This document shows positions 1 through 64,000 of a DNA stretch of 64,000 bases, one piece after another. Origin of the DNA: Halorientalis regularis (GTDB lineage: Archaea; Halobacteriota; Halobacteria; Halobacteriales; Haloarculaceae); NCBI RefSeq assembly GCF_023698535.1, contig NZ_JALJCL010000006.1, positions 62,001-126,000 on the forward strand, written 5' to 3'. Position 1 is the first letter of the stretch; each line of letters starts with the position of its first letter. The position numbers and the translations under genes are program-made. Below the pieces are notes generated by a model. It saw only the letters and a program-made list of their open reading frames with translations, had not been told where the DNA came from and ran no database searches.

Positions 1-827
1 ACCGCCTCGTCGAACTCCTCGAGGAACCGGTCAGTCTGGATGCGGTTGCCCGTTTTGCCGTCGAATTCGGTCGGGTCGATCGGCAGCAGAATACGGTCTT
101 TGAACACCTGTTCGTCGGTAAGCGAGAGATACTCCAGTTCAGAAAGTGCCGCGAACGCGTTCGTGTTCTCTTTGAGCCCTTCGAGGTGATTTGGCAGGAC
201 CCCGAACAGCGTAATCTCAGCGGTCCGGTGGCGCTCTTTGAGGTGCTGAGCGAGGTCGGCAAGGATTCCCGAACCGGTCCCCCCGCCGAGGCCAGCCAGG
301 ACTGCGACTTTCCCTTTTTCGGGTAGATCGATGTACTTCGAGATCTGATCGTCTTCGGCGTAGGCTTTATAATAGATTGCTTTCCCGAGCCCCCGTTTTC
401 GGACGACACCCTTCGCAAAGTCGAGGTTTTCGTTGATGTGTTGGGGCTTGATCCACCAGTTCTCAGGGTCCATTCCGTTCCCTTCCGCTATCCGCGGAAC
501 GGCCTCTTCACCGAGTAAATCAATGCTCCCGTCCAGCCTGATATCTTCGGTGACGAGTTTGTATTTGACCTCTATCGACCCGGGTCGCCCCTGATCTGTG
601 TCCCGGACCTCTTCCTCAACCTCTGCGATACGTTGTCGGATGTCCGCGATCCGCTGTTTGTCGTTGTTCTGTTCGCCCTCAGCAGTATCCAGAATGGTAA
701 CGGTCAACGACGGCGGGTCTGGTCTAGGTTCCAGAATCCCACGCAACACCCACTCGGATTCGAGAAGTTCCATCGCGATGGCCTTCCCTGCACCGCCAAC
801 AGCAAAAATCCGGTCTGGAAACTTCAT
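1..827 (-). CDS. tubulin/FtsZ-like GTPase, partial (C-terminus beyond window)
   Basis: The start is the ATG at 825-827, directly preceded in frame by a TAG, so the N-terminus is certain; about 275 residues are visible and the frame is still open at base 1. Near residues 9-14 there is a glycine-rich N-terminal loop (AVGGAGKA) and near residues 181-188 the tubulin/FtsZ signature GLGGGTGSG, which contacts the nucleotide phosphates. The stretch between carries an acidic coiled segment (residues ~55-75). The layout resembles the non-division tubulin-like families (Tubulin_2 type) rather than FtsZ itself, in which the signature comes nearer residue 105. Such proteins are expected to bind GTP and possibly polymerise; the role here is unknown. 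It is divergent from the propeller-pseudokinase gene at 1066, so the two may share a control region. Confidence 0.75.
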   Translation of the reverse strand, partial: MKFPDRIFAVGGAGKAIAMELLESEWVLRGILEPRPDPPSLTVTILDTAEGEQNNDKQRIADIRQRIAEVEEEVRDTDQGRPGSIEVKYKLVTEDIRLDGSIDLLGEEAVPRIAEGNGMDPENWWIKPQHINENLDFAKGVVRKRGLGKAIYYKAYAEDDQISKYIDLPEKGKVAVLAGLGGGTGSGILADLAQHLKERHRTAEITLFGVLPNHLEGLKENTNAFAALSELEYLSLTDEQVFKDRILLPIDPTEFDGKTGNRIQTDRFLEEFDEA

Positions 828-942
828 CTATGGGAGATTGACAGCGGGGCTGACATTAAGTTTTGGATTGTGTAAGACTACGGATAGTGATGTCGATGTT
901 GCCAACGGCTATTCATACCACACTATTCTGTTGCACTAATGA

Positions 943-961
943 ATTTTATAAATATTTTATC
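943..961. promoter_or_regulatory. AT-rich promoter region between divergent genes
   Basis: The 238-bp gap between the tubulin-like gene and the propeller gene contains a run of A/T with overlapping TATA-like hexamers in both directions (TTTTATAAATATTTTAT). It is the only strong TATA-like stretch in the gap, so it could serve either gene. No operator-like palindrome was seen. Confidence 0.4.
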
Positions 962-1065
962 TTGAATAATAGATGAAAGACAGTACTACGGGTCGACAGA
1001 AGTTTCCAAAAAATGTCAAATGGATAAAGATAAATTGATTCGTGATGTGGATTTCGATACTTACT

Positions 1066-4000
1066 ATGAAGGAGTGCCCGAAGTCACGTCGGTCCGTGTT
1101 ACAAACAGTCGCTGGGATAGGAACTATAGGCGCAGTAGGAACGGGGGTCGGAACGGGGCAAACGGAAACAGAATCGTGGCCTCAATTCGGGTACGGTGTG
1201 GCGAACTCGGGCCATGCACCCGAGAACTCAGGCCCCGAATCTGCAGTCGAAGAACAGTGGTTGACGATGACATACGATAGAGTCCTGTCCTCGATAACGG
1301 TAGAAAACGGAAAACTGTATTTTGGGAATCGCCACGGCCTCTACGTGCTTGACAACTCAGACGGTAGCAAAGAGTGGGATTTTGCAGAAGCAGGTATCGT
1401 GTCATCGACCCCGGCGGTCGTAGATGGATCTGTTTACTTTGGCAGTCATGATAATCATGTTTACGCATTAGACGCCAGCGATGGATCGCAACAGTGGACA
1501 TACGAAACGGGGGATTACGTATACTCTTCACCCGTCGTCCAAGATGGGATGGTTGTCGTTGGGAGCGGCGACGGGAACGTGTACGCAATCAATCCATCTA
1601 ACGGCAGGGAGCTATGGAGTGCCCAAACAAGCGGGCCCGTGAACGCTTCGCCAGCTCTGGCGGACGGAACAATTTATATCGGCAGCCGTGATGGAAATGT
1701 GTACGCTCTTGATGCTGATGATGGTGCCAAAAATTGGACATTCGAGACCGGCAGTGGAATAGACTCTTCTCCAGCAGTCGGTGACCGGCAGGTATACGTC
1801 GGGAACCGTGACGGAACCATGTACGCACTGAGTACCGATGATGGGTCACGAGAGTGGACGACTGTGACCAGAGGTACTATTAAATCCTCACCAGCAGTAG
1901 CTTACAACTCCGTCTACGTCGGAAACGGGGACGGTACAATCTACGCACTGAATACACGTGACGGGACGGAACGTTGGTCAGTAGGTACCGGAAGCGCCGT
2001 AGACACGTCACCGGTCGTCGTCGACGGAAGTGTCTACGTCGGAAACGCCGATGATAGACTCCTCGTATATGACCGGAACACAGGTGATATCCAGTGGGGC
2101 ATCGATATCGGCTTAGTGACAAACACGTCGCCTGCGGTCGTCTATGACACAGTGTACGTTGGTGGTACTGATGGAAACGTGTATGCTCTTCGGGAGCAAT
2201 CGGAAGTCTCTGAACCGTTTGGTAGAGATGTACCCACACCAGATTCCCCACCGCCGGAGCCAGATTCGTTGCCACCGACAGTGACAGCAATTTCGGGTTC
2301 TACTGAAGGAACTGGACCCCAAGGTTCCACCGGATCAAATCCGGATACAAACCAGGTACAGACGCCTGCTGAGGCGACGGATTCGGACCCCGGTGGGCCG
2401 CTAACAATTGTAGAGTACCTCGGTCTTGCTGGCATCATCGGGGGAGGCGTGTATGTAGCAGCACGAGCGTATATCAACTCGATTGATTCCTACACTTCGA
2501 CATCGGACGAATCACTGGCTATCGATCTTGATGCTGGTGTTTCGTCCTGGCTCGTATCGGGAGCGTACTCAAACCGGTCAGCATCTGTCCCGACTGAACC
2601 AGGACCTGCCACCGCACCGACAACTGCCTGGAAAGCACTCCCGGAAGATGATGTAGTGGCAACAGAACCAACCGTGATGGGTGGGATAGCTTACGTGGTG
2701 ACAGAGAGTGGTGATCTGCTCTCGATTGATGTAGAATCCGGTGACATTCAGGGGCGTACCGAACTTGATATTGAGGATCCAACACAACCGGTAATCGCTG
2801 AAGAGGGTGTCTTTGTTGGCTGTGAACAGGGGATTGTTGTACTTACAGTGCAGAATGACGATGTATATTGGGGCATAGACATTGATCGAGTTACTTCCCT
2901 CCTTGCTTCTGGGGATGCGCTCTGCGTTGGTTGCGACAACAGCATCCAATCACTGGAGTTGAAGACTGGTAACAAAAAGTGGCAGACGGTCGTGGATGGC
3001 ATCGTCGTTTCAACCGCGGTTGACGAGGATACGGTCTACGCCGCGACTACAACGACAGTTATCGCTCTCGACCGTACAGATGGTGGACAGCGCTGGGTTG
3101 AGGACCACCAAGGACACCGACCGAGTCTTACGATTGAGGATGTACTGGTAGTTTCGACACAACAAACTCTCTCATTTCGTGATCCCGACACCGGCGTAGA
3201 ACTGGAGAGGAAAGTGACGAAGACCCAACAGACACCAGTAGCACTCGCTCACAACTGTCTCTATCACGTGACGGAATCCACGGTTCGTGCGCTCAACTCC
3301 GAAGGTGAGGAAGTCTGGCAAAAACCACTGGACGCAACAACACCGCCGGTGGTCGTCGGTAAAACGGTATACGTCGGCACGGACAGTGACTTGGTCGCAC
3401 TCGATGCCACGAATGGAGAGTACCGCTTCACGCACGAACTCCATAGAGTCCAGTCGCGGCCAGTTGTCGTTGGTAATACGATCCTCTGTCGGACTGCTGA
3501 TGGTGCGTTAACAGCCATTTCTGGTGAGTTGGGTGAGCAACCCACTTCACCTCCGAAGACAAGTCTTGAGAAAGAAGAACTCGGTACGGATTCTGACGAC
3601 AGAACGGGTTCTCTTGCTGACGGACAAGACGACGTATCAGCCACTGGTACGGATCGTTCAAGAGATACCATCGCCACTGCATTCTCTCGGGACTGTGGGC
3701 GTATTGCATCGGCTAGAGTTGTTGACGACACTGGGCCAGTCCACGTCTACGACGGACGCTTCGTCGACAGTCAGGTCGACAAAAATCACCGTATCTACGC
3801 TCTCGCCACGGACTGTAATCAGGATGCCGCGGTGACTGCGTTCCTCAACACTGCTCGTCAGTGGCGAGGTATCAGCAAGAATACCTATATCACATCGGTC
3901 ATTGATGTGGGTGAGGAACCTCGCCCGTGGGTTGGGTTCGATCCCGGTATCGGTCACTTAGACGACCAGTTAGAGCCACTCAGTATCGCAGAACGAGTAG

Positions 4001-4476
4001 AAATCATTACCGATCTGGCTGAGGCTATTCGGACTGCAGGGATGTACAACGTCGTTCACGGGGCATTGCGACCAGAGGTCATTTATTATTCCCATAGGGG
4101 AGAAAATGATCGAACTGCGACAGTCGCTGACTGGGGCCTCCAATCTGCTGTTCAAAGAACCATGGGTGATGCCCAGGCTCTAACACCATACACCGCTCCA
4201 GAACAACTTAACAGCGAAAATAGTAACAATCAAACTGATGTCTACCGGCTCGGTGCAGTGGCATACTACATACTCACTGGGAATGAACCGTTCTCTGATG
4301 CTACTCAACTAAGAGCCGGAATTCGTAATGGTGATCTGACAGCCCCTAGCGAGCGAACCCCATCACTCCCACCCGATGTCGATGATGTAATCGCAACGGC
4401 GATGGCGGATGACCCTGAGCAACGATTTGCGTCGCCCTATGACCTCAAGCGCCAGTTGAGAGCCGCAATGCGCTAA
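1066..4476 (+). CDS. Tat-exported PQQ beta-propeller protein with TM segment and C-terminal pseudokinase domain
   Basis: The ATG at 1066 was chosen because it places a twin-arginine signal (KSRRSVLQTVAGIG) at the N-terminus; an upstream ATG at 1042 adds eight unlikely residues. Residues ~35-370 hold about eight blades of the PQQ/WD-like type (repeated SSPAVVDGSVYFGS...YALDASDGSQQW), followed by a proline/threonine-rich linker and one membrane segment (~446-470). Residues ~510-800 are a second, more diverged propeller and ~880-1136 a kinase-like domain with DWG, a TAPEQ activation-segment motif and DVYRLGAVAYYILTG. The catalytic loop reads HGALRPEVI, so the HRD aspartate and the metal-binding asparagine are missing, and no VAIK lysine is evident: a probable pseudokinase. 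Inferred topology is an outer sensor propeller with an inner propeller and pseudokinase. Confidence 0.8.
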   Translation: MKECPKSRRSVLQTVAGIGTIGAVGTGVGTGQTETESWPQFGYGVANSGHAPENSGPESAVEEQWLTMTYDRVLSSITVENGKLYFGNRHGLYVLDNSDGSKEWDFAEAGIVSSTPAVVDGSVYFGSHDNHVYALDASDGSQQWTYETGDYVYSSPVVQDGMVVVGSGDGNVYAINPSNGRELWSAQTSGPVNASPALADGTIYIGSRDGNVYALDADDGAKNWTFETGSGIDSSPAVGDRQVYVGNRDGTMYALSTDDGSREWTTVTRGTIKSSPAVAYNSVYVGNGDGTIYALNTRDGTERWSVGTGSAVDTSPVVVDGSVYVGNADDRLLVYDRNTGDIQWGIDIGLVTNTSPAVVYDTVYVGGTDGNVYALREQSEVSEPFGRDVPTPDSPPPEPDSLPPTVTAISGSTEGTGPQGSTGSNPDTNQVQTPAEATDSDPGGPLTIVEYLGLAGIIGGGVYVAARAYINSIDSYTSTSDESLAIDLDAGVSSWLVSGAYSNRSASVPTEPGPATAPTTAWKALPEDDVVATEPTVMGGIAYVVTESGDLLSIDVESGDIQGRTELDIEDPTQPVIAEEGVFVGCEQGIVVLTVQNDDVYWGIDIDRVTSLLASGDALCVGCDNSIQSLELKTGNKKWQTVVDGIVVSTAVDEDTVYAATTTTVIALDRTDGGQRWVEDHQGHRPSLTIEDVLVVSTQQTLSFRDPDTGVELERKVTKTQQTPVALAHNCLYHVTESTVRALNSEGEEVWQKPLDATTPPVVVGKTVYVGTDSDLVALDATNGEYRFTHELHRVQSRPVVVGNTILCRTADGALTAISGELGEQPTSPPKTSLEKEELGTDSDDRTGSLADGQDDVSATGTDRSRDTIATAFSRDCGRIASARVVDDTGPVHVYDGRFVDSQVDKNHRIYALATDCNQDAAVTAFLNTARQWRGISKNTYITSVIDVGEEPRPWVGFDPGIGHLDDQLEPLSIAERVEIITDLAEAIRTAGMYNVVHGALRPEVIYYSHRGENDRTATVADWGLQSAVQRTMGDAQALTPYTAPEQLNSENSNNQTDVYRLGAVAYYILTGNEPFSDATQLRAGIRNGDLTAPSERTPSLPPDVDDVIATAMADDPEQRFASPYDLKRQLRAAMR

Positions 4477-4576
4477 GCGAGTTCCGAGTCCACTTGAAAA
4501 AAGCGGGAGTGTCTGTTGGTACGCACAAATTGGGATTATAGCACAGTAAAGTATTCAATCAAGGATACGGCGGGGA

Positions 4577-5611
4577 TCAAATCGCGTTATTAAGATCACG
4601 TTTGAAATCATATGCTGAGTTGTATCGATGCGTAGAGTCTATCTCCATTGCCCGCACAATTGGTGCGTCAAGTTCAGGTGGGATATCAGGTGCTAGTTCG
4701 CTTGGAGGAACAAGCTCACTGTTCATAATCGCGCCAGCAAGGTCGGATTCATCTGCGAACGGTTCACGGCCAGTGAAGAGCCAGTACGAGATCGCACCGA
4801 GTCGGTAAATATCAGTTGCCTCACTTGTTGATCCGTCCATATTAGGAGTGACCTGTTCCGGGGCGGTAAACGGTGTAACATCCAAAGACTCATTGCTTTT
4901 TTCTATGGCATCGGTGAGCCCCCAATCGCCAACCAGTGTCTGTCCCTCGTTGCTGGTCCAGATAACATCCGGTGAGAGTGACAAATGGCGTGTATTATAT
5001 AATCCAGCGTTGCGAATCGCTTCGGCCGCATCAGTGGCGATGGCTACTGCTTCTTTCACATCCAGATTGCCATCGAGGGATGATAGCCGGTAGCCCTCAC
5101 TGGCCTCAACAACCACCCAGGGAAAAGAGGAGGTATCGTCCCAGTCATAAACGGTGACAACATTAGGGTGCGTACTCACGTTGCTCCACTGCCGGACGGC
5201 AGACAAGAAAACATCGGTATCATAGGATGCATCCTCTACTGGCGTCAGAATTCGGACCGCACTGTCCTCGGTAACCAGTGTCCCAGTATATGTAAGCAGG
5301 CCTGCTCGCACTCCTTTCCGCGTAACATCAACAACACCATCAACCGACGCTGGAAATGTATCAGCACTTGTCGATAAATCAGTTGTATTTGAGTTGTCTC
5401 TCGCTAATTTCTTGTCTTTAGTTGTACTATCTTCCTCAGTGGTTGAATCGATTTTCAGGTCATTGTTTGCCGTTGTGCGCGTGGACTCTCTGTTCGAAGG
5501 TTTACGCCCAACATAGAGGTAAGCGCTACCAAGTAAAATGACGCCAACGAACCCCAAGAAGCCGATTATCCGAATTAGGAGTGCTACCGAACTGCTATTG
5601 CTGATTATCAT
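4577..5611 (-). CDS. membrane-anchored pseudokinase in the ParA operon
   Basis: ATG at 5611 gives 344 residues; a TTG at 5620 is an alternative, and both lie 6-15 bases after the stop of the upstream gene, so this is the third gene of the parA operon. One N-terminal membrane helix (VALLIRIIGFLGFVGVILLG) ends in RKPSNR, predicting a cytoplasmic C-terminus; a ~60-residue Ser/Thr/Asp linker follows. The kinase-like domain (~95-344) has a GDWG motif, TPFTAPEQ, TDIYRLGAISYWLFTG and a C-lobe arginine (HRYNSAYDFKRDL). The catalytic loop is HLSLSPDVI, so the HRD aspartate is replaced by serine, and the VAIK lysine position is not lysine. The C-lobe is clearly related to the three large propeller proteins nearby. 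Convergent with the gene ending at 4476. Confidence 0.75.
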   Translation of the reverse strand: MIISNSSSVALLIRIIGFLGFVGVILLGSAYLYVGRKPSNRESTRTTANNDLKIDSTTEEDSTTKDKKLARDNSNTTDLSTSADTFPASVDGVVDVTRKGVRAGLLTYTGTLVTEDSAVRILTPVEDASYDTDVFLSAVRQWSNVSTHPNVVTVYDWDDTSSFPWVVVEASEGYRLSSLDGNLDVKEAVAIATDAAEAIRNAGLYNTRHLSLSPDVIWTSNEGQTLVGDWGLTDAIEKSNESLDVTPFTAPEQVTPNMDGSTSEATDIYRLGAISYWLFTGREPFADESDLAGAIMNSELVPPSELAPDIPPELDAPIVRAMEIDSTHRYNSAYDFKRDLNNAI

Positions 5612-5626
5612 GTTTTTCAAATCTTG

Positions 5627-6040
5627 TTATTCATTTTCGCGTTGGTCGAGGACGATATCCTTGAGGTCAGGATTCTCGAGGCCGGCTTTGATCAAACCTT
5701 CGTAGAAGTGCTTGTTCAGTTCAATCTCCTCGCCATCGTTGATCATCAACTCACCGTTGATTTTTCGATACCGGTCTTTCATCCGATCAACGAGATCTGC
5801 GCTGATATACATCGCCGTGTGAGGGCGATCCCGACGAGTATCGGTTTTAGAGCTTCCAGCCGATTCACTTCCACTGTCTGTCTCATCCGTCTCAGATGTA
5901 TTATCTATCTTATCCGTCTTATCCACACTATCCGAACTCTCCGTCTCTTCGGTCTGTGATGATTCAGACGCACTGCTCTCTTCTTCTTGATCCGGTTCAA
6001 TGGGGTCAAATCGGTCCTTGAGGGGATTATTGTCGCTCAC
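5627..6040 (-). CDS. acidic partition-accessory protein, possible DNA binding C-terminus
   Basis: The GTG start overlaps the ParA stop by four bases (GTGA) and is preceded by a GGAGG Shine-Dalgarno, so translation is probably coupled. Residues 1-70 are low-complexity Ser/Glu/Asp/Thr, typical of disordered halophilic tails. The C-terminal ~65 residues (RPHTAMYISADLVDRMKDRY onward) look like a compact fold with a beta strand followed by helices, as in ribbon-helix-helix or similar centromere-binding adaptors. Position directly after a ParA gene fits the ParB role. The family assignment is inference; no specific catalytic motif is present. Confidence 0.6.
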   Translation of the reverse strand: MSDNNPLKDRFDPIEPDQEEESSASESSQTEETESSDSVDKTDKIDNTSETDETDSGSESAGSSKTDTRRDRPHTAMYISADLVDRMKDRYRKINGELMINDGEEIELNKHFYEGLIKAGLENPDLKDIVLDQRENE

Positions 6041-6846
6041 AGGAATTCCTCCACGTAGTTTGCGATTCGATTATAAGAAGCAATGACATCCTCCTGAGCG
6101 TCGGCGTCCCAGGGATAACCGGCTTCCTCGGGATCGTACTGGAATATCGAGGTCCGGTACTCGATTGCGTGTTCCACGACGTCACGCTCGGGAACGCTGA
6201 ACACGTACTCCCTGCCGAACGTTTCGGAGAACCATTCCTCGACCTCGCGGGCAACATTCCCCTGAGAGGGGACTTCGTTCAGGACAGCGCCCATCGTCTT
6301 GATGTCGTACTGGTCGAACTTCTCCTCGATAGTCTCGATCTCGTCGAACAGGATCTCCAGACTGTCTCTTGCAATCGTATTCGGATGACTGGGGAACAGC
6401 ACGTTCTCGCTGGCAATGAGTGCGCCGTCGGATAGTGGTCCCAAATTCGGCGGGCTGTCGACCAGAATCAGGTCGTAATCCGCATCCAGTCTGTCGACGG
6501 CTTTCCGCAGCGCTTCGTGACCACCAGCTTCGGAGTAGAGATACTTCTCGAGGTTGAAGTTCTTGAGATGACTGAGGACCATGTCGAACTCGTCAGTTTC
6601 GACGATCAACTGGTCTAAATCGCCGTATGTGAGCTGGCCCATGTCGCTCAGGACATCGAACAGTGCGTAGTCCGAGTTTCGGTACTCTTCTCGGAGCCCC
6701 ATCTTGAGCGTGGCTCCGCCCTGGGGATCAGCGTCGACGACCAGTACGTCGTGCCCTCAAGCAGACATCGCGCCTGCGAGGTTGATTGTCGTCGTTGACT
6801 TGCCGACCCCGCCTTTCTGCATCGCGATTGTAATTCGGAATGTCAT
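6037..6846 (-). pseudogene. parA: ParA/MinD-family partition ATPase with in-frame TGA
   Basis: The ATG at 6846 begins a ParA protein with the deviant Walker A box QKGGVGKSTTT at residues 10-20. Codon 30 (6757-6759) is TGA, after which the same frame continues without a break with the Walker A' strand VLVVDADPQG, then LILVDSPPNLG (Walker B region), for 269 codons in all. The stop falls where related proteins usually have arginine in an (S/A)-x-R-G-H/Y motif, and CGA to TGA is one transition. A restart at the ATG at 6702 would yield a 221-residue protein without the P-loop. It may be a true nonsense mutation, a sequencing error or a recoded stop. The rest of the gene shows no decay, so inactivation, if real, is recent. 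Confidence 0.8.
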
Positions 6847-7150
6847 GGATTATCCGTCTTGCATGGATTATCCGTCCAATCCATCTTATCGATGTTAGTC
6901 ATATGGTACACTACCCGTATAAACCTACGTCAGACGCTCCAGGAGAAGCGGATTCAACTTCAGAAGTTCTATCGGATTATCCACCTAATGCGTATTATAC
7001 GTACAAGCCATAACTGGTGGTTTTCTTGGCTTACCCGAACTACACGGACTATGCTGGTAATCCATCTAAAACATATTATACGTATAATCCATAACAGACG
7101 GATTTCTCGGCTTACCCAGATTATATGTATTATACGGATTATACAGGTTA
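6844..7150. repeat. AT-rich iterated repeats upstream of parA, candidate centromere/operator
   Basis: Non-coding DNA between parA and the integrase is packed with related short repeats. CATGGATTATCCGTC occurs at 6844-6858 and again at 6862-6876. A larger imperfect direct repeat of ~45 bp begins at 6991 and 7072 (TATTATACGTA, then CCATAAC, then TTTCT-GGCTTACCC), offset 81 bp. The core TATTATACG also appears at 7128-7136 and GGATTAT in several places; some copies are nearly palindromic (TATTATACGTATAA). Clusters of this kind upstream of parA are usual for partition sites and autoregulatory operators, and the small acidic protein of the operon is the obvious ligand. The function is inferred. Confidence 0.55.
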
Positions 7151-7234
7151 GAAGGGTGGCACGTATTTTCCGGGATTATCGAGCTCATGCGTATCATCTA
7201 CTCACTTCGATCGATTCACAGAGGAAGAGGAGAC

Positions 7235-8476
7235 CTACTCGCCTTCAGATGGAGAAGATCCGTCGTTTTCCGTCTCATTTTCGCGCACACGCTGGTCGCC
7301 GTCGTGTTCTTCGAAGGCTGTCGTCACGCGATCTGCGAGTTCAGCGGCCTCGATGTGGGAGTAATGCTCGCGAACGATTTGCTCAGAGTTATCCAGGACA
7401 CGCGCAGCTTCGGCATGGCCGTATTTCCGGACGAGGACTTCACCGACACCCCGTCGTGCCCCGTGCGGTGCGAGGTAGCCGTGCCTGTCATCGTTGAGGT
7501 CGACGCCTGCGTCGGCTGTGAGTCGCTTCAGGATCTCACGACCACCGTGTGTCGTCAGTGCTGGCGGCTGCACGTCGTGTTCAGTACACAGCTCGATCAT
7601 CGACAGCTCGCCGTCGGTGACGTTCTCCGTCCGAATTGCGTCAGCTTCAGCCGTATCGTAGCCTCGATCGGTTAGTTGCTGGGAGAACGTCTTCGCGAGT
7701 GTTGCGTGCGAGAGTGTGGGAAACACCGGCCACTCCTCGCTGGGCGGGTCGAGCGGTTTCCTGAGCTGCGTAAAGGCGGATTTCGCGAGATCAGGGAGCG
7801 CACGGTCGTCCCACTTCTGCTTCTTCGCGAAGACCTGGATGCTGTTGTCGTCGAGGGATACATCGGCCCACCGGAGGCCGTCACGACCACGTCGGTCGTC
7901 ACTCGATTGTGCCAACACCTCGGCGCCGCGTACGCCCGAAAAACAGAGCAGGTACACGAGTGCCCGGTCGCGGCAGGCTTTGATCGCCCCGTGTCGATCC
8001 TCTCGGACAGTGTCGATCGCGTCGTGGGCCTGCTCGTCGACGAACGCGAGCAGTTGCTGGCGCTGCTCTGATGACCACGCCTGTTGCTCGCCGCTTTTCC
8101 GGCCGGTGTCCTCGGGAAGGAGCTCTTTTGTTCTGGTTCGTTGCGCGATGTTTCCAGCGAGATAGCCTTCTCTCGTCGCCCAACCGCAGAACGCCGAGAT
8201 GTGGCTGTAGTAGTTCCGAACGGTCGAATCGGCCCAGCCCTGTTTCCCCAGGTACCGAGCGTACTCCCGGAGGTCGCGGACGTCCAGCTCGGCGAACGTC
8301 ACGTCGCTCGACAAGTCATCGTCTTCGATAAAGTCGATGAAGCGGTCGAGTTCGCGAGAGGCGTCGCGACGATACGTGCCGCTCTTCCCCTCAGGGCCTT
8401 TCCCCTGGTCGGTGAGGTAGTCCTCGACGACGTCGACAATGGGCGTCGCTGCCGCATCTGGTCGCTGATCAGTCAA
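7235..8476 (-). CDS. tyrosine recombinase/integrase (XerC/D-like)
   Basis: A TTG start at 8476 is chosen because GGAGGT lies exactly eight bases upstream; the frame is open to a GTG at 8644 but that extension is low in protein character. The 413-residue product has an N-terminal SAM-like core-binding domain (~15-110: YLTDQGKG, TYRRDASRELDRFIDF) and a C-terminal catalytic domain with the arginine in SGVRGAEVL, the HxxR box in APHGARRG and the nucleophilic tyrosine in VREHYSHIE. The domain order and motifs are those of haloarchaeal XerC-like integrases found in plasmids and genomic islands. It lies next to parA and the repeat cluster and probably served in integration or dimer resolution of the element. 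Confidence 0.85.
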   Translation of the reverse strand: MTDQRPDAAATPIVDVVEDYLTDQGKGPEGKSGTYRRDASRELDRFIDFIEDDDLSSDVTFAELDVRDLREYARYLGKQGWADSTVRNYYSHISAFCGWATREGYLAGNIAQRTRTKELLPEDTGRKSGEQQAWSSEQRQQLLAFVDEQAHDAIDTVREDRHGAIKACRDRALVYLLCFSGVRGAEVLAQSSDDRRGRDGLRWADVSLDDNSIQVFAKKQKWDDRALPDLAKSAFTQLRKPLDPPSEEWPVFPTLSHATLAKTFSQQLTDRGYDTAEADAIRTENVTDGELSMIELCTEHDVQPPALTTHGGREILKRLTADAGVDLNDDRHGYLAPHGARRGVGEVLVRKYGHAEAARVLDNSEQIVREHYSHIEAAELADRVTTAFEEHDGDQRVRENETENDGSSPSEGE

Positions 8477-8902
8477 CGAGATCGACCTCCGGCGATTTCC
8501 CCGGTCGAAACCAGGGTTTTGAGCGGTTGCATCTGACTCGCTTTGGTGGAGGGCAGCCACCCTCTTGAAACTGGTTACTCTTCCTCGACAAAGAGTAACC
8601 AAAAGTGCGAATCTAGCAAAAGTCGAATTCGCCAATTTCAGCACCTCTATCCCAGATATTCAGGCTTTTTAATTCCTATATACTATATATCGCTATACGG
8701 ATTTTAGCAAGGAGAAGTTGAGACTACAGCGGGTATAGCGGGTGTATAATGCGTGGTTTCGGCCGATTCAGTGATCGGAAACCGACTCAGATTACCCTCC
8801 AGACGGCACATTCTGTTGAACTTCCAACCATATACGCGAATTTCCACGACTTTCGACAGCGTAGCCACTCAGACGCCGGGCTACCACGGGTAGAGCTCCT
8901 CG
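8477..8902. other. gene-free gap between integrase and transposase
   Basis: No convincing gene. It contains the long inverted repeat at 8572-8601, a very AT-rich stretch at 8668-8705 with overlapping TATA-like sequences (TATATACTATATAT), short repeats of AGCGGGTAT (~8730-8750) and an imperfect hairpin GGTTTC...GAAACC at about 8756-8784. The last could be near one end of the insertion sequence, but matching terminal repeats could not be identified. Confidence 0.4.
8572..8601. repeat. 11-bp perfect inverted repeat upstream of the integrase
   Basis: TGGTTACTCTT (8572-8582) and AAGAGTAACCA (8591-8601) are perfect inverted copies with an 8-base spacer, about 100 bases upstream of the integrase start. 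It could be an operator for the integrase, an arm-type recombinase site or a hairpin in the leader. Confidence 0.5.
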
Positions 8903-10096
8903 CTATCCGATTCCGGTTTCCTTCTTCACCAGCGTCAGCGTATTGTCGGCTGTTACAATCGGCGCGTGTTCGTATTCACCGGTCAATTGCACCTGTACCA
9001 GCAGATCAACCGCTCGCCAGACCGAGTACAGCAGACACGCGAACGCGAAATAGAAGAACCGCAGGCCGAAGTGCTTCGAGGTCGTCGCACCCATAAACCG
9101 CTTGATCGATTTGTAGCCGCTCTCAATCTCCCACCGATATCCGTACTCAGTAAGGAGCCCGCTATTCCGATTCGTCATGAACACCGAATACTGCCGGTGG
9201 TCGTCGTGTTCGGAGTCCTCTTTCCGTCGGTAGATCAATGTCGTCGAGTGCCACTCGTTATCGCCGAGATGTAACTTCCGATCGGTCTCATACCGATCCT
9301 TGTCGCGCTGTAGAAGTCGTTTCGCCTGTGCTTTCTCGCTGGTCTGCATCCGTTTGGGTACCACGTAGGACAGACCGCGCTGGCTGAGCATCTCCAGGAT
9401 ATGCTGGCTGTCGAACTCCCGGTCCATCAGCACATTATCGACATGAATAGCCGCCTCTGCCGAATCCAAGAGGTCCTCGACGATCTCCTTGCGTGTGTCC
9501 CCTTTGCGTACTGGCCGTGCGTCTAGCACGATTGGAACAGCATTCCCAACCAGTTGGACGGTCGCCCACTGGTAGGCGTATTCATCGGTTTTCTCCTTTG
9601 TCCCGATAATCTCGTCTTCGTGCCCAGTTCGATCGCCGGTGAACGGATCGGACTCGGTAATATCGATGGCAACGATGCCGGCCCGAAAGAACTCCTCCGT
9701 GTCTGTGACTCGATCTAAGAGGCGACCCACGGCTTGGCGGTACATCTCCCGAATCTGTTCGATGGAGAGGTCCCGCACATGCTCGCGATGGGCGTGGCCG
9801 AGCGGTGTCCGCTCCCGATTAGATTCGTGAATGAAGCTCCGAGCACCCTCATTGACGGCGAGGTTCCCTCGAAGCCCGAGATAGGTCTGGAGATCCCAGT
9901 AGGCGTTCTCGTGGATCTCACAGCCCTCGCCACGGTCCAGTGAGAAGGCAGGGAACGCAACATCACTGACCCGCTCAGTAACTGTCTCTGCCTGGTTCAG
10001 GATGGTCTGGTCGTCAGGGTCAGATTCCGTATGCTCGTCACCGTGTCTCCGGTGGAACGAACACACCGGTAGCGTTACTGCCCTCCTCGCTACCAA
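8903..10096 (-). CDS. ISH3/IS4-superfamily DDE transposase
   Basis: The frame encodes a DDE transposase: first Asp in VAIDITESDPF, second Asp in LMDREFDSQH and the glutamate in RWEIESGYKSIKRF (the YREK-like box of IS4-type enzymes), followed by a hydrophobic helix near the C-terminus. These match haloarchaeal ISH3/IS4-type transposases. The true start is uncertain: the first ~8 codons of the open frame are antisense to propeller-gene sequence, and no good start codon with a ribosome site lies between there and conserved protein (SDPDDQTILNQAE). The element may therefore have lost its 5' end at the junction near 10074. Terminal inverted repeats and target duplication were not recognised. Confidence 0.75.
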   Translation of the reverse strand: MVARRAVTLPVCSFHRRHGDEHTESDPDDQTILNQAETVTERVSDVAFPAFSLDRGEGCEIHENAYWDLQTYLGLRGNLAVNEGARSFIHESNRERTPLGHAHREHVRDLSIEQIREMYRQAVGRLLDRVTDTEEFFRAGIVAIDITESDPFTGDRTGHEDEIIGTKEKTDEYAYQWATVQLVGNAVPIVLDARPVRKGDTRKEIVEDLLDSAEAAIHVDNVLMDREFDSQHILEMLSQRGLSYVVPKRMQTSEKAQAKRLLQRDKDRYETDRKLHLGDNEWHSTTLIYRRKEDSEHDDHRQYSVFMTNRNSGLLTEYGYRWEIESGYKSIKRFMGATTSKHFGLRFFYFAFACLLYSVWRAVDLLVQVQLTGEYEHAPIVTADNTLTLVKKETGIG

Positions 10097-11657
10097 AAGT
10101 GCCCTCTACGTCGGCGGTAGCGACACCGTTCGATCGTTCGGGTTCGAGACGGGCACCGAAAACTGGGAAGTCCAGGTAGACGGCGACGTGGTTTCGATCG
10201 CAGTCTACGAGGACACAGTCTACGCCGCGACTGCAACGACTGTCGTCGCGCTCGATCGGACGGCCGGCGACTCACGGTGGACTGCCAATATTCGGGGACA
10301 GGGTCCGGCCCTCGCCATCGGTGACGTGCTCGTCATCTCGACACAGCAAACAGTGTCGTTCCGAGATATCGAAACCGGTGCCGAACTCGGGCACAGGGAC
10401 ACGGACAGTCGACAGACAGCCGTGGCGCTCGCTCACGGGTGTCTCTACCACGTGACGGACACCGCTGTCCGTGCGCTCGACTCCGCGGGTGAGGTGATCT
10501 GGCGAACACCGGTGGACGCGACGACATCGCCGGCAGTCGTCGGCGAGACCGTGTACGTCGGCACGGATAGTAATCTGGTCGCGCTCGATGCTACGGACGG
10601 TGAATACCGCTTCACGCACGATCTCCCCGGAGCGAAGTCACGGCCGGTCGTCGTCGGCAACACTGTTCTCTGTGCGACCGCCGACGGTGCACTCACAGCG
10701 ATCACCGGAGAACTGGGTGGCTCGACCCCTTCCGATCCCACGAGTCTCCCGGAACCGGAGAGTAACACGGAGTCAAATGACGAGTTGGAGAAGGCCACTG
10801 ACGACTCGACCGATGGATCGACGGGGACCGACGGCGACCGATCGGACACGGTCGCAACTGCGTTCGCTCGCGGCTGTGATCGCATCGCGTCGGCCACAGT
10901 TGTGGATGATACTGGGTCAGTCCACGTCTACGACGGACGGTTCGTCGACGCTCACGACGATGTAGTGTGTCGTATTTTCGCACTACGCTTAAACACCGGT
11001 GGGAACGGCGCCGCTCAGGCGTTCCAGAATGTGGCCCGGCAATGGCGCGGTATCAGCAAGAACACCCACATCGCGACAGTCGTCGATGTGGGCGAGACGC
11101 CGCGACCGTGGATCGCGTTCGATCCCGGTGTCAGCCAGCTCAACGACCAGCTGGAATCTCTTGAGACGACAGAGCGCGTCGACATCGTCGCCGATCTGGC
11201 CGAGGCGATCCGGACGGCGGGGATGTACAACGTCGTCCACGGCGCATTGAGCCCCGACGACATCTACCTGTTCGACGACGAGGCCAGTGGTCGAACAGCG
11301 ACAGTCGCCGACTGGGGCCTTCATCGCGCTGTTCGTCGCGCTGTAGGCGAGAAACAGTCTCTAACACCGTTTACCGCACCAGAACAACTCGACGATGGGA
11401 ATATTGACAGCCGAACCGATATCTATCGACTCGGCGCTGTTGCACACTACGTGCTGACAGGCACGGAACCATTCACTGGTGCAACTGGGCTGGAATCTGC
11501 AATCCAGAACAGTGAGCGCATACCGCCCAGCGAGCATATTCCATCGCTCTCAACCGATGTCGATGACGTGATCGCGACGGCGATGGCGCACAATCCCGAC
11601 CAGCGATTCACGTCGCCCTACGAGTTCAAACGTCGTCTGCGAGACGCAATGCGCTAA
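10074..11657 (+). pseudogene. 5'-truncated propeller-pseudokinase gene, cut at the IS
   Basis: From about 10074 the frame aligns closely with the second half of the protein at 1066-4476 (VTALLAT... against VTSLLAS..., EDTVYAATATTVVALDRT, RQWRGISKNT, YNVVHGAL). The N-terminal Tat signal, the first propeller and the membrane segment are absent; the DNA directly upstream belongs to the transposase element, and no remnant of the missing half is found on the other side of the IS. The remaining frame is open and undamaged to its TAA. Its kinase-like domain has HGALSPDDI in the catalytic loop and no VAIK lysine (RIFALRLN), so it also looks inactive. An open frame from 10002 exists only by run-on through IS sequence. 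Confidence 0.75.
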
Positions 11658-12121
11658 AGATATGGATTGAAACAGTATTCGAACGGTGGTAAACGAACGG
11701 TAGCGAGGGTAGCCGTCGCTCGGGATGGAAGTCATTGCTACGTAGAACTGTGGACCGGGTCGCGAAGGAACTTCGAGGATGGCCCACTGACGGACCGAAA
11801 ATATACACCCGGAACACTATCAGGAGAGATCTACTAGTAAGCCCGGTAGAAGGGAACCGGCATATGGCGAGGCGGATCTGTTGTATATAACTTTTATATG
11901 ATATGATAACTTGCTGAATACAGAGGTGCAGTAAGCACGCGCGATCACCAGCAGGAACGCAATCGAGGGGCAGTCTCTCCTACCGATATTATTTTCAGCG
12001 TGTCACAAGTGCGGTACAAAACCCTTCCCACTACGTCAGGCAGCATTGTCGTGTTCGCCTTTCTTGGTACGTTGAGTAGTCACTTTTTTCAGGTAGACTA
12101 ACAGGTACTTATCTAACGAAT
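11658..12121 (+). other. gene-free gap holding the first copy of the flanking repeat
   Basis: No gene seen in 464 bases. It contains repeat copy R1 (11797-11926), which includes a strong AT-rich segment with TATA-like sequence at about 11884-11910. The promoter of the following gene is unclear; TTTTTTCAGG at ~12082 and ACTTATC at ~12108 are weak candidates. Confidence 0.4.
11797..11926 (+). repeat. direct repeat R1, partner of 15556-15688
   Basis: About 130 bases match R2 in the same orientation with scattered substitutions: TACACCCGGAACACTA, then ATCTACTAGTA, GCCCGGT, GCGAGG, GGATCTG and finally AATACAGAGG. It lies ~140 bases past the stop of the truncated propeller gene, just as R2 lies ~125 bases past the stop of the intact one. 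Confidence 0.75.
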
Positions 12122-15100
12122 ATGGATGACGAGCGACTATCTCGGCGAGAGGTATTACAGCGGGGGATGCTGCTAACCGGACTGGGTGTCACCGGCTCGG
12201 GCGATGCGATCGGCGTAGCTAGCGGTCGTGAGAAAGTCATCAGTCGACAGCAAATTTCGACCGACACCGACCAAACTGCCGAAGCTGCCCAGTCCACACA
12301 GTCCGGGTCGACATGGCCACAGTTTCAGTACGGTCCAGGGAACGGGGGGTCGCCATCGGCAAGTGGTCAGGCAGGAACCCAACAGTGGCGGTTTGGGACC
12401 GGCAACGTGTGGTACTCGTCGCCGGCGGTAGTGGATGGTACCGTCTACGTCGGGAGTGACGACAACAACGTGTACGCGCTGTCGGCGGACGATGGCACCG
12501 AGCAGTGGCGCTTTGATACTGGCAGCCCAGTAGAACAATCACCAGCGGTAGTGGATGGCACTGTCTACCTCGGAAGTTACGACAGAAACGTGGCACCGGA
12601 GAACGACGGCAATATGTACGCGCTGTCGGCGGACGATGGCACTGAACAGTGGCGTTTTGAAACTGGCGGCTGGATGATGTCGCCGCCAGCGGTGGTGGAT
12701 GGTACCGTCTACTTCGGGAGTTACGACAGAAACGTGTATGCACTGGCGGCGGCGGACGGGAGCGAACAGTGGCGTTTTGAGGCTCGTTACGCGGTGAGGT
12801 CGTCGCCAGCAGTGGTGGATGGCACCGTCTACATCGGAGATTCCAGCAACGTGTACGCGCTGTCAGCGGACGATGGTACTGAACAGTGGCGCTTTGAGGC
12901 TGGCAAACCTGGAGAATCATCGCCGGCAGTGGTAGATGGCACCGTATACATCGCGGGTATTGACAATATGTACGCGCTGTCGGCGGACGATGGCACTGAA
13001 CAGTGGCGTTTTGAGGCTGGCAACTTTGGAGGATCATCGCCGGCAGTGGTGAATGGCACCGTCTACATTCTGAGTAAGGGTAATGTCAGCAGCGTGTACG
13101 CGCTGTCGGCGGATGATGGCACCGAACTGTGGCGCTTTGAGGGTAGCTACACGGTAGACTCGTCGCCAGCGGTGGTGGATGGAACTGTCTACATCGGAGG
13201 TAAAGACGACGTGTATGCGCTGTCGGCGGACGATGGCACCGAGCAGTGGCGCTTTGATACTGGCAGCACTGTGATGTCGCCGCCGGTGGTGGTAGATGGT
13301 ACCGTTTATATCGGAGGTTACAACGATGTGTACGCGCTTCCGCAGGATGGACCCACGGTGATATTCAAATTGATGGGACGTGCCTCTCAAAACGCGCCAC
13401 TTATTGCAGGTGGCGGGGCAGCAATCGGCGCAACCGCACTTGCTGGATTGGGTATCCGACGGTACCGTCGTGGGAGTGATGAGCCAACGGATCCGATACG
13501 TACCGACAGTGGTGTCAACGCGTGGCCCACCTCCGGTCACGACCCAGGCCGAACAGCCGCCGTCGCCACGAAACCAGCCCCGGTTTCGAGCCCCGAGACG
13601 GCCTTCCAGTATCAGCCTGCGGACGGTGCCGTCGCCACGTCCCCCGTCGTCGCCGACGACCTTCTCTTTCTTGGAACGACCGACGACGAAATTCACGCGG
13701 TCTCGCTCGCCTCGAGAGACACCGAGTGGACGACCGCCCTCGATGGCGAAGATACGACATCACTGGCAGTCACTACAGACGCGGTTGTGGTAGCTACCGA
13801 CGACGGCGTCGAAACCTACCGAGCCAGCGACGGCGAGCACCGCTGGAGTGACTCACCAGGAGCAGTCCGGGATATCATCGCTGCCGACGCAATCTACACT
13901 GGCACTGACTACGGCATTCGGGCCTATGAAGCGGCTGGAGGCAGTCAAAAATGGCGGACCAGTCTCGATGGCAGCGTAAGTGCCATCGCCGTCGGCGAGG
14001 AGACCGTCTACGCTGCGACCGCTCGAGATGCCGCCGCGCTTGATACCAAGACCGGCAACCAGCAGTGGACCTGCGGCACAAACGGTCGCAACCCGACTCT
14101 TACCGTAGCTAAGGACGGGATCGTGGTGTCGACACGAGCGGGTGTCCGCGTTTACGACCCCGAAACCGGCGAACAGGTGTGGGCCAACGACGAGGGTGGC
14201 CACTCCACTGCGATCGCACTTGCGCACAGACGGGTCTACCAGACCACTGATACGGCAGTTCGGGCGCTTGAGGGCCGAACTGGCACCGAAATCTGGCGCA
14301 CCGCTATCGACGCCACGACTGGTCCGCTGGTCATCGGCGACACCGTCTACGTCGGCACCGAAGACGATCTGGTTGCTCTCGACGCCGAGGACGGCGAATA
14401 CCGGTTCACACATGACCTGCCCGGTGTGTTGGGTGAACTGGCGGTAGTCGGGAACGCAATCCTGTGCCAGACCGGCGACGGCACACTCACGATTGTCACT
14501 GGCAATCTCGACGAGGCACCGGAACTACACGCGACCATACAGGCCATGGCCGACGAGGCAGACGAAACCGCCGACGAGAACGCAGGAGCGACTGGCACCG
14601 ATCAGGAGACGGTGCCGGACAGTATGGCCGGCCGCTTCGCCCGTGACTGTGACGCTATCGAGGTGGACGACAGCGTCAGCACACGTGGCCCGGTCCACGT
14701 GTACGACGGCCAGTACGTTGACCAGCAGGGCGAAACCGACGCACGAATCTACGCGCTTGCACCCGAATACGAGGCAGAGGAGACTGCTGTCGATGCGTTC
14801 GAGACCGCGGCCCGGGAGTGGCAGGGCATCAGCAAGAACACCCACGTCACCACCGTTTACGACACCGGAGGCGAGCCCCGTCCGTGGGTGGCCTTCGATG
14901 CGGGTGAGGGCCGGCTGGATGATCACCTGGAGTCACTGGATCGGCATGAGTGTATTGATACCATCGTCGATATCACCGAAGCGGCCCGCACCGGCAGCAT
15001 GTACAACGTCGTCCACGGGGATGTCTGCCTCGAGACGGTGTTCTTCGGGAGCGATCAGGCTGGTGAGCGTGTCGCAACGCTCGCAGACTGGGGTCTCCAG

Positions 15101-15430
15101 CGCGGAGTCGAGAGCTACAGCAACGACGCGATCGTCACGCCATATACGGCACCCGAACAACTCGACGGTAGAAGCAGCAGCGCGGCGACTGATATCTATC
15201 AGGTCGGCGCGCTAGCCTACCGGCTGCTGACCGGTGAGCCACCCTTCGCCGACGCTGCCGATCTGGAGGCTACCATCGTAAACGGTGATCTGACCCTGCC
15301 GACTACCGTGGACCCGTCGCTGCCTGCCGAGATCAACGAGATTCTCAACGAAGCAATGGCTGTCGATCCGGACGATCGACCCCAGCCATACGACTTCCAC
15401 CAGCGACTCGTCGCTACCATGGATGACTGA
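12122..15430 (+). CDS. Tat-exported eight-blade PQQ propeller protein with TM segment and kinase-like domain
   Basis: The ATG at 12122 gives 1102 residues starting with a twin-arginine signal (LSRREVLQRGMLLTGLG). Residues ~85-410 are eight blades of 39-48 residues with near-identical cores (SPAVVDGTVYIG, VYALSADDGTEQWRF), one blade carrying a short insertion. A membrane helix (~424-445, LIAGGGAAIGATALAGLGI) ends in RRYRRG, predicting the rest inside the cell. A second, diverged propeller (~490-790) and an acidic linker lead to a kinase-like domain (~845-1100) with ADWGL, VTPYTAPEQ and TDIYQVGALAYRLLTG. Its catalytic loop HGDVCLETV keeps the catalytic aspartate, unlike the paralogues, but lacks the lysine and asparagine of HRDxKxxN, and no VAIK lysine is seen (RIYALAPE). 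A signalling or scaffold role is inferred. Confidence 0.8.
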   Translation: MDDERLSRREVLQRGMLLTGLGVTGSGDAIGVASGREKVISRQQISTDTDQTAEAAQSTQSGSTWPQFQYGPGNGGSPSASGQAGTQQWRFGTGNVWYSSPAVVDGTVYVGSDDNNVYALSADDGTEQWRFDTGSPVEQSPAVVDGTVYLGSYDRNVAPENDGNMYALSADDGTEQWRFETGGWMMSPPAVVDGTVYFGSYDRNVYALAAADGSEQWRFEARYAVRSSPAVVDGTVYIGDSSNVYALSADDGTEQWRFEAGKPGESSPAVVDGTVYIAGIDNMYALSADDGTEQWRFEAGNFGGSSPAVVNGTVYILSKGNVSSVYALSADDGTELWRFEGSYTVDSSPAVVDGTVYIGGKDDVYALSADDGTEQWRFDTGSTVMSPPVVVDGTVYIGGYNDVYALPQDGPTVIFKLMGRASQNAPLIAGGGAAIGATALAGLGIRRYRRGSDEPTDPIRTDSGVNAWPTSGHDPGRTAAVATKPAPVSSPETAFQYQPADGAVATSPVVADDLLFLGTTDDEIHAVSLASRDTEWTTALDGEDTTSLAVTTDAVVVATDDGVETYRASDGEHRWSDSPGAVRDIIAADAIYTGTDYGIRAYEAAGGSQKWRTSLDGSVSAIAVGEETVYAATARDAAALDTKTGNQQWTCGTNGRNPTLTVAKDGIVVSTRAGVRVYDPETGEQVWANDEGGHSTAIALAHRRVYQTTDTAVRALEGRTGTEIWRTAIDATTGPLVIGDTVYVGTEDDLVALDAEDGEYRFTHDLPGVLGELAVVGNAILCQTGDGTLTIVTGNLDEAPELHATIQAMADEADETADENAGATGTDQETVPDSMAGRFARDCDAIEVDDSVSTRGPVHVYDGQYVDQQGETDARIYALAPEYEAEETAVDAFETAAREWQGISKNTHVTTVYDTGGEPRPWVAFDAGEGRLDDHLESLDRHECIDTIVDITEAARTGSMYNVVHGDVCLETVFFGSDQAGERVATLADWGLQRGVESYSNDAIVTPYTAPEQLDGRSSSAATDIYQVGALAYRLLTGEPPFADAADLEATIVNGDLTLPTTVDPSLPAEINEILNEAMAVDPDDRPQPYDFHQRLVATMDD
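12385..13350 (+). repeat. tandem ~115-145-bp coding repeats (propeller blades)
   Basis: Eight consecutive units share long identical DNA stretches such as GTACGCGCTGTCGGCGGACG and AGTGGCGCTTTGA, with variation confined to short inter-blade segments. The repeats in the neighbouring paralogue at 1066 are far less alike at DNA level. Confidence 0.7.
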
Positions 15431-15952
15431 GGGGGAGCCGAATCGTGCTGCACTCGCGCCCTGTATTCAGCAATCGCAACGTACTAAACTTTGAACACGC
15501 CACACCAGGGATCGCGGTCGCCATGAATCATCTGAGGATAATATCTATAACTTCCAGAAATGTACACCCGGAACACTACCGGGCAAGAATCTACTAGTAG
15601 GCCCGGTGGAAGTGGAAACGGCAGTTAGCGAGGTGGATCTGCTGTATATTACCAGTCGATGATTTGAATGGCTTGCTAAATACAGAGGGTCCATGCAGCA
15701 CTCAATCATGGTTGGTTCCAAACTGCTACCGGTGAATTAACTGTTCAGTATGCAGATACACTGAGCAGGAGATTCGTCCCCGACGCTGTTGAAGTCAACC
15801 ATCTTGGGAACTGTTCTATGACACCCCGGAGATATCGCGATAACAAATCCACGGAATACCCCTAAGACGGGCAGCCGGGTGCTGATACCGCGCGTACATC
15901 GAGCGCTGAAATCGCCGAAACCCGTAAGAAACTACTACGAAAGGACAACGCA
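15431..15952 (+). other. gene-free gap holding the second copy of the flanking repeat
   Basis: No gene seen in 522 bases. It contains repeat copy R2 (15556-15688). Base composition rises toward that of the core genome near the end, so the island edge probably lies here. No tRNA or integrase core site was found. Confidence 0.4.
15556..15688 (+). repeat. direct repeat R2, partner of 11797-11926
   Basis: The second copy of the ~130-bp repeat. It contains the palindrome CTACTAGTAG (one base different in R1). With R1 it brackets the whole intact propeller-kinase gene at a distance of ~3.76 kb. Confidence 0.75.
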
Positions 15953-17554
15953 ATGTCTGAATCGTTCACGAACCGTATCGCCTCGCAATACAGTCAGCGG
16001 GTCGGTGTCTCGCTGGCCGCGACGCTGGCTGTGACGCTCGTGTTGGGTACGATCTTCACCTACCACGCGGCGACCACCGGGGCCGCGGTGTCGGCGCTCG
16101 CCGGCACCATGTTCGTCATCGTATTGAACCTGGGCTTGCTGGGTATCGTCCTCGGCGGCAACGTCGGCGTCGAACTCCGCCGGCTGACCGAGGTGGCCGA
16201 GGCCATCGAGGACGGCGACCTCGACGTGACCCCCGAGTCCGACCGCCCCGACGAGTTCGGCGAACTGGCGGCCACCCTCGACGATATGCGACTGTCGCTG
16301 GACTCGGCATTCGAGGAATCAGAACAGGCCCGCGAAGAAGCCGAACAGGCCAGAAAGGAGGCCGAACAGGCCAAACGGGACGCAGAAGAGTTGACCGAGA
16401 CGCTGCTCGACCGGGCCGACGAGATCGGCGACGCGATGACCGCGGCCGCCGACGGCAACTTCACTCGATACCTCGACGACGACGCCGACGTGGAGGCCAT
16501 CGAGCGCATCCTCGTCGCCTACGAGGAGATGGCCGACGGCCTCTCGGTGACGGTCGACGATATCCAGGACTTCGCGTCCGAGGTCCAGGAGGCCAGCGAG
16601 GCGGTCGCCGACGACGCCGCGACGGTCGAGGACCTCAACGGCACGCTGGCGACGGACATCCGCGACCTCGCCGAGGACATCGGCGATCAGGCCGAGCGAC
16701 TGGACGCGGCCGTCAGCGAGGCCAACAACCTCTCGGCGTCGATCGAAGAGGTCGCCTCGACGACGGACGAAGTGGCACGTCAGGCCTCGGACGCGGCCGA
16801 GGTCGGCGAAACCGGGGCCGAACGCGCACAGCAGGCCATCGAGGCTATCCGCGAGGTCGAAGACGCCGTCGAACGCCTAGGCGAACAGGTCGGCGCACTC
16901 GACGACCGGATGGACGAGGTCGCGGCGACGACGGACCTCATCGACGAGATCGCCGAACAGACCAACATCCTCGCGTTGAACGCCAACATCGAGGCCGCCC
17001 GCTCCGGCGAGGCCGGCGACGGGTTCGCCGTCGTCGCCGACGAGGTCAAGGAACTCGCCCAGGAGACACAGGACTCCATCGACGAGATCGAGGACATCAT
17101 CGCGGGCGCGCGGACGGACGTCGATACCGTCACCGACGAGATGGCGGCCACGCGCGAGCGGATCGACACGAGCGTCGACAGCGTCACGGAGACGGGCGAG
17201 ACGCTCGAAGAGTTGATCGACACCGTCACCGACGTGGACAGCGCGATGGGCGAGATCGCCCGCGCGACCGAGGACGGTGCGGCCGCCACCGAGGAAGTAG
17301 CCGCGACCGTCGGCGACGTGCGCGACGCGGCGGCCGACGTGGCCGAGCGCTCACACTCGCTGGCCGACACCGCCGACGAGACCGCCGAAACCATGCAGGA
17401 CGTTCGCGGGCGCGCGGACGACCTCGCGAGTCGGACCGCGGACCTCCAGGGCCGGCTGGCGACGTTCGAGACCCGGAACGTGGGCGACGCGAACGACCAC
17501 GGGATGGGCGACGCGACCCACGCGGCTTCCAGCGTGGGTGGTAGCGATGATTAG
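15953..17554 (+). CDS. HtrII-like two-TM chemotaxis/phototaxis transducer
   Basis: The 533-residue protein has the compact layout of sensory rhodopsin II transducers. Two membrane helices (~18-40 and ~46-69) are joined by only a few residues, so there is no periplasmic ligand domain; then come a HAMP domain (~70-121), a heptad linker ([20 protein letters not shown]), a second HAMP-like segment (~148-205) and the methyl-accepting hairpin with the tip motif [22 protein letters not shown]2 reads [12 protein letters not shown]; from memory, this matches the N. pharaonis HtrII segment containing the receptor-contacting Asn. It should signal to CheA/CheW. The stop overlaps the start of the seven-helix gene, as in htr-sop pairs. 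Confidence 0.85.
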
Positions 17555-18287
17555 CGCCGCGACGGTTTACGCCGCCAGCGCCGCCGTCTACGCCGTCGTA
17601 ATCGCAGGGCTCGTGCTGTGGCTCCGCCGGATTCCCGACGCGTATCGGCAGTACTGTCTCCCGGTCCTCGGCATCGTCGTGATCTCGGGGATCGCAGTGG
17701 CGCTCGATGCAGCGGGAATCGGCACCGTCGTCGTGAACGAATACGCGATCACGATCCCGAGTCTGCTCGGCGACCTGATCGCCTACCCCGCGCTGTGGGC
17801 AGTCGCGGCCCTGTTGGCCGGCGTCGACCGGCGACTGTTCGCGATCACGATTGCGCTCCCGTTCGCCCAGCGAGCCGCCTTCACCATCGCCGCGATCACC
17901 GGCGGCCTGGTCGCGCTGGTGATGCTGGCCGTCCTCGTGGTCGGACACCTCGTCTTGCTGTATCTCTACCGGAATCAGATCTGGGAGGCGGCCCAGTCGG
18001 TTTCGGAGGAACAGCGGCTCCTCCACTGGAAAGCCCGGAACCTGCTGCTGTTCCTCATCGGGATGATCATCGTGTCGGCGGTACTGGGACTGGTCGGATT
18101 GTTCGACAACTTCGTCAGTTCGGTGCTGACCCAGTACATGAACCTCCTGATCCGCGCGGGCTTTGCCGGCTTCCTCTTTGCCAACGTCACGAACATCGAC
18201 GTCGGCGACGCGGCCGGTGGCCTCCTCGACGAGATCGGCGGGGCGAACGACGCCGGCGGATCGACGAATCCCGGCCCCGCCGACTGA
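17547..18287 (+). CDS. opsin-fold seven-TM protein lacking the retinal lysine
   Basis: The ATG lies inside the transducer's stop (ATGATTAG, 8-base overlap); GTG 17538 is a less likely start. The 246-residue product has seven hydrophobic helices and aligns nearly without gaps to sensory rhodopsin II as I recall it. [10 protein letters not shown] (89-98) matches LLAGLDSREF at the C-D loop, Pro81 is kept, RNLL begins helix F and Y197-M-N-L-L-I-R203-A-G-F matches Y199-L-D-L-V-T-K205-V-G-F. The Schiff-base lysine is Arg203, the helix-G Asp is Asn199, the counterion Asp75 is Gly75, Arg72 is Ser72 and Trp76 is Asp76; the helix-F pocket aromatics are also gone. Retinal binding is therefore unlikely. 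The retained Tyr197, which contacts HtrII in the known complex, suggests it still pairs with the transducer. Confidence 0.75.
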
Positions 18288-18288
18288 G

Positions 18289-18720
18289 TCAGTTCCCGCC
18301 GCTCAACGCCTCGTTCAGCCCGTCGACCGGAATGACGGAGTAATCGACAGTGAGCGTGTCCTTCGTCGCTCGGATCTTGCCCACGAAGGTAGAGATGTCC
18401 TCCAGGGAGCCTTCGAGGATGAACAGTTCCATACAGTACGCGTCGCCGACGTGGTTGTGGACGTTCGACTGGACCAGTTCCTCGTGTTGGTGGCGCAGAT
18501 GCATCATCCGCTCCTCGACGCTGGTGGTCTCGTAGTTGAACAGAACGGTGACGACGCCCATCAGCCGGCGATCCTCCAGCCGACGGTCCTCGAACTCTCC
18601 CAGGAGGTTGCGCGCGGCTTCCCTGACGACTTCGCTGCGGCCCGTGTACCCGTGGCCGTCCGCGAACTCGTCGATTCTGTCGAGTTGTTCGTCCGGCATC
18701 GACACGCTGACGACGGTCAT
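18289..18720 (-). CDS. nikR: NikR-like nickel-responsive ribbon-helix-helix regulator
   Basis: The 143-residue protein starts with a ribbon-helix-helix domain ([32 protein letters not shown]) followed by an ACT-like metal-binding domain. The high-affinity nickel ligands of NikR are all recognisable: the histidine in HLRHQHEEL, the HNH pair in NVHNHVGD and the cysteine in YCMELF. It should bind nickel and repress nickel uptake or urease-related genes; a NicO permease and urease lie ~18 kb away. Convergent with the opsin-like gene (one base between stops). Alternative: a general CopG-family regulator for another transition metal. Confidence 0.85.
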
Positions 18721-18742
18721 GCTGTTAACTCAGCGCCGCTCA

Positions 18743-18752
18743 GATATTAATG
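18743..18752 (-). promoter_or_regulatory. TATA box of nikR
   Basis: CATTAATATC on the minus strand lies 23-32 bases upstream of the nikR ATG, which predicts a leaderless or nearly leaderless transcript, normal for haloarchaea. Confidence 0.45.
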
Positions 18753-18768
18753 ATTGGTAAGTCCCGAA

Positions 18769-20253
18769 CTACGACCCGTCGTCGAGTGCCTGCCAGGACA
18801 GTCGGGGATTCCGGGCCGCCGCGACCTGATCGATCCGCCGGGCGCTGGTCTCGTGGGGGGCCGCGTCGAGCGTCGCGTCGTCCTCGCCGGCGACGGCGTC
18901 GAAGGCGGCTGCGAGTTGATCGAGCGTCCGTTTGCTCTCGACTTCGGTGGGTTCGGTCATCAGTGCCTCGCCGACGATCTCGGGCCACTTCGTCGTGGGC
19001 GGGTGGACGCCGTAGTCCAGCATCCGTTTGGCCACGTCGGCGGCGTCCTGCTCGCCCGCGCTCGCGACGAATTCGTGGTGGAACGGACCGAACGGGACCT
19101 CGTAGTCGACCTGCGTCGCGAGATAGTTGGCGTTCAGTACGGCCTTCGCGCTGGCGTCGGCGAGTCCGGGATCACCCAGCCGCGCGATGTAGGCGTAGGC
19201 CTTGATCAGGACGAGCCAGTTGCCCTCGAAGCCGTGGACCTTCCCGACGCTGTGTTCGGGCTCGTAGCGTTCGTAGCCGGACCCCCCGGCCCGCTCCCGG
19301 ACGTGGGGACTCGGCAGATACGGAGCCAGATCGGATTTGACGCCGACGGGGCCAGCGCCGGGCCCGCCGCCACCGTGGGGCGTCGCGAACGTCTTGTGGA
19401 CGTTGTAGTGCATGATGTCGAAGCCCATGTCGCCGGGGCGAGCCCGCCCTAGCAGGGCGTTGAGGTTCGCGCCGTCGTAGTAGAGCAGGCCGCCAGCGTC
19501 GTGGACGACCTCGGCGATCTCCTCGATGTCGCGCTCGAAGAGGCCGAGCGTGTTGGGGTTGGTGAGCATCAGCGCCGCGGTGTCCTCGCCGACCGCCGCC
19601 TCCAGCGCGTCCAGATCGACGCGGCCGTCCTCGGCGCTGGGCAGTTCCACCACGTCGTAGCCCGCCAGCGCCGCGCTCGCGAAGTTGGTCCCGTGCGCGC
19701 TGTCGGGGACGACCACTTCCGTGCGCTCCTCGCCGTTTGCTTCGTGGTAGGCTTTCGCGATCAGGATGCCAGCGTACTCGCCGGCCGCGCCCGCCGGCGG
19801 CTGGAGCGTCACCGCGTCCATCCCGCCGATCCGACCCAGATAGTCCTGCAGCCCGGCCATCACGGCCAGGGTGCCCTGCACGCTGTCGTCGGGTCGGTCC
19901 GGGTGGACCGCGCCGTCGGGCAGGGCCGCCACGTCCTCTGTGAACTTGGGGTTGTACTTCATCGTACAGGACCCCAGCGGGAAGGGACCGCTCTCGACGC
20001 CGTAGTTCATCTGGGAGAGCCGGGTGTAGTGGCGGGCCAGTTCCGGCTCCGAGAGGGCGGGCAGCTCCAGCGAGTCCCGTGTGAGGTCGTCGGGCAGCGG
20101 CGAGTCGTCGCCGCCGACCGCGACCTCGGTAGTGTCTTTCTCCGAGAGGAGCGGTTCGTACCGGTCGTCGGAGTCGGTCCAGCGGGCCTGCTGGTAGCCC
20201 AGCGTCCCCGATCCGTCGTCGCCCGGGTCGGACTCGGACGGGTCGTCGCTCAT
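18769..20253 (-). CDS. gcvPB: glycine dehydrogenase (decarboxylating) subunit 2
   Basis: P-protein beta subunit of the glycine cleavage system: binds PLP, decarboxylates glycine and passes the aminomethyl group to the lipoyl arm of GcvH. The PLP lysine is in [18 protein letters not shown]. The 494-residue length is usual for the split archaeal and Gram-positive form. Its start overlaps the gcvPA stop by four bases, so the two subunits are translationally coupled. GcvT and GcvH are encoded separately at 27.7-29.2 kb. Confidence 0.93.
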
Positions 20254-21587
20254 GGGGCCACCTCCGCCACCGCGTCGACCAGCCCATCCACGGCCGCCGT
20301 CGTCCGTTCGGTCACACAGACCTGCAGGAGGTGTTCACCCACGTCGTGGACCGCGTAGCCCCGATCGCGGAGGTCAGCCGCGACCGCCGTGGCGGGCTGG
20401 TCCGTCCGGGCCAGGAACTCCCGGAAGTGGTGCCGGTCGTGGACGGGTGCCTGCACGCCCTCGATCTCGTCGAGTCGGGCCGCCAGATCCTGGGGATAGC
20501 GCACGCAGTCCTCGGCCAGCTCGACCAGTCCGTCCGGGCCGAGCCAGGCCGCGTGGATCGCCGTTCGCAGCGCCACCCACGCCTGGTTCGTACAGATGTT
20601 CGAGGTCGCCCGCTCCTTGCGGATGTGCTGTTCGCGGGTCTGGAGGGTCAGGGTGTAGGCTCGCCGCCCGCTCTCGTCTTCGCCAGCGCCGACCAGCCGG
20701 CCCGGCACCTGCCGGAGGTAGTCCTCGTGCGTGGCGAACATCCCCAGCCCCATCCCGTAACTGCGGCCCAGCCCGAGCGTGCTGGCGTCACCGATCACCA
20801 CGTCCGCGCCGACGCTGGCTGGCTCTTCCAGGAGCGCGAGCGCCACTGGATCCGAGCCCAGACAGAACAGCGCGTCCTGGGCCGCAGCGAGGTCGCCGAC
20901 GGCCGACAGCGATTCCTCGATCACGCCCCGCACTGTGGGCGTCTCGGCGTACACCATCGCCACGTCCTCGCCCATACTGCCTTCGAGGGCATCGGTGTCG
21001 ACGGCACCGTCGTCCATCGGATAGGCCTCGACGGTGACCCCCGCGCCGTCAGCGTAGTTCTCCAGCACGGCCCGCCGCCCGGCTGCGAGGTGGGCGGGGA
21101 CGAGCACGCGGTCGCCCGAGACCGACCGGACGCGCTGGGCGAGCGTCGCGGCCTCGCCGAGCGCGGTGGCGGCGTCGTACATCGAGCAGTTGGCCACGTC
21201 CAACCCGGTGAACTCGACGAGCATGGACTGGTACTCGAAGAGGGCCTGGAGAAAGCCCTGAGCGACCTCGGGCTGGTACTGCGTGTACGAAGTCAGGAAC
21301 TCCGAGCGGTCGGCCAGGTGGTCGACCAGCGACGGGACGTAGTGGTCGTAGTGGCCGCGGCCGAGCAGTTCGGTGAGGTCGTCGTTGCGCGACAGCGTGC
21401 GCTCGATATCGCGCCGAACCGCGCGCTCGCTTTCGGGTTCGATGCCGAGTTCGTCGGTGAAGCGGACGGCCTCGGGGATGTCGAACAGTGCTTCCTCGCT
21501 GTCGACGCCGACGGCGTCGAGCATGGTCGCCGTCTCCGCCTCGGTGTGGGGTGCGTACGGACTCCCGCGTGTATCGTTGTCGGTCAT
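20250..21587 (-). CDS. gcvPA: glycine dehydrogenase (decarboxylating) subunit 1
   Basis: The ATG at 21587 ([18 protein letters not shown]) gives 445 residues, the normal length; the longer open frame upstream runs into the antiporter gene. Conserved landmarks are [30 protein letters not shown] and [12 protein letters not shown]. It forms the P-protein heterodimer with the next gene. An 80-base gap separates it from the antiporter gene on the same strand and contains a short T-rich run after the antiporter stop. Confidence 0.92.
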
Positions 21588-21667
21588 GGTAGCTGCCGCA
21601 GGACGGCGCCGCCGCCCTGTGTCCTTGGGGACTGTTACGGCCGGGCTGAAAAGAGTCTCCCGGTTGG

Positions 21668-23530
21668 TCACGCGGTACAGAACTCGATGGCGTCCCGAAC
21701 GGCTTCCTTCCGACCGATGATCGTGACGTGATCGCCGTGTTCGATGCGATCCTCGGCGTGGGGGATCCGGTTCTCGTCGCCCCGGCTGATCAGGCCGACG
21801 TAACACCCCTCCGGGAGGTCCTCTGCGAGGTCGGCCACGGTCCGGCCGGCCGCCGCGTCGGCCGTGACCTCGATCTCCTGGACGTCGCCGGTCCGGTCGA
21901 GTTCGGTCATCCAGCGCGCGATGGCCGGCCGCTCGATCACGTTGTCCATCGACCACGCGACGGACATCCCCGTCGAGATGGCCTCGATATCGAGGTCCTG
22001 AAAGGCGTCCTCGTTGTCGGGCTGGTTGACGCGGGCGACGACCGTCGCCACGTCGTAGGTGTTTCGCGCCAGCTGGCCGACCAGCAGGTTCACGTCGTCG
22101 CTGGGCGTCGCGGCCGCGATCACCTTCGCGTTCTCGGCTCCAGCCGACCGCAACACCTCCCGGTCCGTCCCGTCGCCGTGTTCGACGCGGTAGCCGTCCT
22201 CCCGGAGTGATTCGACCACGTCCTCGTCGCGTTCGACGATGGTGACCTCCTCGCCGCGGTCTTCGAGTCGGTCCGCCAGCGCCTGCCCGATTCGTCCGCC
22301 GCCGACGATGATGGTTCGCATCGGAATCACGTCGAGTGCCTGCGCGATGTGACGGGCCAGTCCCCCTTGAAACGCGACGGTCGCGAAGATGACGAGAAAG
22401 ACCGTACCGACCAGCGTCGTCGCCACCTCGGGCCGGCTGTCGCCGAGCTGGAGGGCGAACAGCGTCACGACGCTGGCGGGGATGATCCCCCGTGGCCCGA
22501 TGGCACTGACGAACAGCCGCTCGCGGAACGTGAACCGCTCGCCGACCGTCGAGAGAAAGACCAGCAACGGTCGGATCACCAGCGCGACCACGAGGACGAC
22601 GGCGATGCCACCGATCCCGAGCGACCGCAGGTCCGACAGCGAGAGCAACGAGGCCAGCACGACGAACACGAAGGTCAAGACCACCAGCGTCACGTCACCT
22701 TTGAACTGCTCGATCTGCTCGCGGTAGGGCAGGTCGACGTTGCCGAGCAGGAATCCGGCGCTGGCGACGGCAGCGATGCCCGACTCGGCGACGCCCAGTC
22801 CGGCCTCGGCGACGCCGTAGGCGACCAGCGCCGCCGCCAGCACCACGAGCCGCGCGTTGCGGGGCGCGTTCTCGGTCGGCAGTTCCAGGCGCGCCAGCAA
22901 CAGCCAGACGACGCCGGCCACGGCCACGCCCACGAGGACGCCCGCCCCGAGCCGGTAGGCGAACTGCCCGATCAGCGTCGGCAGGCCCTCGCCCTCCAGC
23001 AGGAGGTACTCGAACATCACGATGGCCAGGATGGCGGCGGTCACGTCGTTGACGACGCCCTCGGTCTCCAGCGTCGTCGCCACGCGCTCGCGCACGGGGA
23101 CGACCTCCAGAATCGGCGTGATGACCGTCGGCCCCGTCGCGATCAACAGTGAGCCGATCAGCAGCGCCAGTTCCCACGAAGTCCCCAGCGCAAAGCGGAC
23201 GACGACGGCGGTCCCGAGGTGTGAGACGATCGCGCCGAACGTCACCAGCCGCAACGTCTCCCGTGGTGCTTCCCGCAACCGGTCGATCTTGAGCGCGAAC
23301 GCGCCCTCGAAGACGATGATCGCGACCGAGAGCCCGACGATGGCCGACAGCGACCCGCCGTCGATGGCACTCGGCGTGATCAGTCCCAGTCCCTCGGGCC
23401 CGACGGCGACGCCGGCCGCCAGCCAGAACAGGACGCTCGGCACGCTCAGCCAGTCCGAGAACACCTGTGCAGCCACGCCGACACCGACGACGGTGACGAC
23501 GAGCGCGATGAGTTCTGTCGAAGCGGACAC
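21668..23530 (-). CDS. NhaP-type Na+(K+)/H+ antiporter with TrkA-N and TrkA-C domains
   Basis: The 620 residues comprise ~12 membrane helices (1-~395) of the CPA family, with the ion-site motif EGVVNDVTA (Asn-Asp as in CPA1/NhaP) and GPRGII later in the bundle. They are followed by a TrkA-N nucleotide-binding domain (~400-520, [17 protein letters not shown]) and a TrkA-C domain at the end. It should exchange cytoplasmic Na+ or K+ for H+, gated by a nucleotide bound to the TrkA module, relevant to salt-in osmoadaptation. Substrate preference cannot be read from the sequence. Confidence 0.88.
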
Positions 23531-23985
23531 CGGCGTAGTCGTTCGATTCCCGACACGCCAACGTCGAAAGTGTTCCGCTCGGTGGGTCTCCGGTTGGTTT
23601 CGTGTCTAACTACGAATCATAAACTCGTAATCGCTATAGCAAATTGGCAGGCGGTGCTGTCGTAGTCGGTGGTCGTGGCCGACCGAGCACTGTTTCGAGC
23701 TCTGAAACACTGGTTCGGCTCTTTTTATCATCCGGGGCCTCAAACCGAGTGCCGGGAGTGAACGTGGCCGTGCCGATACACGCTCCGTGCCGACCGACGG
23801 CCCGCTGCCGGCTGGTCCCCCATGAGCCACGAGACAGACGACCGCGATATCGCGGACCGGATTCGGACACAGCGTGTCCGGAAACGGCCCGGTCGCACCG
23901 ACGACGAATAGCACTCGATCCCACCCTGCCCTATCCACACGCCACCCTCTCGTCACATTTTTTGCCGGTCACGACCCGTCGCGTC
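23531..23985. other. largely gene-free gap
   Basis: Divergent promoters are not clear. There is a TATA-like CTTTTTATC at about 23720-23730 and one possible small gene at 23822-23911. The remaining open frames on both strands have arginine/proline-rich compositions typical of GC-rich shadows. Confidence 0.35.
23822..23911 (+). CDS. possible 29-residue charged small protein
   Basis: ATG to TAG encodes a very hydrophilic peptide starting MSHETDDRDIADRIRTQ. A TATA-like element lies ~95 bases upstream. The same DNA contains two palindromes (CCGCGATATCGCGG and CGGACAC-AGC-GTGTCCG), so it may instead be a regulatory or structured segment. No homologue is recognised. Confidence 0.25.
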   Translation: MSHETDDRDIADRIRTQRVRKRPGRTDDE

Positions 23986-24402
23986 TCATCCATCCGTGAC
24001 CGATTCCAGCCAGTCGAACTGTGCGGTCAACTCTTTTCGGCGCTGGCGCTTGATCACCGTCGCGTCGAGGACGGCACCCACGACGGCCACGTCCAGCGCG
24101 AACTCGGTCGTCGCCGTCACCCGCGTTCCGTCGTCCGCGTCGGTGATCTCATAGGTCGTCCACATTGCCTCGAAGATGCCGTCGTCCTGTTCGTAGGCCA
24201 GCTCGGCGTCCGGGCGGTCGACCAGGGTGAGGTCCAGCTCGATGGCGGCGAGACCGAACCCGTTGACGATGGTCATGTCGTCGCCGTCGACGGTCACCGC
24301 GTCGAAGCCGGCCGCGGCCATGAACCGCTGTACGTCGGCCATCGCCTCGCGGATGCGTTCCGGCGACGCGTCGACCGTCCGGGAGACACTGACGGAGTCC
24401 AT
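23986..24402 (-). CDS. SRPBCC-like (START/polyketide cyclase fold) protein
   Basis: The ATG at 24402 (MDSVSVSRTVDASPERIREA) gives 138 residues with the typical start of SRPBCC small-ligand-binding proteins: a beta strand, VDASPERIREAMADVQRF, then a helix-grip pattern ending in a long C-terminal helix. The ligand is unknown. Stands alone upstream of a small membrane protein gene. Confidence 0.6.
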   Translation of the reverse strand: MDSVSVSRTVDASPERIREAMADVQRFMAAAGFDAVTVDGDDMTIVNGFGLAAIELDLTLVDRPDAELAYEQDDGIFEAMWTTYEITDADDGTRVTATTEFALDVAVVGAVLDATVIKRQRRKELTAQFDWLESVTDG

Positions 24403-24466
24403 GCGCAAGCGTTCTCGACCCACGCCCAATCAGTTTGTGGCGAACACGACCGGCTCCCCGCCCCGA

Positions 24467-24667
24467 TCACGAGAGTGCCGACACGCCCACGTACGTGACG
24501 ATGCCGACGGCGAGGCCGAGCGCGACCGCGAACGCCGCGATGGCCCGGAGCGGCGGGCCGCCGGGCGGGAACGAAAACGCGGCGGTCGCCAGGAGCGCAC
24601 TCCCGAGACCGAACGCCGTGGCCGTCGTGATCGGGTGCCGGACGAAACGGTCGTCTGACGGTAACAC
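24467..24667 (-). CDS. small two-TM membrane protein
   Basis: A 66-residue protein with two hydrophobic helices (ITTATAFGLGSALLATAAF and AIAAFAVALGLAVGIVTYVG). No family recognised. It follows the metal ABC transporter operon on the same strand, 45 bases after the permease stop, and could be co-transcribed. Confidence 0.5.
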   Translation of the reverse strand: MLPSDDRFVRHPITTATAFGLGSALLATAAFSFPPGGPPLRAIAAFAVALGLAVGIVTYVGVSALS

Positions 24668-24712
24668 AGATGCGCTTCGAGCGAGGGGCGCAAAACTGTT
24701 CTCCCGACTCGA

Positions 24713-25708
24713 TCAGTCCGAGGTCGGTTCGTCGCCGGCGTCGATCGCACCGAGTGTCGGGGCCTCGTCGTCGCCGAGCGCCGTCCGGACCTTGCCGGCG
24801 ACGACGGCGAGGACGTAGATCGCGACGGCGACCAGCACGATGACGCCGCCGGCGGTCGCCCCGGCGTAGTAGGCGACGCCGATCCCGAGCAGGACGGCCA
24901 GTTCCGCGAGGACGATCGAAACGAGGAGTGAGCCATTGAAGCTCCCCGAGATCTGTGCCGCGCCGGCGACGGGGACCACGAGCATCGCCGCCACGAGGAT
25001 GACGCCCATGATCTGCATGGCACCGACGACGACGAGCGCGGTCAGCATCACCATCACGCGGTTGTACCAGGTGACGGGAATCCCGGACACCTCGGCGGCC
25101 GTCTCGTCGAAGGTGACGTAGAGCAACTGGTTGCGCGTGAGCGCGACCGTCGCGACGATGACGGCGAACAGCACGAGCAGGATGGCGGCGTTCTCGGGCG
25201 AGACCGTCGAGAGGTTCCCGAACAGGTACTGATTGATCCCGACGGCCAGCCCACCGGCGTTGATGCTGATGAGCGTCGTCCCCAGCGCGAACCCGGTCGA
25301 GAGGACGATGGCCATCGACACGTCGTTGTACGCGTCGGTCGTCTCGGAGATTACCTCGATCAACAGCGCGGCGAGCATCGCCACGACGACCGCCGTCAGG
25401 TACGGTGAGACGCCCAGGTCGATCACCGCGTTCAGGAACAGGCCAACGGCGACGCCAGCGAAGGCAGTGTGAGCGAGCGCGTCCCCGATCAGCGCGAGCT
25501 GGCGATGCACGAGGAAGGTACCGATCAGGGGTGCCATCACGCCGATGCAGAGACCGACCAGGATCGCCCGGTGGAGGAACTGGTACTGGAGCAGGGCCAG
25601 TCCCGTCAGGTCCCACAGCAGGAACATGAACGCCGACCACAGATCGAGCAGGACGTACAGCGGTGCGAGCAGGGGATCGAGCGGGCTGGCCTGCAGAACG
25701 GGATTCAT
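24713..25708 (-). CDS. zinc/manganese ABC transporter permease (ZnuB-type)
   Basis: A 331-residue ABC-3 family permease with about nine membrane helices and the family motif LIGDALAHTAFAGVAVG. It forms the channel of a divalent metal importer with the ATPase and binding protein encoded upstream. Its start overlaps the ATPase stop by four bases. Confidence 0.88.
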   Translation of the reverse strand: MNPVLQASPLDPLLAPLYVLLDLWSAFMFLLWDLTGLALLQYQFLHRAILVGLCIGVMAPLIGTFLVHRQLALIGDALAHTAFAGVAVGLFLNAVIDLGVSPYLTAVVVAMLAALLIEVISETTDAYNDVSMAIVLSTGFALGTTLISINAGGLAVGINQYLFGNLSTVSPENAAILLVLFAVIVATVALTRNQLLYVTFDETAAEVSGIPVTWYNRVMVMLTALVVVGAMQIMGVILVAAMLVVPVAGAAQISGSFNGSLLVSIVLAELAVLLGIGVAYYAGATAGGVIVLVAVAIYVLAVVAGKVRTALGDDEAPTLGAIDAGDEPTSD

Positions 25709-26502
25709 CCGGCATCACCCACGATGCTCGCGGTGGTGCCGAACGCGCGGGCGAGCGCGTCGCTCTCGACGAACTCGGTGGTCGGGCCGTCGAAGTACAC
25801 CTCGCGGTTGAGACAGACCACCCGGTCTGCGTGGTCGGTCACGGCGCGCAGGTCGTGTTCGATGAGCAGGATCGTGATGCCGCGCTCGTTGAGCGCGTCC
25901 AGCAGGTCGTAGAACGCCTCGACGGACTCGGCGTCGACGCCGACGGTCGGCTCGTCGAGGACGAGCAGATCCGCCTCGCTCGCCAGCGCTCGCGCGATGA
26001 ACGCCCGCTGGCGTTGCCCGCCCGAGAGGTTCGTGATCCGCCGGTCGGCGAAGTCGCCCATCCCGACCGTCGCCAGCGCGTCGTCGACGATCTCCCAGTC
26101 GTCGGTCGAGAGCCGACCGAACCCGACGTGTGGGAACCGGCCCATCTTCACCACCTCTCGGACGGTGATGGGCATCTCCGTCGAGGCGCTGGCCTGCTGG
26201 GCGACGTAGCCGATCCGGTCGCCGTCGTCGAACGCGTGAGCCGGTTCGTCGAACAGCCGAACCGCCCCCTCGTCGGGCCGGAGAAGTCCGAGCATCAGTT
26301 TCAGCAGCGTCGACTTCCCCGAACCGTTCGGGCCGACCACGGCCACGTACTCGCCCGGCGCGACCGTCAGGGAGACGTTCTCGACGACCGGCGTCGCGGT
26401 GTAGCCGAAGTCGACGCCGGACACGTCGATCACCGCTTCGGCGGGCGACTCGCCGTTTCTCGCCGCAGCGTCGCTCGCGGCGCTGGATTGGGGCCCGGTC
26501 AT
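25705..26502 (-). CDS. zinc/manganese ABC transporter ATP-binding protein (ZnuC-type)
   Basis: The ATG at 26502 overlaps the binding-protein stop (ATGA). The 265 residues include Walker A GPNGSGKST, signature LSGGQRQR, Walker B DLLVLDEP and the switch histidine in LIEHDLR. It powers the adjacent ABC-3 permease. A longer open frame upstream is run-on into znuA. Confidence 0.9.
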   Translation of the reverse strand: MTGPQSSAASDAAARNGESPAEAVIDVSGVDFGYTATPVVENVSLTVAPGEYVAVVGPNGSGKSTLLKLMLGLLRPDEGAVRLFDEPAHAFDDGDRIGYVAQQASASTEMPITVREVVKMGRFPHVGFGRLSTDDWEIVDDALATVGMGDFADRRITNLSGGQRQRAFIARALASEADLLVLDEPTVGVDAESVEAFYDLLDALNERGITILLIEHDLRAVTDHADRVVCLNREVYFDGPTTEFVESDALARAFGTTASIVGDAG

Positions 26503-27542
26503 TCGAAGTTCCTCCACTCCTCGGCCCAGCCGTCGGGGCCGACGTTTTCGGGCGCTTCGTTGCCGAGGACGACCTCGAAGGTGGGCATGTTGATGTTGTC
26601 CGCGATCTCCTCGTAGCCCCAGTCGTTCTCGACCCACTCCTTCCGGACGCCCGCGTAGGGCGTCACCGGGAAGTACGCCTCGACCTGCGTCTCTTCGAGC
26701 AACTGCCTGGCGGGGCGGCGCGATTCGAAGACGCCGTTACCGATGTAGCGGATGTCGTTCTCCCGAATGACCTCCTTGGCGCGGGTGATGTCCTGTGGCT
26801 TCACGTCGCCACTGGCCGCGAGGTTCGTGACCAGCGGCCGCATCTCGACGCCGTACCGGACGCCGATGTACTGGAAGGCGTTGTGTGCGGCGAGTTGCAC
26901 CACCTTCCGGTCGGCCGCGTCGAAGATCGCCTGGTAGTCGCTGTCGATCCGGTCGAGTACGTCGGTCTTGTACGTCTGCGCGTTCTCCCGGAAGGTGTCC
27001 TCGTGGTCGGGCGCGACCGCGACCAGCCCCTCGGTGATATTGTCGACCGACTGTCTGGCTCGCTGGGGGTCGAGCCAGAAGTGTGGGTCCTTGCCCCGAG
27101 TGGCTCCGACGCCCTCCGCCTCGCGGTCGAGGCTGGCGGCCAGGTCGACGAGTTCGACGCCCTCGCGGACGTTGATCAGGTCCGTGTCGATGCCGTCGCC
27201 CTCGATAGTCTCGATGGCCCGGTCGGCCCACGGCTGGAAGCCGGGGCCGACGTGGATGAACGCGTCCGCCTCGATGATCCGTCGAGTCACGTCGAAGTTC
27301 GGTTGCCACCCGTGGCCGTGGAGCCCGGTCGGAACGAGGTTCTCGACCGCGACCGGCGTGTCCGCGGCGATCTGCCGACCGAAATCGTAGAAACTGAAAA
27401 ACGACGCGACCGCGGTCGTGCCGCCCGAGCCACGCCCGCCCCCGAGACAGCCCGCCACTCCGGCCGTCAGCACCCCCGACCCCGCGACCAGCGCCTGCCG
27501 CCGCGAGAGCCGAGACGAAACACCGTGATTCGATTTGTCCAT
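26499..27542 (-). CDS. Tat-exported metal-binding lipoprotein (ZnuA-type)
   Basis: The 347-residue protein starts with a twin-arginine signal and lipobox (SRLSRRQALVAGSG, then VAGCLGG), so it is anchored by Cys-lipid at the outer face. The body is a cluster A-I substrate-binding protein with metal-site segments GLHGHGWQPN, DPHFWLDP and AHNAFQYIG. It should deliver Zn2+ or Mn2+ to the permease; there is no long His-rich loop of the kind typical for high-zinc ZnuA, so Mn2+ is possible. First gene of the operon, with a palindromic operator upstream. Confidence 0.88.
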   Translation of the reverse strand: MDKSNHGVSSRLSRRQALVAGSGVLTAGVAGCLGGGRGSGGTTAVASFFSFYDFGRQIAADTPVAVENLVPTGLHGHGWQPNFDVTRRIIEADAFIHVGPGFQPWADRAIETIEGDGIDTDLINVREGVELVDLAASLDREAEGVGATRGKDPHFWLDPQRARQSVDNITEGLVAVAPDHEDTFRENAQTYKTDVLDRIDSDYQAIFDAADRKVVQLAAHNAFQYIGVRYGVEMRPLVTNLAASGDVKPQDITRAKEVIRENDIRYIGNGVFESRRPARQLLEETQVEAYFPVTPYAGVRKEWVENDWGYEEIADNINMPTFEVVLGNEAPENVGPDGWAEEWRNFE

Positions 27543-27596
27543 GTCAGTACTAGCGGGTTCATCGAAGTAAATAATAGTTCTGCTCCAAACTGATTG

Positions 27597-27610
27597 TTAG
27601 ACAAGTCTAA
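27597..27610. promoter_or_regulatory. palindromic operator upstream of the znuA-type operon
   Basis: TTAGAC-AA-GTCTAA is a perfect 6+6 inverted repeat 55 bases upstream of the ATG. Between it and the gene, on the minus strand, is a TATA-like CTATTATTTAC (about 27568-27578), so the palindrome sits just upstream of the BRE/TATA. Shape and place suit a DtxR/SirR-type metal regulator. Confidence 0.6.
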
Positions 27611-27715
27611 TCCACGCGGCTTCGGCCGGGGATCGACCTGTCGGTAGCGGTGGATAGCGAGGCTGCGCCGCGTCGCTGTGCAGCCGACTCGGAAGGCGGC
27701 GAGAGGAGAGAAGCG

Positions 27716-28099
27716 TCAGGCGATCTGGTCGTCGTACGCCTCGGGCGAGAGCAGGTCGTCCAGTTCGCTCTCGTCGTCTACCTCCACGTCGAGCATCCAG
27801 CCGTCGCCGTAGGGGTCCTCGTTGACCAGTTCCGGCGCGTCCACGAGGTCGTCGTTGACGGCGACGACGGTGCCCGAGACGGGGGCATAGAGGTCCGACA
27901 CGGCTTTGATGCTCTCGATGACGCCGAAGTCCTCGCCCTTGGTCACCGCGTCGCCCTCGGCGGGGAGTTCGACGAACACCACGTCGCCGAGTTCGTCCTG
28001 TGCGAAGTCGGAGATGCCGATCCGCGCAGTACCATCCTCGCGGCGCGCCCACTCGTGGGAGTTCAGAAACCGGCAGTCGTCGGGAATCTCGAAGCTCAT
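27716..28099 (-). CDS. gcvH: glycine cleavage system H protein
   Basis: A 127-residue lipoyl carrier with the lipoyl-lysine in [14 protein letters not shown]. It shuttles the aminomethyl group between P-, T- and L-proteins. Its ATG overlaps the gcvT stop by four bases, so the pair is an operon. Confidence 0.94.
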
Positions 28100-29199
28100 C
28101 TATCCAGAAATGGCAACGCCTGTGTTTGTGCCTTTTTCGGCTCGCCGCGGACGACCACCTGCACGTTGACGCCCGGACTGCGGTACTCCACCGGGAGATA
28201 GGCCAGCCCGATGGGCTGGTCGAGCGTCGGACTCATCGTCCCGCTCGTGACGGTGCCGATGGCCTCGCCGTCGAGATCCTGGACGGTGTAGCCCTGCCGG
28301 GGGACGCCCCGGTCGACCAGTCGGAAGCCCGTCAACTTCTCCGCGACGCCCTCGGCGTCGACCCGTTCCAGCGCGTCCCGGCCGACGAACTCCGTATCGA
28401 GTTTGACCGTGAACCCGACACCGGCCTCGTAGGGGTTGCGGGAGTTGTCCTCGGGGTCGAAGTCCTGCCCGGAGAGGAGAAACCCCATCTCGATCCGCAG
28501 GGTGTCGCGGGCGCCGAGGCCACAGGGCTGGCAGTCGAACTCACGCCAGACGGTCTCGACCGACTCGGTGGGGACGATCAACTCGAACCCGTCCTCGCCG
28601 GTGTAGCCGGTCCGGGCGATCAGGCAGTCGACCCCGCCGACGGTCGCGGTGATCGCCGAAAACCGCGAGAGGTCACAGATCGCCGTCCGCTGGCTCTCCG
28701 CGACTGGATCGAGCAGGCGCTCCTCGGCCTCGGGTCCCTGGAGCGCGAGCATGGCGTAGTCGTCGGTGCGGTTCTCGACGGTGGCGTCCAGCCCCCACTC
28801 GTCGCGGTGGTCGACCCAGCGGTCGGACAGCTGTTCGTCGTGGCCGGCGTTGGGGATGAACAGGTAGTCCGCGTCCCGATCCGCGGGGAGGTCGTAGACC
28901 ACCGTGTCGTCGAGGATCGTCCCGTCCTCGTCGGTGATCATCGCGTACTGTGCCTGGCCGGGGTCCAGCGCGGTCACGTCGTTGGTCGTGAGCCGCTGGA
29001 GGAGGCGCTCGGCGTCCGGGCCGGAGACCGCGATCTCACCCATGTGCGACACGTCGAAGATCCCGGCCGAGTCGCGGACTGCCCGGTGTTCGGTGCGGAT
29101 CGATTCGAATTCGACCGGCATCTCCCACCCGCCGAAGTCCGTGAATGACGCCCCCGCGTCCTCGTGGACAGCGTGCAGGGGCGGCGTCCGTTCGGTCAT
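28096..29199 (-). CDS. gcvT: glycine cleavage system T protein (aminomethyltransferase)
   Basis: The 367-residue tetrahydrofolate-dependent aminomethyltransferase has the conserved start [22 protein letters not shown], the FDVSHMGEI motif, YTGEDGFE and the C-terminal barrel. It releases ammonia and passes the one-carbon unit to a folate or pterin carrier. Coupled to gcvH. Confidence 0.93.
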
Positions 29200-29274
29200 A
29201 CCAGTATCGGTCCCGGCCAGCGACCTAACTCTTCCCCCTGCGACGACGGTGAAGTCGGACGCCGCCCGGCCCAG

Positions 29275-30764
<1,490 letters not shown>

Positions 30765-30831
30765 AGCCTTGCTTCGGCCGTGGAACTGCGCCGCTGGAGT
30801 CGGTCGAGCGGCGGTGAGACGGGCGGTCGGC

Positions 30832-31530
30832 TCAGACCGCGAGGTACGAGGCGATGGTCTCCTCGTCTTCGAGGTCGGTCGCGCCGAGTTCGTCGACGAT
30901 GGTGCCCCGTTCCATGGCGTAACAGCGGTCGGCCATGTCGCGAATCACAGAGAGGTTCTGTTCGACGAAGAGGATGGTCGTGCCGAGGTCCTCGTTGATC
31001 GCGCGCATGTCCTCGCTGATCTGCTGGACGATAGAGGGCTGGATGCCCTCGCTGGGTTCGTCCAGCAGGAGGAGGTCAGGGTTGGCGACCAGCGCCCGCG
31101 CGATGGCGAGCATCTGCTGTTGGCCGCCACTCATGGTTCCGCCCTTCTGGCCGCGGCGCTCGTCGAGGATCGGGAAGTAGTCGAACACGTCCTCGTACAG
31201 CAGGGCCGACGAGCCGTCGTTGATGGACTCGCCCATCCTGAGGTTCTGCTCGACGGTGAGGTCCGGGAAGATCTCCCGACCCTGCGGGATGTAGCCCATC
31301 CCCGACCGGGCCCGCTCGTGCGGCGGGGTGTCGGTCACATCACGGCCGTCGAACCGGACGGTTCCCTCGTCGGGTTCGACCAGGCCGACGATGGTCTTGA
31401 CCAGCGTCGATTTTCCGACGCCGTTTTTCCCCATCACGCCGACGATCTCGCCCTCCTCGACGGAGAGGTCGACGTTCCGGAGGATCGGGGTCGAGTCGTA
31501 GCCCGCCCGGACCCCGTCGACTTCAAGCAT
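30832..31530 (-). CDS. urtE: urea ABC transporter ATP-binding subunit UrtE
   Basis: The ATG at 31530 gives 232 residues (MLEVDGVRAGYDSTPILRNV) with Walker A GKNGVGKST, signature MSGGQQQM and Walker B LLLLDEP, of the LivF-like class that pairs with UrtD. Last gene of urtABCDE; it overlaps urtD by eight bases. Assignment as urea rather than amino-acid transporter rests on the binding protein and the adjoining urease. Confidence 0.88.
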   Translation of the reverse strand: MLEVDGVRAGYDSTPILRNVDLSVEEGEIVGVMGKNGVGKSTLVKTIVGLVEPDEGTVRFDGRDVTDTPPHERARSGMGYIPQGREIFPDLTVEQNLRMGESINDGSSALLYEDVFDYFPILDERRGQKGGTMSGGQQQMLAIARALVANPDLLLLDEPSEGIQPSIVQQISEDMRAINEDLGTTILFVEQNLSVIRDMADRCYAMERGTIVDELGATDLEDEETIASYLAV

Positions 31531-32320
31531 CGGTCTCACCTCCGAGGTAGATCCGCTGGACCTCGGGATCGGTCTCGATCTCTTCGATGGAACCCTCCCG
31601 GAAGGTCTCGCCCTGGTGGAGGACGGTGACGTGATCGGCGATCTCGGCCACGAAGTCCGTGTCGTGTTCGATCACGACGAACGCAATCGATCGCTCCTCG
31701 TTGAGCTGGGTGATCCGCTCGGCGATCTCGGCGCGCTCGTCGACCGAGAGCCCCGCGACAGGTTCGTCGAGCAAGAGGAGATCGGGATCCAGCGAAGCCG
31801 CCATGCCGATCTCCAGTTGCTGTTGTTCGCCGTGGGACAGCGCCGACGCCGCCACGTCGGCCTTGGCCGAGAGCCCGGCGGCCGCCAGTGCGTCGGCCAT
31901 CCGCTCGTCGCGCTCTGCACCGGAGGCCAGCCGCTGGATCGGCAGGCGAACGTTCTCGCGGACCGTGAGGTCCTCGTAGACGCTGGGCACCTGGAACTTG
32001 ATGCTCAGACCGCGCCGGATGCGCTCGTGGGGGTCCATCTCCGTGATGTCGTGGCCCCGGAAGTAGACCTCGCCTTCGGATGGAGACAGCGCACCCGTGA
32101 TGAGGTTCAACAGGGTGGACTTGCCCGCGCCGTTGGGCCCGATGAGACAGCGCAACTCGCCGGCCTCGACGTCGAAGTCCACGTCGTCGATGGCCGTCAG
32201 GCCACCGAAGCGCTTCGTGATACCCTCGGTCTTGAGGATGGTGTCGGTGTCGACACCCGTCGCCAGTTCCGCGCTGGTCTGTTTGACCGCGGGATCCATC
32301 CCGTCGGCGGTGTCGCTCAT
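31523..32320 (-). CDS. urtD: urea ABC transporter ATP-binding subunit UrtD
   Basis: A 265-residue LivG-class ATPase with Walker A GPNGAGKST, signature LSHGEQQQLEIG (characteristic of UrtD) and Walker B LLLLDEPVAGLS. Overlaps urtC by four bases. Confidence 0.9.
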   Translation of the reverse strand: MSDTADGMDPAVKQTSAELATGVDTDTILKTEGITKRFGGLTAIDDVDFDVEAGELRCLIGPNGAGKSTLLNLITGALSPSEGEVYFRGHDITEMDPHERIRRGLSIKFQVPSVYEDLTVRENVRLPIQRLASGAERDERMADALAAAGLSAKADVAASALSHGEQQQLEIGMAASLDPDLLLLDEPVAGLSVDERAEIAERITQLNEERSIAFVVIEHDTDFVAEIADHVTVLHQGETFREGSIEEIETDPEVQRIYLGGETDA

Positions 32321-33432
32321 TCGATCACCTCCCCGCTCGGTTCGGTCGTGTCGTCGGTCCCGCCCTCGTCGCGGCGGTCACCGATCCAGGACACGAGGTC
32401 CCGGAGGCCCGGAACGAGTCCTTCGGGCAACAGGAGGACGATTACTAGCAACAGCAGCCCGTTGATGACGAACGCCCAGTCGCCGACGTTGACCGAGAGG
32501 AACAGGCCGAGCCGCTCGATGGCGACCGTCGCCACGATGGGGCCGAGCAGGGTCTTCCGGCCGCCGACGGCCACCCAGATCACCGGCAGGGACGCCGCGG
32601 TCAGACTCAGCTCGGAGGGGCTGATGTAGTTGAAATACGTCACGTAGAGGACACCGCTCAGCCCGGCGAGCGCACCGCCGAAGGTGAAGACGGTGAGCTT
32701 GACGCGTTTCACGTCGTAGCCGAGCATCTCGGTCCGATCCTCGTCTTCGCGGATCGCGACCATCACGCGGCCGTAGTCGCTGTTGAGCAGCGCCCGGAGC
32801 CCGAGGTACGTCACCAGCAGCGCGAGCAGGGCCGCGTAGAACAGCGTGAAGTCGTCGAAGACGAGGAACGGCTCCCCGATGCCCAGCGCCAGGTCGGGGA
32901 TGCCCGGCATCCCGTTGAAGCCGCCGAGCGCGGCCTCGCCGATGGTCCACTTGTCACCAGCGGTCTGGTCGAGGAAGGTCTTGAGGACGAGGACGACCAC
33001 GAGCGTCATGATCGTCACGTACACGTCACTGACACCGCCGTAGAACATGAAGTAGCCGAGTACGGCCGCGAACAGGGCCGCGACGCCGACGGCCACGAAC
33101 AGGCCCGCCATCGTGCCGAGGGGGCCGGCGACGTTGATCCCGACGATCCCGTAGGTGTAGCCGGCGACGGCGAAGAAGGCCACCTGTCCGAAGCTCAACA
33201 CGCCGGTAAAGCCCCAGACGACCGCGAGGCTCAACGCCAGCAGCGTCAGCGCGAGGTACTGGGACATGTTCGTGACGGCCGATTCGAGCATGTACAGGGG
33301 GAACGTCACCATGAGCAGCGCGACGACGCCGAAGGCGGCCCAGAACCGTCGGGACTCGCCCATCGTGTTGGGGCCGTGGATCGCGTCGACGAACCGTCCC
33401 AGGACGCCGGCGCTGTCGGCATCGGTCGCCAT
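32317..33432 (-). CDS. urtC: urea ABC transporter permease UrtC
   Basis: A 371-residue branched-chain-type permease with about ten helices and the family motifs WGFTGVLSFGQVAFF and IREDEDRTEMLGYDVKRVKL (EAA-like loop). It starts one base before the urtB stop region and forms the heterodimeric channel with UrtB. Confidence 0.9.
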   Translation of the reverse strand: MATDADSAGVLGRFVDAIHGPNTMGESRRFWAAFGVVALLMVTFPLYMLESAVTNMSQYLALTLLALSLAVVWGFTGVLSFGQVAFFAVAGYTYGIVGINVAGPLGTMAGLFVAVGVAALFAAVLGYFMFYGGVSDVYVTIMTLVVVLVLKTFLDQTAGDKWTIGEAALGGFNGMPGIPDLALGIGEPFLVFDDFTLFYAALLALLVTYLGLRALLNSDYGRVMVAIREDEDRTEMLGYDVKRVKLTVFTFGGALAGLSGVLYVTYFNYISPSELSLTAASLPVIWVAVGGRKTLLGPIVATVAIERLGLFLSVNVGDWAFVINGLLLLVIVLLLPEGLVPGLRDLVSWIGDRRDEGGTDDTTEPSGEVIE

Positions 33433-34425
33433 CTAGCTCACCTCCGCCCAGCGGTCGCGGATCCGTTCGACCAGACTGCTCAGGCCCTGGGGCACGAACC
33501 GGATCACGAGGATGGCGACGACCAGCAGCATGATCCGTCCGGCGAAGGTCCCCCAGACGTTGGCGAACAGGGCGTAGACGAACCCGAGCAGGCCGCCGGC
33601 CAACAGCGTGCCGACGACGACCGACGCGCCGCCGACGACGACGGCGACGAAGGCCTCGACCAGGAAGCCACCGCCCATGCCGGGAACGATGGTCTGGAGC
33701 GGCGCGTACAGCGCGCCCGTCAGCCCGGCCAGTCCGGAGCCCAGCGCGAACGTCGCCATGTAGGTCCGCTCGGTGTCGACACCGAGGGACTTGGCCATCC
33801 CCTCGTTCTGGATCGTCGCCCGGGCGCGCATCCCGTAGTCGGTCCGGACGAAGACGACGTAGAGCAGGAGCAGCACGAGCGCCGCGACGCCCGCGAGCAC
33901 GAGCTTGTAGGTCGAGATCGACAGCCCGTTCCCGTAACTGAACTGGCCGAACGGGATGCCGATCCCGTTCAGTGAGTTGCCGTAGAGGTTCCGGACCAGC
34001 TGGACCATGATGAGGCTGATGCCCCACGTGGCGACCATGGAGTCGAGCAGGCGGTCGTACATCGGTTTGACGACCGGGCGGCCGATGGTCCGTTCGGCGA
34101 TCCAGTTCGGGACCGCCCCCGAGATGACCGTCCGCTCGACGACGAGTCCGAACAGCGCCGTCACGAGGACGCCCGTCAGCATCGCCGCCGGGAGCTGTAC
34201 CGCGCCCGGGAGGACGCCGATGGGATCGACCGGGACCAGCGGGAGCGCACCGAGCGCCCCGTTGTACGCGAGCGTCGTCGCGTACGCCCCGACCATGATG
34301 AACTCCCCGTGGGCGAGGTTGATCACGCCCATGATCCCGAAGATGATGGCCAGGCCGGTCGCGGCCAGGACGATCTTCGCGAAACTCGGGAAGAACTGCA
34401 CGAGTAGGTCGACGCCGGGAGCCAT
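33433..34425 (-). CDS. urtB: urea ABC transporter permease UrtB
   Basis: The ATG at 34425 (MAPGVDLLVQFFPSFAKI) lies immediately after the urtA stop; the longer open frame is run-on. The 330 residues have MGVINLAHGEFIMVGAYA, the conserved N-terminal signature of LivH/UrtB permeases, and ATIQNEGMAKSLGVDTERTY in the cytoplasmic loop. Confidence 0.9.
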   Translation of the reverse strand: MAPGVDLLVQFFPSFAKIVLAATGLAIIFGIMGVINLAHGEFIMVGAYATTLAYNGALGALPLVPVDPIGVLPGAVQLPAAMLTGVLVTALFGLVVERTVISGAVPNWIAERTIGRPVVKPMYDRLLDSMVATWGISLIMVQLVRNLYGNSLNGIGIPFGQFSYGNGLSISTYKLVLAGVAALVLLLLYVVFVRTDYGMRARATIQNEGMAKSLGVDTERTYMATFALGSGLAGLTGALYAPLQTIVPGMGGGFLVEAFVAVVVGGASVVVGTLLAGGLLGFVYALFANVWGTFAGRIMLLVVAILVIRFVPQGLSSLVERIRDRWAEVS

Positions 34426-34426
34426 C

Positions 34427-35701
34427 CTACCCTGCCTCCTCGTAGTAGTCCTGTGGGGTGTACTGTTTCTCCTCGTCTTTGGACGTGAGGTCACAGCCCA
34501 CCGTGTCCTTGAGGAAGGTCTCGTCGATGACCCGGTCGTCGACGGCCTCGACGTTGTGGTTCTCGTCGGCCCGCATCACCCACATGTGGTGGTTCACGTG
34601 GTGGGTCTCGGGAACCAGTTTGATCTCCTCGCCGTCGGGCGCTTCGGGAGCGGGGTAGGTGATCCCCGACTCCAGAGCGGCCTTGACCTCTTCCTGATCG
34701 GTCGTCCCGGCCTGTTCGACCGCCCGCTTGTACATGTAGATCGAGAAGTAGTTGTTCTCGGCTTCCTCGTTGAGGTAGGGCGCGTCGGGCCACATGTCGT
34801 AGTAGCGGTCGACGAACCCGCCGTCTCTCGTGTTGCGGTTGGTCGGAATCTCCTGCATGTAGTTGACGCCGGCGTAGATGTTCGCCATCGCCGGCGGGTC
34901 CAGCCGCAGGTGTTCGTACCCCTGGGCCATCGCGGTCGAGGTGCCGATGGGGATGTCCAGTCCGGCCGAGGCCTTCTGTTCGTAGAAGGACGTGTGGTTC
35001 TGCCCGACCAGCATCGACATCACGAAGTCGGGGTCGGCGTCCTGGATGCGGTTGATCGTCGAGGAGAACTGCGAGTTGCTGAGCGGGATGAACTCCTCGC
35101 CGATCACTTCGGCGTCGTTCTCGTCGGCCAGGACCTTCACCCAGTCGGCCGACAGCTGGCCGAAGTTGTAGTCGGCCGCGATGGTGTAGATCCGTGGGCC
35201 GTACTCCTCGACGAGATACGGCAGGACGCTGCCGAGTTGCTGCCGAGCCGTCGGGCCGACCGCGAAGACGTTCTTGTCACAGACCCCGCCCTCGTACTGG
35301 GTCGTGTAGAAGTACAGCTGGTCCTGCTGGTCGATGTACGGCCGGATCGTCTCCCGGGTGGCACTGGAGTAGCCCGCCCAGAGGGCGTCGACGTCCCGTT
35401 GCTGGACCATCCGCCGAGTCAACTCGAGGTAGCGGTCGTTGCTCGACTGCGGGTCGGGGTCGTAGTACTCGATCTGTTGCCCGTTGATCCCGCCGTCGTT
35501 GTTGATCTCCTCGATGGCGAGCAGACTCGCCTTGTGCTTGGGCGACCCCACCAGTGCGAAGTTCCCCGACTGGTCTTCGAGGATACCGAGTTTGATCGTG
35601 TCGCTGCTACCGCCCCCCATCAGGGCACAGCCGGCCAACCCCGCCGTCGCGATACTGGCACCACCGGCGAGGAACTTCCGGCGGTCGACGCGTTTCGTCA
35701 C
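34427..35701 (-). CDS. urtA: urea-binding lipoprotein UrtA
   Basis: A 424-residue substrate-binding protein with a Tat signal and lipobox (RVDRRKFLAGGASIATAG, LAGCAL). The mature part resembles UrtA/FmdD-type amide-binding proteins (ILEDQSGNFALVGSPKHKAS, LWAGYSSATRETIRP, FYTTQYEGGVCDKN). With the adjoining urease it almost certainly binds urea; short-chain amides are the alternative. First gene of urtABCDE. Confidence 0.9.
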   Translation of the reverse strand: MTKRVDRRKFLAGGASIATAGLAGCALMGGGSSDTIKLGILEDQSGNFALVGSPKHKASLLAIEEINNDGGINGQQIEYYDPDPQSSNDRYLELTRRMVQQRDVDALWAGYSSATRETIRPYIDQQDQLYFYTTQYEGGVCDKNVFAVGPTARQQLGSVLPYLVEEYGPRIYTIAADYNFGQLSADWVKVLADENDAEVIGEEFIPLSNSQFSSTINRIQDADPDFVMSMLVGQNHTSFYEQKASAGLDIPIGTSTAMAQGYEHLRLDPPAMANIYAGVNYMQEIPTNRNTRDGGFVDRYYDMWPDAPYLNEEAENNYFSIYMYKRAVEQAGTTDQEEVKAALESGITYPAPEAPDGEEIKLVPETHHVNHHMWVMRADENHNVEAVDDRVIDETFLKDTVGCDLTSKDEEKQYTPQDYYEEAG

Positions 35702-36053
35702 GCCAGCACACCTCCGTACAGACGAGCGTCCACATCGGTCGCGAATAGGTTCGTGTTGTAACCAATACTTCCGCAGTTTTCCGAATATATGTCCACCATC
35801 GTTCGACGTGAGACTGTGATTGACACTTGCTTATAACAGTTTCCAAACGGGTATTAATTCTCTCCAGATTCTACAACATTGTATAAGGACCAGCCCAATA
35901 CGCTCGCAATATACTCCGGGTTACCGGAATTACCGCAACGTTCGGTCAAAAATGGATTCGCAAATCGGGAATGATTAGATAACACTGGTTGGGGAACTGA
36001 GAGGACGAGTCGGGAGGGTGTTCGAGGGCTGGAAGCCGCCAGCGGCTGGCGGG
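35702..36053 (-). promoter_or_regulatory. urtA promoter region, otherwise gene-free
   Basis: The 352-base gap has no gene. On the minus strand a TATA-like ACATATATTC at about 35784-35794 lies ~85 bases upstream of urtA. TTACCGGAATTACCG at ~35923-35937 is a short direct repeat. No clear NikR-type long palindrome was found. Confidence 0.35.
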
Positions 36054-36737
36054 TTAGAACAGGACTGGACCGACACCGAGCAGTTCGTTCGTGACGAGGA
36101 GGCCGCCGATGACGAAACTCGCGCTCCCGGCGACGACTTTCAGCGCCGACTGGAGGCGGGTGGTGAGCACCGAGCCCCACAGGTACGACAGGACGCTCAT
36201 CGTCGCCACGGTGATGATCGAGAACGACAGGAGGAGCGAGAACGAGGAGGGGACCGTCGAGGCACTCGCAGCGAGTGCGACGACGATGGCCCCGCTCCCG
36301 GCCAGGCCGTGGACGATGCCGACGAGGAACGATTCGCCGTCGACGTGCGTGTGGAACGAGCCGACGGAGACGCTCCCGAGCGAGACGTGCGTGTGTTCGT
36401 GGCCGTCGTGCTCGTGGCGTTCGACGGTCAGCAATCCCGTGACCTCCAGCAACATCCGGAGGCCGAGATACACGAGGATCAGACCGGCCAGCACCTCGAA
36501 GGCCAGCGTGACGGAGTCGGGAAGCGACGCACTGAGGAAGACGAAGAGGAGTCCGACGGCGATGATCGGGAGTGAGTGGCCGACACCCCACGACGCGCCG
36601 ACCACGCCGGGGCGATCCGTCTTTCGGTCGTCGACGAGCGTCGAGATCGCGGCGAGGTGGTCCGCCTCCAGCGAGTGCCGGAGTCCCACCACCGCGCCGG
36701 TGATCGCCGCAGCAGTGATTGCCATGTGTTCGGACAC
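36054..36737 (-). CDS. NicO/UreH-type nickel permease
   Basis: A GTG at 36737 or ATG at 36725 starts a protein of 223-227 residues with six hydrophobic helices. The family signature is GLRHSLEADHLAAI (H-x4-DH), with SWGVGHSLPI next; a histidine-rich loop (RHEHDGHEHTHV) and FLVGIVHGLAGSGA follow. These are the metal-handling motifs of NicO/HupE/UreH nickel-cobalt transporters. It lies between urtABCDE and the urease operon and should supply Ni2+ for urease. Confidence 0.88.
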   Translation of the reverse strand: MSEHMAITAAAITGAVVGLRHSLEADHLAAISTLVDDRKTDRPGVVGASWGVGHSLPIIAVGLLFVFLSASLPDSVTLAFEVLAGLILVYLGLRMLLEVTGLLTVERHEHDGHEHTHVSLGSVSVGSFHTHVDGESFLVGIVHGLAGSGAIVVALAASASTVPSSFSLLLSFSIITVATMSVLSYLWGSVLTTRLQSALKVVAGSASFVIGGLLVTNELLGVGPVLF

Positions 36738-37062
36738 GGCGCAGCGGCGTTATTAATCCACCGATCCGATCAACATCTTCGTCGCATTTCCGGCCGAAAA
36801 CCGAACGAGTTCGTCGTACTTCCAGTCGAAAAAACACAAACGCACATGGAACCGAGCCAGTTCCGCGCATGATGGAACTCCTGTCGGACCAGCCAGACCC
36901 CGGATTTCGACGGGCGTTCAGAAATTGTCTTCCGTTCGTCCACTAATTGACGACATATTCAGTTGTTTCGTTCGCCGTAACCGGCACAGATTAGTGGTTG
37001 CTCTAAATATTCACCAGTGAACATGGACAATCCGACAGTAGTAGTCGCGAGAGGTGGACGCG
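36738..37062 (+). promoter_or_regulatory. divergent control region between nickel permease and urease
   Basis: No gene in 325 bases. CCACTAAT (36940-36947) and ATTAGTGG (36990-36997) form a perfect 8-bp inverted pair 42 bases apart. A TATA box CTAAATATT at 37003-37011 lies ~50 bases before ureB, and GAGGTG eight bases before the ATG at 37063 is a fitting ribosome site. A 16-codon frame at 37023-37073 overlaps the ureB start but may lie upstream of the transcription start. Confidence 0.45.
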
Positions 37063-37545
37063 ATGGGGAGTGACCTGATTCCCGGCGAGGTCGAGCCGGG
37101 CGAAGGCACAGTCCGAATCAACGAGGGTCGCGAGACGGCCACGGTGTCGGTCGCGAACACAGGCGACCGGCCCGTACAGGTCGGCTCGCACTTCCACTTC
37201 TTCGAGGTCAATCGGGCGCTCGCCTTCGACCGCGAGACGGCGTTCGGGATGCGTCTGGACGTGCCGGCGGGGACCGCGGTCAGGTTCGAACCCGGCGACG
37301 AGCGCGAGGTCGATCTCGTGGCCTACGGCGGGAAACAGCGCGTCACCGGCCACAACGGACTGACCGACGGCGCGACCAGCGACGGCGAGGCCGGCGACGC
37401 GCTGACCCGGGCACGGGAGCGCGGGTTCGGCGACAGCGAGGACGACCGGCGGGAGTCCTCGGAACATGCGAGCGGTGGAACCGCGAGCAGCGTCGGCGCG
37501 GAGAGCGAGGCGGCGGACGACGCCGACACGGAGGCGACGGAATGA
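37063..37545 (+). CDS. ureB: urease subunit beta
   Basis: The ATG at 37063 ([13 protein letters not shown]) follows a Shine-Dalgarno; GTG 37054 is the alternative. Residues 1-~115 are the complete beta subunit with [15 protein letters not shown] and [10 protein letters not shown]; a further ~45 residues are an acidic, probably disordered tail absent from bacterial UreB. Structural subunit of the nickel urease. Overlaps ureC by four bases. Confidence 0.92.
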
Positions 37546-39245
37546 GGGACGTATCCAGACGCCAGTACACGGACCTGTACGGCCCGACGGAGGGCTCCCG
37601 GGTTCGACTGGGCGACACGGAGTTGTTCGCCGAGGTCACCGAGGACCTCGGGACGCCCGGCGACGAGGCGGTCTTCGGCGGCGGGAAGACGCTCCGCGAC
37701 GGCATGGGGATGGCCAGCGGCGTCACGGCGGCAGAGGGTGCGCTGGACTGGGTGCTGACGAACGCGGTCGTGATCGACCCGGTGCTGGGGGTCGTCTCGG
37801 CCGACGTGGGGATCAAAGACGGCGAGATCGCCGGCGTCGGGAAGGCGGGCAACCCGGACACGATGGACGGCGTGGACATGGTGGTCGGCGCGTCGACGGA
37901 CGTGTACGACGCCGAGGGGATGATCGCCACCCCCGGCGGCCTCGACATTCACATCCACTTCAACAGCGAGAACCTGTACGAACACGCCATCACGTCGGGC
38001 ATCACGACGATGATCGGCGGTGGGTACGGCGGCGGCGCGACCACCTGCACGACCGGGCCGACGAACATCGAGCGGTTCCTGCAGGCCGCGGACGACTGGC
38101 CCGTCAACGTCGGCTTCTACGGGAAAGGCAACAACAGCGATCCCGAACCGCTCCGCGAGCAGATCGAAGCCGGTGCCTGTGGGCTGAAGATGCACGAGGA
38201 CTGGGGGTCGACACCCGAAGTGATCGACACCTGCCTGAGCGTCGCCGAGGAGATGGACGTACAGACCGCGATCCACACGGACACGCTCAACGAGTCGGGC
38301 TTCGTCGAGGACACCTTCGACGCCATCGACGGCCGGACGATGCACATGTTCCACATCGAGGGGGCCGGCGGCGGCCACGCCCCGGACATCATCGAACTCG
38401 TCGGGGAACCCAACGCCCTGCCGTCCTCGACGAACCCCTCGATGCCGTTCACGGAGAACACCGTCGACGAGCACCTGGACATGGTGATGGTCTGTCACCA
38501 CCTCGACGACGATGTGCCCGAGGACGTGGCCTTCGCGGAGTCGCGCATCCGCCCGGAGACGCTGGCCGCCGAGGACGTGCTCCACGACCTCGGTGCTGTT
38601 TCGATCATGACCTCCGACTCGATGGCGATGGGCCGGATGGCCGAAGTCATCGCCCGCACCTGGCAGACCGCGGACAAGATGAAGCGCCAGCGCGGTCCCC
38701 TGCCCGGCGACGAGGGGACCGACAACGACAACGAACGCATCCTCCGGTACGTCGCCAAGTACACGATCAACCCGGCCATCACGGCGGGTATCGACCAGTA
38801 CGTCGGCTCGCTGGAACCCGGCAAAGTCGCCGACGTGGCGCTGTGGGACCCCGCGTTCTTCGGGATCAAGCCCTCGATGGTGTTCAAGAGCGGCTTCCCG
38901 GTCATGTCGAGCATGGGCGAGGCCAACGGGTCGCTGATGACCTGCGAGCCCATCGTCCAGCGCGAGCGGGCGGGGGCCGTCGGAAAGGCCAAACACGAAC
39001 TCTCGCTATCCTTCGTCAGCGAGGCCGCCGCCGAGCGCGGCGTCGGCGAGGCGTACGGCCTCGACAGCCGGGTCGTCCCGATCTCGGGCACCCGGACGGT
39101 CGCCAAGTCCGACATGGTGCGCAACGACTACTGTCCCGACGACATCGACGTGGACCCCGAGACGTTCGAGGTGACCGTCGACGACGACGTGATCAGCTGT
39201 GAACCCGCCGAGGAAATTCCGCTGGCTCAGCGGTACATGCTCTAA
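37542..39245 (+). CDS. ureC: urease subunit alpha (catalytic)
   Basis: The 567 residues carry every nickel ligand region: DIHIHF (two His), the carbamylated lysine in [32 protein letters not shown], the mobile-flap VCHHLD and the [10 protein letters not shown] aspartate. It hydrolyses urea to ammonia and carbamate. Overlaps ureB; ureA follows two bases after the stop. Confidence 0.97.
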
Positions 39246-39247
39246 AC

Positions 39248-39643
39248 ATGAAACTCACACCCAAAGAACGCGAACGATTGACGATCTTCATGGCCGCAGA
39301 GCTCGCACGACGCCGCCGGGAACGCGGCGTGAAGCTGAACCACCCCGAGTCCGTCGCGCTCATCTCGGACTGGGCCTGCGAACGCGCCCGCGAGGGGATG
39401 GGCGTCGCCGAGATTCGCTCGGCGGCACAGGCCCTGCTCACCGAGGAGGACGTGATGGACGGCGTCCCCGAGATGATCGACACGGTGCAGGTGGAACCGA
39501 CCTTCCCCGACGGGACCAAACTCGTGACCATCCACGACCCGATCCGGTTCGAGACGGCCGAGCAGGCCGACGAGATGGGGCTGGCCAGCGATGGCGGGCG
39601 ACCGACGGGCGAGGAATCCGCCGACGGGGAGGAGAAAACATGA
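39248..39643 (+). CDS. ureA: urease subunit gamma
   Basis: The 131-residue gamma subunit has [31 protein letters not shown] and [18 protein letters not shown]; a ~25-residue acidic tail exceeds the ~100-residue norm. The order B-C-A places it after ureC, unlike the bacterial A-B-C order. Confidence 0.94.
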
Positions 39644-40254
39644 GCCGGCAGGTTGCCACCGTCGGCATCGGCGGCCCGGTCGGCTCCGGGAAGACCTCGC
39701 TGGTCCGGGCGCTGGTCCCGCGACTGCGCGAGGACGGCCTGCAGGTCGGTGTCATCGCCAACGACATCCTCACACAGGAGGACGCGGACGTGCTCCGGGA
39801 ATCCTTCGCGGGCCTGATCCCCCCCGAACTGGTGGCCGGCGTCGAGACGGGAGCCTGCCCCCACACCGGCATCCGGGAGGACCCGTCGATGAACCTGGAG
39901 CAGATCGACCGGTTCCTGGAGATCGAGCCCGACCTCGATCTCGTCTTGCTGGAGAGCGGCGGGGACAACCTCGCGGCCACGTTCAACCCGGAACTGGCCG
40001 ACTACTTCATGTACGTCATCTCGACGGCAGAGGGCGACGACATCCCCCGAAAGCGCGGACCGGGCGTCACCGAGGCCGATCTCCTCGTGATCAACAAGAC
40101 CGACCTGGCACCCCACGTCGGGGCCGACCTGGACCTGATGCTCGACGACGCCGACGAGGTCCGGGACGGACCCGTGGTCACGACCAACTGCAAGACCGAG
40201 GACGGGATCGACGAGGTGGCCGCGGAGATCCAGGGCCAGGTGTTGTTCGCCTGA
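39640..40254 (+). CDS. ureG: urease accessory GTPase UreG
   Basis: The ATG at 39640 overlaps the ureA stop (ATGA). The 204 residues have the P-loop [11 protein letters not shown], the nickel-site Cys-Pro-His in [23 protein letters not shown] and NKTDLA. Delivers nickel to apo-urease with UreD and UreF, using GTP. Confidence 0.95.
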
Positions 40255-40255
40255 G

Positions 40256-41143
40256 ATGGCCGCCACGAGCCCACAGGACGCCTTCGAGGCGTACGCGGCC
40301 GAGCGGCTCCCCCCGGCGGCCGACGGTGCGGTCGGCAAGGAGGGTCGGCTGGACGCGGCCTTCGCCGCCGTCGACGGGGAGACGCGGCTGGTGCAGGACT
40401 ACGCGACCGTCCCCTTCCACCTGACCGGCGGGCTGGACCACGACGAGGCCCTGCCCGACCTGGCGACGGTGTACCTCCAGTCGCCGACCGGTGCGGTGGC
40501 GCAGGGCGACCGCCACGACCTCTCGGTGACGGTCGGCGAGAACGCAAAAGCCCACGTCACGACCGGGAACGCGACGAAGGTCCACGGCATGGACCGCAAC
40601 TACGGCCGCGTGGACGTGGCCCTCTCGGTGGCGGCGGACGGCTATCTCGAGTACCTCCCGGAGCCGACGATCCTGCACGCCGACGCCCGCTACCGCGGCG
40701 AGACGACGCTCTCGGTGGCCGACGGTGCGAGTGCCATCGTGGGCGAGATCGTCGTGCCGGGTCGACTGGCCCGGGACGAGGCCTTCGAGTTCGAGCGCGC
40801 GTACACACGCTTGCAGGCACGCGACCCCGACGGGTTGCTGTTCGAGGACGCCACCGACCTGCACCCGGCAGAGCGCGACCCGCGGCGGCCGGGCGTCATG
40901 GGCGATCACGACGTGCTGGGGACGCTGTACGTCGTCGGCGACGCCGCGGCCGATCCGCTGCACGAACGCGTCGCCGACGCGACGACTGCCCGCGCCGGCG
41001 CGACCGCGCTCCCGAACGACGCAGGCGTGATGGTCCGCGCGCTGGGCGACCGGGGGGCCGTCTCGGGCGCGCTGGACGCCGCGTGGGACGCGGCCCGCCG
41101 GACGCTCGTCGGTGCCCCGGCACCGGAACGGAGGAAGGACTGA
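40256..41143 (+). CDS. ureD: urease accessory protein UreD
   Basis: A 295-residue UreD/UreH scaffold protein. Landmarks are VYLQSPTGAVAQGDRHDLSV, AHVTTGNATKVHGMD and EYLPEPTILHADARY. It forms the UreDFG maturation complex on urease. Its TGA overlaps the ureE ATG by one base. Confidence 0.9.
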   Translation: MAATSPQDAFEAYAAERLPPAADGAVGKEGRLDAAFAAVDGETRLVQDYATVPFHLTGGLDHDEALPDLATVYLQSPTGAVAQGDRHDLSVTVGENAKAHVTTGNATKVHGMDRNYGRVDVALSVAADGYLEYLPEPTILHADARYRGETTLSVADGASAIVGEIVVPGRLARDEAFEFERAYTRLQARDPDGLLFEDATDLHPAERDPRRPGVMGDHDVLGTLYVVGDAAADPLHERVADATTARAGATALPNDAGVMVRALGDRGAVSGALDAAWDAARRTLVGAPAPERRKD

Positions 41144-41796
41144 TGCTGATCAGCGAGTCGGTCCTCGGGAACGTCGCGGACGACGCCGAGCTGCGGGCGG
41201 CGGTCGAGGCGCGTCCGGCCGACGAGGTCGAACGGGTCGTGCTGGACGAGCGCGAGCGCCGGCGCTCGCGGATCCGGACGACCACGGACGCGGGCACCGA
41301 GGTCGGCGTCGTGGTCGAGGACGAGCGCGGCCTCGAACCGGGGGACGTGCTGGTGAACGACGACGAGCGGGTCGTCCTCGTGGAGTTCGCCGACCGCGAG
41401 GCGCTGGTCGTCGCCTTCGAGGGTGGCGACGCCGCGGCGATGGCCCGGGCGGCGGAGCTGGGCCACGCCATCGGCAACCGCCACCGCGATCTGGCTGTCA
41501 GAGACGGCGAGGTGCTGATCGCGCTCGACGCGGACGGCGACCGGACCGTCGAGACGGTCACGGCGATGGTGCCCCAGGGGACCGAAACCCGGCGCGAACG
41601 GGTCGACCCCACGCTGTTCGACGGCGCGGGTTCCGCCGACCACGATCACGGCCACGATAGCGACGACGGTGACGGACACACGCACGACCACGGGAGCGAC
41701 GGCCACACCCACGGGCCGGGGACCCACGATCACGCACCCGGCTTGGACATCCGGACGCTGGGCGAACCGAGCGCGGGCGAGGAGGGCGACGGATGA
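41143..41796 (+). CDS. ureE: urease nickel metallochaperone UreE
   Basis: The ATG at 41143 (MLISESVLGNVADD) gives 217 residues. The C-terminal metal-binding domain contains ELGHAIGNRHRDLAV with the dimer-interface histidine, and the tail is rich in His/Asp/Gly (DHDHGHDSDDGDGHTHDHGS), a nickel store typical of UreE. Overlaps ureF by four bases. Confidence 0.9.
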   Translation: MLISESVLGNVADDAELRAAVEARPADEVERVVLDERERRRSRIRTTTDAGTEVGVVVEDERGLEPGDVLVNDDERVVLVEFADREALVVAFEGGDAAAMARAAELGHAIGNRHRDLAVRDGEVLIALDADGDRTVETVTAMVPQGTETRRERVDPTLFDGAGSADHDHGHDSDDGDGHTHDHGSDGHTHGPGTHDHAPGLDIRTLGEPSAGEEGDG

Positions 41797-42497
41797 CCGA
41801 CGAGTCCCCGGTGGACGAATCGCCGGTCGCGGCGCTGCAGTTCGCGGACTCGTTGCTCCCGGCGGGGTCGTTCACGACCTCCTACGGGGTCGAGCAGTTC
41901 GTGGCGGCCGACGAGATTACGGACGCCGACGACCTGCAGGCGCTGGTCGAGACCTACCTCGACCGGCAGATCGGGCCCTGTGACATGGTGGTCGTCGCGG
42001 CGGCCCACGAGGCGGCGAGCGACGGCGATCACGACGAACTCCGGCGCGTCGACCGGCGGTGTTCGGCGGCACAGTTGCCCGCGGAGTTCCGCGAGAGTTC
42101 GACCCGGACCGGCGGGCAGTTGTGCTCGCTGGTGGCCGAGACCGAGGACGCTCCGTTCCTGGCGGCCTACGACGAGACCGTGGAAGCCGGGGACGCGCCG
42201 GGCAACTACGCGGCCGTCCTCGGCGCGGTCGCCGCCTGCACCGGGATGACTGCGCGCGAGGCGGCCATGGTCCAGGGGTACTCGTTCGTCACGGACCTCG
42301 TGGCGGCGGCCCAGCGCGTCCTCCGGATCGGGCACACCGACGTGCAACGGATCGTCACCGAGAGCCGCCCCGCCATCGTCGCCGCGTGGGAGGCGAACGA
42401 GGACCGGACCGTCGACGAGTTGAGCCCGTTTGCACCGCTGGTCGACGTACTGTCGGCGGAACACGAGCGCGCCGAGCGCCGACTGTTCCTCAGTTGA
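41793..42497 (+). CDS. ureF: urease accessory protein UreF
   Basis: A 234-residue all-helical UreF with LQFADSLLPAGSFTTSYGVEQF near the N-terminus and YSFVTDLVAAAQRVLRIGHT later. Acts as an activating partner of UreG in nickel insertion. Last gene of ureBCAGDEF. Confidence 0.9.
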   Translation: MTDESPVDESPVAALQFADSLLPAGSFTTSYGVEQFVAADEITDADDLQALVETYLDRQIGPCDMVVVAAAHEAASDGDHDELRRVDRRCSAAQLPAEFRESSTRTGGQLCSLVAETEDAPFLAAYDETVEAGDAPGNYAAVLGAVAACTGMTAREAAMVQGYSFVTDLVAAAQRVLRIGHTDVQRIVTESRPAIVAAWEANEDRTVDELSPFAPLVDVLSAEHERAERRLFLS

Positions 42498-42990
42498 GCC
42501 CACCACGTGGTTCCGACGGTCGGAGAGTATTCGACGAACGTTTCCTCAGATTCTGTTCAGTGACTGTTTCGAAAAAAGTCCGCCACCGTATTCGGTCTGC
42601 TTCGACGAACATCCGGACGGTGGTGACCGAACGCTGTATCAGGATAAATCATGAAGGTTTATACTACTGGGAGTCACATGGCGAAACGAAGACGACAGAG
42701 CTACTATGACTCGGCCTCGATCCAACGAAATCGACCCGATGGTGCCCGAGCTCGCAGCCGCGACCGACCGGACCGACAGTGGGGGACGCGTAGCGTCCGA
42801 CGGGGGCGTCGCTCGGGCGGCGGAGGCGGACGCGCCGCTGGTGCCCGACCTCACCTGAGTCGGTGGATGGACTCTTTTCGGTCGTCGCAGGACCGGGAGC
42901 TTCGCCGCTGGCGCTGTAACGGGCCGGTTGTGGAGCGAGTCCCGGTTCGCAAGCACAACCTTTGATTACCCACTCGCTGTAGCCGAATGT
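42498..42990 (+). other. gap after the urease operon
   Basis: Contains a TATA-like GTTTATACTAC (~42657) and one candidate small gene (42706-42858). Arginine-rich alternative frames in the same stretch look like shadows. AACCTTTGATTACC (~42957-42970) is a possible promoter for the following gene. Confidence 0.35.
42706..42858 (+). CDS. possible 50-residue acidic small protein
   Basis: The frame starts MTRPRSNEIDPMVPELAAAT and continues with acidic, alanine-rich composition typical of haloarchaeal proteins, unlike the basic overlapping frame. A TATA-like element lies ~45 bases upstream. No family recognised; a palindrome (GGACGC-GTA-GCGTCC) lies within it. Confidence 0.35.
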   Translation: MTRPRSNEIDPMVPELAAATDRTDSGGRVASDGGVARAAEADAPLVPDLT

Positions 42991-43284
42991 ATGGGGTCTG
43001 ATCGGAACGACGACGGCGGCGAGGAGGGGGGCCGGTTCCGGGCGACGTGGAATCCGGACGATCCGGACTCACTGACCGACACCATCGTCAACACGGTCGC
43101 CGAAGCGCGCGGCGTCGACGGGATGGAACTCTCCGAACTGCTCAACGACGTCCTCGACCCGGACGCGCTCGCCCGCGTGCTCGCGTCGGGGTCCGGAACG
43201 GTCACCGTGACGTTCACGCTGGACGGACAGTCGGTGACGGTCGACAGCGAGGGCTCCGTCATCGTCGAACCGGCGGCGGAGTGA
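42991..43284 (+). CDS. HalOD1-domain protein
   Basis: The ATG at 42991 (MGSDRNDDGGEEGG) gives 97 residues. Residues ~25-95 match the haloarchaeal HalOD1 output-domain pattern (SLTDTIVNTVAEARGVDGME, LSELLNDVLDPDALARVL, then VTVTFTLDGQSVTVDSEGSV). Such domains occur alone or after receiver and PAS domains; the biochemical role is unknown. Confidence 0.75.
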   Translation: MGSDRNDDGGEEGGRFRATWNPDDPDSLTDTIVNTVAEARGVDGMELSELLNDVLDPDALARVLASGSGTVTVTFTLDGQSVTVDSEGSVIVEPAAE

Positions 43285-43379
43285 GTCCGGGCGAAGCGAG
43301 CCGGTTTTCCCGCGACGATCACAGGACCCGTCGCGGTCGTCTCGAAAACCGTTTACCGCCGGCCCGCTCTCGGGGCAGT

Positions 43380-43826
43380 ATGGGACTGCTGGATCGGCTG
43401 GGAGCCGGCAACGGGCCAGTACGGGTGGGTCTGTTCGTCGACGGCCCGAACGTCCTGCGTTCGGAGTTCGACGTGGACCTCGCGGATATCCGCGCCGTGG
43501 CCGGCGAGCGTGGCCGACTCGCCATCACGCGACTCTACCTCGACGAGAACGCGACGCCGGGCCTGATCCAGGCCGCCGAGGCCAACGGCTTCGAGGTCGC
43601 GACGACCAGCGGCGACGTGGACGTGAAACTGGCGGTCGATGCGACCGCCGCGGCCGCCGAGGGCGACATCGACCTGCTTGCCATCGCCTCCCGCGACACG
43701 GATTTCAAGCCCGTCGTCGAGGCCGCCGCTCGCCGGGGGGTCGAGACCTTCGCCATCGCACCCGGCGAGTACGGCCGCTCGGACGCGCTCCGGACCGCCG
43801 CCCACGACGCCGTGACGCTGGAGTGA
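43380..43826 (+). CDS. NYN-domain (LabA/DUF88-like) putative ribonuclease
   Basis: The ATG at 43380 gives 148 residues. The PIN-like NYN fold is indicated by the first acidic strand VGLFVDGPNVL, the central KLAVDATAAA and the SRDTDFKPVVEAAARRGVET region, three acidic clusters expected to bind metal. Likely an RNA-processing nuclease. TATA-like CCGTTTACC lies ~30 bases upstream. Confidence 0.8.
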   Translation: MGLLDRLGAGNGPVRVGLFVDGPNVLRSEFDVDLADIRAVAGERGRLAITRLYLDENATPGLIQAAEANGFEVATTSGDVDVKLAVDATAAAAEGDIDLLAIASRDTDFKPVVEAAARRGVETFAIAPGEYGRSDALRTAAHDAVTLE

Positions 43827-43866
43827 CGGCGGAAGATTCAACAGTATAAATTCACTATAAATTCTC

Positions 43867-44061
43867 ATGAGCAGGACGTCGATCCCGGTTGATCACGAGA
43901 CCAAGGAGCGACTCGATAGACTCAAGAAAGACGACGAAACGTGGGACGAGTTTCTGGAACGGACGGCGCTGAGTGACGAGCCTATCGAGAAGGGCTTCCT
44001 CTCCGAGGAGGGGGCGGAGGCAGCGAAAGAGAACATTCGGAAGACACGTGAGAGCTTCTGA
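43867..44061 (+). CDS. VapB-like antitoxin
   Basis: A 64-residue protein beginning with a short strand and helices (SIPVDHETKERLDRLKKDDE, TWDEFLERTA) as in the small archaeal antitoxins paired with PIN toxins. Its stop is immediately followed by the ATG of the PIN gene. Probably neutralises and autoregulates the toxin. Confidence 0.75.
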   Translation: MSRTSIPVDHETKERLDRLKKDDETWDEFLERTALSDEPIEKGFLSEEGAEAAKENIRKTRESF

Positions 44062-44454
44062 ATGCTCTTTCTCGATAGTTCGACGCTCATCGCCTATAGC
44101 AACGACGTGACCGAAGTAGTGGAGTACGTCGACGACGAAGGACGACTGTTCACCGCTTCGATCTGCGTGTACGAGGTCGTCGAGGGAGAGATGTGGGCGA
44201 CTGGGAAAAGCGCCCACGTCGTCAGGCAAGGGTTCGGTGGCGTGCAGTCGGTCGACCTGAACGAAACCATCGCGATGGAGGCCGCGAGAATACAGAACGA
44301 GTTGCGGGGAGACGGTGCAGAGATGGCCGTCAGGGACCTCTTGATCGCGGCGACGGCCAGATCGACCGGTGCGGAACTCGTCGTTGCGGACTCGGACTTC
44401 GAGACCGAGCATCTGACCGATTTGATGACAGTGACGAACCTGGCGAGCGAGTAG
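44062..44454 (+). CDS. PIN-domain toxin (VapC-like)
   Basis: A 130-residue PIN ribonuclease with the acidic residues of the active site in MLFLDSSTLIAY, VYEVVEGEM, AVRDLLIAAT and VVADSDFE. Adjacent to the antitoxin with zero spacing. Probable target is tRNA or rRNA, by family analogy. Confidence 0.82.
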   Translation: MLFLDSSTLIAYSNDVTEVVEYVDDEGRLFTASICVYEVVEGEMWATGKSAHVVRQGFGGVQSVDLNETIAMEAARIQNELRGDGAEMAVRDLLIAATARSTGAELVVADSDFETEHLTDLMTVTNLASE

Positions 44455-44485
44455 AGAGATCGAGCGTCCGGTTCCCGTAGTACGC

Positions 44486-45526
44486 TTACCCCGCCGGCAG
44501 GATGCCCACGATGACGCCCGCGGATTCGAGCACCACCCAGACGACGAAGACGACGTATGCCAGGAGCAGGCTGTAGGATTCGAGCTGTGTGAGCGAGAGG
44601 TCGGTCCGGAGGACGGTAAAGAGGTGGATGGTCGCCAGCGTGAGGACGGCGAACATCGGGACGGCCATCGCGAAGTCGATCGAGGCCGAGCCGACGATGA
44701 GGACGCCGACGGGAATCGCCACGAGCAGGTCGAACGTATTCGAGCCCAGCACGTTCGCGACGGAAGCGACCCCGCGGTCGTCCTGTGCCGCCCGGATGCT
44801 CACCAGCGCGTCGGGGAGACTCGTCGCCGCGGCGATGACCGTCACACCCATGATGAACTCCGGCACGCCCAGCGCGGCCCCGATCAGGTCGACTGAGTGG
44901 ACCAGTCGCTCGACGGCGATCAGGATCACCACGAGACCGGCCGCCAGAAAGCCCCACTCCTTCCGGACCGCGATGTCCGCGATCCCGTCGGTGTCGGCCA
45001 CGTAGTCGCCGGTGTCCTGCATCTGGATGAAGATGTACAGGCCGTAGAGCCCGATGGGGATCATCGCCAGCGGCCGCGTCACGAAGCCGGCGAGGTCTGG
45101 CGCGCCCGCGGTGGTGTCGGGGTAGTAGATGACCGCCAGCGCGAACGTGATCACCAGCACCGAGACCGCGAGCATGTAGAACTGTGCCTCCTTGTACACC
45201 AGCGTCCGATTGGCCTCGATCTGGTCGTCCTTCGCGATGCCCGACAGCGCGGGGATCACGAGGATGTTGAAGATCGCCGAACCCACGATGGCCCCGACGC
45301 CGAGTTCGATGGAGTCGGTCAGGATGGCGGCAAAGACCACGGAGGCGAGTTCCGGGAAGCTGGAGCCGACGGCGGTCACGATGGCTCCCTGCACGACCTG
45401 TGGCAGGCCGTAGTACGTCGAGAGTTCCTCGCTGGCCTCTTCGAGCCAGCCGCTCCCGATCCAAATGCCGACAGTCGCCACGACGACGATCCCGATGTCG
45501 ACCAGTGAGACGCCGGCCTCGCTCAT
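44486..45526 (-). CDS. CaCA-family Na+/Ca2+ exchanger
   Basis: The ATG at 45526 (MSEAGVSLVDIGIVVVA) gives 346 residues with ~10 helices and both alpha repeats: AVGSSFPELASV...GAIVGSAIFN and AAATSLPDALVSI...NVLGSNTFD. The acidic residues in both repeats form the ion site. Likely exports Ca2+ in exchange for Na+. Confidence 0.88.
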   Translation of the reverse strand: MSEAGVSLVDIGIVVVATVGIWIGSGWLEEASEELSTYYGLPQVVQGAIVTAVGSSFPELASVVFAAILTDSIELGVGAIVGSAIFNILVIPALSGIAKDDQIEANRTLVYKEAQFYMLAVSVLVITFALAVIYYPDTTAGAPDLAGFVTRPLAMIPIGLYGLYIFIQMQDTGDYVADTDGIADIAVRKEWGFLAAGLVVILIAVERLVHSVDLIGAALGVPEFIMGVTVIAAATSLPDALVSIRAAQDDRGVASVANVLGSNTFDLLVAIPVGVLIVGSASIDFAMAVPMFAVLTLATIHLFTVLRTDLSLTQLESYSLLLAYVVFVVWVVLESAGVIVGILPAG

Positions 45527-45690
45527 CGAGTGAACGGTCAGATGGCAGGTCAATAGGTATTCCGCCGGTCGGGACGACCCCGGTAGGGAGACGCTGCGTC
45601 GTACAGGTAGAAACCTGGGAAGCTCGGATCCCCCGCGGCTGGCGTTGCCCGAGACGAACGGTTTTTGCGCCGGGCGCGACCAGGACGGGT

Positions 45691-46533
45691 ATGGACGACC
45701 TCGACACGCCGGTACTGGACGATCACCTGCATCTGGACCCGGTCAACGGACGCAACACGGAAGCCGTCGAGGAGTTCGCGGACCACGGTGGGACCCACCT
45801 GCTGGTCCTCAACAAACCCTCCTGGGGCCTCGGCGTCGAAGTCGAGGACGCCGAGGACTTCCGGGAGGTGTTCGACCTCACGGTGCAGGCAGTGGAGGAC
45901 GCCACCGAGGTCCTGGACGGCCGGGCCTGGCCCGTGCTCGGGGTCCACCCGGCGCTGATCTCGCAGTTGCTCGACCGGGGCTACGAACCCGAGGAGGCCC
46001 GCGACCTGATGCAGGCGGGGCTGGACGTGGCCGCCGAGTACGTCGCCGAGGGGCCGGCGCTGGCCATCAAGTCCGGCCGGCCCCACTACGACGTGGACGA
46101 GGCGGTGTGGGCGGCCTCGAACGACGTGATGAAACACGCCTTCGAGCTGGGCGGGGAGGTCGGCTGTGCCGTCCAGTTGCACACGGAGGGCGGCGAGGAC
46201 TTCGCCGACGTCGCCGAGTGGGCCGAGGACCGCGGCCTCCCGCGCGAGCGCGTGGTGAAACACTACTCCGGTGGCCGGATGGAAGGGCCCGTCCCGAGCG
46301 TCCTCGCCGACAAGGACGAACTCGAAGTCGCGGTCGAGCGCGGCGAGCCGTTCATGATGGAGACGGACTTCATCGACGACCCGGATCGGCCGGGTGCGGT
46401 GCTGGGGCCGAAGACCGTGCCCCGCCGCGTGCGCTGGCTCTTGGAGGAGGGTCACGACGAGGCGATCCGCAACGCCCACGTCGAGACGCCCGCGCGGGTG
46501 TACGGTATCGACACCGAGGCGACGCTGGAGTGA
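45691..46533 (+). CDS. TatD-related metal-dependent hydrolase
   Basis: The ATG at 45691 gives 280 residues of the amidohydrolase-like TIM-barrel type: metal motif DDHLHLDP, later VQLHTEGGE, VVKHYSGG and METDFIDDP. The pattern fits archaeal TatD-related hydrolases. A nuclease role is possible, but the substrate is not evident. Confidence 0.8.
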   Translation: MDDLDTPVLDDHLHLDPVNGRNTEAVEEFADHGGTHLLVLNKPSWGLGVEVEDAEDFREVFDLTVQAVEDATEVLDGRAWPVLGVHPALISQLLDRGYEPEEARDLMQAGLDVAAEYVAEGPALAIKSGRPHYDVDEAVWAASNDVMKHAFELGGEVGCAVQLHTEGGEDFADVAEWAEDRGLPRERVVKHYSGGRMEGPVPSVLADKDELEVAVERGEPFMMETDFIDDPDRPGAVLGPKTVPRRVRWLLEEGHDEAIRNAHVETPARVYGIDTEATLE

Positions 46534-46668
46534 GATCGGTGCTCGTGGCTGCCTTGGCGGTTTAGGTCCCAGCGGACACGGTTTCGTCGTATTCGGGAGG
46601 TCCCACCGCAGTCGGTCGGGGTGTGTTGACCTCGAAGTCTTTAACCCCGGCCGTACATAGGGGCAGGT

Positions 46669-47256
46669 ATGAGCGATAGCGACCCGCCGGGGACGTTTTA
46701 CACCGAGGAGCGGTGGCAAAACTGGATCGAGCGGATCGACGAGGAGGAGATCGACCCCGAAGACGAAGACTCCGCGCGGCTCCTGCTCAACCTGCAGGAC
46801 GACACGGCCATCGCGGTCGCGAAGATCATCACGGCCTACGAGGACGGCGACATCGAGGCCGAGGCGGCCCGCGAGAAACTCGAAGACATCCGGGAGATCG
46901 TCCTCTCGGAGGTCCAGCTGGACGACGAGGAGAAGCTAATGCTCGTCGACGGCGTCCAGACCTCGCTCGTCTGTGTCTTCTACGCGGCAGAGGAGTACGT
47001 CGCCGGCGGCGTCGCCGAGGACGGGAGCATCGAGGAGTACGTCCGCGCGGCCGCCGACGCCGAGGCCGAAGAGGACCCCGACGCGGCGCTTGGCTACTGC
47101 GCGCAGGCCGGGACCCGCATCATCGACGGCGACGAACTGTCGATGGAACTGGCCGAGGAACTGGAGTTCGGGCTGGTGGCCGAGTGGGTCAACGGGCTGG
47201 ACAGCCTCCAGACGGCGATGAGTGACCCCGAGGTCGTCGAAGAGGACGAGGACTGA
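46669..47256 (+). CDS. DUF2150-family protein
   Basis: A 195-residue, strongly acidic, mostly helical protein beginning TFYTEERWQNWIERIDEEEI, which matches the haloarchaeal DUF2150 family. Function unknown. No operon partner. Confidence 0.75.
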   Translation: MSDSDPPGTFYTEERWQNWIERIDEEEIDPEDEDSARLLLNLQDDTAIAVAKIITAYEDGDIEAEAAREKLEDIREIVLSEVQLDDEEKLMLVDGVQTSLVCVFYAAEEYVAGGVAEDGSIEEYVRAAADAEAEEDPDAALGYCAQAGTRIIDGDELSMELAEELEFGLVAEWVNGLDSLQTAMSDPEVVEEDED

Positions 47257-47351
47257 GCGGGACTGGACGCTGACGTGGTCGGCACGCGGGTCGTGGCATC
47301 GATACGTCCACAATACTATTGCGCGTCGGGCGACGAAGGTCCGTATCTCGG

Positions 47352-47759
47352 ATGTCCCGCAGTCGTGCCCAGTCGGAAGTCGTCGGCGTCGTCATTCTGA
47401 TCGGCGTCGTGGTCACGATGGTCGGGATCGTGAGCGTCGTAATTCTCTCTGATGCCGGGACCGACGGGTCGGTACTGGCAGACGTGTCCGTCGAGGCCAA
47501 CGGGACACACCTACAGATCGTACACATGGGTGGGGACGAAATCCCGATCGACGACCTCGAGGTCGTCCTCGACGGGACCGACGAAGCGGACCGTATTCGT
47601 GTCGACCCCACGAACGTGACCGGCGGCGACGGTCAGTTCGGCCCGGGGGACCGGCTCGTGCGGACACACGGCCTCGCGGGTGACCGGGCCAGAATCGTCG
47701 TCGTCCACAGTGGCGAGAACGCCGTCGTCGCGGAGGCGACGGTCACGCTCGACGGGTGA
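47352..47759 (+). CDS. archaeal type IV pilin-like protein
   Basis: The ATG at 47352 gives 135 residues beginning MSRSRAQSEVVGVVILIGVV. The short basic leader, then SEVVGVV and an uninterrupted hydrophobic helix, is the class III signal of archaeal pilins, processed before the hydrophobic stretch by PibD. The C-terminal domain is beta-rich. Followed closely by another pilin-like surface protein. Confidence 0.78.
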   Translation: MSRSRAQSEVVGVVILIGVVVTMVGIVSVVILSDAGTDGSVLADVSVEANGTHLQIVHMGGDEIPIDDLEVVLDGTDEADRIRVDPTNVTGGDGQFGPGDRLVRTHGLAGDRARIVVVHSGENAVVAEATVTLDG

Positions 47760-47845
47760 GAGCGACCGAGATCGCCCAGCAGGTGTGTTTCGGCCTCGGG
47801 AACAGCCACACAAGTTTTACTCTCAGCGGTTATAGGGTCGAAGAC

Positions 47846-49804
47846 GTGACTCTCCGGGACGACACGAGAGGCCAAGCGATCCAGATCGGAGCGGTGCTCC
47901 TGTTCGGTACCCTCATCATCGCGTTCTCGTCCTACCAGGCGTTCGTCGTCCCGGACCAGAACCGAGAGGTCGAATTCAAACACAATCAGGAGGTCCAGGG
48001 GGACATGCAGGACCTCCGAAACGCGGTCGTGTCGATGACGGGGAATCAAAACGGCCGCTCCGCCTCGGTGACGCTGGGCACGCGGTACCCGAGCAGGCTG
48101 ATCGCACTCAATCCCGGGCCACCGGCGGGGACGTTGCGGACGGTGGGGACGACGAACCGGAGCGTGGCGTTCAACCTCACGAACGCCGTCGCCACTGACG
48201 GTGACACCGACGACTTCTGGAACGGCGACCGACGGTCGTACAATACGGGGAGTATCGTCTACGACCCCAATTACAACCTCTACGACAGTGCGCCGACGAC
48301 GGTGTACGGGCAGACGGTTCTGTACAACCGGTTCGACGACGGCGCTGCAGCCAAAACGAGCCAACTCCTGATCGACGGAACCGACCTGTCGGTCGTGACC
48401 GTCAACGGATCGCTCAGTCGGACGGCGGCCGACGCCACCGCGGTCGACGTACGCCCGATCAGCACCGGCGGGGGCGCGATCGACGTCGAGGACGGGAGCA
48501 ACCCGATCGAGTTGAACTTCCAGTCGGGGCTGCCCGCCACCCAGTGGGAGCAACTCCTCGAATCCGAGTACGATCCGGACGGCTCTGCGCCCGACAAGTA
48601 CGTCAGCGGCATCAGTGGTACACCGCTCTCTGATCGGTTCTACGAGATCACACTGACCCTCGAACCCGCCGAGTACGACCTCACCATGACGAAAGTCGGG
48701 GTCGGTGTGGGGGCGACCGAAGAATCCGACGCGTATCTGACCGCTGTGACGGCCGACCCGAGTGCGACGACGGGCTCGACGACCGATGTCGTCCTCGAAG
48801 TCCGCGATCAGTACAACAACCCGGTCGAAGGCGTGACGGTCGAGGGCGGAGTCGCACCCGGGAACGACGGGACCGTCGATCCACAGGCCGAGTCCGACGA
48901 CGACGGGCGTGTGCAGTTCGAGTACGCGGCCCCGGACTCAACGGGGAGCAACCAGCTCAACTTCAGCATCGACGAGCTCAACGGAACGTTCGACGACGGG
49001 ACGCCCGAAGACGTGTCTCTAAACGTCGAGGTGACGGCTGGCGGTACGTCGGGCCCCAATGGCCCCGAGGAGAGCGGGCTGATCTACAACGACGACGCGA
49101 CACAGGATCCGACCACTACCGGCGGTGTGGGCTTTACCGTCACCAACGAGGTCGGGGAGGAGATCGAGATTACCGATGTGACGATCGATCCAGTCGACGA
49201 TGAAATCTCGTTACTTGACGATACTGTTGCGAACCCAATCTCCCCACCGTCGGCAACAGAGAGCGAGCTCTACATCTCTGCGGACAGTGACGGGTACGTC
49301 GATACAGCGGCAGAAGCCGAACTCCCGGTCTCGTTCGACCTCGACGACGGGAGTTACTACTGGAGCAACGGGAACCCGGTACTCTCGGCCGGGTCGGACG
49401 CGACGTTCGACCTGTACGAATTCCGGAACTCGGCTGGCGATCAGTTCGACATGGACGGGCGGAGCGTCACCCTCACGGTGACCTACCGGCCGACGGCGGG
49501 CGGCCAGGCCGAAACCTCGACGTTCACCATTCGGCCGGGCGGAACCGGTGGCAACCAGGTGCCGACCGCGGAGTTCCAGATCAGCACTGCGAGCGGGAAC
49601 AACCAGTACAACATCGACGGGAGCGGGTCGTCCGATCCCGACGGGTCGATCGCGACCTACGAGTGGGACCTGGACGATGACGGAATCTTCGACGACGAGA
49701 CCGGGCAGACACCTGGAAAGACCAAAATCGATGCAGATCGCGTCTCCCTCCGCGTGACTGACGACAGCGGGGATGCGGACACGGCGACGAAGGCCGTCCC
49801 CTGA
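47846..49804 (+). CDS. surface protein with pilin-like N-terminus, Ig-like and PKD domains
   Basis: A GTG at 47846 (MTLRDDTRGQAIQIGAVLLF) is chosen because it puts a pilin-like leader and one hydrophobic helix (IQIGAVLLFGTLIIAFSSYQ) at the N-terminus. The 652-residue protein continues with a beta-rich region (~40-290), a Big-1-type Ig-like domain (~293-400, VTADPSATTGSTTDVVLEVR, DQYNNPVEGV), a further beta domain and a C-terminal PKD-like domain (NIDGSGSSDPDGSIATYEWD). Likely an adhesin or minor pilin exposed at the surface. The four-base gap to the next, convergent gene is short. Confidence 0.7.
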   Translation: MTLRDDTRGQAIQIGAVLLFGTLIIAFSSYQAFVVPDQNREVEFKHNQEVQGDMQDLRNAVVSMTGNQNGRSASVTLGTRYPSRLIALNPGPPAGTLRTVGTTNRSVAFNLTNAVATDGDTDDFWNGDRRSYNTGSIVYDPNYNLYDSAPTTVYGQTVLYNRFDDGAAAKTSQLLIDGTDLSVVTVNGSLSRTAADATAVDVRPISTGGGAIDVEDGSNPIELNFQSGLPATQWEQLLESEYDPDGSAPDKYVSGISGTPLSDRFYEITLTLEPAEYDLTMTKVGVGVGATEESDAYLTAVTADPSATTGSTTDVVLEVRDQYNNPVEGVTVEGGVAPGNDGTVDPQAESDDDGRVQFEYAAPDSTGSNQLNFSIDELNGTFDDGTPEDVSLNVEVTAGGTSGPNGPEESGLIYNDDATQDPTTTGGVGFTVTNEVGEEIEITDVTIDPVDDEISLLDDTVANPISPPSATESELYISADSDGYVDTAAEAELPVSFDLDDGSYYWSNGNPVLSAGSDATFDLYEFRNSAGDQFDMDGRSVTLTVTYRPTAGGQAETSTFTIRPGGTGGNQVPTAEFQISTASGNNQYNIDGSGSSDPDGSIATYEWDLDDDGIFDDETGQTPGKTKIDADRVSLRVTDDSGDADTATKAVP

Positions 49805-49807
49805 CCG

Positions 49808-50533
49808 TCAGCAAAGCGCGACGGTGACGTAGACGATCCCGTCAGCCGTCGCGACCCCGGTCCCGACGTGGTCGGCGTTCCGGATCGTCAGGGTCTCCCG
49901 CGACGCTCGATCAGCGAACCAGCGCTCGACGACGGCGTTCGCCGTCACCGTCGCGTTCGCGCCGTTGGGGTCGACGCTCGTGACGAGTTCGAGGTCCGAG
50001 AGCGGGCGCAGGTACGACTCGTACTGGTGGCGCATCCGACAGTCGAGGCCGGCCGCCGCGTAGCGGTCGGCCGTCGTCGTCTCGCCAGCCGTCGGCGCGG
50101 CGAGGTGCAGACGCGCCATCCGAGCGCTGTGGTTGCGCGCGAGCGTGGAGAGTCGCTGTGCAACCGTGGTGTTCGTTTCGAGCGTCCCGTCGAAGGTGTC
50201 GCTGCGGATCGGGTTGTCGCGGTAGCCGTTGATCGCAGCGGCCAGCGCTCGTTCGAGCCGTGTTTCGTTCAGCGCCATCGAGTCGTCGGCTTCGGTCGCG
50301 GACACGACTGCCGCGGCCTGCGGCGGACGGTCTGGTGTGGGTTCGACGGCCGTTAGATCGGCGGCGGCGGTCGCTTCCGAGACTGTCGTCGTCTCCGGTG
50401 GCAACGTCGGGGACGACACCGATCGGTCACGGTCGGGGCCGGGCGTCAGTCCATCGACGACGAGCGGCAGTGACACGGCGACTGCGAGCAGGAGGAGCGA
50501 CGCGGCGAGCGCGCGCTTCATGCTGTCGAGCAC
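49808..50533 (-). CDS. secreted CAP-domain protein
   Basis: GTG 50533 or ATG 50521 begins a Sec-type signal helix (RALAASLLLLAVAVSLPLVV), then a Pro/Thr-rich linker and a CAP (SCP/PR-1-like) domain at ~85-241. CAP landmarks are LSTLARNHSARMARLHL, a paired cysteine region and the closing NADHVGTGVA...IVYVTVALC. CAP proteins act outside the cell; the specific role is unknown. Confidence 0.7.
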   Translation of the reverse strand: MLDSMKRALAASLLLLAVAVSLPLVVDGLTPGPDRDRSVSSPTLPPETTTVSEATAAADLTAVEPTPDRPPQAAAVVSATEADDSMALNETRLERALAAAINGYRDNPIRSDTFDGTLETNTTVAQRLSTLARNHSARMARLHLAAPTAGETTTADRYAAAGLDCRMRHQYESYLRPLSDLELVTSVDPNGANATVTANAVVERWFADRASRETLTIRNADHVGTGVATADGIVYVTVALC

Positions 50534-50734
50534 GGATCTGTGGGGCTATCGATGCGAGTACGCGTGCGCCGGTCCAGCGGTAGGCCAGTCGTCATAGAGA
50601 AGGTGTTCTCCCGGGAGAGTCGACCGCCGCGAGGAAATATGTTTCGCGTATTTCACTGGCGGATACGTTCGGAAACGACACTCTCGGCCCGATACGCCCG
50701 AAAGCATCTTTGCGCTGGGTCCGAATGCTGACCT

Positions 50735-51367
50735 ATGAGAGGGTTGTCGCGTCGCCGGTTCGGGCTGGCCGTTCTGTCTGTACTCTCCGCCGGCTGTGTC
50801 AGCGAGCAGTCGTCCCGAGACGACGGAACGACCGAACGGGAGGCAGGGGCCCCCAAGGCGGAACCGCAGCCGACGACCACAGTCGATCGAGCGACCGACA
50901 CCGCTGTCCAGTCCGAGGCCGAGACTGAGACGACGGCCGAGGGGGGACCGGAAGCGCGGTTCACCGTCGGCGACCGACAGCGTCGATCCCGGACGACTGG
51001 CGGAGAGTTCATGCTCAACGAGGACACCTACGAGAACTTCGCGGTGACACCCGAAACGACCGCAATTCTCACCTACGATATGATCGTTCGGCGCGGTCCA
51101 CCGGTCGACGTTCTCGTGTTCAGCCCCGAGGAGTTCGGCGCGTTTCAGCGCGGGCACCGCGCGCGTCACCTGGGCGAAGTGAGTACTTTCCACACGACGA
51201 ACGTGGCCAACAAGACGGTGACCGTCCCGCCCGGCGAGTACCAGATCGTCGTCAACAATACTGACTGGCCACGGGCCATTCCGAGCGGTGGCGAAGAGTA
51301 CTCCCAGCTCGAAGACGACGCCTTCGTCGATTTCGAGATCCAGTGGGAACCGGCCGATACACCGTAG
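50735..51367 (+). CDS. Tat lipoprotein of unknown function
   Basis: A 210-residue protein with a twin-arginine signal and lipobox (LSRRRFGLAVLSVLSAGC), a Thr/Glu-rich spacer to ~75, then a beta-rich domain (TTAILTYDMIVRRGPPVDVL, TVPPGEYQIVVNNTDW) that resembles small haloarchaeal lipoproteins. No catalytic motif. Confidence 0.6.
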   Translation: MRGLSRRRFGLAVLSVLSAGCVSEQSSRDDGTTEREAGAPKAEPQPTTTVDRATDTAVQSEAETETTAEGGPEARFTVGDRQRRSRTTGGEFMLNEDTYENFAVTPETTAILTYDMIVRRGPPVDVLVFSPEEFGAFQRGHRARHLGEVSTFHTTNVANKTVTVPPGEYQIVVNNTDWPRAIPSGGEEYSQLEDDAFVDFEIQWEPADTP

Positions 51368-51439
51368 TGATCGATATTTTCGACAACTGTCGATAGTTTA
51401 GTCGACAATATATTATACCACGTTCACCGAGATGTAGGT

Positions 51440-52783
51440 ATGACAGCGGTCGGCATCGACGCCGTGGAGATCAGGACGGGGAAGTTAGAACTGGACCTGG
51501 CGGAGACGTTCGCGCCCGCGAAGGGCGAGTCGCCGGAGAAGTACACGAAGGGACTGGGCCTGCACGCCAGTTCGTTCCCGGACGCCTACGAGGATATCGT
51601 GACGATGGGGGCCAACGCGGCCCACCGGCTGATGGAGCGGAAGGGGCTCGAACCCGACGACGTCGGCCGGATCGACGTGGCGACCGAGAGCGCGTTCGAC
51701 AACTCCAAACCAGTCTCGACGTACATCGCGGGCTGTCTGGAGCAGGTGTACGACGGTGACTTCCACCACGCGAACAAGGGCGAACGGAAGTTCGCGTGCG
51801 TCGCGGGCACCCAGAGTATCGACGACGCGTACAACTGGATTCGCGCGGGCCGACACCGCGGCCGGAAGGCCATCGTCGTCGCGACGGACACGGCGCTGTA
51901 CGCCCGTGGCGACCCCGGCGAGGCGACCCAGGGCGCGGGCGCGGTGGCGCTGTTGATCGGCGAGGACCCGGATCTGGTGGAACTGTCGCCCGAGCAGGGC
52001 TTTGGCAGCGCCGACGAGACGGACTTCCTGAAGCCGAACCAGCAGTTCCCCTCGGTCGACGGGAAGCGGTCGGTGCAGGTGTACCTCGCACGGATGCGCG
52101 AAGCCGTCGAGGACTTCGAGTCGGTGTGGGGTGAGATCGAACCAGAGGACTTCCAGCTGGTCCCGTTCCACACGCCGTTCCCGGGCATGGTCCAGAAGGC
52201 CGCACTGCTGGGCTTCCGGCACATGACCCGGAACACGGGCATCGAGGAGGCACTGGCCGCGGAGATCGGTCGCCAGCCCCGGCCCGAAGCGTTCGACGAC
52301 GAGGACGCGTTCCGGGACGCCATCAGCGAGTACACGGACAAGCTCAAAGAAACCGAGACCTACGCCGAGTGGTACGACGACGTGATCGAACCCACGCTCA
52401 CGATCTCCCGCCAGGTCGGGAACTGGTACACCGGCTCGGTCCACGTCGCCCGGATCAGCAGTCTCAAGCAGGCGCTGGAGGCTGGCGAGGACCTGACCGG
52501 CAAGCGTCTGCTCGTCGGCTCCTACGGCAGTGGTGCACAGGCGGAGATCCACGCCGAGACCGTCCAGCCCGGCTGGGAAGCGGAGATCGCCGAGCTGGAC
52601 GTCGACGAACAGCTCGAATCGCGGTACTCCATCTCCTTCGAGGAGTACGAACACATCCACGACGTACACAACCACGACACGGACACCCAGGCCGACGCTG
52701 AGGAGTTCACGACGCCCGAAGAAGAGTTCGTCTTCGACGGGTGGGGCCGCATGGGCGAGCGGAAGTATCGCTACGTGGAGTGA
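51440..52783 (+). CDS. mvaS: hydroxymethylglutaryl-CoA synthase
   Basis: The 447-residue enzyme condenses acetyl-CoA with acetoacetyl-CoA in the mevalonate pathway to isoprenoid lipids. Catalytic Glu in ATESAFDNSKP, nucleophilic Cys in KFACVAGTQS and His in VPFHTPFPGM are in order. A C-terminal region with GSYGSGAQAEIHAE completes the thiolase-like fold. Upstream, AATATATTATACC is a good TATA at ~51407-51419, giving a short leader. Confidence 0.95.
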   Translation: MTAVGIDAVEIRTGKLELDLAETFAPAKGESPEKYTKGLGLHASSFPDAYEDIVTMGANAAHRLMERKGLEPDDVGRIDVATESAFDNSKPVSTYIAGCLEQVYDGDFHHANKGERKFACVAGTQSIDDAYNWIRAGRHRGRKAIVVATDTALYARGDPGEATQGAGAVALLIGEDPDLVELSPEQGFGSADETDFLKPNQQFPSVDGKRSVQVYLARMREAVEDFESVWGEIEPEDFQLVPFHTPFPGMVQKAALLGFRHMTRNTGIEEALAAEIGRQPRPEAFDDEDAFRDAISEYTDKLKETETYAEWYDDVIEPTLTISRQVGNWYTGSVHVARISSLKQALEAGEDLTGKRLLVGSYGSGAQAEIHAETVQPGWEAEIAELDVDEQLESRYSISFEEYEHIHDVHNHDTDTQADAEEFTTPEEEFVFDGWGRMGERKYRYVE

Positions 52784-52972
52784 TTTCGGTGGACCGGACG
52801 CGAACGGAGTGAGCAAGCCGCTACGAACTGGTATTTTCGAACCTGATACGCCCAATTTGTCAATTCAGCGCCAGTGTCGGCCGATCCTATCAAATTTCGC
52901 CGTCCAGTCGAAAGTATTGATAACGATAAAATTAACGAGGGATTCAAATCGGATGGGGGACTACTCCGGGGT

Positions 52973-54193
52973 ATGGCACATCCAGCGGAGAGCGCGTTCG
53001 TGGGCGCGATCATCGGCCTGGTCACGGCGCTGATCGCGTTCCCGACGCGAGTCGGACGATTGCTCGCGCCGGCGGGCGGAGCCGTCGTCGAGGGGATCCG
53101 CTGGACCAGCGAGACGCTCCCTTACTGGGCGTTCATCCTGACGATCTTTCTCGGGACGCTGATCGTCGCCGTGGTCGTCGCCTACGAGTTCGCCAGGGTC
53201 GGCTACGCCGCGGTCCGACGGGCCGGCCCCCGGACGAAGCGGATCATCCGCTTCGTCACGCCGAACACACCCATCGGGAAAGCGGCCTTCGCCTTCTGTT
53301 TCACAATCCTCTTTCTCATCGGCTCGGTCTGGGCGCTCCCGTACGTGATCGGGGACCTCGGCGAGAACAGCGCCGTCAGCAACGCCGGCAACTTCACCAG
53401 CGGGGACGACCCCAAGAGCGCGCTCGAAAACGCCAACGACCGCATGAACGACGTTCTCTCCGGCGACGTTGCGGCCCAGGGCGGTGCCGAGGGCGCGAGC
53501 GACGACGAGCGCGCCTACGACCGGCCCCGGCCCGACGGCGACGGGGACCGGCTGAAGGATAGCTGGGAGCGAGCCGGCGAGACACCCGGCGGTGCGGAAC
53601 TGCCCGACGCCGACCCAGACCGCATGGACCTGTACGTCCAGTTCGACTACGGCAGTTACACCCACCCGCTCTCCCAGCGTGAACGGCAGGCGCTCAAGCA
53701 GGTCTGGGCGGACATGCCCGTCGAGAACCCCGACGGCTCGACCGGCATCACCCTCCACATCGACGACGAACGCGACGACGGGTACGGCGGCGCCATCGGC
53801 GCCGAGGTGTCCGTCTCCGGCGAGCGCGTCGAAGACGTCCACCAGTACTACACCGCCCAGAACCTCGGCCCACGGCGCTGTCACTACCACCAGGTCGTCG
53901 TCGGCGAGGTCCGCGGTGGCAGTCAGGTCGGCTTCGCCAGCGCGCCCGGCTTCGGTAGCGTCGTGGACGACGAACGCCGCGCCTACGACGGCGACGTTCC
54001 CTTCCGCGTCCACGTCATCACCCACGAACTCCTCCACAACGTCGTCGGCGAAGTCGACGGCGGCACCCACACCAGCGAGGGCTGGCTCTCCCCGACGGTC
54101 GACGCCGACGAGGCGTTCCTCTCGGACGCCGCCAAGGAGGAACTGAACGACGGGCTGGCCGGGTCGGGGTACTATCAGCAGAACCTCTGCTAA
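52973..54193 (+). CDS. membrane protein with C-terminal HELLH zinc-protease-like domain
   Basis: The ATG at 52973 (MAHPAESAFVGAIIGL) is chosen because a TATA-like GATAAAATTA sits ~45 bases upstream; GTG 52874 would place it upstream of that promoter. Three hydrophobic helices (~10-30, ~50-75, ~105-130) precede an outer domain of ~260 residues. It ends in ITHELLHNVVGEVDGGTHTS, an HExxH zinc motif with a glycine-rich stretch and a third histidine as in metzincin-like sites. Function unknown; a processing protease is the best guess. Confidence 0.6.
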   Translation: MAHPAESAFVGAIIGLVTALIAFPTRVGRLLAPAGGAVVEGIRWTSETLPYWAFILTIFLGTLIVAVVVAYEFARVGYAAVRRAGPRTKRIIRFVTPNTPIGKAAFAFCFTILFLIGSVWALPYVIGDLGENSAVSNAGNFTSGDDPKSALENANDRMNDVLSGDVAAQGGAEGASDDERAYDRPRPDGDGDRLKDSWERAGETPGGAELPDADPDRMDLYVQFDYGSYTHPLSQRERQALKQVWADMPVENPDGSTGITLHIDDERDDGYGGAIGAEVSVSGERVEDVHQYYTAQNLGPRRCHYHQVVVGEVRGGSQVGFASAPGFGSVVDDERRAYDGDVPFRVHVITHELLHNVVGEVDGGTHTSEGWLSPTVDADEAFLSDAAKEELNDGLAGSGYYQQNLC

Positions 54194-54306
54194 CACACCC
54201 GTTTCCGTCCAGCGGTGGGCATCACCCACCCCAATCTGTACAGCCGCCACCGAGATCAGCGTGCGAGAGAGCGTGTGGATCGTTGCACGGAGCGTACGCG
54301 CTTCCT

Positions 54307-54326
54307 CCCACGGCTAAAGCCGTGGG
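54307..54326. mobile_element. hairpin end typical of IS200/IS605 (IS1341-type) elements
   Basis: CCCACGGCT-AA-AGCCGTGGG, with CTTCCT just before it, is the perfect 9-bp hairpin that ends many haloarchaeal TnpB-carrying elements. No tnpB or tnpA lies nearby, so this is a solo end, a MITE-like remnant or an excision scar. Confidence 0.55.
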
Positions 54327-54448
54327 CATCCGCGCTGTATCCGCTGTGAAGTCACCGAGCGATATCCCTTCGTTTAATCTAGAGGGCACTGTCGCAGAGC
54401 ACGCAGTGACGAGGAAGGTTGCCACTCGCCCGCGAGAGACACCGGATT

Positions 54449-54556
54449 ATGTCGAGAGACGAATTCAGCACCAAACAGGAAGAGCAGATAAAACGATACG
54501 TCATCTGGACCGCTGTCACAGTAATTGCGGGATTTATCGTATTGTATGTCGTCTGA
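54449..54556 (+). CDS. small single-TM protein (35 residues)
   Basis: The frame encodes a charged N-terminus (MSRDEFSTKQEEQIKRY) then one membrane helix (VIWTAVTVIAGFIVLYVV) up to the stop. The amphipathic-then-hydrophobic organisation is unlikely by chance and fits small membrane proteins. TATA-like GTTTAATC lies ~75 bases upstream. Low GC relative to neighbours. No family recognised. Confidence 0.5.
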   Translation: MSRDEFSTKQEEQIKRYVIWTAVTVIAGFIVLYVV

Positions 54557-54866
54557 TGGACTCTCGCCCGACCGATGTCCAGAAACAGTTGGTCGCGTCG
54601 CAAAGCGGTCTGTGATTTGTCGCTGGGACTCTCGCTCGGGAGACCGCGGCTCGTTGCTGACTTGCACGATCGGTGGGGCAGTTCGTCGCGGAACGACTGG
54701 GAGTGTCCGGGTCGGCTTACCATCGACCGAAGTCGGAGCGCTATCTCTGATCCCGCCGCTGTCCGGTGTATCCGCTGGCTCTGTCGTCGCTCGCTGACCT
54801 CACTACGGCTCCGGTGAACCGGTCTCACACGGCCACCAGTATCGGTCACTCACAGCCAGTCGCGGC

Positions 54867-54889
54867 AGTGTTTCAGGGTACGAAACACT
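54867..54889. promoter_or_regulatory. 8-bp inverted repeat upstream of the lipoprotein hydrolase
   Basis: AGTGTTTC (54867-54874) and GAAACACT (54882-54889) are perfect inverted copies with a 7-base spacer, ~45 bases before the next start codon. Candidate operator. Confidence 0.4.
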
Positions 54890-54933
54890 CTACCGGTATT
54901 GATGCATCTTCCCGGGTGCATACAGTATAGACG

Positions 54934-56346
54934 ATGACGTCCCCCGACAGGCGGACCTTCCTCGGCAGTCTCGCGAGTATCGTCCTCGCCAGCAGTTTCG
55001 CGGGGTGTAACGAGTCGACGGACAACGCGCCGACCGCCGGAGTGACTCCGACCGAATCACCCACCGAGACGGCGAGTCCGACCCCAACAGACGCCGCCAC
55101 AGCGCAGGCGTTCGTCAGTGACCTCAGCGATGGCGCATACGGGCGAGCACGCGAGCGACTCACCACGGACGCCGCGACTCGGTTGTCGGCGAGCACGCTC
55201 GAGCGACTCTGGCTCGGACTCACCGCACAACACGGCGCTTTCCGAGAGGTTGTAGGCGCCAAGCGTACGACGGAGACGGGGCGTCCAGTGGCCATCGTGA
55301 CCGCTCGCTGTGACGAAGCAGACCAGTCCGTGCGATGTACGTTCGATGACGTGGGAGATATCGACACGGTTCGGTTCCCGGCGGAGTACAGTCCGCCGGC
55401 CTACGCGGACGAGTCGGCGTTCACGGAACGCACGGTCACCGTCGAGGGGACCGGGTGCTCACTCCCCGGGACGCTCAGCGTTCCCGGAGGGGTCGCTGGA
55501 AGCGCGGGCGGACGTGCGGATGCTGATGGCAGGACGGTTCCCGGGGTCGTCCTCGTTCACGGCAGTGGGGCGCACGGCCGTGACGAGACGATCGGTCCAA
55601 ACAAGCCGTTCAGAGACCTGGCGTGGGGACTTGCTACTCGTGGTGTAGCGGTCCTGCGCTACGAGAAGCGGACGGCGGCCTGCGACGTCCCACCTGGCGA
55701 CCGGGATATCGACAACATCGTCGTCGAGGACGCCGTTCGGGCGGTTGACCTGCTCGGCGCACAGGATGAGATCGACCCGGACCGACGATACGTCGTCGGC
55801 CACAGCCTCGGGGCCACCTGCACGCCGCGGATCGCCGAGCGGACGGCCCTCGCAGGCGGGGCGATGTTAGCCGCAAACGCCCGGCCGATAACTGCGGTCG
55901 TGCGTGATCAGCGACGATACCTCCTCTCGATTACCGGGGAGCTCAGCGAGGCGGAGAAGGAGAAGATCGCGGCCCTCGACGAGGCACTCGTTCGGATCGA
56001 GAACGGCGGCGTCGCCCCGGACGAACGAGTCATGGGTCTCCCGGGGTCGTGGTGGTCGAGTCTGCTCGCTTACGACCAGGTCGCGACAGCAAAGCGCGTC
56101 GAGACGCCACTGGCGTTCTTCCAAGGCGGGCGCGATTATCAGGTCACCGAGGAAGACGACTTCGCACAGTGGCGGTCCAACCTCGGCGACGCCGCGAACA
56201 CGAGTACGTTTCTGTATCCGGACCTTTCGCATCTCTTCCAGTCCGGTACCGAGCCGTCGCTGGGTGCCGAGTACAGTTTCCACGACAACGTTGCCGAGTC
56301 CGTGGTGACCGACATCGCTGCCTGGGTCGACCGGAGCGGCAGATAG
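54934..56346 (+). CDS. Tat lipoprotein alpha/beta hydrolase
   Basis: The 470-residue protein has a Tat signal and lipobox (DRRTFLGSLASIVLASSFAG, then C), a Thr/Pro linker, a ~110-residue N-terminal domain of the DUF3887 type (FVSDLSDGAYGRARERL) and an alpha/beta hydrolase domain. The triad is visible as Ser in VVGHSLGAT, Asp in QGGRDYQV and His in DLSHLF; the oxyanion region is VLVHGSGAHGRDE. Probably an extracellular esterase, substrate unknown. Confidence 0.8.
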   Translation: MTSPDRRTFLGSLASIVLASSFAGCNESTDNAPTAGVTPTESPTETASPTPTDAATAQAFVSDLSDGAYGRARERLTTDAATRLSASTLERLWLGLTAQHGAFREVVGAKRTTETGRPVAIVTARCDEADQSVRCTFDDVGDIDTVRFPAEYSPPAYADESAFTERTVTVEGTGCSLPGTLSVPGGVAGSAGGRADADGRTVPGVVLVHGSGAHGRDETIGPNKPFRDLAWGLATRGVAVLRYEKRTAACDVPPGDRDIDNIVVEDAVRAVDLLGAQDEIDPDRRYVVGHSLGATCTPRIAERTALAGGAMLAANARPITAVVRDQRRYLLSITGELSEAEKEKIAALDEALVRIENGGVAPDERVMGLPGSWWSSLLAYDQVATAKRVETPLAFFQGGRDYQVTEEDDFAQWRSNLGDAANTSTFLYPDLSHLFQSGTEPSLGAEYSFHDNVAESVVTDIAAWVDRSGR

Positions 56347-56365
56347 GCTGTCCTCGAACCCACTC

Positions 56366-57073
56366 TCAGGGCAACTCGCGCATCCCGTCGAGCATCGTCG
56401 GCAGGTCAGTGGTCGTCACGGCCAGCGAGAAGCCGTCGATGCGGGCCAGTCGCGGCGCGTGCTCCCAGAGGCTATCTTCGTCCAGTCCGTGGAGGACGAT
56501 GGCGTTGGGCGTCGGCGTGACGACGCGCATCGCGACCAGCGGTGACTCCCCGCGCGTGACGTTCGTGAAGACCAGCGCCCGGTTCGTGGACTGCCCGTAG
56601 AGCCGGTAGAACTCCTCGCTGGAGAGTCGGGTGATCGCCTCGATGCTGTCGATGACGGTGTGGCCAGCGACGGTCGTCTGTGCGCCCTCGACCAGTTCCG
56701 TCGCGCCGATGGCGTCGTAGTACCGGTCTATCGGGATCGTCGCCGGGTACTCCCGGAGGTCGTGGACGATCTCGCTGTCGAATCCCGCCGAGAGTACCCG
56801 CGCGTGCTGGCGGATGCGCCCGCCGCCGCGGGCCTCGTCGATGTCCAGCAAGGCGCCGACGATGCGGTCGACGACGCCGATGCCGGGGCTCTGTCGGCGA
56901 CCGCTCTCGTAGTCGGAGATTACGGAGGAGGAGACCTCCAGCGTGTCGGCCAGTTCGGTCTGGGACACGTCGAAGTCGGTCCGCCACTTCCGGAGGGTCG
57001 CCCCCGGGTCGTCGCTGAGCGTGATCTCGCCGGCGATCTTCTCGGCGAGTTCACGGCGTGGCCCACGTCCCAT
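56366..57073 (-). CDS. archaeal HTH (XRE/Cro-type) transcriptional regulator
   Basis: The 235 residues have an HTH domain at ~25-80 (KWRTDFDVSQTELADTLEVS, SSVISDYESGRR), an intermediate segment and a C-terminal effector-like domain (~125-235). The whole looks like the COG1709 family of conserved archaeal regulators. The target is unknown. Divergent from the membrane hydrolase gene with ~90 bases between. Confidence 0.75.
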   Translation of the reverse strand: MGRGPRRELAEKIAGEITLSDDPGATLRKWRTDFDVSQTELADTLEVSSSVISDYESGRRQSPGIGVVDRIVGALLDIDEARGGGRIRQHARVLSAGFDSEIVHDLREYPATIPIDRYYDAIGATELVEGAQTTVAGHTVIDSIEAITRLSSEEFYRLYGQSTNRALVFTNVTRGESPLVAMRVVTPTPNAIVLHGLDEDSLWEHAPRLARIDGFSLAVTTTDLPTMLDGMRELP

Positions 57074-57165
57074 GTCGCCAGTGGACGCACTCGAGGACTT
57101 TAACGTATCGGCACAGCAGAGAGGTCACCGGAAGGGATTTGCCCGGACGTTCCCTGGACACCACT

Positions 57166-57807
57166 ATGCCATCGACGGTGGTGCATCTCGCCTTCGCGGG
57201 CATCCTCGCCGCCGCCGTGCTCGGTGACGCCTTCTCCCGCCGAAGTCTCACGGTCGTGTTCGCGGTCGTGATATTCGCCGACCTGGACGTGTTCGTCGGG
57301 TTGGCGGTCCCGGGCGCGCACCGCGCGGCCTTTCACACGCTCCTCATCCCCGTCGTCGCCGGTGGCCTGCTATACTCCGACCTGCGCCGCGACCGGCCGT
57401 GGCTCACCGACCGATTCGGCGGGCGGGCACCGCGCGTCGCCTGGGTGTCGCTGCTCGCGTTCACGTTTGCGGCGGTCGGGCTCGACCTGTTCACCACGTG
57501 GGGTGCGAACCCGTTCTATCCACTGCACGATCAGTTCTACTCCGTCGATGGGACCCTCGAGTACTCCACCCAGCGGGGACTGGTCCAGACGTTCGTCGAA
57601 ATCGGTACCGATCCCGTCAGCGACGGAACTGGAACGCAGGCACTTGGCACGACGGACAGCTACCACGTCAACAGCGGCGTCGACCCGACCGCCGGAAGAG
57701 AGCCCGAAACCGTCGACCGCGTGTTCCCCGTCGCCCAGTCGGGCTGGCAACTCCTCCTCGTGCTCACCAGCCCCGTCGTCCTGTGGGCCCGGGCACGGCA
57801 GAACTAG
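57166..57807 (+). CDS. membrane-bound metal-dependent hydrolase-like protein (YdjM/DUF457)
   Basis: The ATG at 57166 (MPSTVVHLAFAGILAAAVLG) gives 213 residues with ~5 helices. STVVHLAFAG, ADLDVFVGL and HRAAFHTLLIP provide the spaced His/Asp residues typical of the DUF457 membrane hydrolase family. Substrate unknown; overlaps the convergent gene by four bases. Confidence 0.7.
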   Translation: MPSTVVHLAFAGILAAAVLGDAFSRRSLTVVFAVVIFADLDVFVGLAVPGAHRAAFHTLLIPVVAGGLLYSDLRRDRPWLTDRFGGRAPRVAWVSLLAFTFAAVGLDLFTTWGANPFYPLHDQFYSVDGTLEYSTQRGLVQTFVEIGTDPVSDGTGTQALGTTDSYHVNSGVDPTAGREPETVDRVFPVAQSGWQLLLVLTSPVVLWARARQN

Positions 57808-58361
57808 TTCGTCTGGCCGGCGACGACGCTCCCGAGTGCGCCCAGCACGAGCGGATACACCAGCCCTGCGACGAGAATCGCCAGCAGGGGGTCCGGCCCG
57901 ACCGAACCGGCATCACCCTGAACCTGAACGAGGAACGCACCGACCGCCGCCAGCGGGAGATACCCGGCGACGACCGTCGCGCCCGCCTTCGCCGCCTCGG
58001 CCGCGTCGGCCGAGACGTTCCGGCGACGACCCACGGCCAGGCCCGCACCGAACAGCAGGAGGACCGGGAGCAGATACAGAACCGGAGAGATCGTCTCTGA
58101 CCGGGAGATCAAGTCGACGGTCTCGCCGAAGATGGGCACGTCCACGACCGTCGAGACGAAGTGAGCGTTGTAGAACACCCACCCGACGGCCTGATATGTC
58201 AGGTCCTGTCCACCGAACGCCTGGAAGACTTGATTCAGGGCCGATTCGCGAACCTCGCTCCCGACCAGCAGGTACGTGAAGGCGTACCCCAGCAGGTACG
58301 CGCCCGCGCCAGCTATCGCTCCCGTTCCCAGCGGCAACCCACCGAACCGATCAGTGCTCAT
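57804..58361 (-). CDS. haloarchaeal membrane protein, unknown function
   Basis: The ATG at 58361 (MSTDRFGGLPLGTGAIAGAG) gives 185 residues with four or five hydrophobic helices. No catalytic motifs. Resembles small conserved haloarchaeal membrane proteins. Divergent from rfcL. Confidence 0.6.
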   Translation of the reverse strand: MSTDRFGGLPLGTGAIAGAGAYLLGYAFTYLLVGSEVRESALNQVFQAFGGQDLTYQAVGWVFYNAHFVSTVVDVPIFGETVDLISRSETISPVLYLLPVLLLFGAGLAVGRRRNVSADAAEAAKAGATVVAGYLPLAAVGAFLVQVQGDAGSVGPDPLLAILVAGLVYPLVLGALGSVVAGQTN

Positions 58362-58522
58362 ATCTTTCACCTCGTCGGTCCAGGGAAAGTACCTTGTGGC
58401 ACCACCTTTTTGCCGCGTGTCGCGTTCGCTGGCCGGATTCAGACCCGGAGACGACAGTGCGTGCAAATCCGAAAGCCACCCGCTCCGCAACCCCTAAACG
58501 CGGTCCGTTCGTCCTCCCGACA

Positions 58523-60040
58523 ATGAGTGACTGGACGGAGAAATACCGCCCGTCGACCCTCTCGGAGGTCCGGGGCAACGACAAGGCCCGCGACGCCCTG
58601 AAGGAGTGGGGGCGGACCTGGGACGAGCACGGGGAGGCGGCCATCCTGCACGGCAGCCCCGGGATTGGGAAGACCTCCGCGGCCCACGCGCTGGCCAACG
58701 ACATGGGCTGGGAGGTCGTCGAACTCAACGCCAGCGACTCCCGGACCAAAGACGACATCGAACGTCTGGCCGGCCGCGCCGCCAAGAACACGACGCTGGG
58801 CGGGACCGGCAAACAGCTCATCATCGTCGACGAAGCCGACAACTTCCACGGCAACGTCGACCGTGGTGGCTCGAAGGCAGTCACGTCTATCGTCAAGGAG
58901 GCCGGCCAGCCCGTGGTCCTCATCGCCAACGACTTCTACGAGATGTCCAACACTCTCCGGAACGCCTGCCGAGAGATCGAGTTCCGCGACATCTCGGCGC
59001 GATCCATCGTCCCTGTTCTCCGGGACGTGTGCCGCCAGGAGGATATCGAGTTCGAGGACGAGGCCCTGGAAGCCATCGCCGAGTCCAACAGCGGCGACCT
59101 CCGGGGCGCGATCAACGACCTGCAGGCGCTCGCCCAGGGCCGGGCGGAACTCCGGGCCGAGGACGTGGTGACCGGCGAACGCGACCGGACCAACGGCGTC
59201 TTCGACTACCTCGACACCGTCATCAAGACGGCCGACGCCGAAGAGGCGCTGAAAGCGTCCTACGATGTGGACGAGACGCCCGACGACCTCATCAACTGGA
59301 TCGAAGACAACATGCCCAAAGACTACGAGGGCAGGGAACTGGCGCGGGCCTACGACTTTCTCGCCAACGCCGACCGCTGGCTCGGGCGCGTGCGGGCGAC
59401 CCAGAACTACTCCTACTGGCGGTACGCCGGCGACAACATGACCGCCGGCGTCGCCGCCGCCCGCGACGGCGAGAAGGGGGGCTGGACCCGCTACGGCCCG
59501 CCGAGTTACTGGTCGAAACTCGGCCGCTCGCGGGGAACACGGGAGAAACGCGACTACGTGGCCCGCAAGATCGCCGAGAATCTGGGGGTGAGCATGGCCA
59601 CCGCCCGCCGGGAGGTCATCCCACACCTGGCGGCGATGACCCACCACTGCAAGAACCGCGAACTCACCGTGGCGATGACCGCCCGCTACGATCTGGACGC
59701 CGAGCACGTCGCCTTCGTCACCGGGTCGGGCGAGGACACGAACAAGGTCCAGGACATCGTCGCGGACGCCGAGCAGCTACGGGAGGAAGCCGCCGTCGAA
59801 CACTCCGGCGGTGCGTTCGAGGGCGGTCGCGCTGGCGGCACCGACGAGGAGGAGGCGAGCGAGGACGCCGCTGACGGCGACGGTGATGGCGGTGACGAGA
59901 GCGACGACGGCGACGGCCAGGCGACGCTCACCGCGAGCGCCGGGGCCGACGAGAGCGACGACGACACCGGCGAGGCGGAGTCGGCCGAAGAAGACGCGAG
60001 CGCGGACGATCAGCAGTCGGGGCTGGGCGAGTTTATGTAG
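58523..60040 (+). CDS. rfcL: replication factor C large subunit
   Basis: The ATG at 58523 (MSDWTEKYRPSTLSEVRGND) gives 505 residues. It is an AAA+ clamp loader with Walker A GSPGIGKTS, Walker B IIVDEAD, sensor 1 IANDFYEM and sensor 2 SGDLRGAIND. A helical collar domain follows, then a ~70-residue acidic tail that ends QQSGLGEFM, a PIP-box-like motif (Q-x-x-L-x-x-F) for binding PCNA. Loads the sliding clamp with the small subunit. Confidence 0.95.
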   Translation: MSDWTEKYRPSTLSEVRGNDKARDALKEWGRTWDEHGEAAILHGSPGIGKTSAAHALANDMGWEVVELNASDSRTKDDIERLAGRAAKNTTLGGTGKQLIIVDEADNFHGNVDRGGSKAVTSIVKEAGQPVVLIANDFYEMSNTLRNACREIEFRDISARSIVPVLRDVCRQEDIEFEDEALEAIAESNSGDLRGAINDLQALAQGRAELRAEDVVTGERDRTNGVFDYLDTVIKTADAEEALKASYDVDETPDDLINWIEDNMPKDYEGRELARAYDFLANADRWLGRVRATQNYSYWRYAGDNMTAGVAAARDGEKGGWTRYGPPSYWSKLGRSRGTREKRDYVARKIAENLGVSMATARREVIPHLAAMTHHCKNRELTVAMTARYDLDAEHVAFVTGSGEDTNKVQDIVADAEQLREEAAVEHSGGAFEGGRAGGTDEEEASEDAADGDGDGGDESDDGDGQATLTASAGADESDDDTGEAESAEEDASADDQQSGLGEFM

Positions 60041-60061
60041 CGGCGGCGAAAAGGGGTGACC

Positions 60062-60571
60062 TCAGAGCCGGACTGGCCCCGAGGAGCCCTCGGCGCTGGC
60101 ATCGGCGTCCGCGTCGCTCGCGGTGTCGGCCGTGGTGGCGACCCCCTGGAACGCCCAGGCGGTCGTCGCGGTCATGGCCGCGAAGATGGTCAGCGCGGCG
60201 GTGTGGTGGAGGACCTGCGCGACGGGTCCGTAGAACCAGATGGTGTTCGCGCCGAGCAGGACCTGCACGGGCAGGACGGCCAGCGCGACGGTCGAGGCCC
60301 AGCGGATGTCGGTCCGTGGTTGACGTTTCCAGGCGGCGTAGGTCGTCCCCATGATCATGAAGCCGGTGACCATCGCGACGAAGCGGTGGAACCACTCGAC
60401 GAAACTCGGCCAGTTGGCCGGGAACAGGCCGAACACGGCCCCGTTACAGAGCGGCCAGCGTGCGCCGCAGGACAGTCCCGCACCGATGGCACCGGTGTAG
60501 ACGCCGAGCAGGATGAGCGAGAACGTCATCCCGGTCGTCGCCGCGGCGAGGTGGCGAAAGCCCAGTCGCAT
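60062..60571 (-). CDS. CtaA/Cox15-like heme A synthase, half-size archaeal form
   Basis: The 169 residues have four hydrophobic helices, about half the bacterial length. Haem-ligand-type histidines are in EWFHRFVAM and QVLHHTAAL, and a cysteine pair in SCGARWPLC lies in the first loop, as in CtaA. A ~25-residue acidic tail ends the protein. Half-length archaeal forms presumably act as dimers. Confidence 0.82.
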   Translation of the reverse strand: MRLGFRHLAAATTGMTFSLILLGVYTGAIGAGLSCGARWPLCNGAVFGLFPANWPSFVEWFHRFVAMVTGFMIMGTTYAAWKRQPRTDIRWASTVALAVLPVQVLLGANTIWFYGPVAQVLHHTAALTIFAAMTATTAWAFQGVATTADTASDADADASAEGSSGPVRL

Positions 60572-60690
60572 ACTCGCCTCTCAGGTTCGCGTCTACTTAT
60601 GTTCGGCCTTTCGTTCCCGGGAGATGGGATCGACGAACGTCGAACATTATTTTCGGTTACCTTTTTACGCTGGCAAGGTCCCCATAGTGC

Positions 60691-62949
<2,259 letters not shown>

Positions 62950-62953
62950 TCAC

Positions 62954-63105
62954 CGTTTTGCCGCTCGGGTTCGTCGCGTCGCTCCGAACCACTCGCGGCA
63001 AAAACGTGGAGGAAAAAGATGGGACTCGCGCTCCGTGCGAGTCCCGGGATACCGGCGAGTGACCGCAGGGAACGAGGGGGTGCTCGTCAGAGCGTCGCTC
63101 TGACG
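62954..63105. repeat. series of strong hairpins after maeB
   Basis: Three inverted repeats lie in a row between convergent genes: a nested one, TTTTGCCGC (62956-62964) with GCGGCAAAA (62995-63003) enclosing GGTTCG/CGAACC; GGGACTCGC-GCTCCGT-GCGAGTCCC (63021-63045); and CGTCAGAGCG-T-CGCTCTGACG (63085-63105). They may be terminators or an extragenic palindromic repeat unit. Confidence 0.55.
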
Positions 63106-63168
63106 GTGACCGGCGCGCCGGGGGCGCGCGGACGCTGGACACAGCATCGCCGTGAATTGATCCGGCAC

Positions 63169-63564
63169 TCACTCCGGTCCCAGCGACGCCAGCCGCTTCT
63201 CGGTCTCGAAGTAGAACTCGGCGATCACACCCGACCAGAGAAAGGCGAGGACGACGACCGAGACGGCTCCAGGGACGCCGACGGGCGAGAGGAACCTGGC
63301 GACGGCCAGCCCCACGGCCAGCAACGTCACCAGGAAGACGTACTCGTCGAGGGGATCCGTGGCCAGCAGTGCGGTGTCGAAGTAGGCGTAGGTCGCACCG
63401 ACGGTGACCCCGACGACGAGACTGGCCAGGGACAGCGCGACAGGGCCGTCCGGAAACGGACCGCCCCATAGCTCGACGACGACGTAGATCGTCAGCGCGA
63501 GTGTCAACACCCCTGCATGTGCGACTGACGCTGCTGGCTCCCAGAACCCCCCATCACTCCCCAT
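63169..63564 (-). CDS. membrane protein, unknown function
   Basis: A 131-residue protein with four hydrophobic helices and short polar loops, and no recognisable motif. It begins at an ATG at 63564; a TATA-like GATTTAAC is ~30 bases upstream on the minus strand, which fits a short leader. Confidence 0.6.
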   Translation of the reverse strand: MGSDGGFWEPAASVAHAGVLTLALTIYVVVELWGGPFPDGPVALSLASLVVGVTVGATYAYFDTALLATDPLDEYVFLVTLLAVGLAVARFLSPVGVPGAVSVVVLAFLWSGVIAEFYFETEKRLASLGPE

Positions 63565-63716
63565 TGCCCCATCGTGGCAACGCCCAGCGTGTTAAATCTT
63601 TCCGGCTATACTGCCGGATAGCAGTTCGGAACCGTCGGTTTTCGGGAGCGGCAGGAACACCGTCAGTTCCGTCGACAGTGATACACGTCGGATGCAAAAT
63701 GTGCTGTCCGACAGTA

Positions 63717-64000
63717 TCAGTCGCTGGCACCACGGTCCGACCGCGAGGGCGGTGGGACCTGTTCCTCGGTCGGGTCCTCCGGAATCACACACCGGTCGGG
63801 TTCGTGATTGACGTGTGCGTACTGGTCCGGCGCGTTCGCCAGCGGGTGGGCCGGGTTCACGTCACTGGAGATTCGAGCCGCGCGAATCTCGTCGAATCCG
63901 TTGATCCGGGCGCGGATGCCCCGCCAGTGGTAGTTCGTCGCCCGCGGGACGGAGACGGCGGGGTTCCAGTCCGCGCCACGGGAATCGAGGACGGCCTGGT
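63717..64000 (-). CDS. unidentified protein, C-terminal part (start beyond window)
   Basis: The last ~94 codons of a minus-strand gene are visible, ending with TGA at 63717-63719. The visible segment contains SRGADWNPAVSVPRATNYHW, RGIRARINGFDEIRAARI and a polar, proline-rich tail. Composition is that of a real haloarchaeal gene. I do not recognise the family. Confidence 0.6.
   Translation of the reverse strand, partial: QAVLDSRGADWNPAVSVPRATNYHWRGIRARINGFDEIRAARISSDVNPAHPLANAPDQYAHVNHEPDRCVIPEDPTEEQVPPPSRSDRGASD

Follow-up and report, generated by a model that had tools for sequence, protein, structure and literature searches.

In sensory rhodopsin II (SRII), retinal is bound to a lysine of helix G, Lys205, whose protonated Schiff base forms a salt bridge with Asp75 that is broken by light. 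Opsins that have lost this lysine were described by Becker et al. in 2016 (PLoS ONE, PMC4915679), who collected 48 of them from 80 haloarchaeal genomes and called them opsin-related proteins (ORPs). The residue at site 205 is Arg in group A of the ORPs and hydrophobic in group B according to their text; group A further carries W76D, Y174L and W178A, conserves Y199 and D189, and in 15 of 16 cases adjoins a gene for a HAMP/MCP transducer (PMC4915679). The ORPs were found to be transcribed, the protein went undetected by the authors in native hosts, and two purified ORPs, including the group A protein of Halorubrum distributum, showed no retinal absorption at 480-580 nm when expressed; taxis to a non-light stimulus was proposed (PMC4915679). 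Microbial rhodopsins without the retinal lysine also occur as the marine betaproteobacterial Rh-noK and the FArhodopsins (PMC10308929), which differ from the protein described here in being kin of xanthorhodopsin and proteorhodopsin, in having no transducer, and in being functionally recovered or thought to help a pump.

The window analysed here, a stretch of 64,000 nucleotides from Halorientalis regularis, contains an Htr-type transducer gene that runs into a gene for a seven-helix SRII homologue, in the overlapping manner of htr-sop pairs that the preliminary description had reported. The features are as follows.

15953..17554, + strand: gene for the Htr-type transducer, 533 aa, with its TAG stop at 17552-17554
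17538, + strand: GTG from which the opsin reading frame is already open, upstream of the ATG at 17547
17547..18287, + strand: gene for the group A ORP; 246 aa with the ATG as start
17547..17554, + strand: 8-base overlap of the transducer stop with the opsin start, read from the sequence
17772..17774, + strand: codon (gac) of Asp76, which by alignment stands in place of Trp76, a retinal-packing residue; proposed to pair with Arg203
18135..18137, + strand: codon (tac) of Tyr197, equivalent to NpSRII Tyr199, which contacts the Asn of transducer TM2
18153..18155, + strand: codon (cgc) of Arg203, by alignment at the position of NpSRII Lys205

The overlap implies co-transcription. The pair is a further member of the published ORP group A class and not a new kind; a lysine-less opsin coupled to an Htr had been presented as something not known before, a claim that falls because the class, the substitutions and the pairing are already in Becker et al. 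2016 (PMC4915679). With group A the locus shares Lys to Arg, Trp76 to Asp, a small residue for W178, a replaced Y174 (usually Leu), the retained Tyr199 and the adjacent HAMP/MCP transducer; it differs in having Ile rather than Leu at 174, and its host genus Halorientalis is unnamed in the text of PMC4915679. With the N. pharaonis SRII/HtrII pair it shares the overlapping genes, the fold, the transducer TM2 and HAMP and the Tyr199-Asn contact, whereas the retinal lysine, the counterion, Arg72 and the pocket aromatics are gone and identity of the opsins is about 25%. Group B of Natrialbaceae is likewise lysine-less, keeps Tyr199 and is transducer-linked at many loci, but it has a hydrophobic residue at 205, Gly at 75 and retained Arg72 and Asp201, and forms a separate clade (100/98).

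Descent of the seven-helix protein from rhodopsins was supported by comparison with known structures. A phmmer search of the PDB gave significant matches to sensory rhodopsin II entries only (best E 1.7e-8), covering residues 24-211 almost without gaps, as had been claimed for the alignment to SRII. Of the searches that bear on the suggested check, phmmer thus showed significant similarity to SRII; Pfam PF01036 gave no match at E<=1, and the Pfam and NCBIfam searches assigned no family, so that a simple annotation pass would miss the gene. An AlphaFold2 model built from a 38-sequence alignment (mean pLDDT 90.5, pTM 0.82) shows seven helices and, as in rhodopsins, a B-C beta hairpin, and in a Foldseek comparison of this model with the PDB the top 18 matches were all SRII, most at an rmsd of about 2.2-2.5 A. 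The protein has a seven-helix rhodopsin fold closest to that of SRII and lacks the retinal-binding lysine of helix G.

The substitutions named in the preliminary description were all recovered in an alignment anchored on NpSRII, in which NpSRII numbers are read against window residues. Around the Schiff base and counterion, K205 becomes R203, D201 becomes N199, D75 becomes G75, R72 becomes S72 and W76 becomes D76, and in the pocket W171, Y174 and W178 are replaced by Ile, Ile and Ala; P81, Y199 (as Y197) and the Asp at 189 are retained. Position 174 is Ile in the window opsin and its two nearest relatives and Leu in nearly all other members of group A, from every one of which the pocket aromatics are gone. 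The lysine position holds Arg in every one of the 31 distinct group A sequences; position 80 is Tyr throughout, position 175 is Ile or Val, and the Arg72 and Asp201 of SRII have been lost. Thirty of the 31 have an acid at 75 or 76, and this acid and Arg203 are the only strongly conserved charges in the middle of the membrane. Tyr199 is invariant across all ORP groups.

A survey of 293 genomes of the same order, in which matches with E below about 1e-19 were called group A (the residues agreed for the sequences fetched), located an Arg-bearing group A opsin in 35 genomes of five families. In a tree of 97 opsins, from which the published Becker sequences were absent and for which members of the Halorubrum-like family f4 serve as presumed stand-ins, all 31 distinct sequences of group A, the window opsin among them, fall into a single clade (100/100) that lies outside the lysine opsins, themselves one clade (100/99). 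The lysine-less proteins group together against the lysine opsins with 100/99, at a join for which the tree tool warns of long branches. The nearest named records are from Halorientalis persicus (99% protein identity) and H. pallida (82%). A transducer gene lies directly upstream on the same strand at 33 of 34 examined group A loci, usually overlapping the opsin gene by 4-17 bases, with some larger overlaps due to upstream alternative starts. The support that the preliminary description had asked for, a conserved lineage that always lacks the lysine and keeps the interface, was found, and neither of the outcomes that it held to speak against the idea, absence of rhodopsin similarity or close homologues with lysine, appeared in the phmmer search and the 293-genome survey. 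The sole group A copy among the 34 loci without an adjacent transducer is L055 (G148 C1:2563227-2563880), and its genome holds a second, normally paired copy (L062).

Between Halorientalis relatives the opsin gene shows dN/dS of 0.20-0.39 (NG86) and is under purifying selection, and group A reading frames are open throughout with two exceptions, a split copy in G281 and a flagged stop in G113. These values bear on the notion that the window simply carries a single degenerate SRII copy from which the lysine was lost. Many core residues do differ from SRII, as decay would have it, but the Arg does not vary among 31 distinct sequences from five families, dN/dS lies far below 1 and nearly all frames are open; this leaves the notion next to no probability, and the survey (one 100/100 clade in 35 of 293 genomes) rules it out.

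Whether the pair could still be a photoreceptor, holding retinal non-covalently or using another chromophore, was weighed against the distribution of retinal genes. The Brp/Blh family is commoner with group A (30 of 35 genomes, against a background of 171 of 293), so group A and the retinal enzyme are not mutually exclusive, and seven lysine opsins are encoded in the genome of the window; both observations would suit a light sensor. However, in five group A genomes (G098, G191, G104, G136, G269) the Brp/Blh family (PF15461) has no match and lysine opsins are absent, as PF01036 gives no hit in four of them and its only hit in G098 is a lysine-less protein with His; group A thus persists without the means of making retinal. 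The loss of the pocket aromatics in all members and the lack of absorption at 480-580 nm by purified ORPs with retinal (PMC4915679) also stand against a light sensor, which we consider very improbable. Conservation in five families, the invariant Arg, the lost pocket and the kept interface together support the view that the pair no longer uses retinal. To this extent the earlier proposal of a pair re-purposed for a signal other than light is supported, whereas its novelty is not.

The transducer consists of two TM helices, a short loop, a HAMP domain (Pfam, 7.9e-12) and an MCP signalling domain (MCPsignal, 5.2e-40) with an intact hairpin tip, and its N-terminus matches NpHtrII chains in phmmer over TM2-HAMP (E 3.7e-13). 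The Asn of the NpHtrII TM2 motif INLG is retained as LNLG, and the features of the HtrII type are present, including the Asn facing the receptor; the HtrII layout and TM2 Asn reported earlier hold good. In a tree the group A transducers form one clade, and their distances correlate with those of the opsins (Mantel r 0.95, p 2e-4), a shared inheritance that could partly mirror the species tree. A fair number of group A pairs, though not the majority (L036 and L038-L042, for example), have His instead of Asn at the TM2 position facing Tyr199, and the receptor Tyr is invariant. CheA is found in 35 of 35 group A genomes and in 221 of 293 overall, an excess with a hypergeometric p of 2.5e-5 (3e-4 if the more complete genomes serve as background), by a statistic that ignores kinship.

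Taken with the loss of the retinal site, group A ORPs and their cognate Htr proteins very probably constitute retinal-free receptor-transducer units in which the opsin is the input module. The presence of the Htr and lysine-less opsin pair is itself confirmed. Most likely, the opsin-like protein would be the input module of a 2:2 membrane complex resembling SRII/HtrII, in which a non-light stimulus would rearrange its helices F and G, a change relayed to the transducer by Tyr197 and the TM2 Asn or His, and the signal would travel through HAMP to the MCP tip, CheA and the archaellum; we infer the 2:2 assembly, the direction of signalling and the taxis output. Against it stands that neither a stimulus nor a behaviour nor a complex is known to have been demonstrated for any ORP; the literature searched, which included works citing PMC4915679 and covered a minority of the subscription journals, contained no report of a stimulus.

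A passive role for the opsin has to be considered as well. Many transducers themselves act as sensors, and the opsin-like protein may be a constitutive partner that stabilises or biases a transducer sensing the cytoplasmic or membrane state. That no ligand is known, that the retinal pocket has no obvious conserved polar replacement and that few positions overall are invariant within group A would all agree with such a partner. The group A transducer, however, has a very short inter-TM loop and no extra sensory domain, and a passive scaffold would have less need of the sequence constraint observed and of invariant membrane-core residues such as Y80, R203 and N213. We therefore judge the constitutive partner improbable, and the opsin as input module is preferred.

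How the opsin as input module would work was considered from its conserved charges. Arg203 and Asp76, or an acid at 75, may take the place of the Lys-Asp salt bridge of SRII as a latch, which would be opened by a proton, ion or small charged ligand disturbing the Arg203-acid pair. Among lysine-less opsins an acid at 75/76 is present in 39 of 40 with Arg at 205 and in 2 of 27 without it; a phylogenetically independent test of the charge pairing found only 1-2 independent changes on the tree and was not significant. The Arg-Asp latch is thus a weakly supported, testable guess and not a result.

A second lysine-less opsin with His at the lysine site is encoded in the same genome (L075:2997-3752; G000 C45:122496-123248). 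It retains Asp75, Arg72 and Asp201, and a 742-aa Htr-like transducer is encoded 82 bases downstream. Its Arg-bearing relatives, nine distinct sequences of Natrialbaceae type from other families, form one clade (100/99), and at the loci examined their partners are transducers of roughly 750 residues; in the transducers of this third lineage HAMP begins near residue 290, and the stretch of about 240 residues that separates it from the N-terminal helix has no Pfam match. The His and Arg sets have no supported common clade in the 97-opsin tree. At least one Arg-bearing member (L081) scores 82.5 bits against the Pfam rhodopsin cut-off of 24.6, far enough above it that automatic annotation as a rhodopsin would follow. 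Judged by the text description of Becker et al., this Arg/His lineage seems to fall outside the two-group scheme of 2016. A wider proposal, in which this third set (Arg or His, with Asp75, Arg72 and Asp201 kept, Arg182 and longer transducers) joins group A in a salt-bridge latch kept across groups, as suggested by the acid at 75 or 76 that accompanies a basic residue at the lysine site in all of them, with Arg203-Asp76 as the site at which group A would respond to a proton, an ion or a charged ligand, is speculative and rather unlikely to hold as a whole.

Among microbes, retinal-free sensory opsins would correspond to the GPCRs that respond to signals other than light. Both the class and the idea date from the 2016 publication, so the window contributes a further member and not a discovery; new here are the five group A genomes that have neither a Brp/Blh family gene nor a lysine opsin, CheA in every group A genome and the third lineage. 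The survey reveals a widespread, conserved receptor-transducer unit that occurs also in organisms without a Brp/Blh family enzyme or a lysine opsin, and such organisms are the cleanest places to seek the stimulus.

Nine opsin homologues occur in this genome, seven with lysine and two without, located in L147-L152, L075 and the window at 17547-18287; the highest described number cited is six, in Haloarcula marismortui (PMC10308929). One of those with lysine (L152:1450-2478, G000 C33) is 342 aa long, has Gly where SRII has Trp76 and is only 38% identical to the closest sequence of the opsin set.

A comparison of neighbouring ORFs with an acidity filter detected no third gene common to group A loci beyond local synteny, in which a serine-pyruvate aminotransferase recurs in several relatives. 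A NikR-like regulator gene, recognised by eye at 18289-18720 on the - strand, is convergent with the opsin gene and, among the genomes examined, is a neighbour shared only with G098 of the same genus. The ORF at 12122-15430 encodes a 1102-aa protein that, by eye from the ORF list, has many PQQ-type beta-propeller repeats and an apparently protein-kinase-like C-terminal region.
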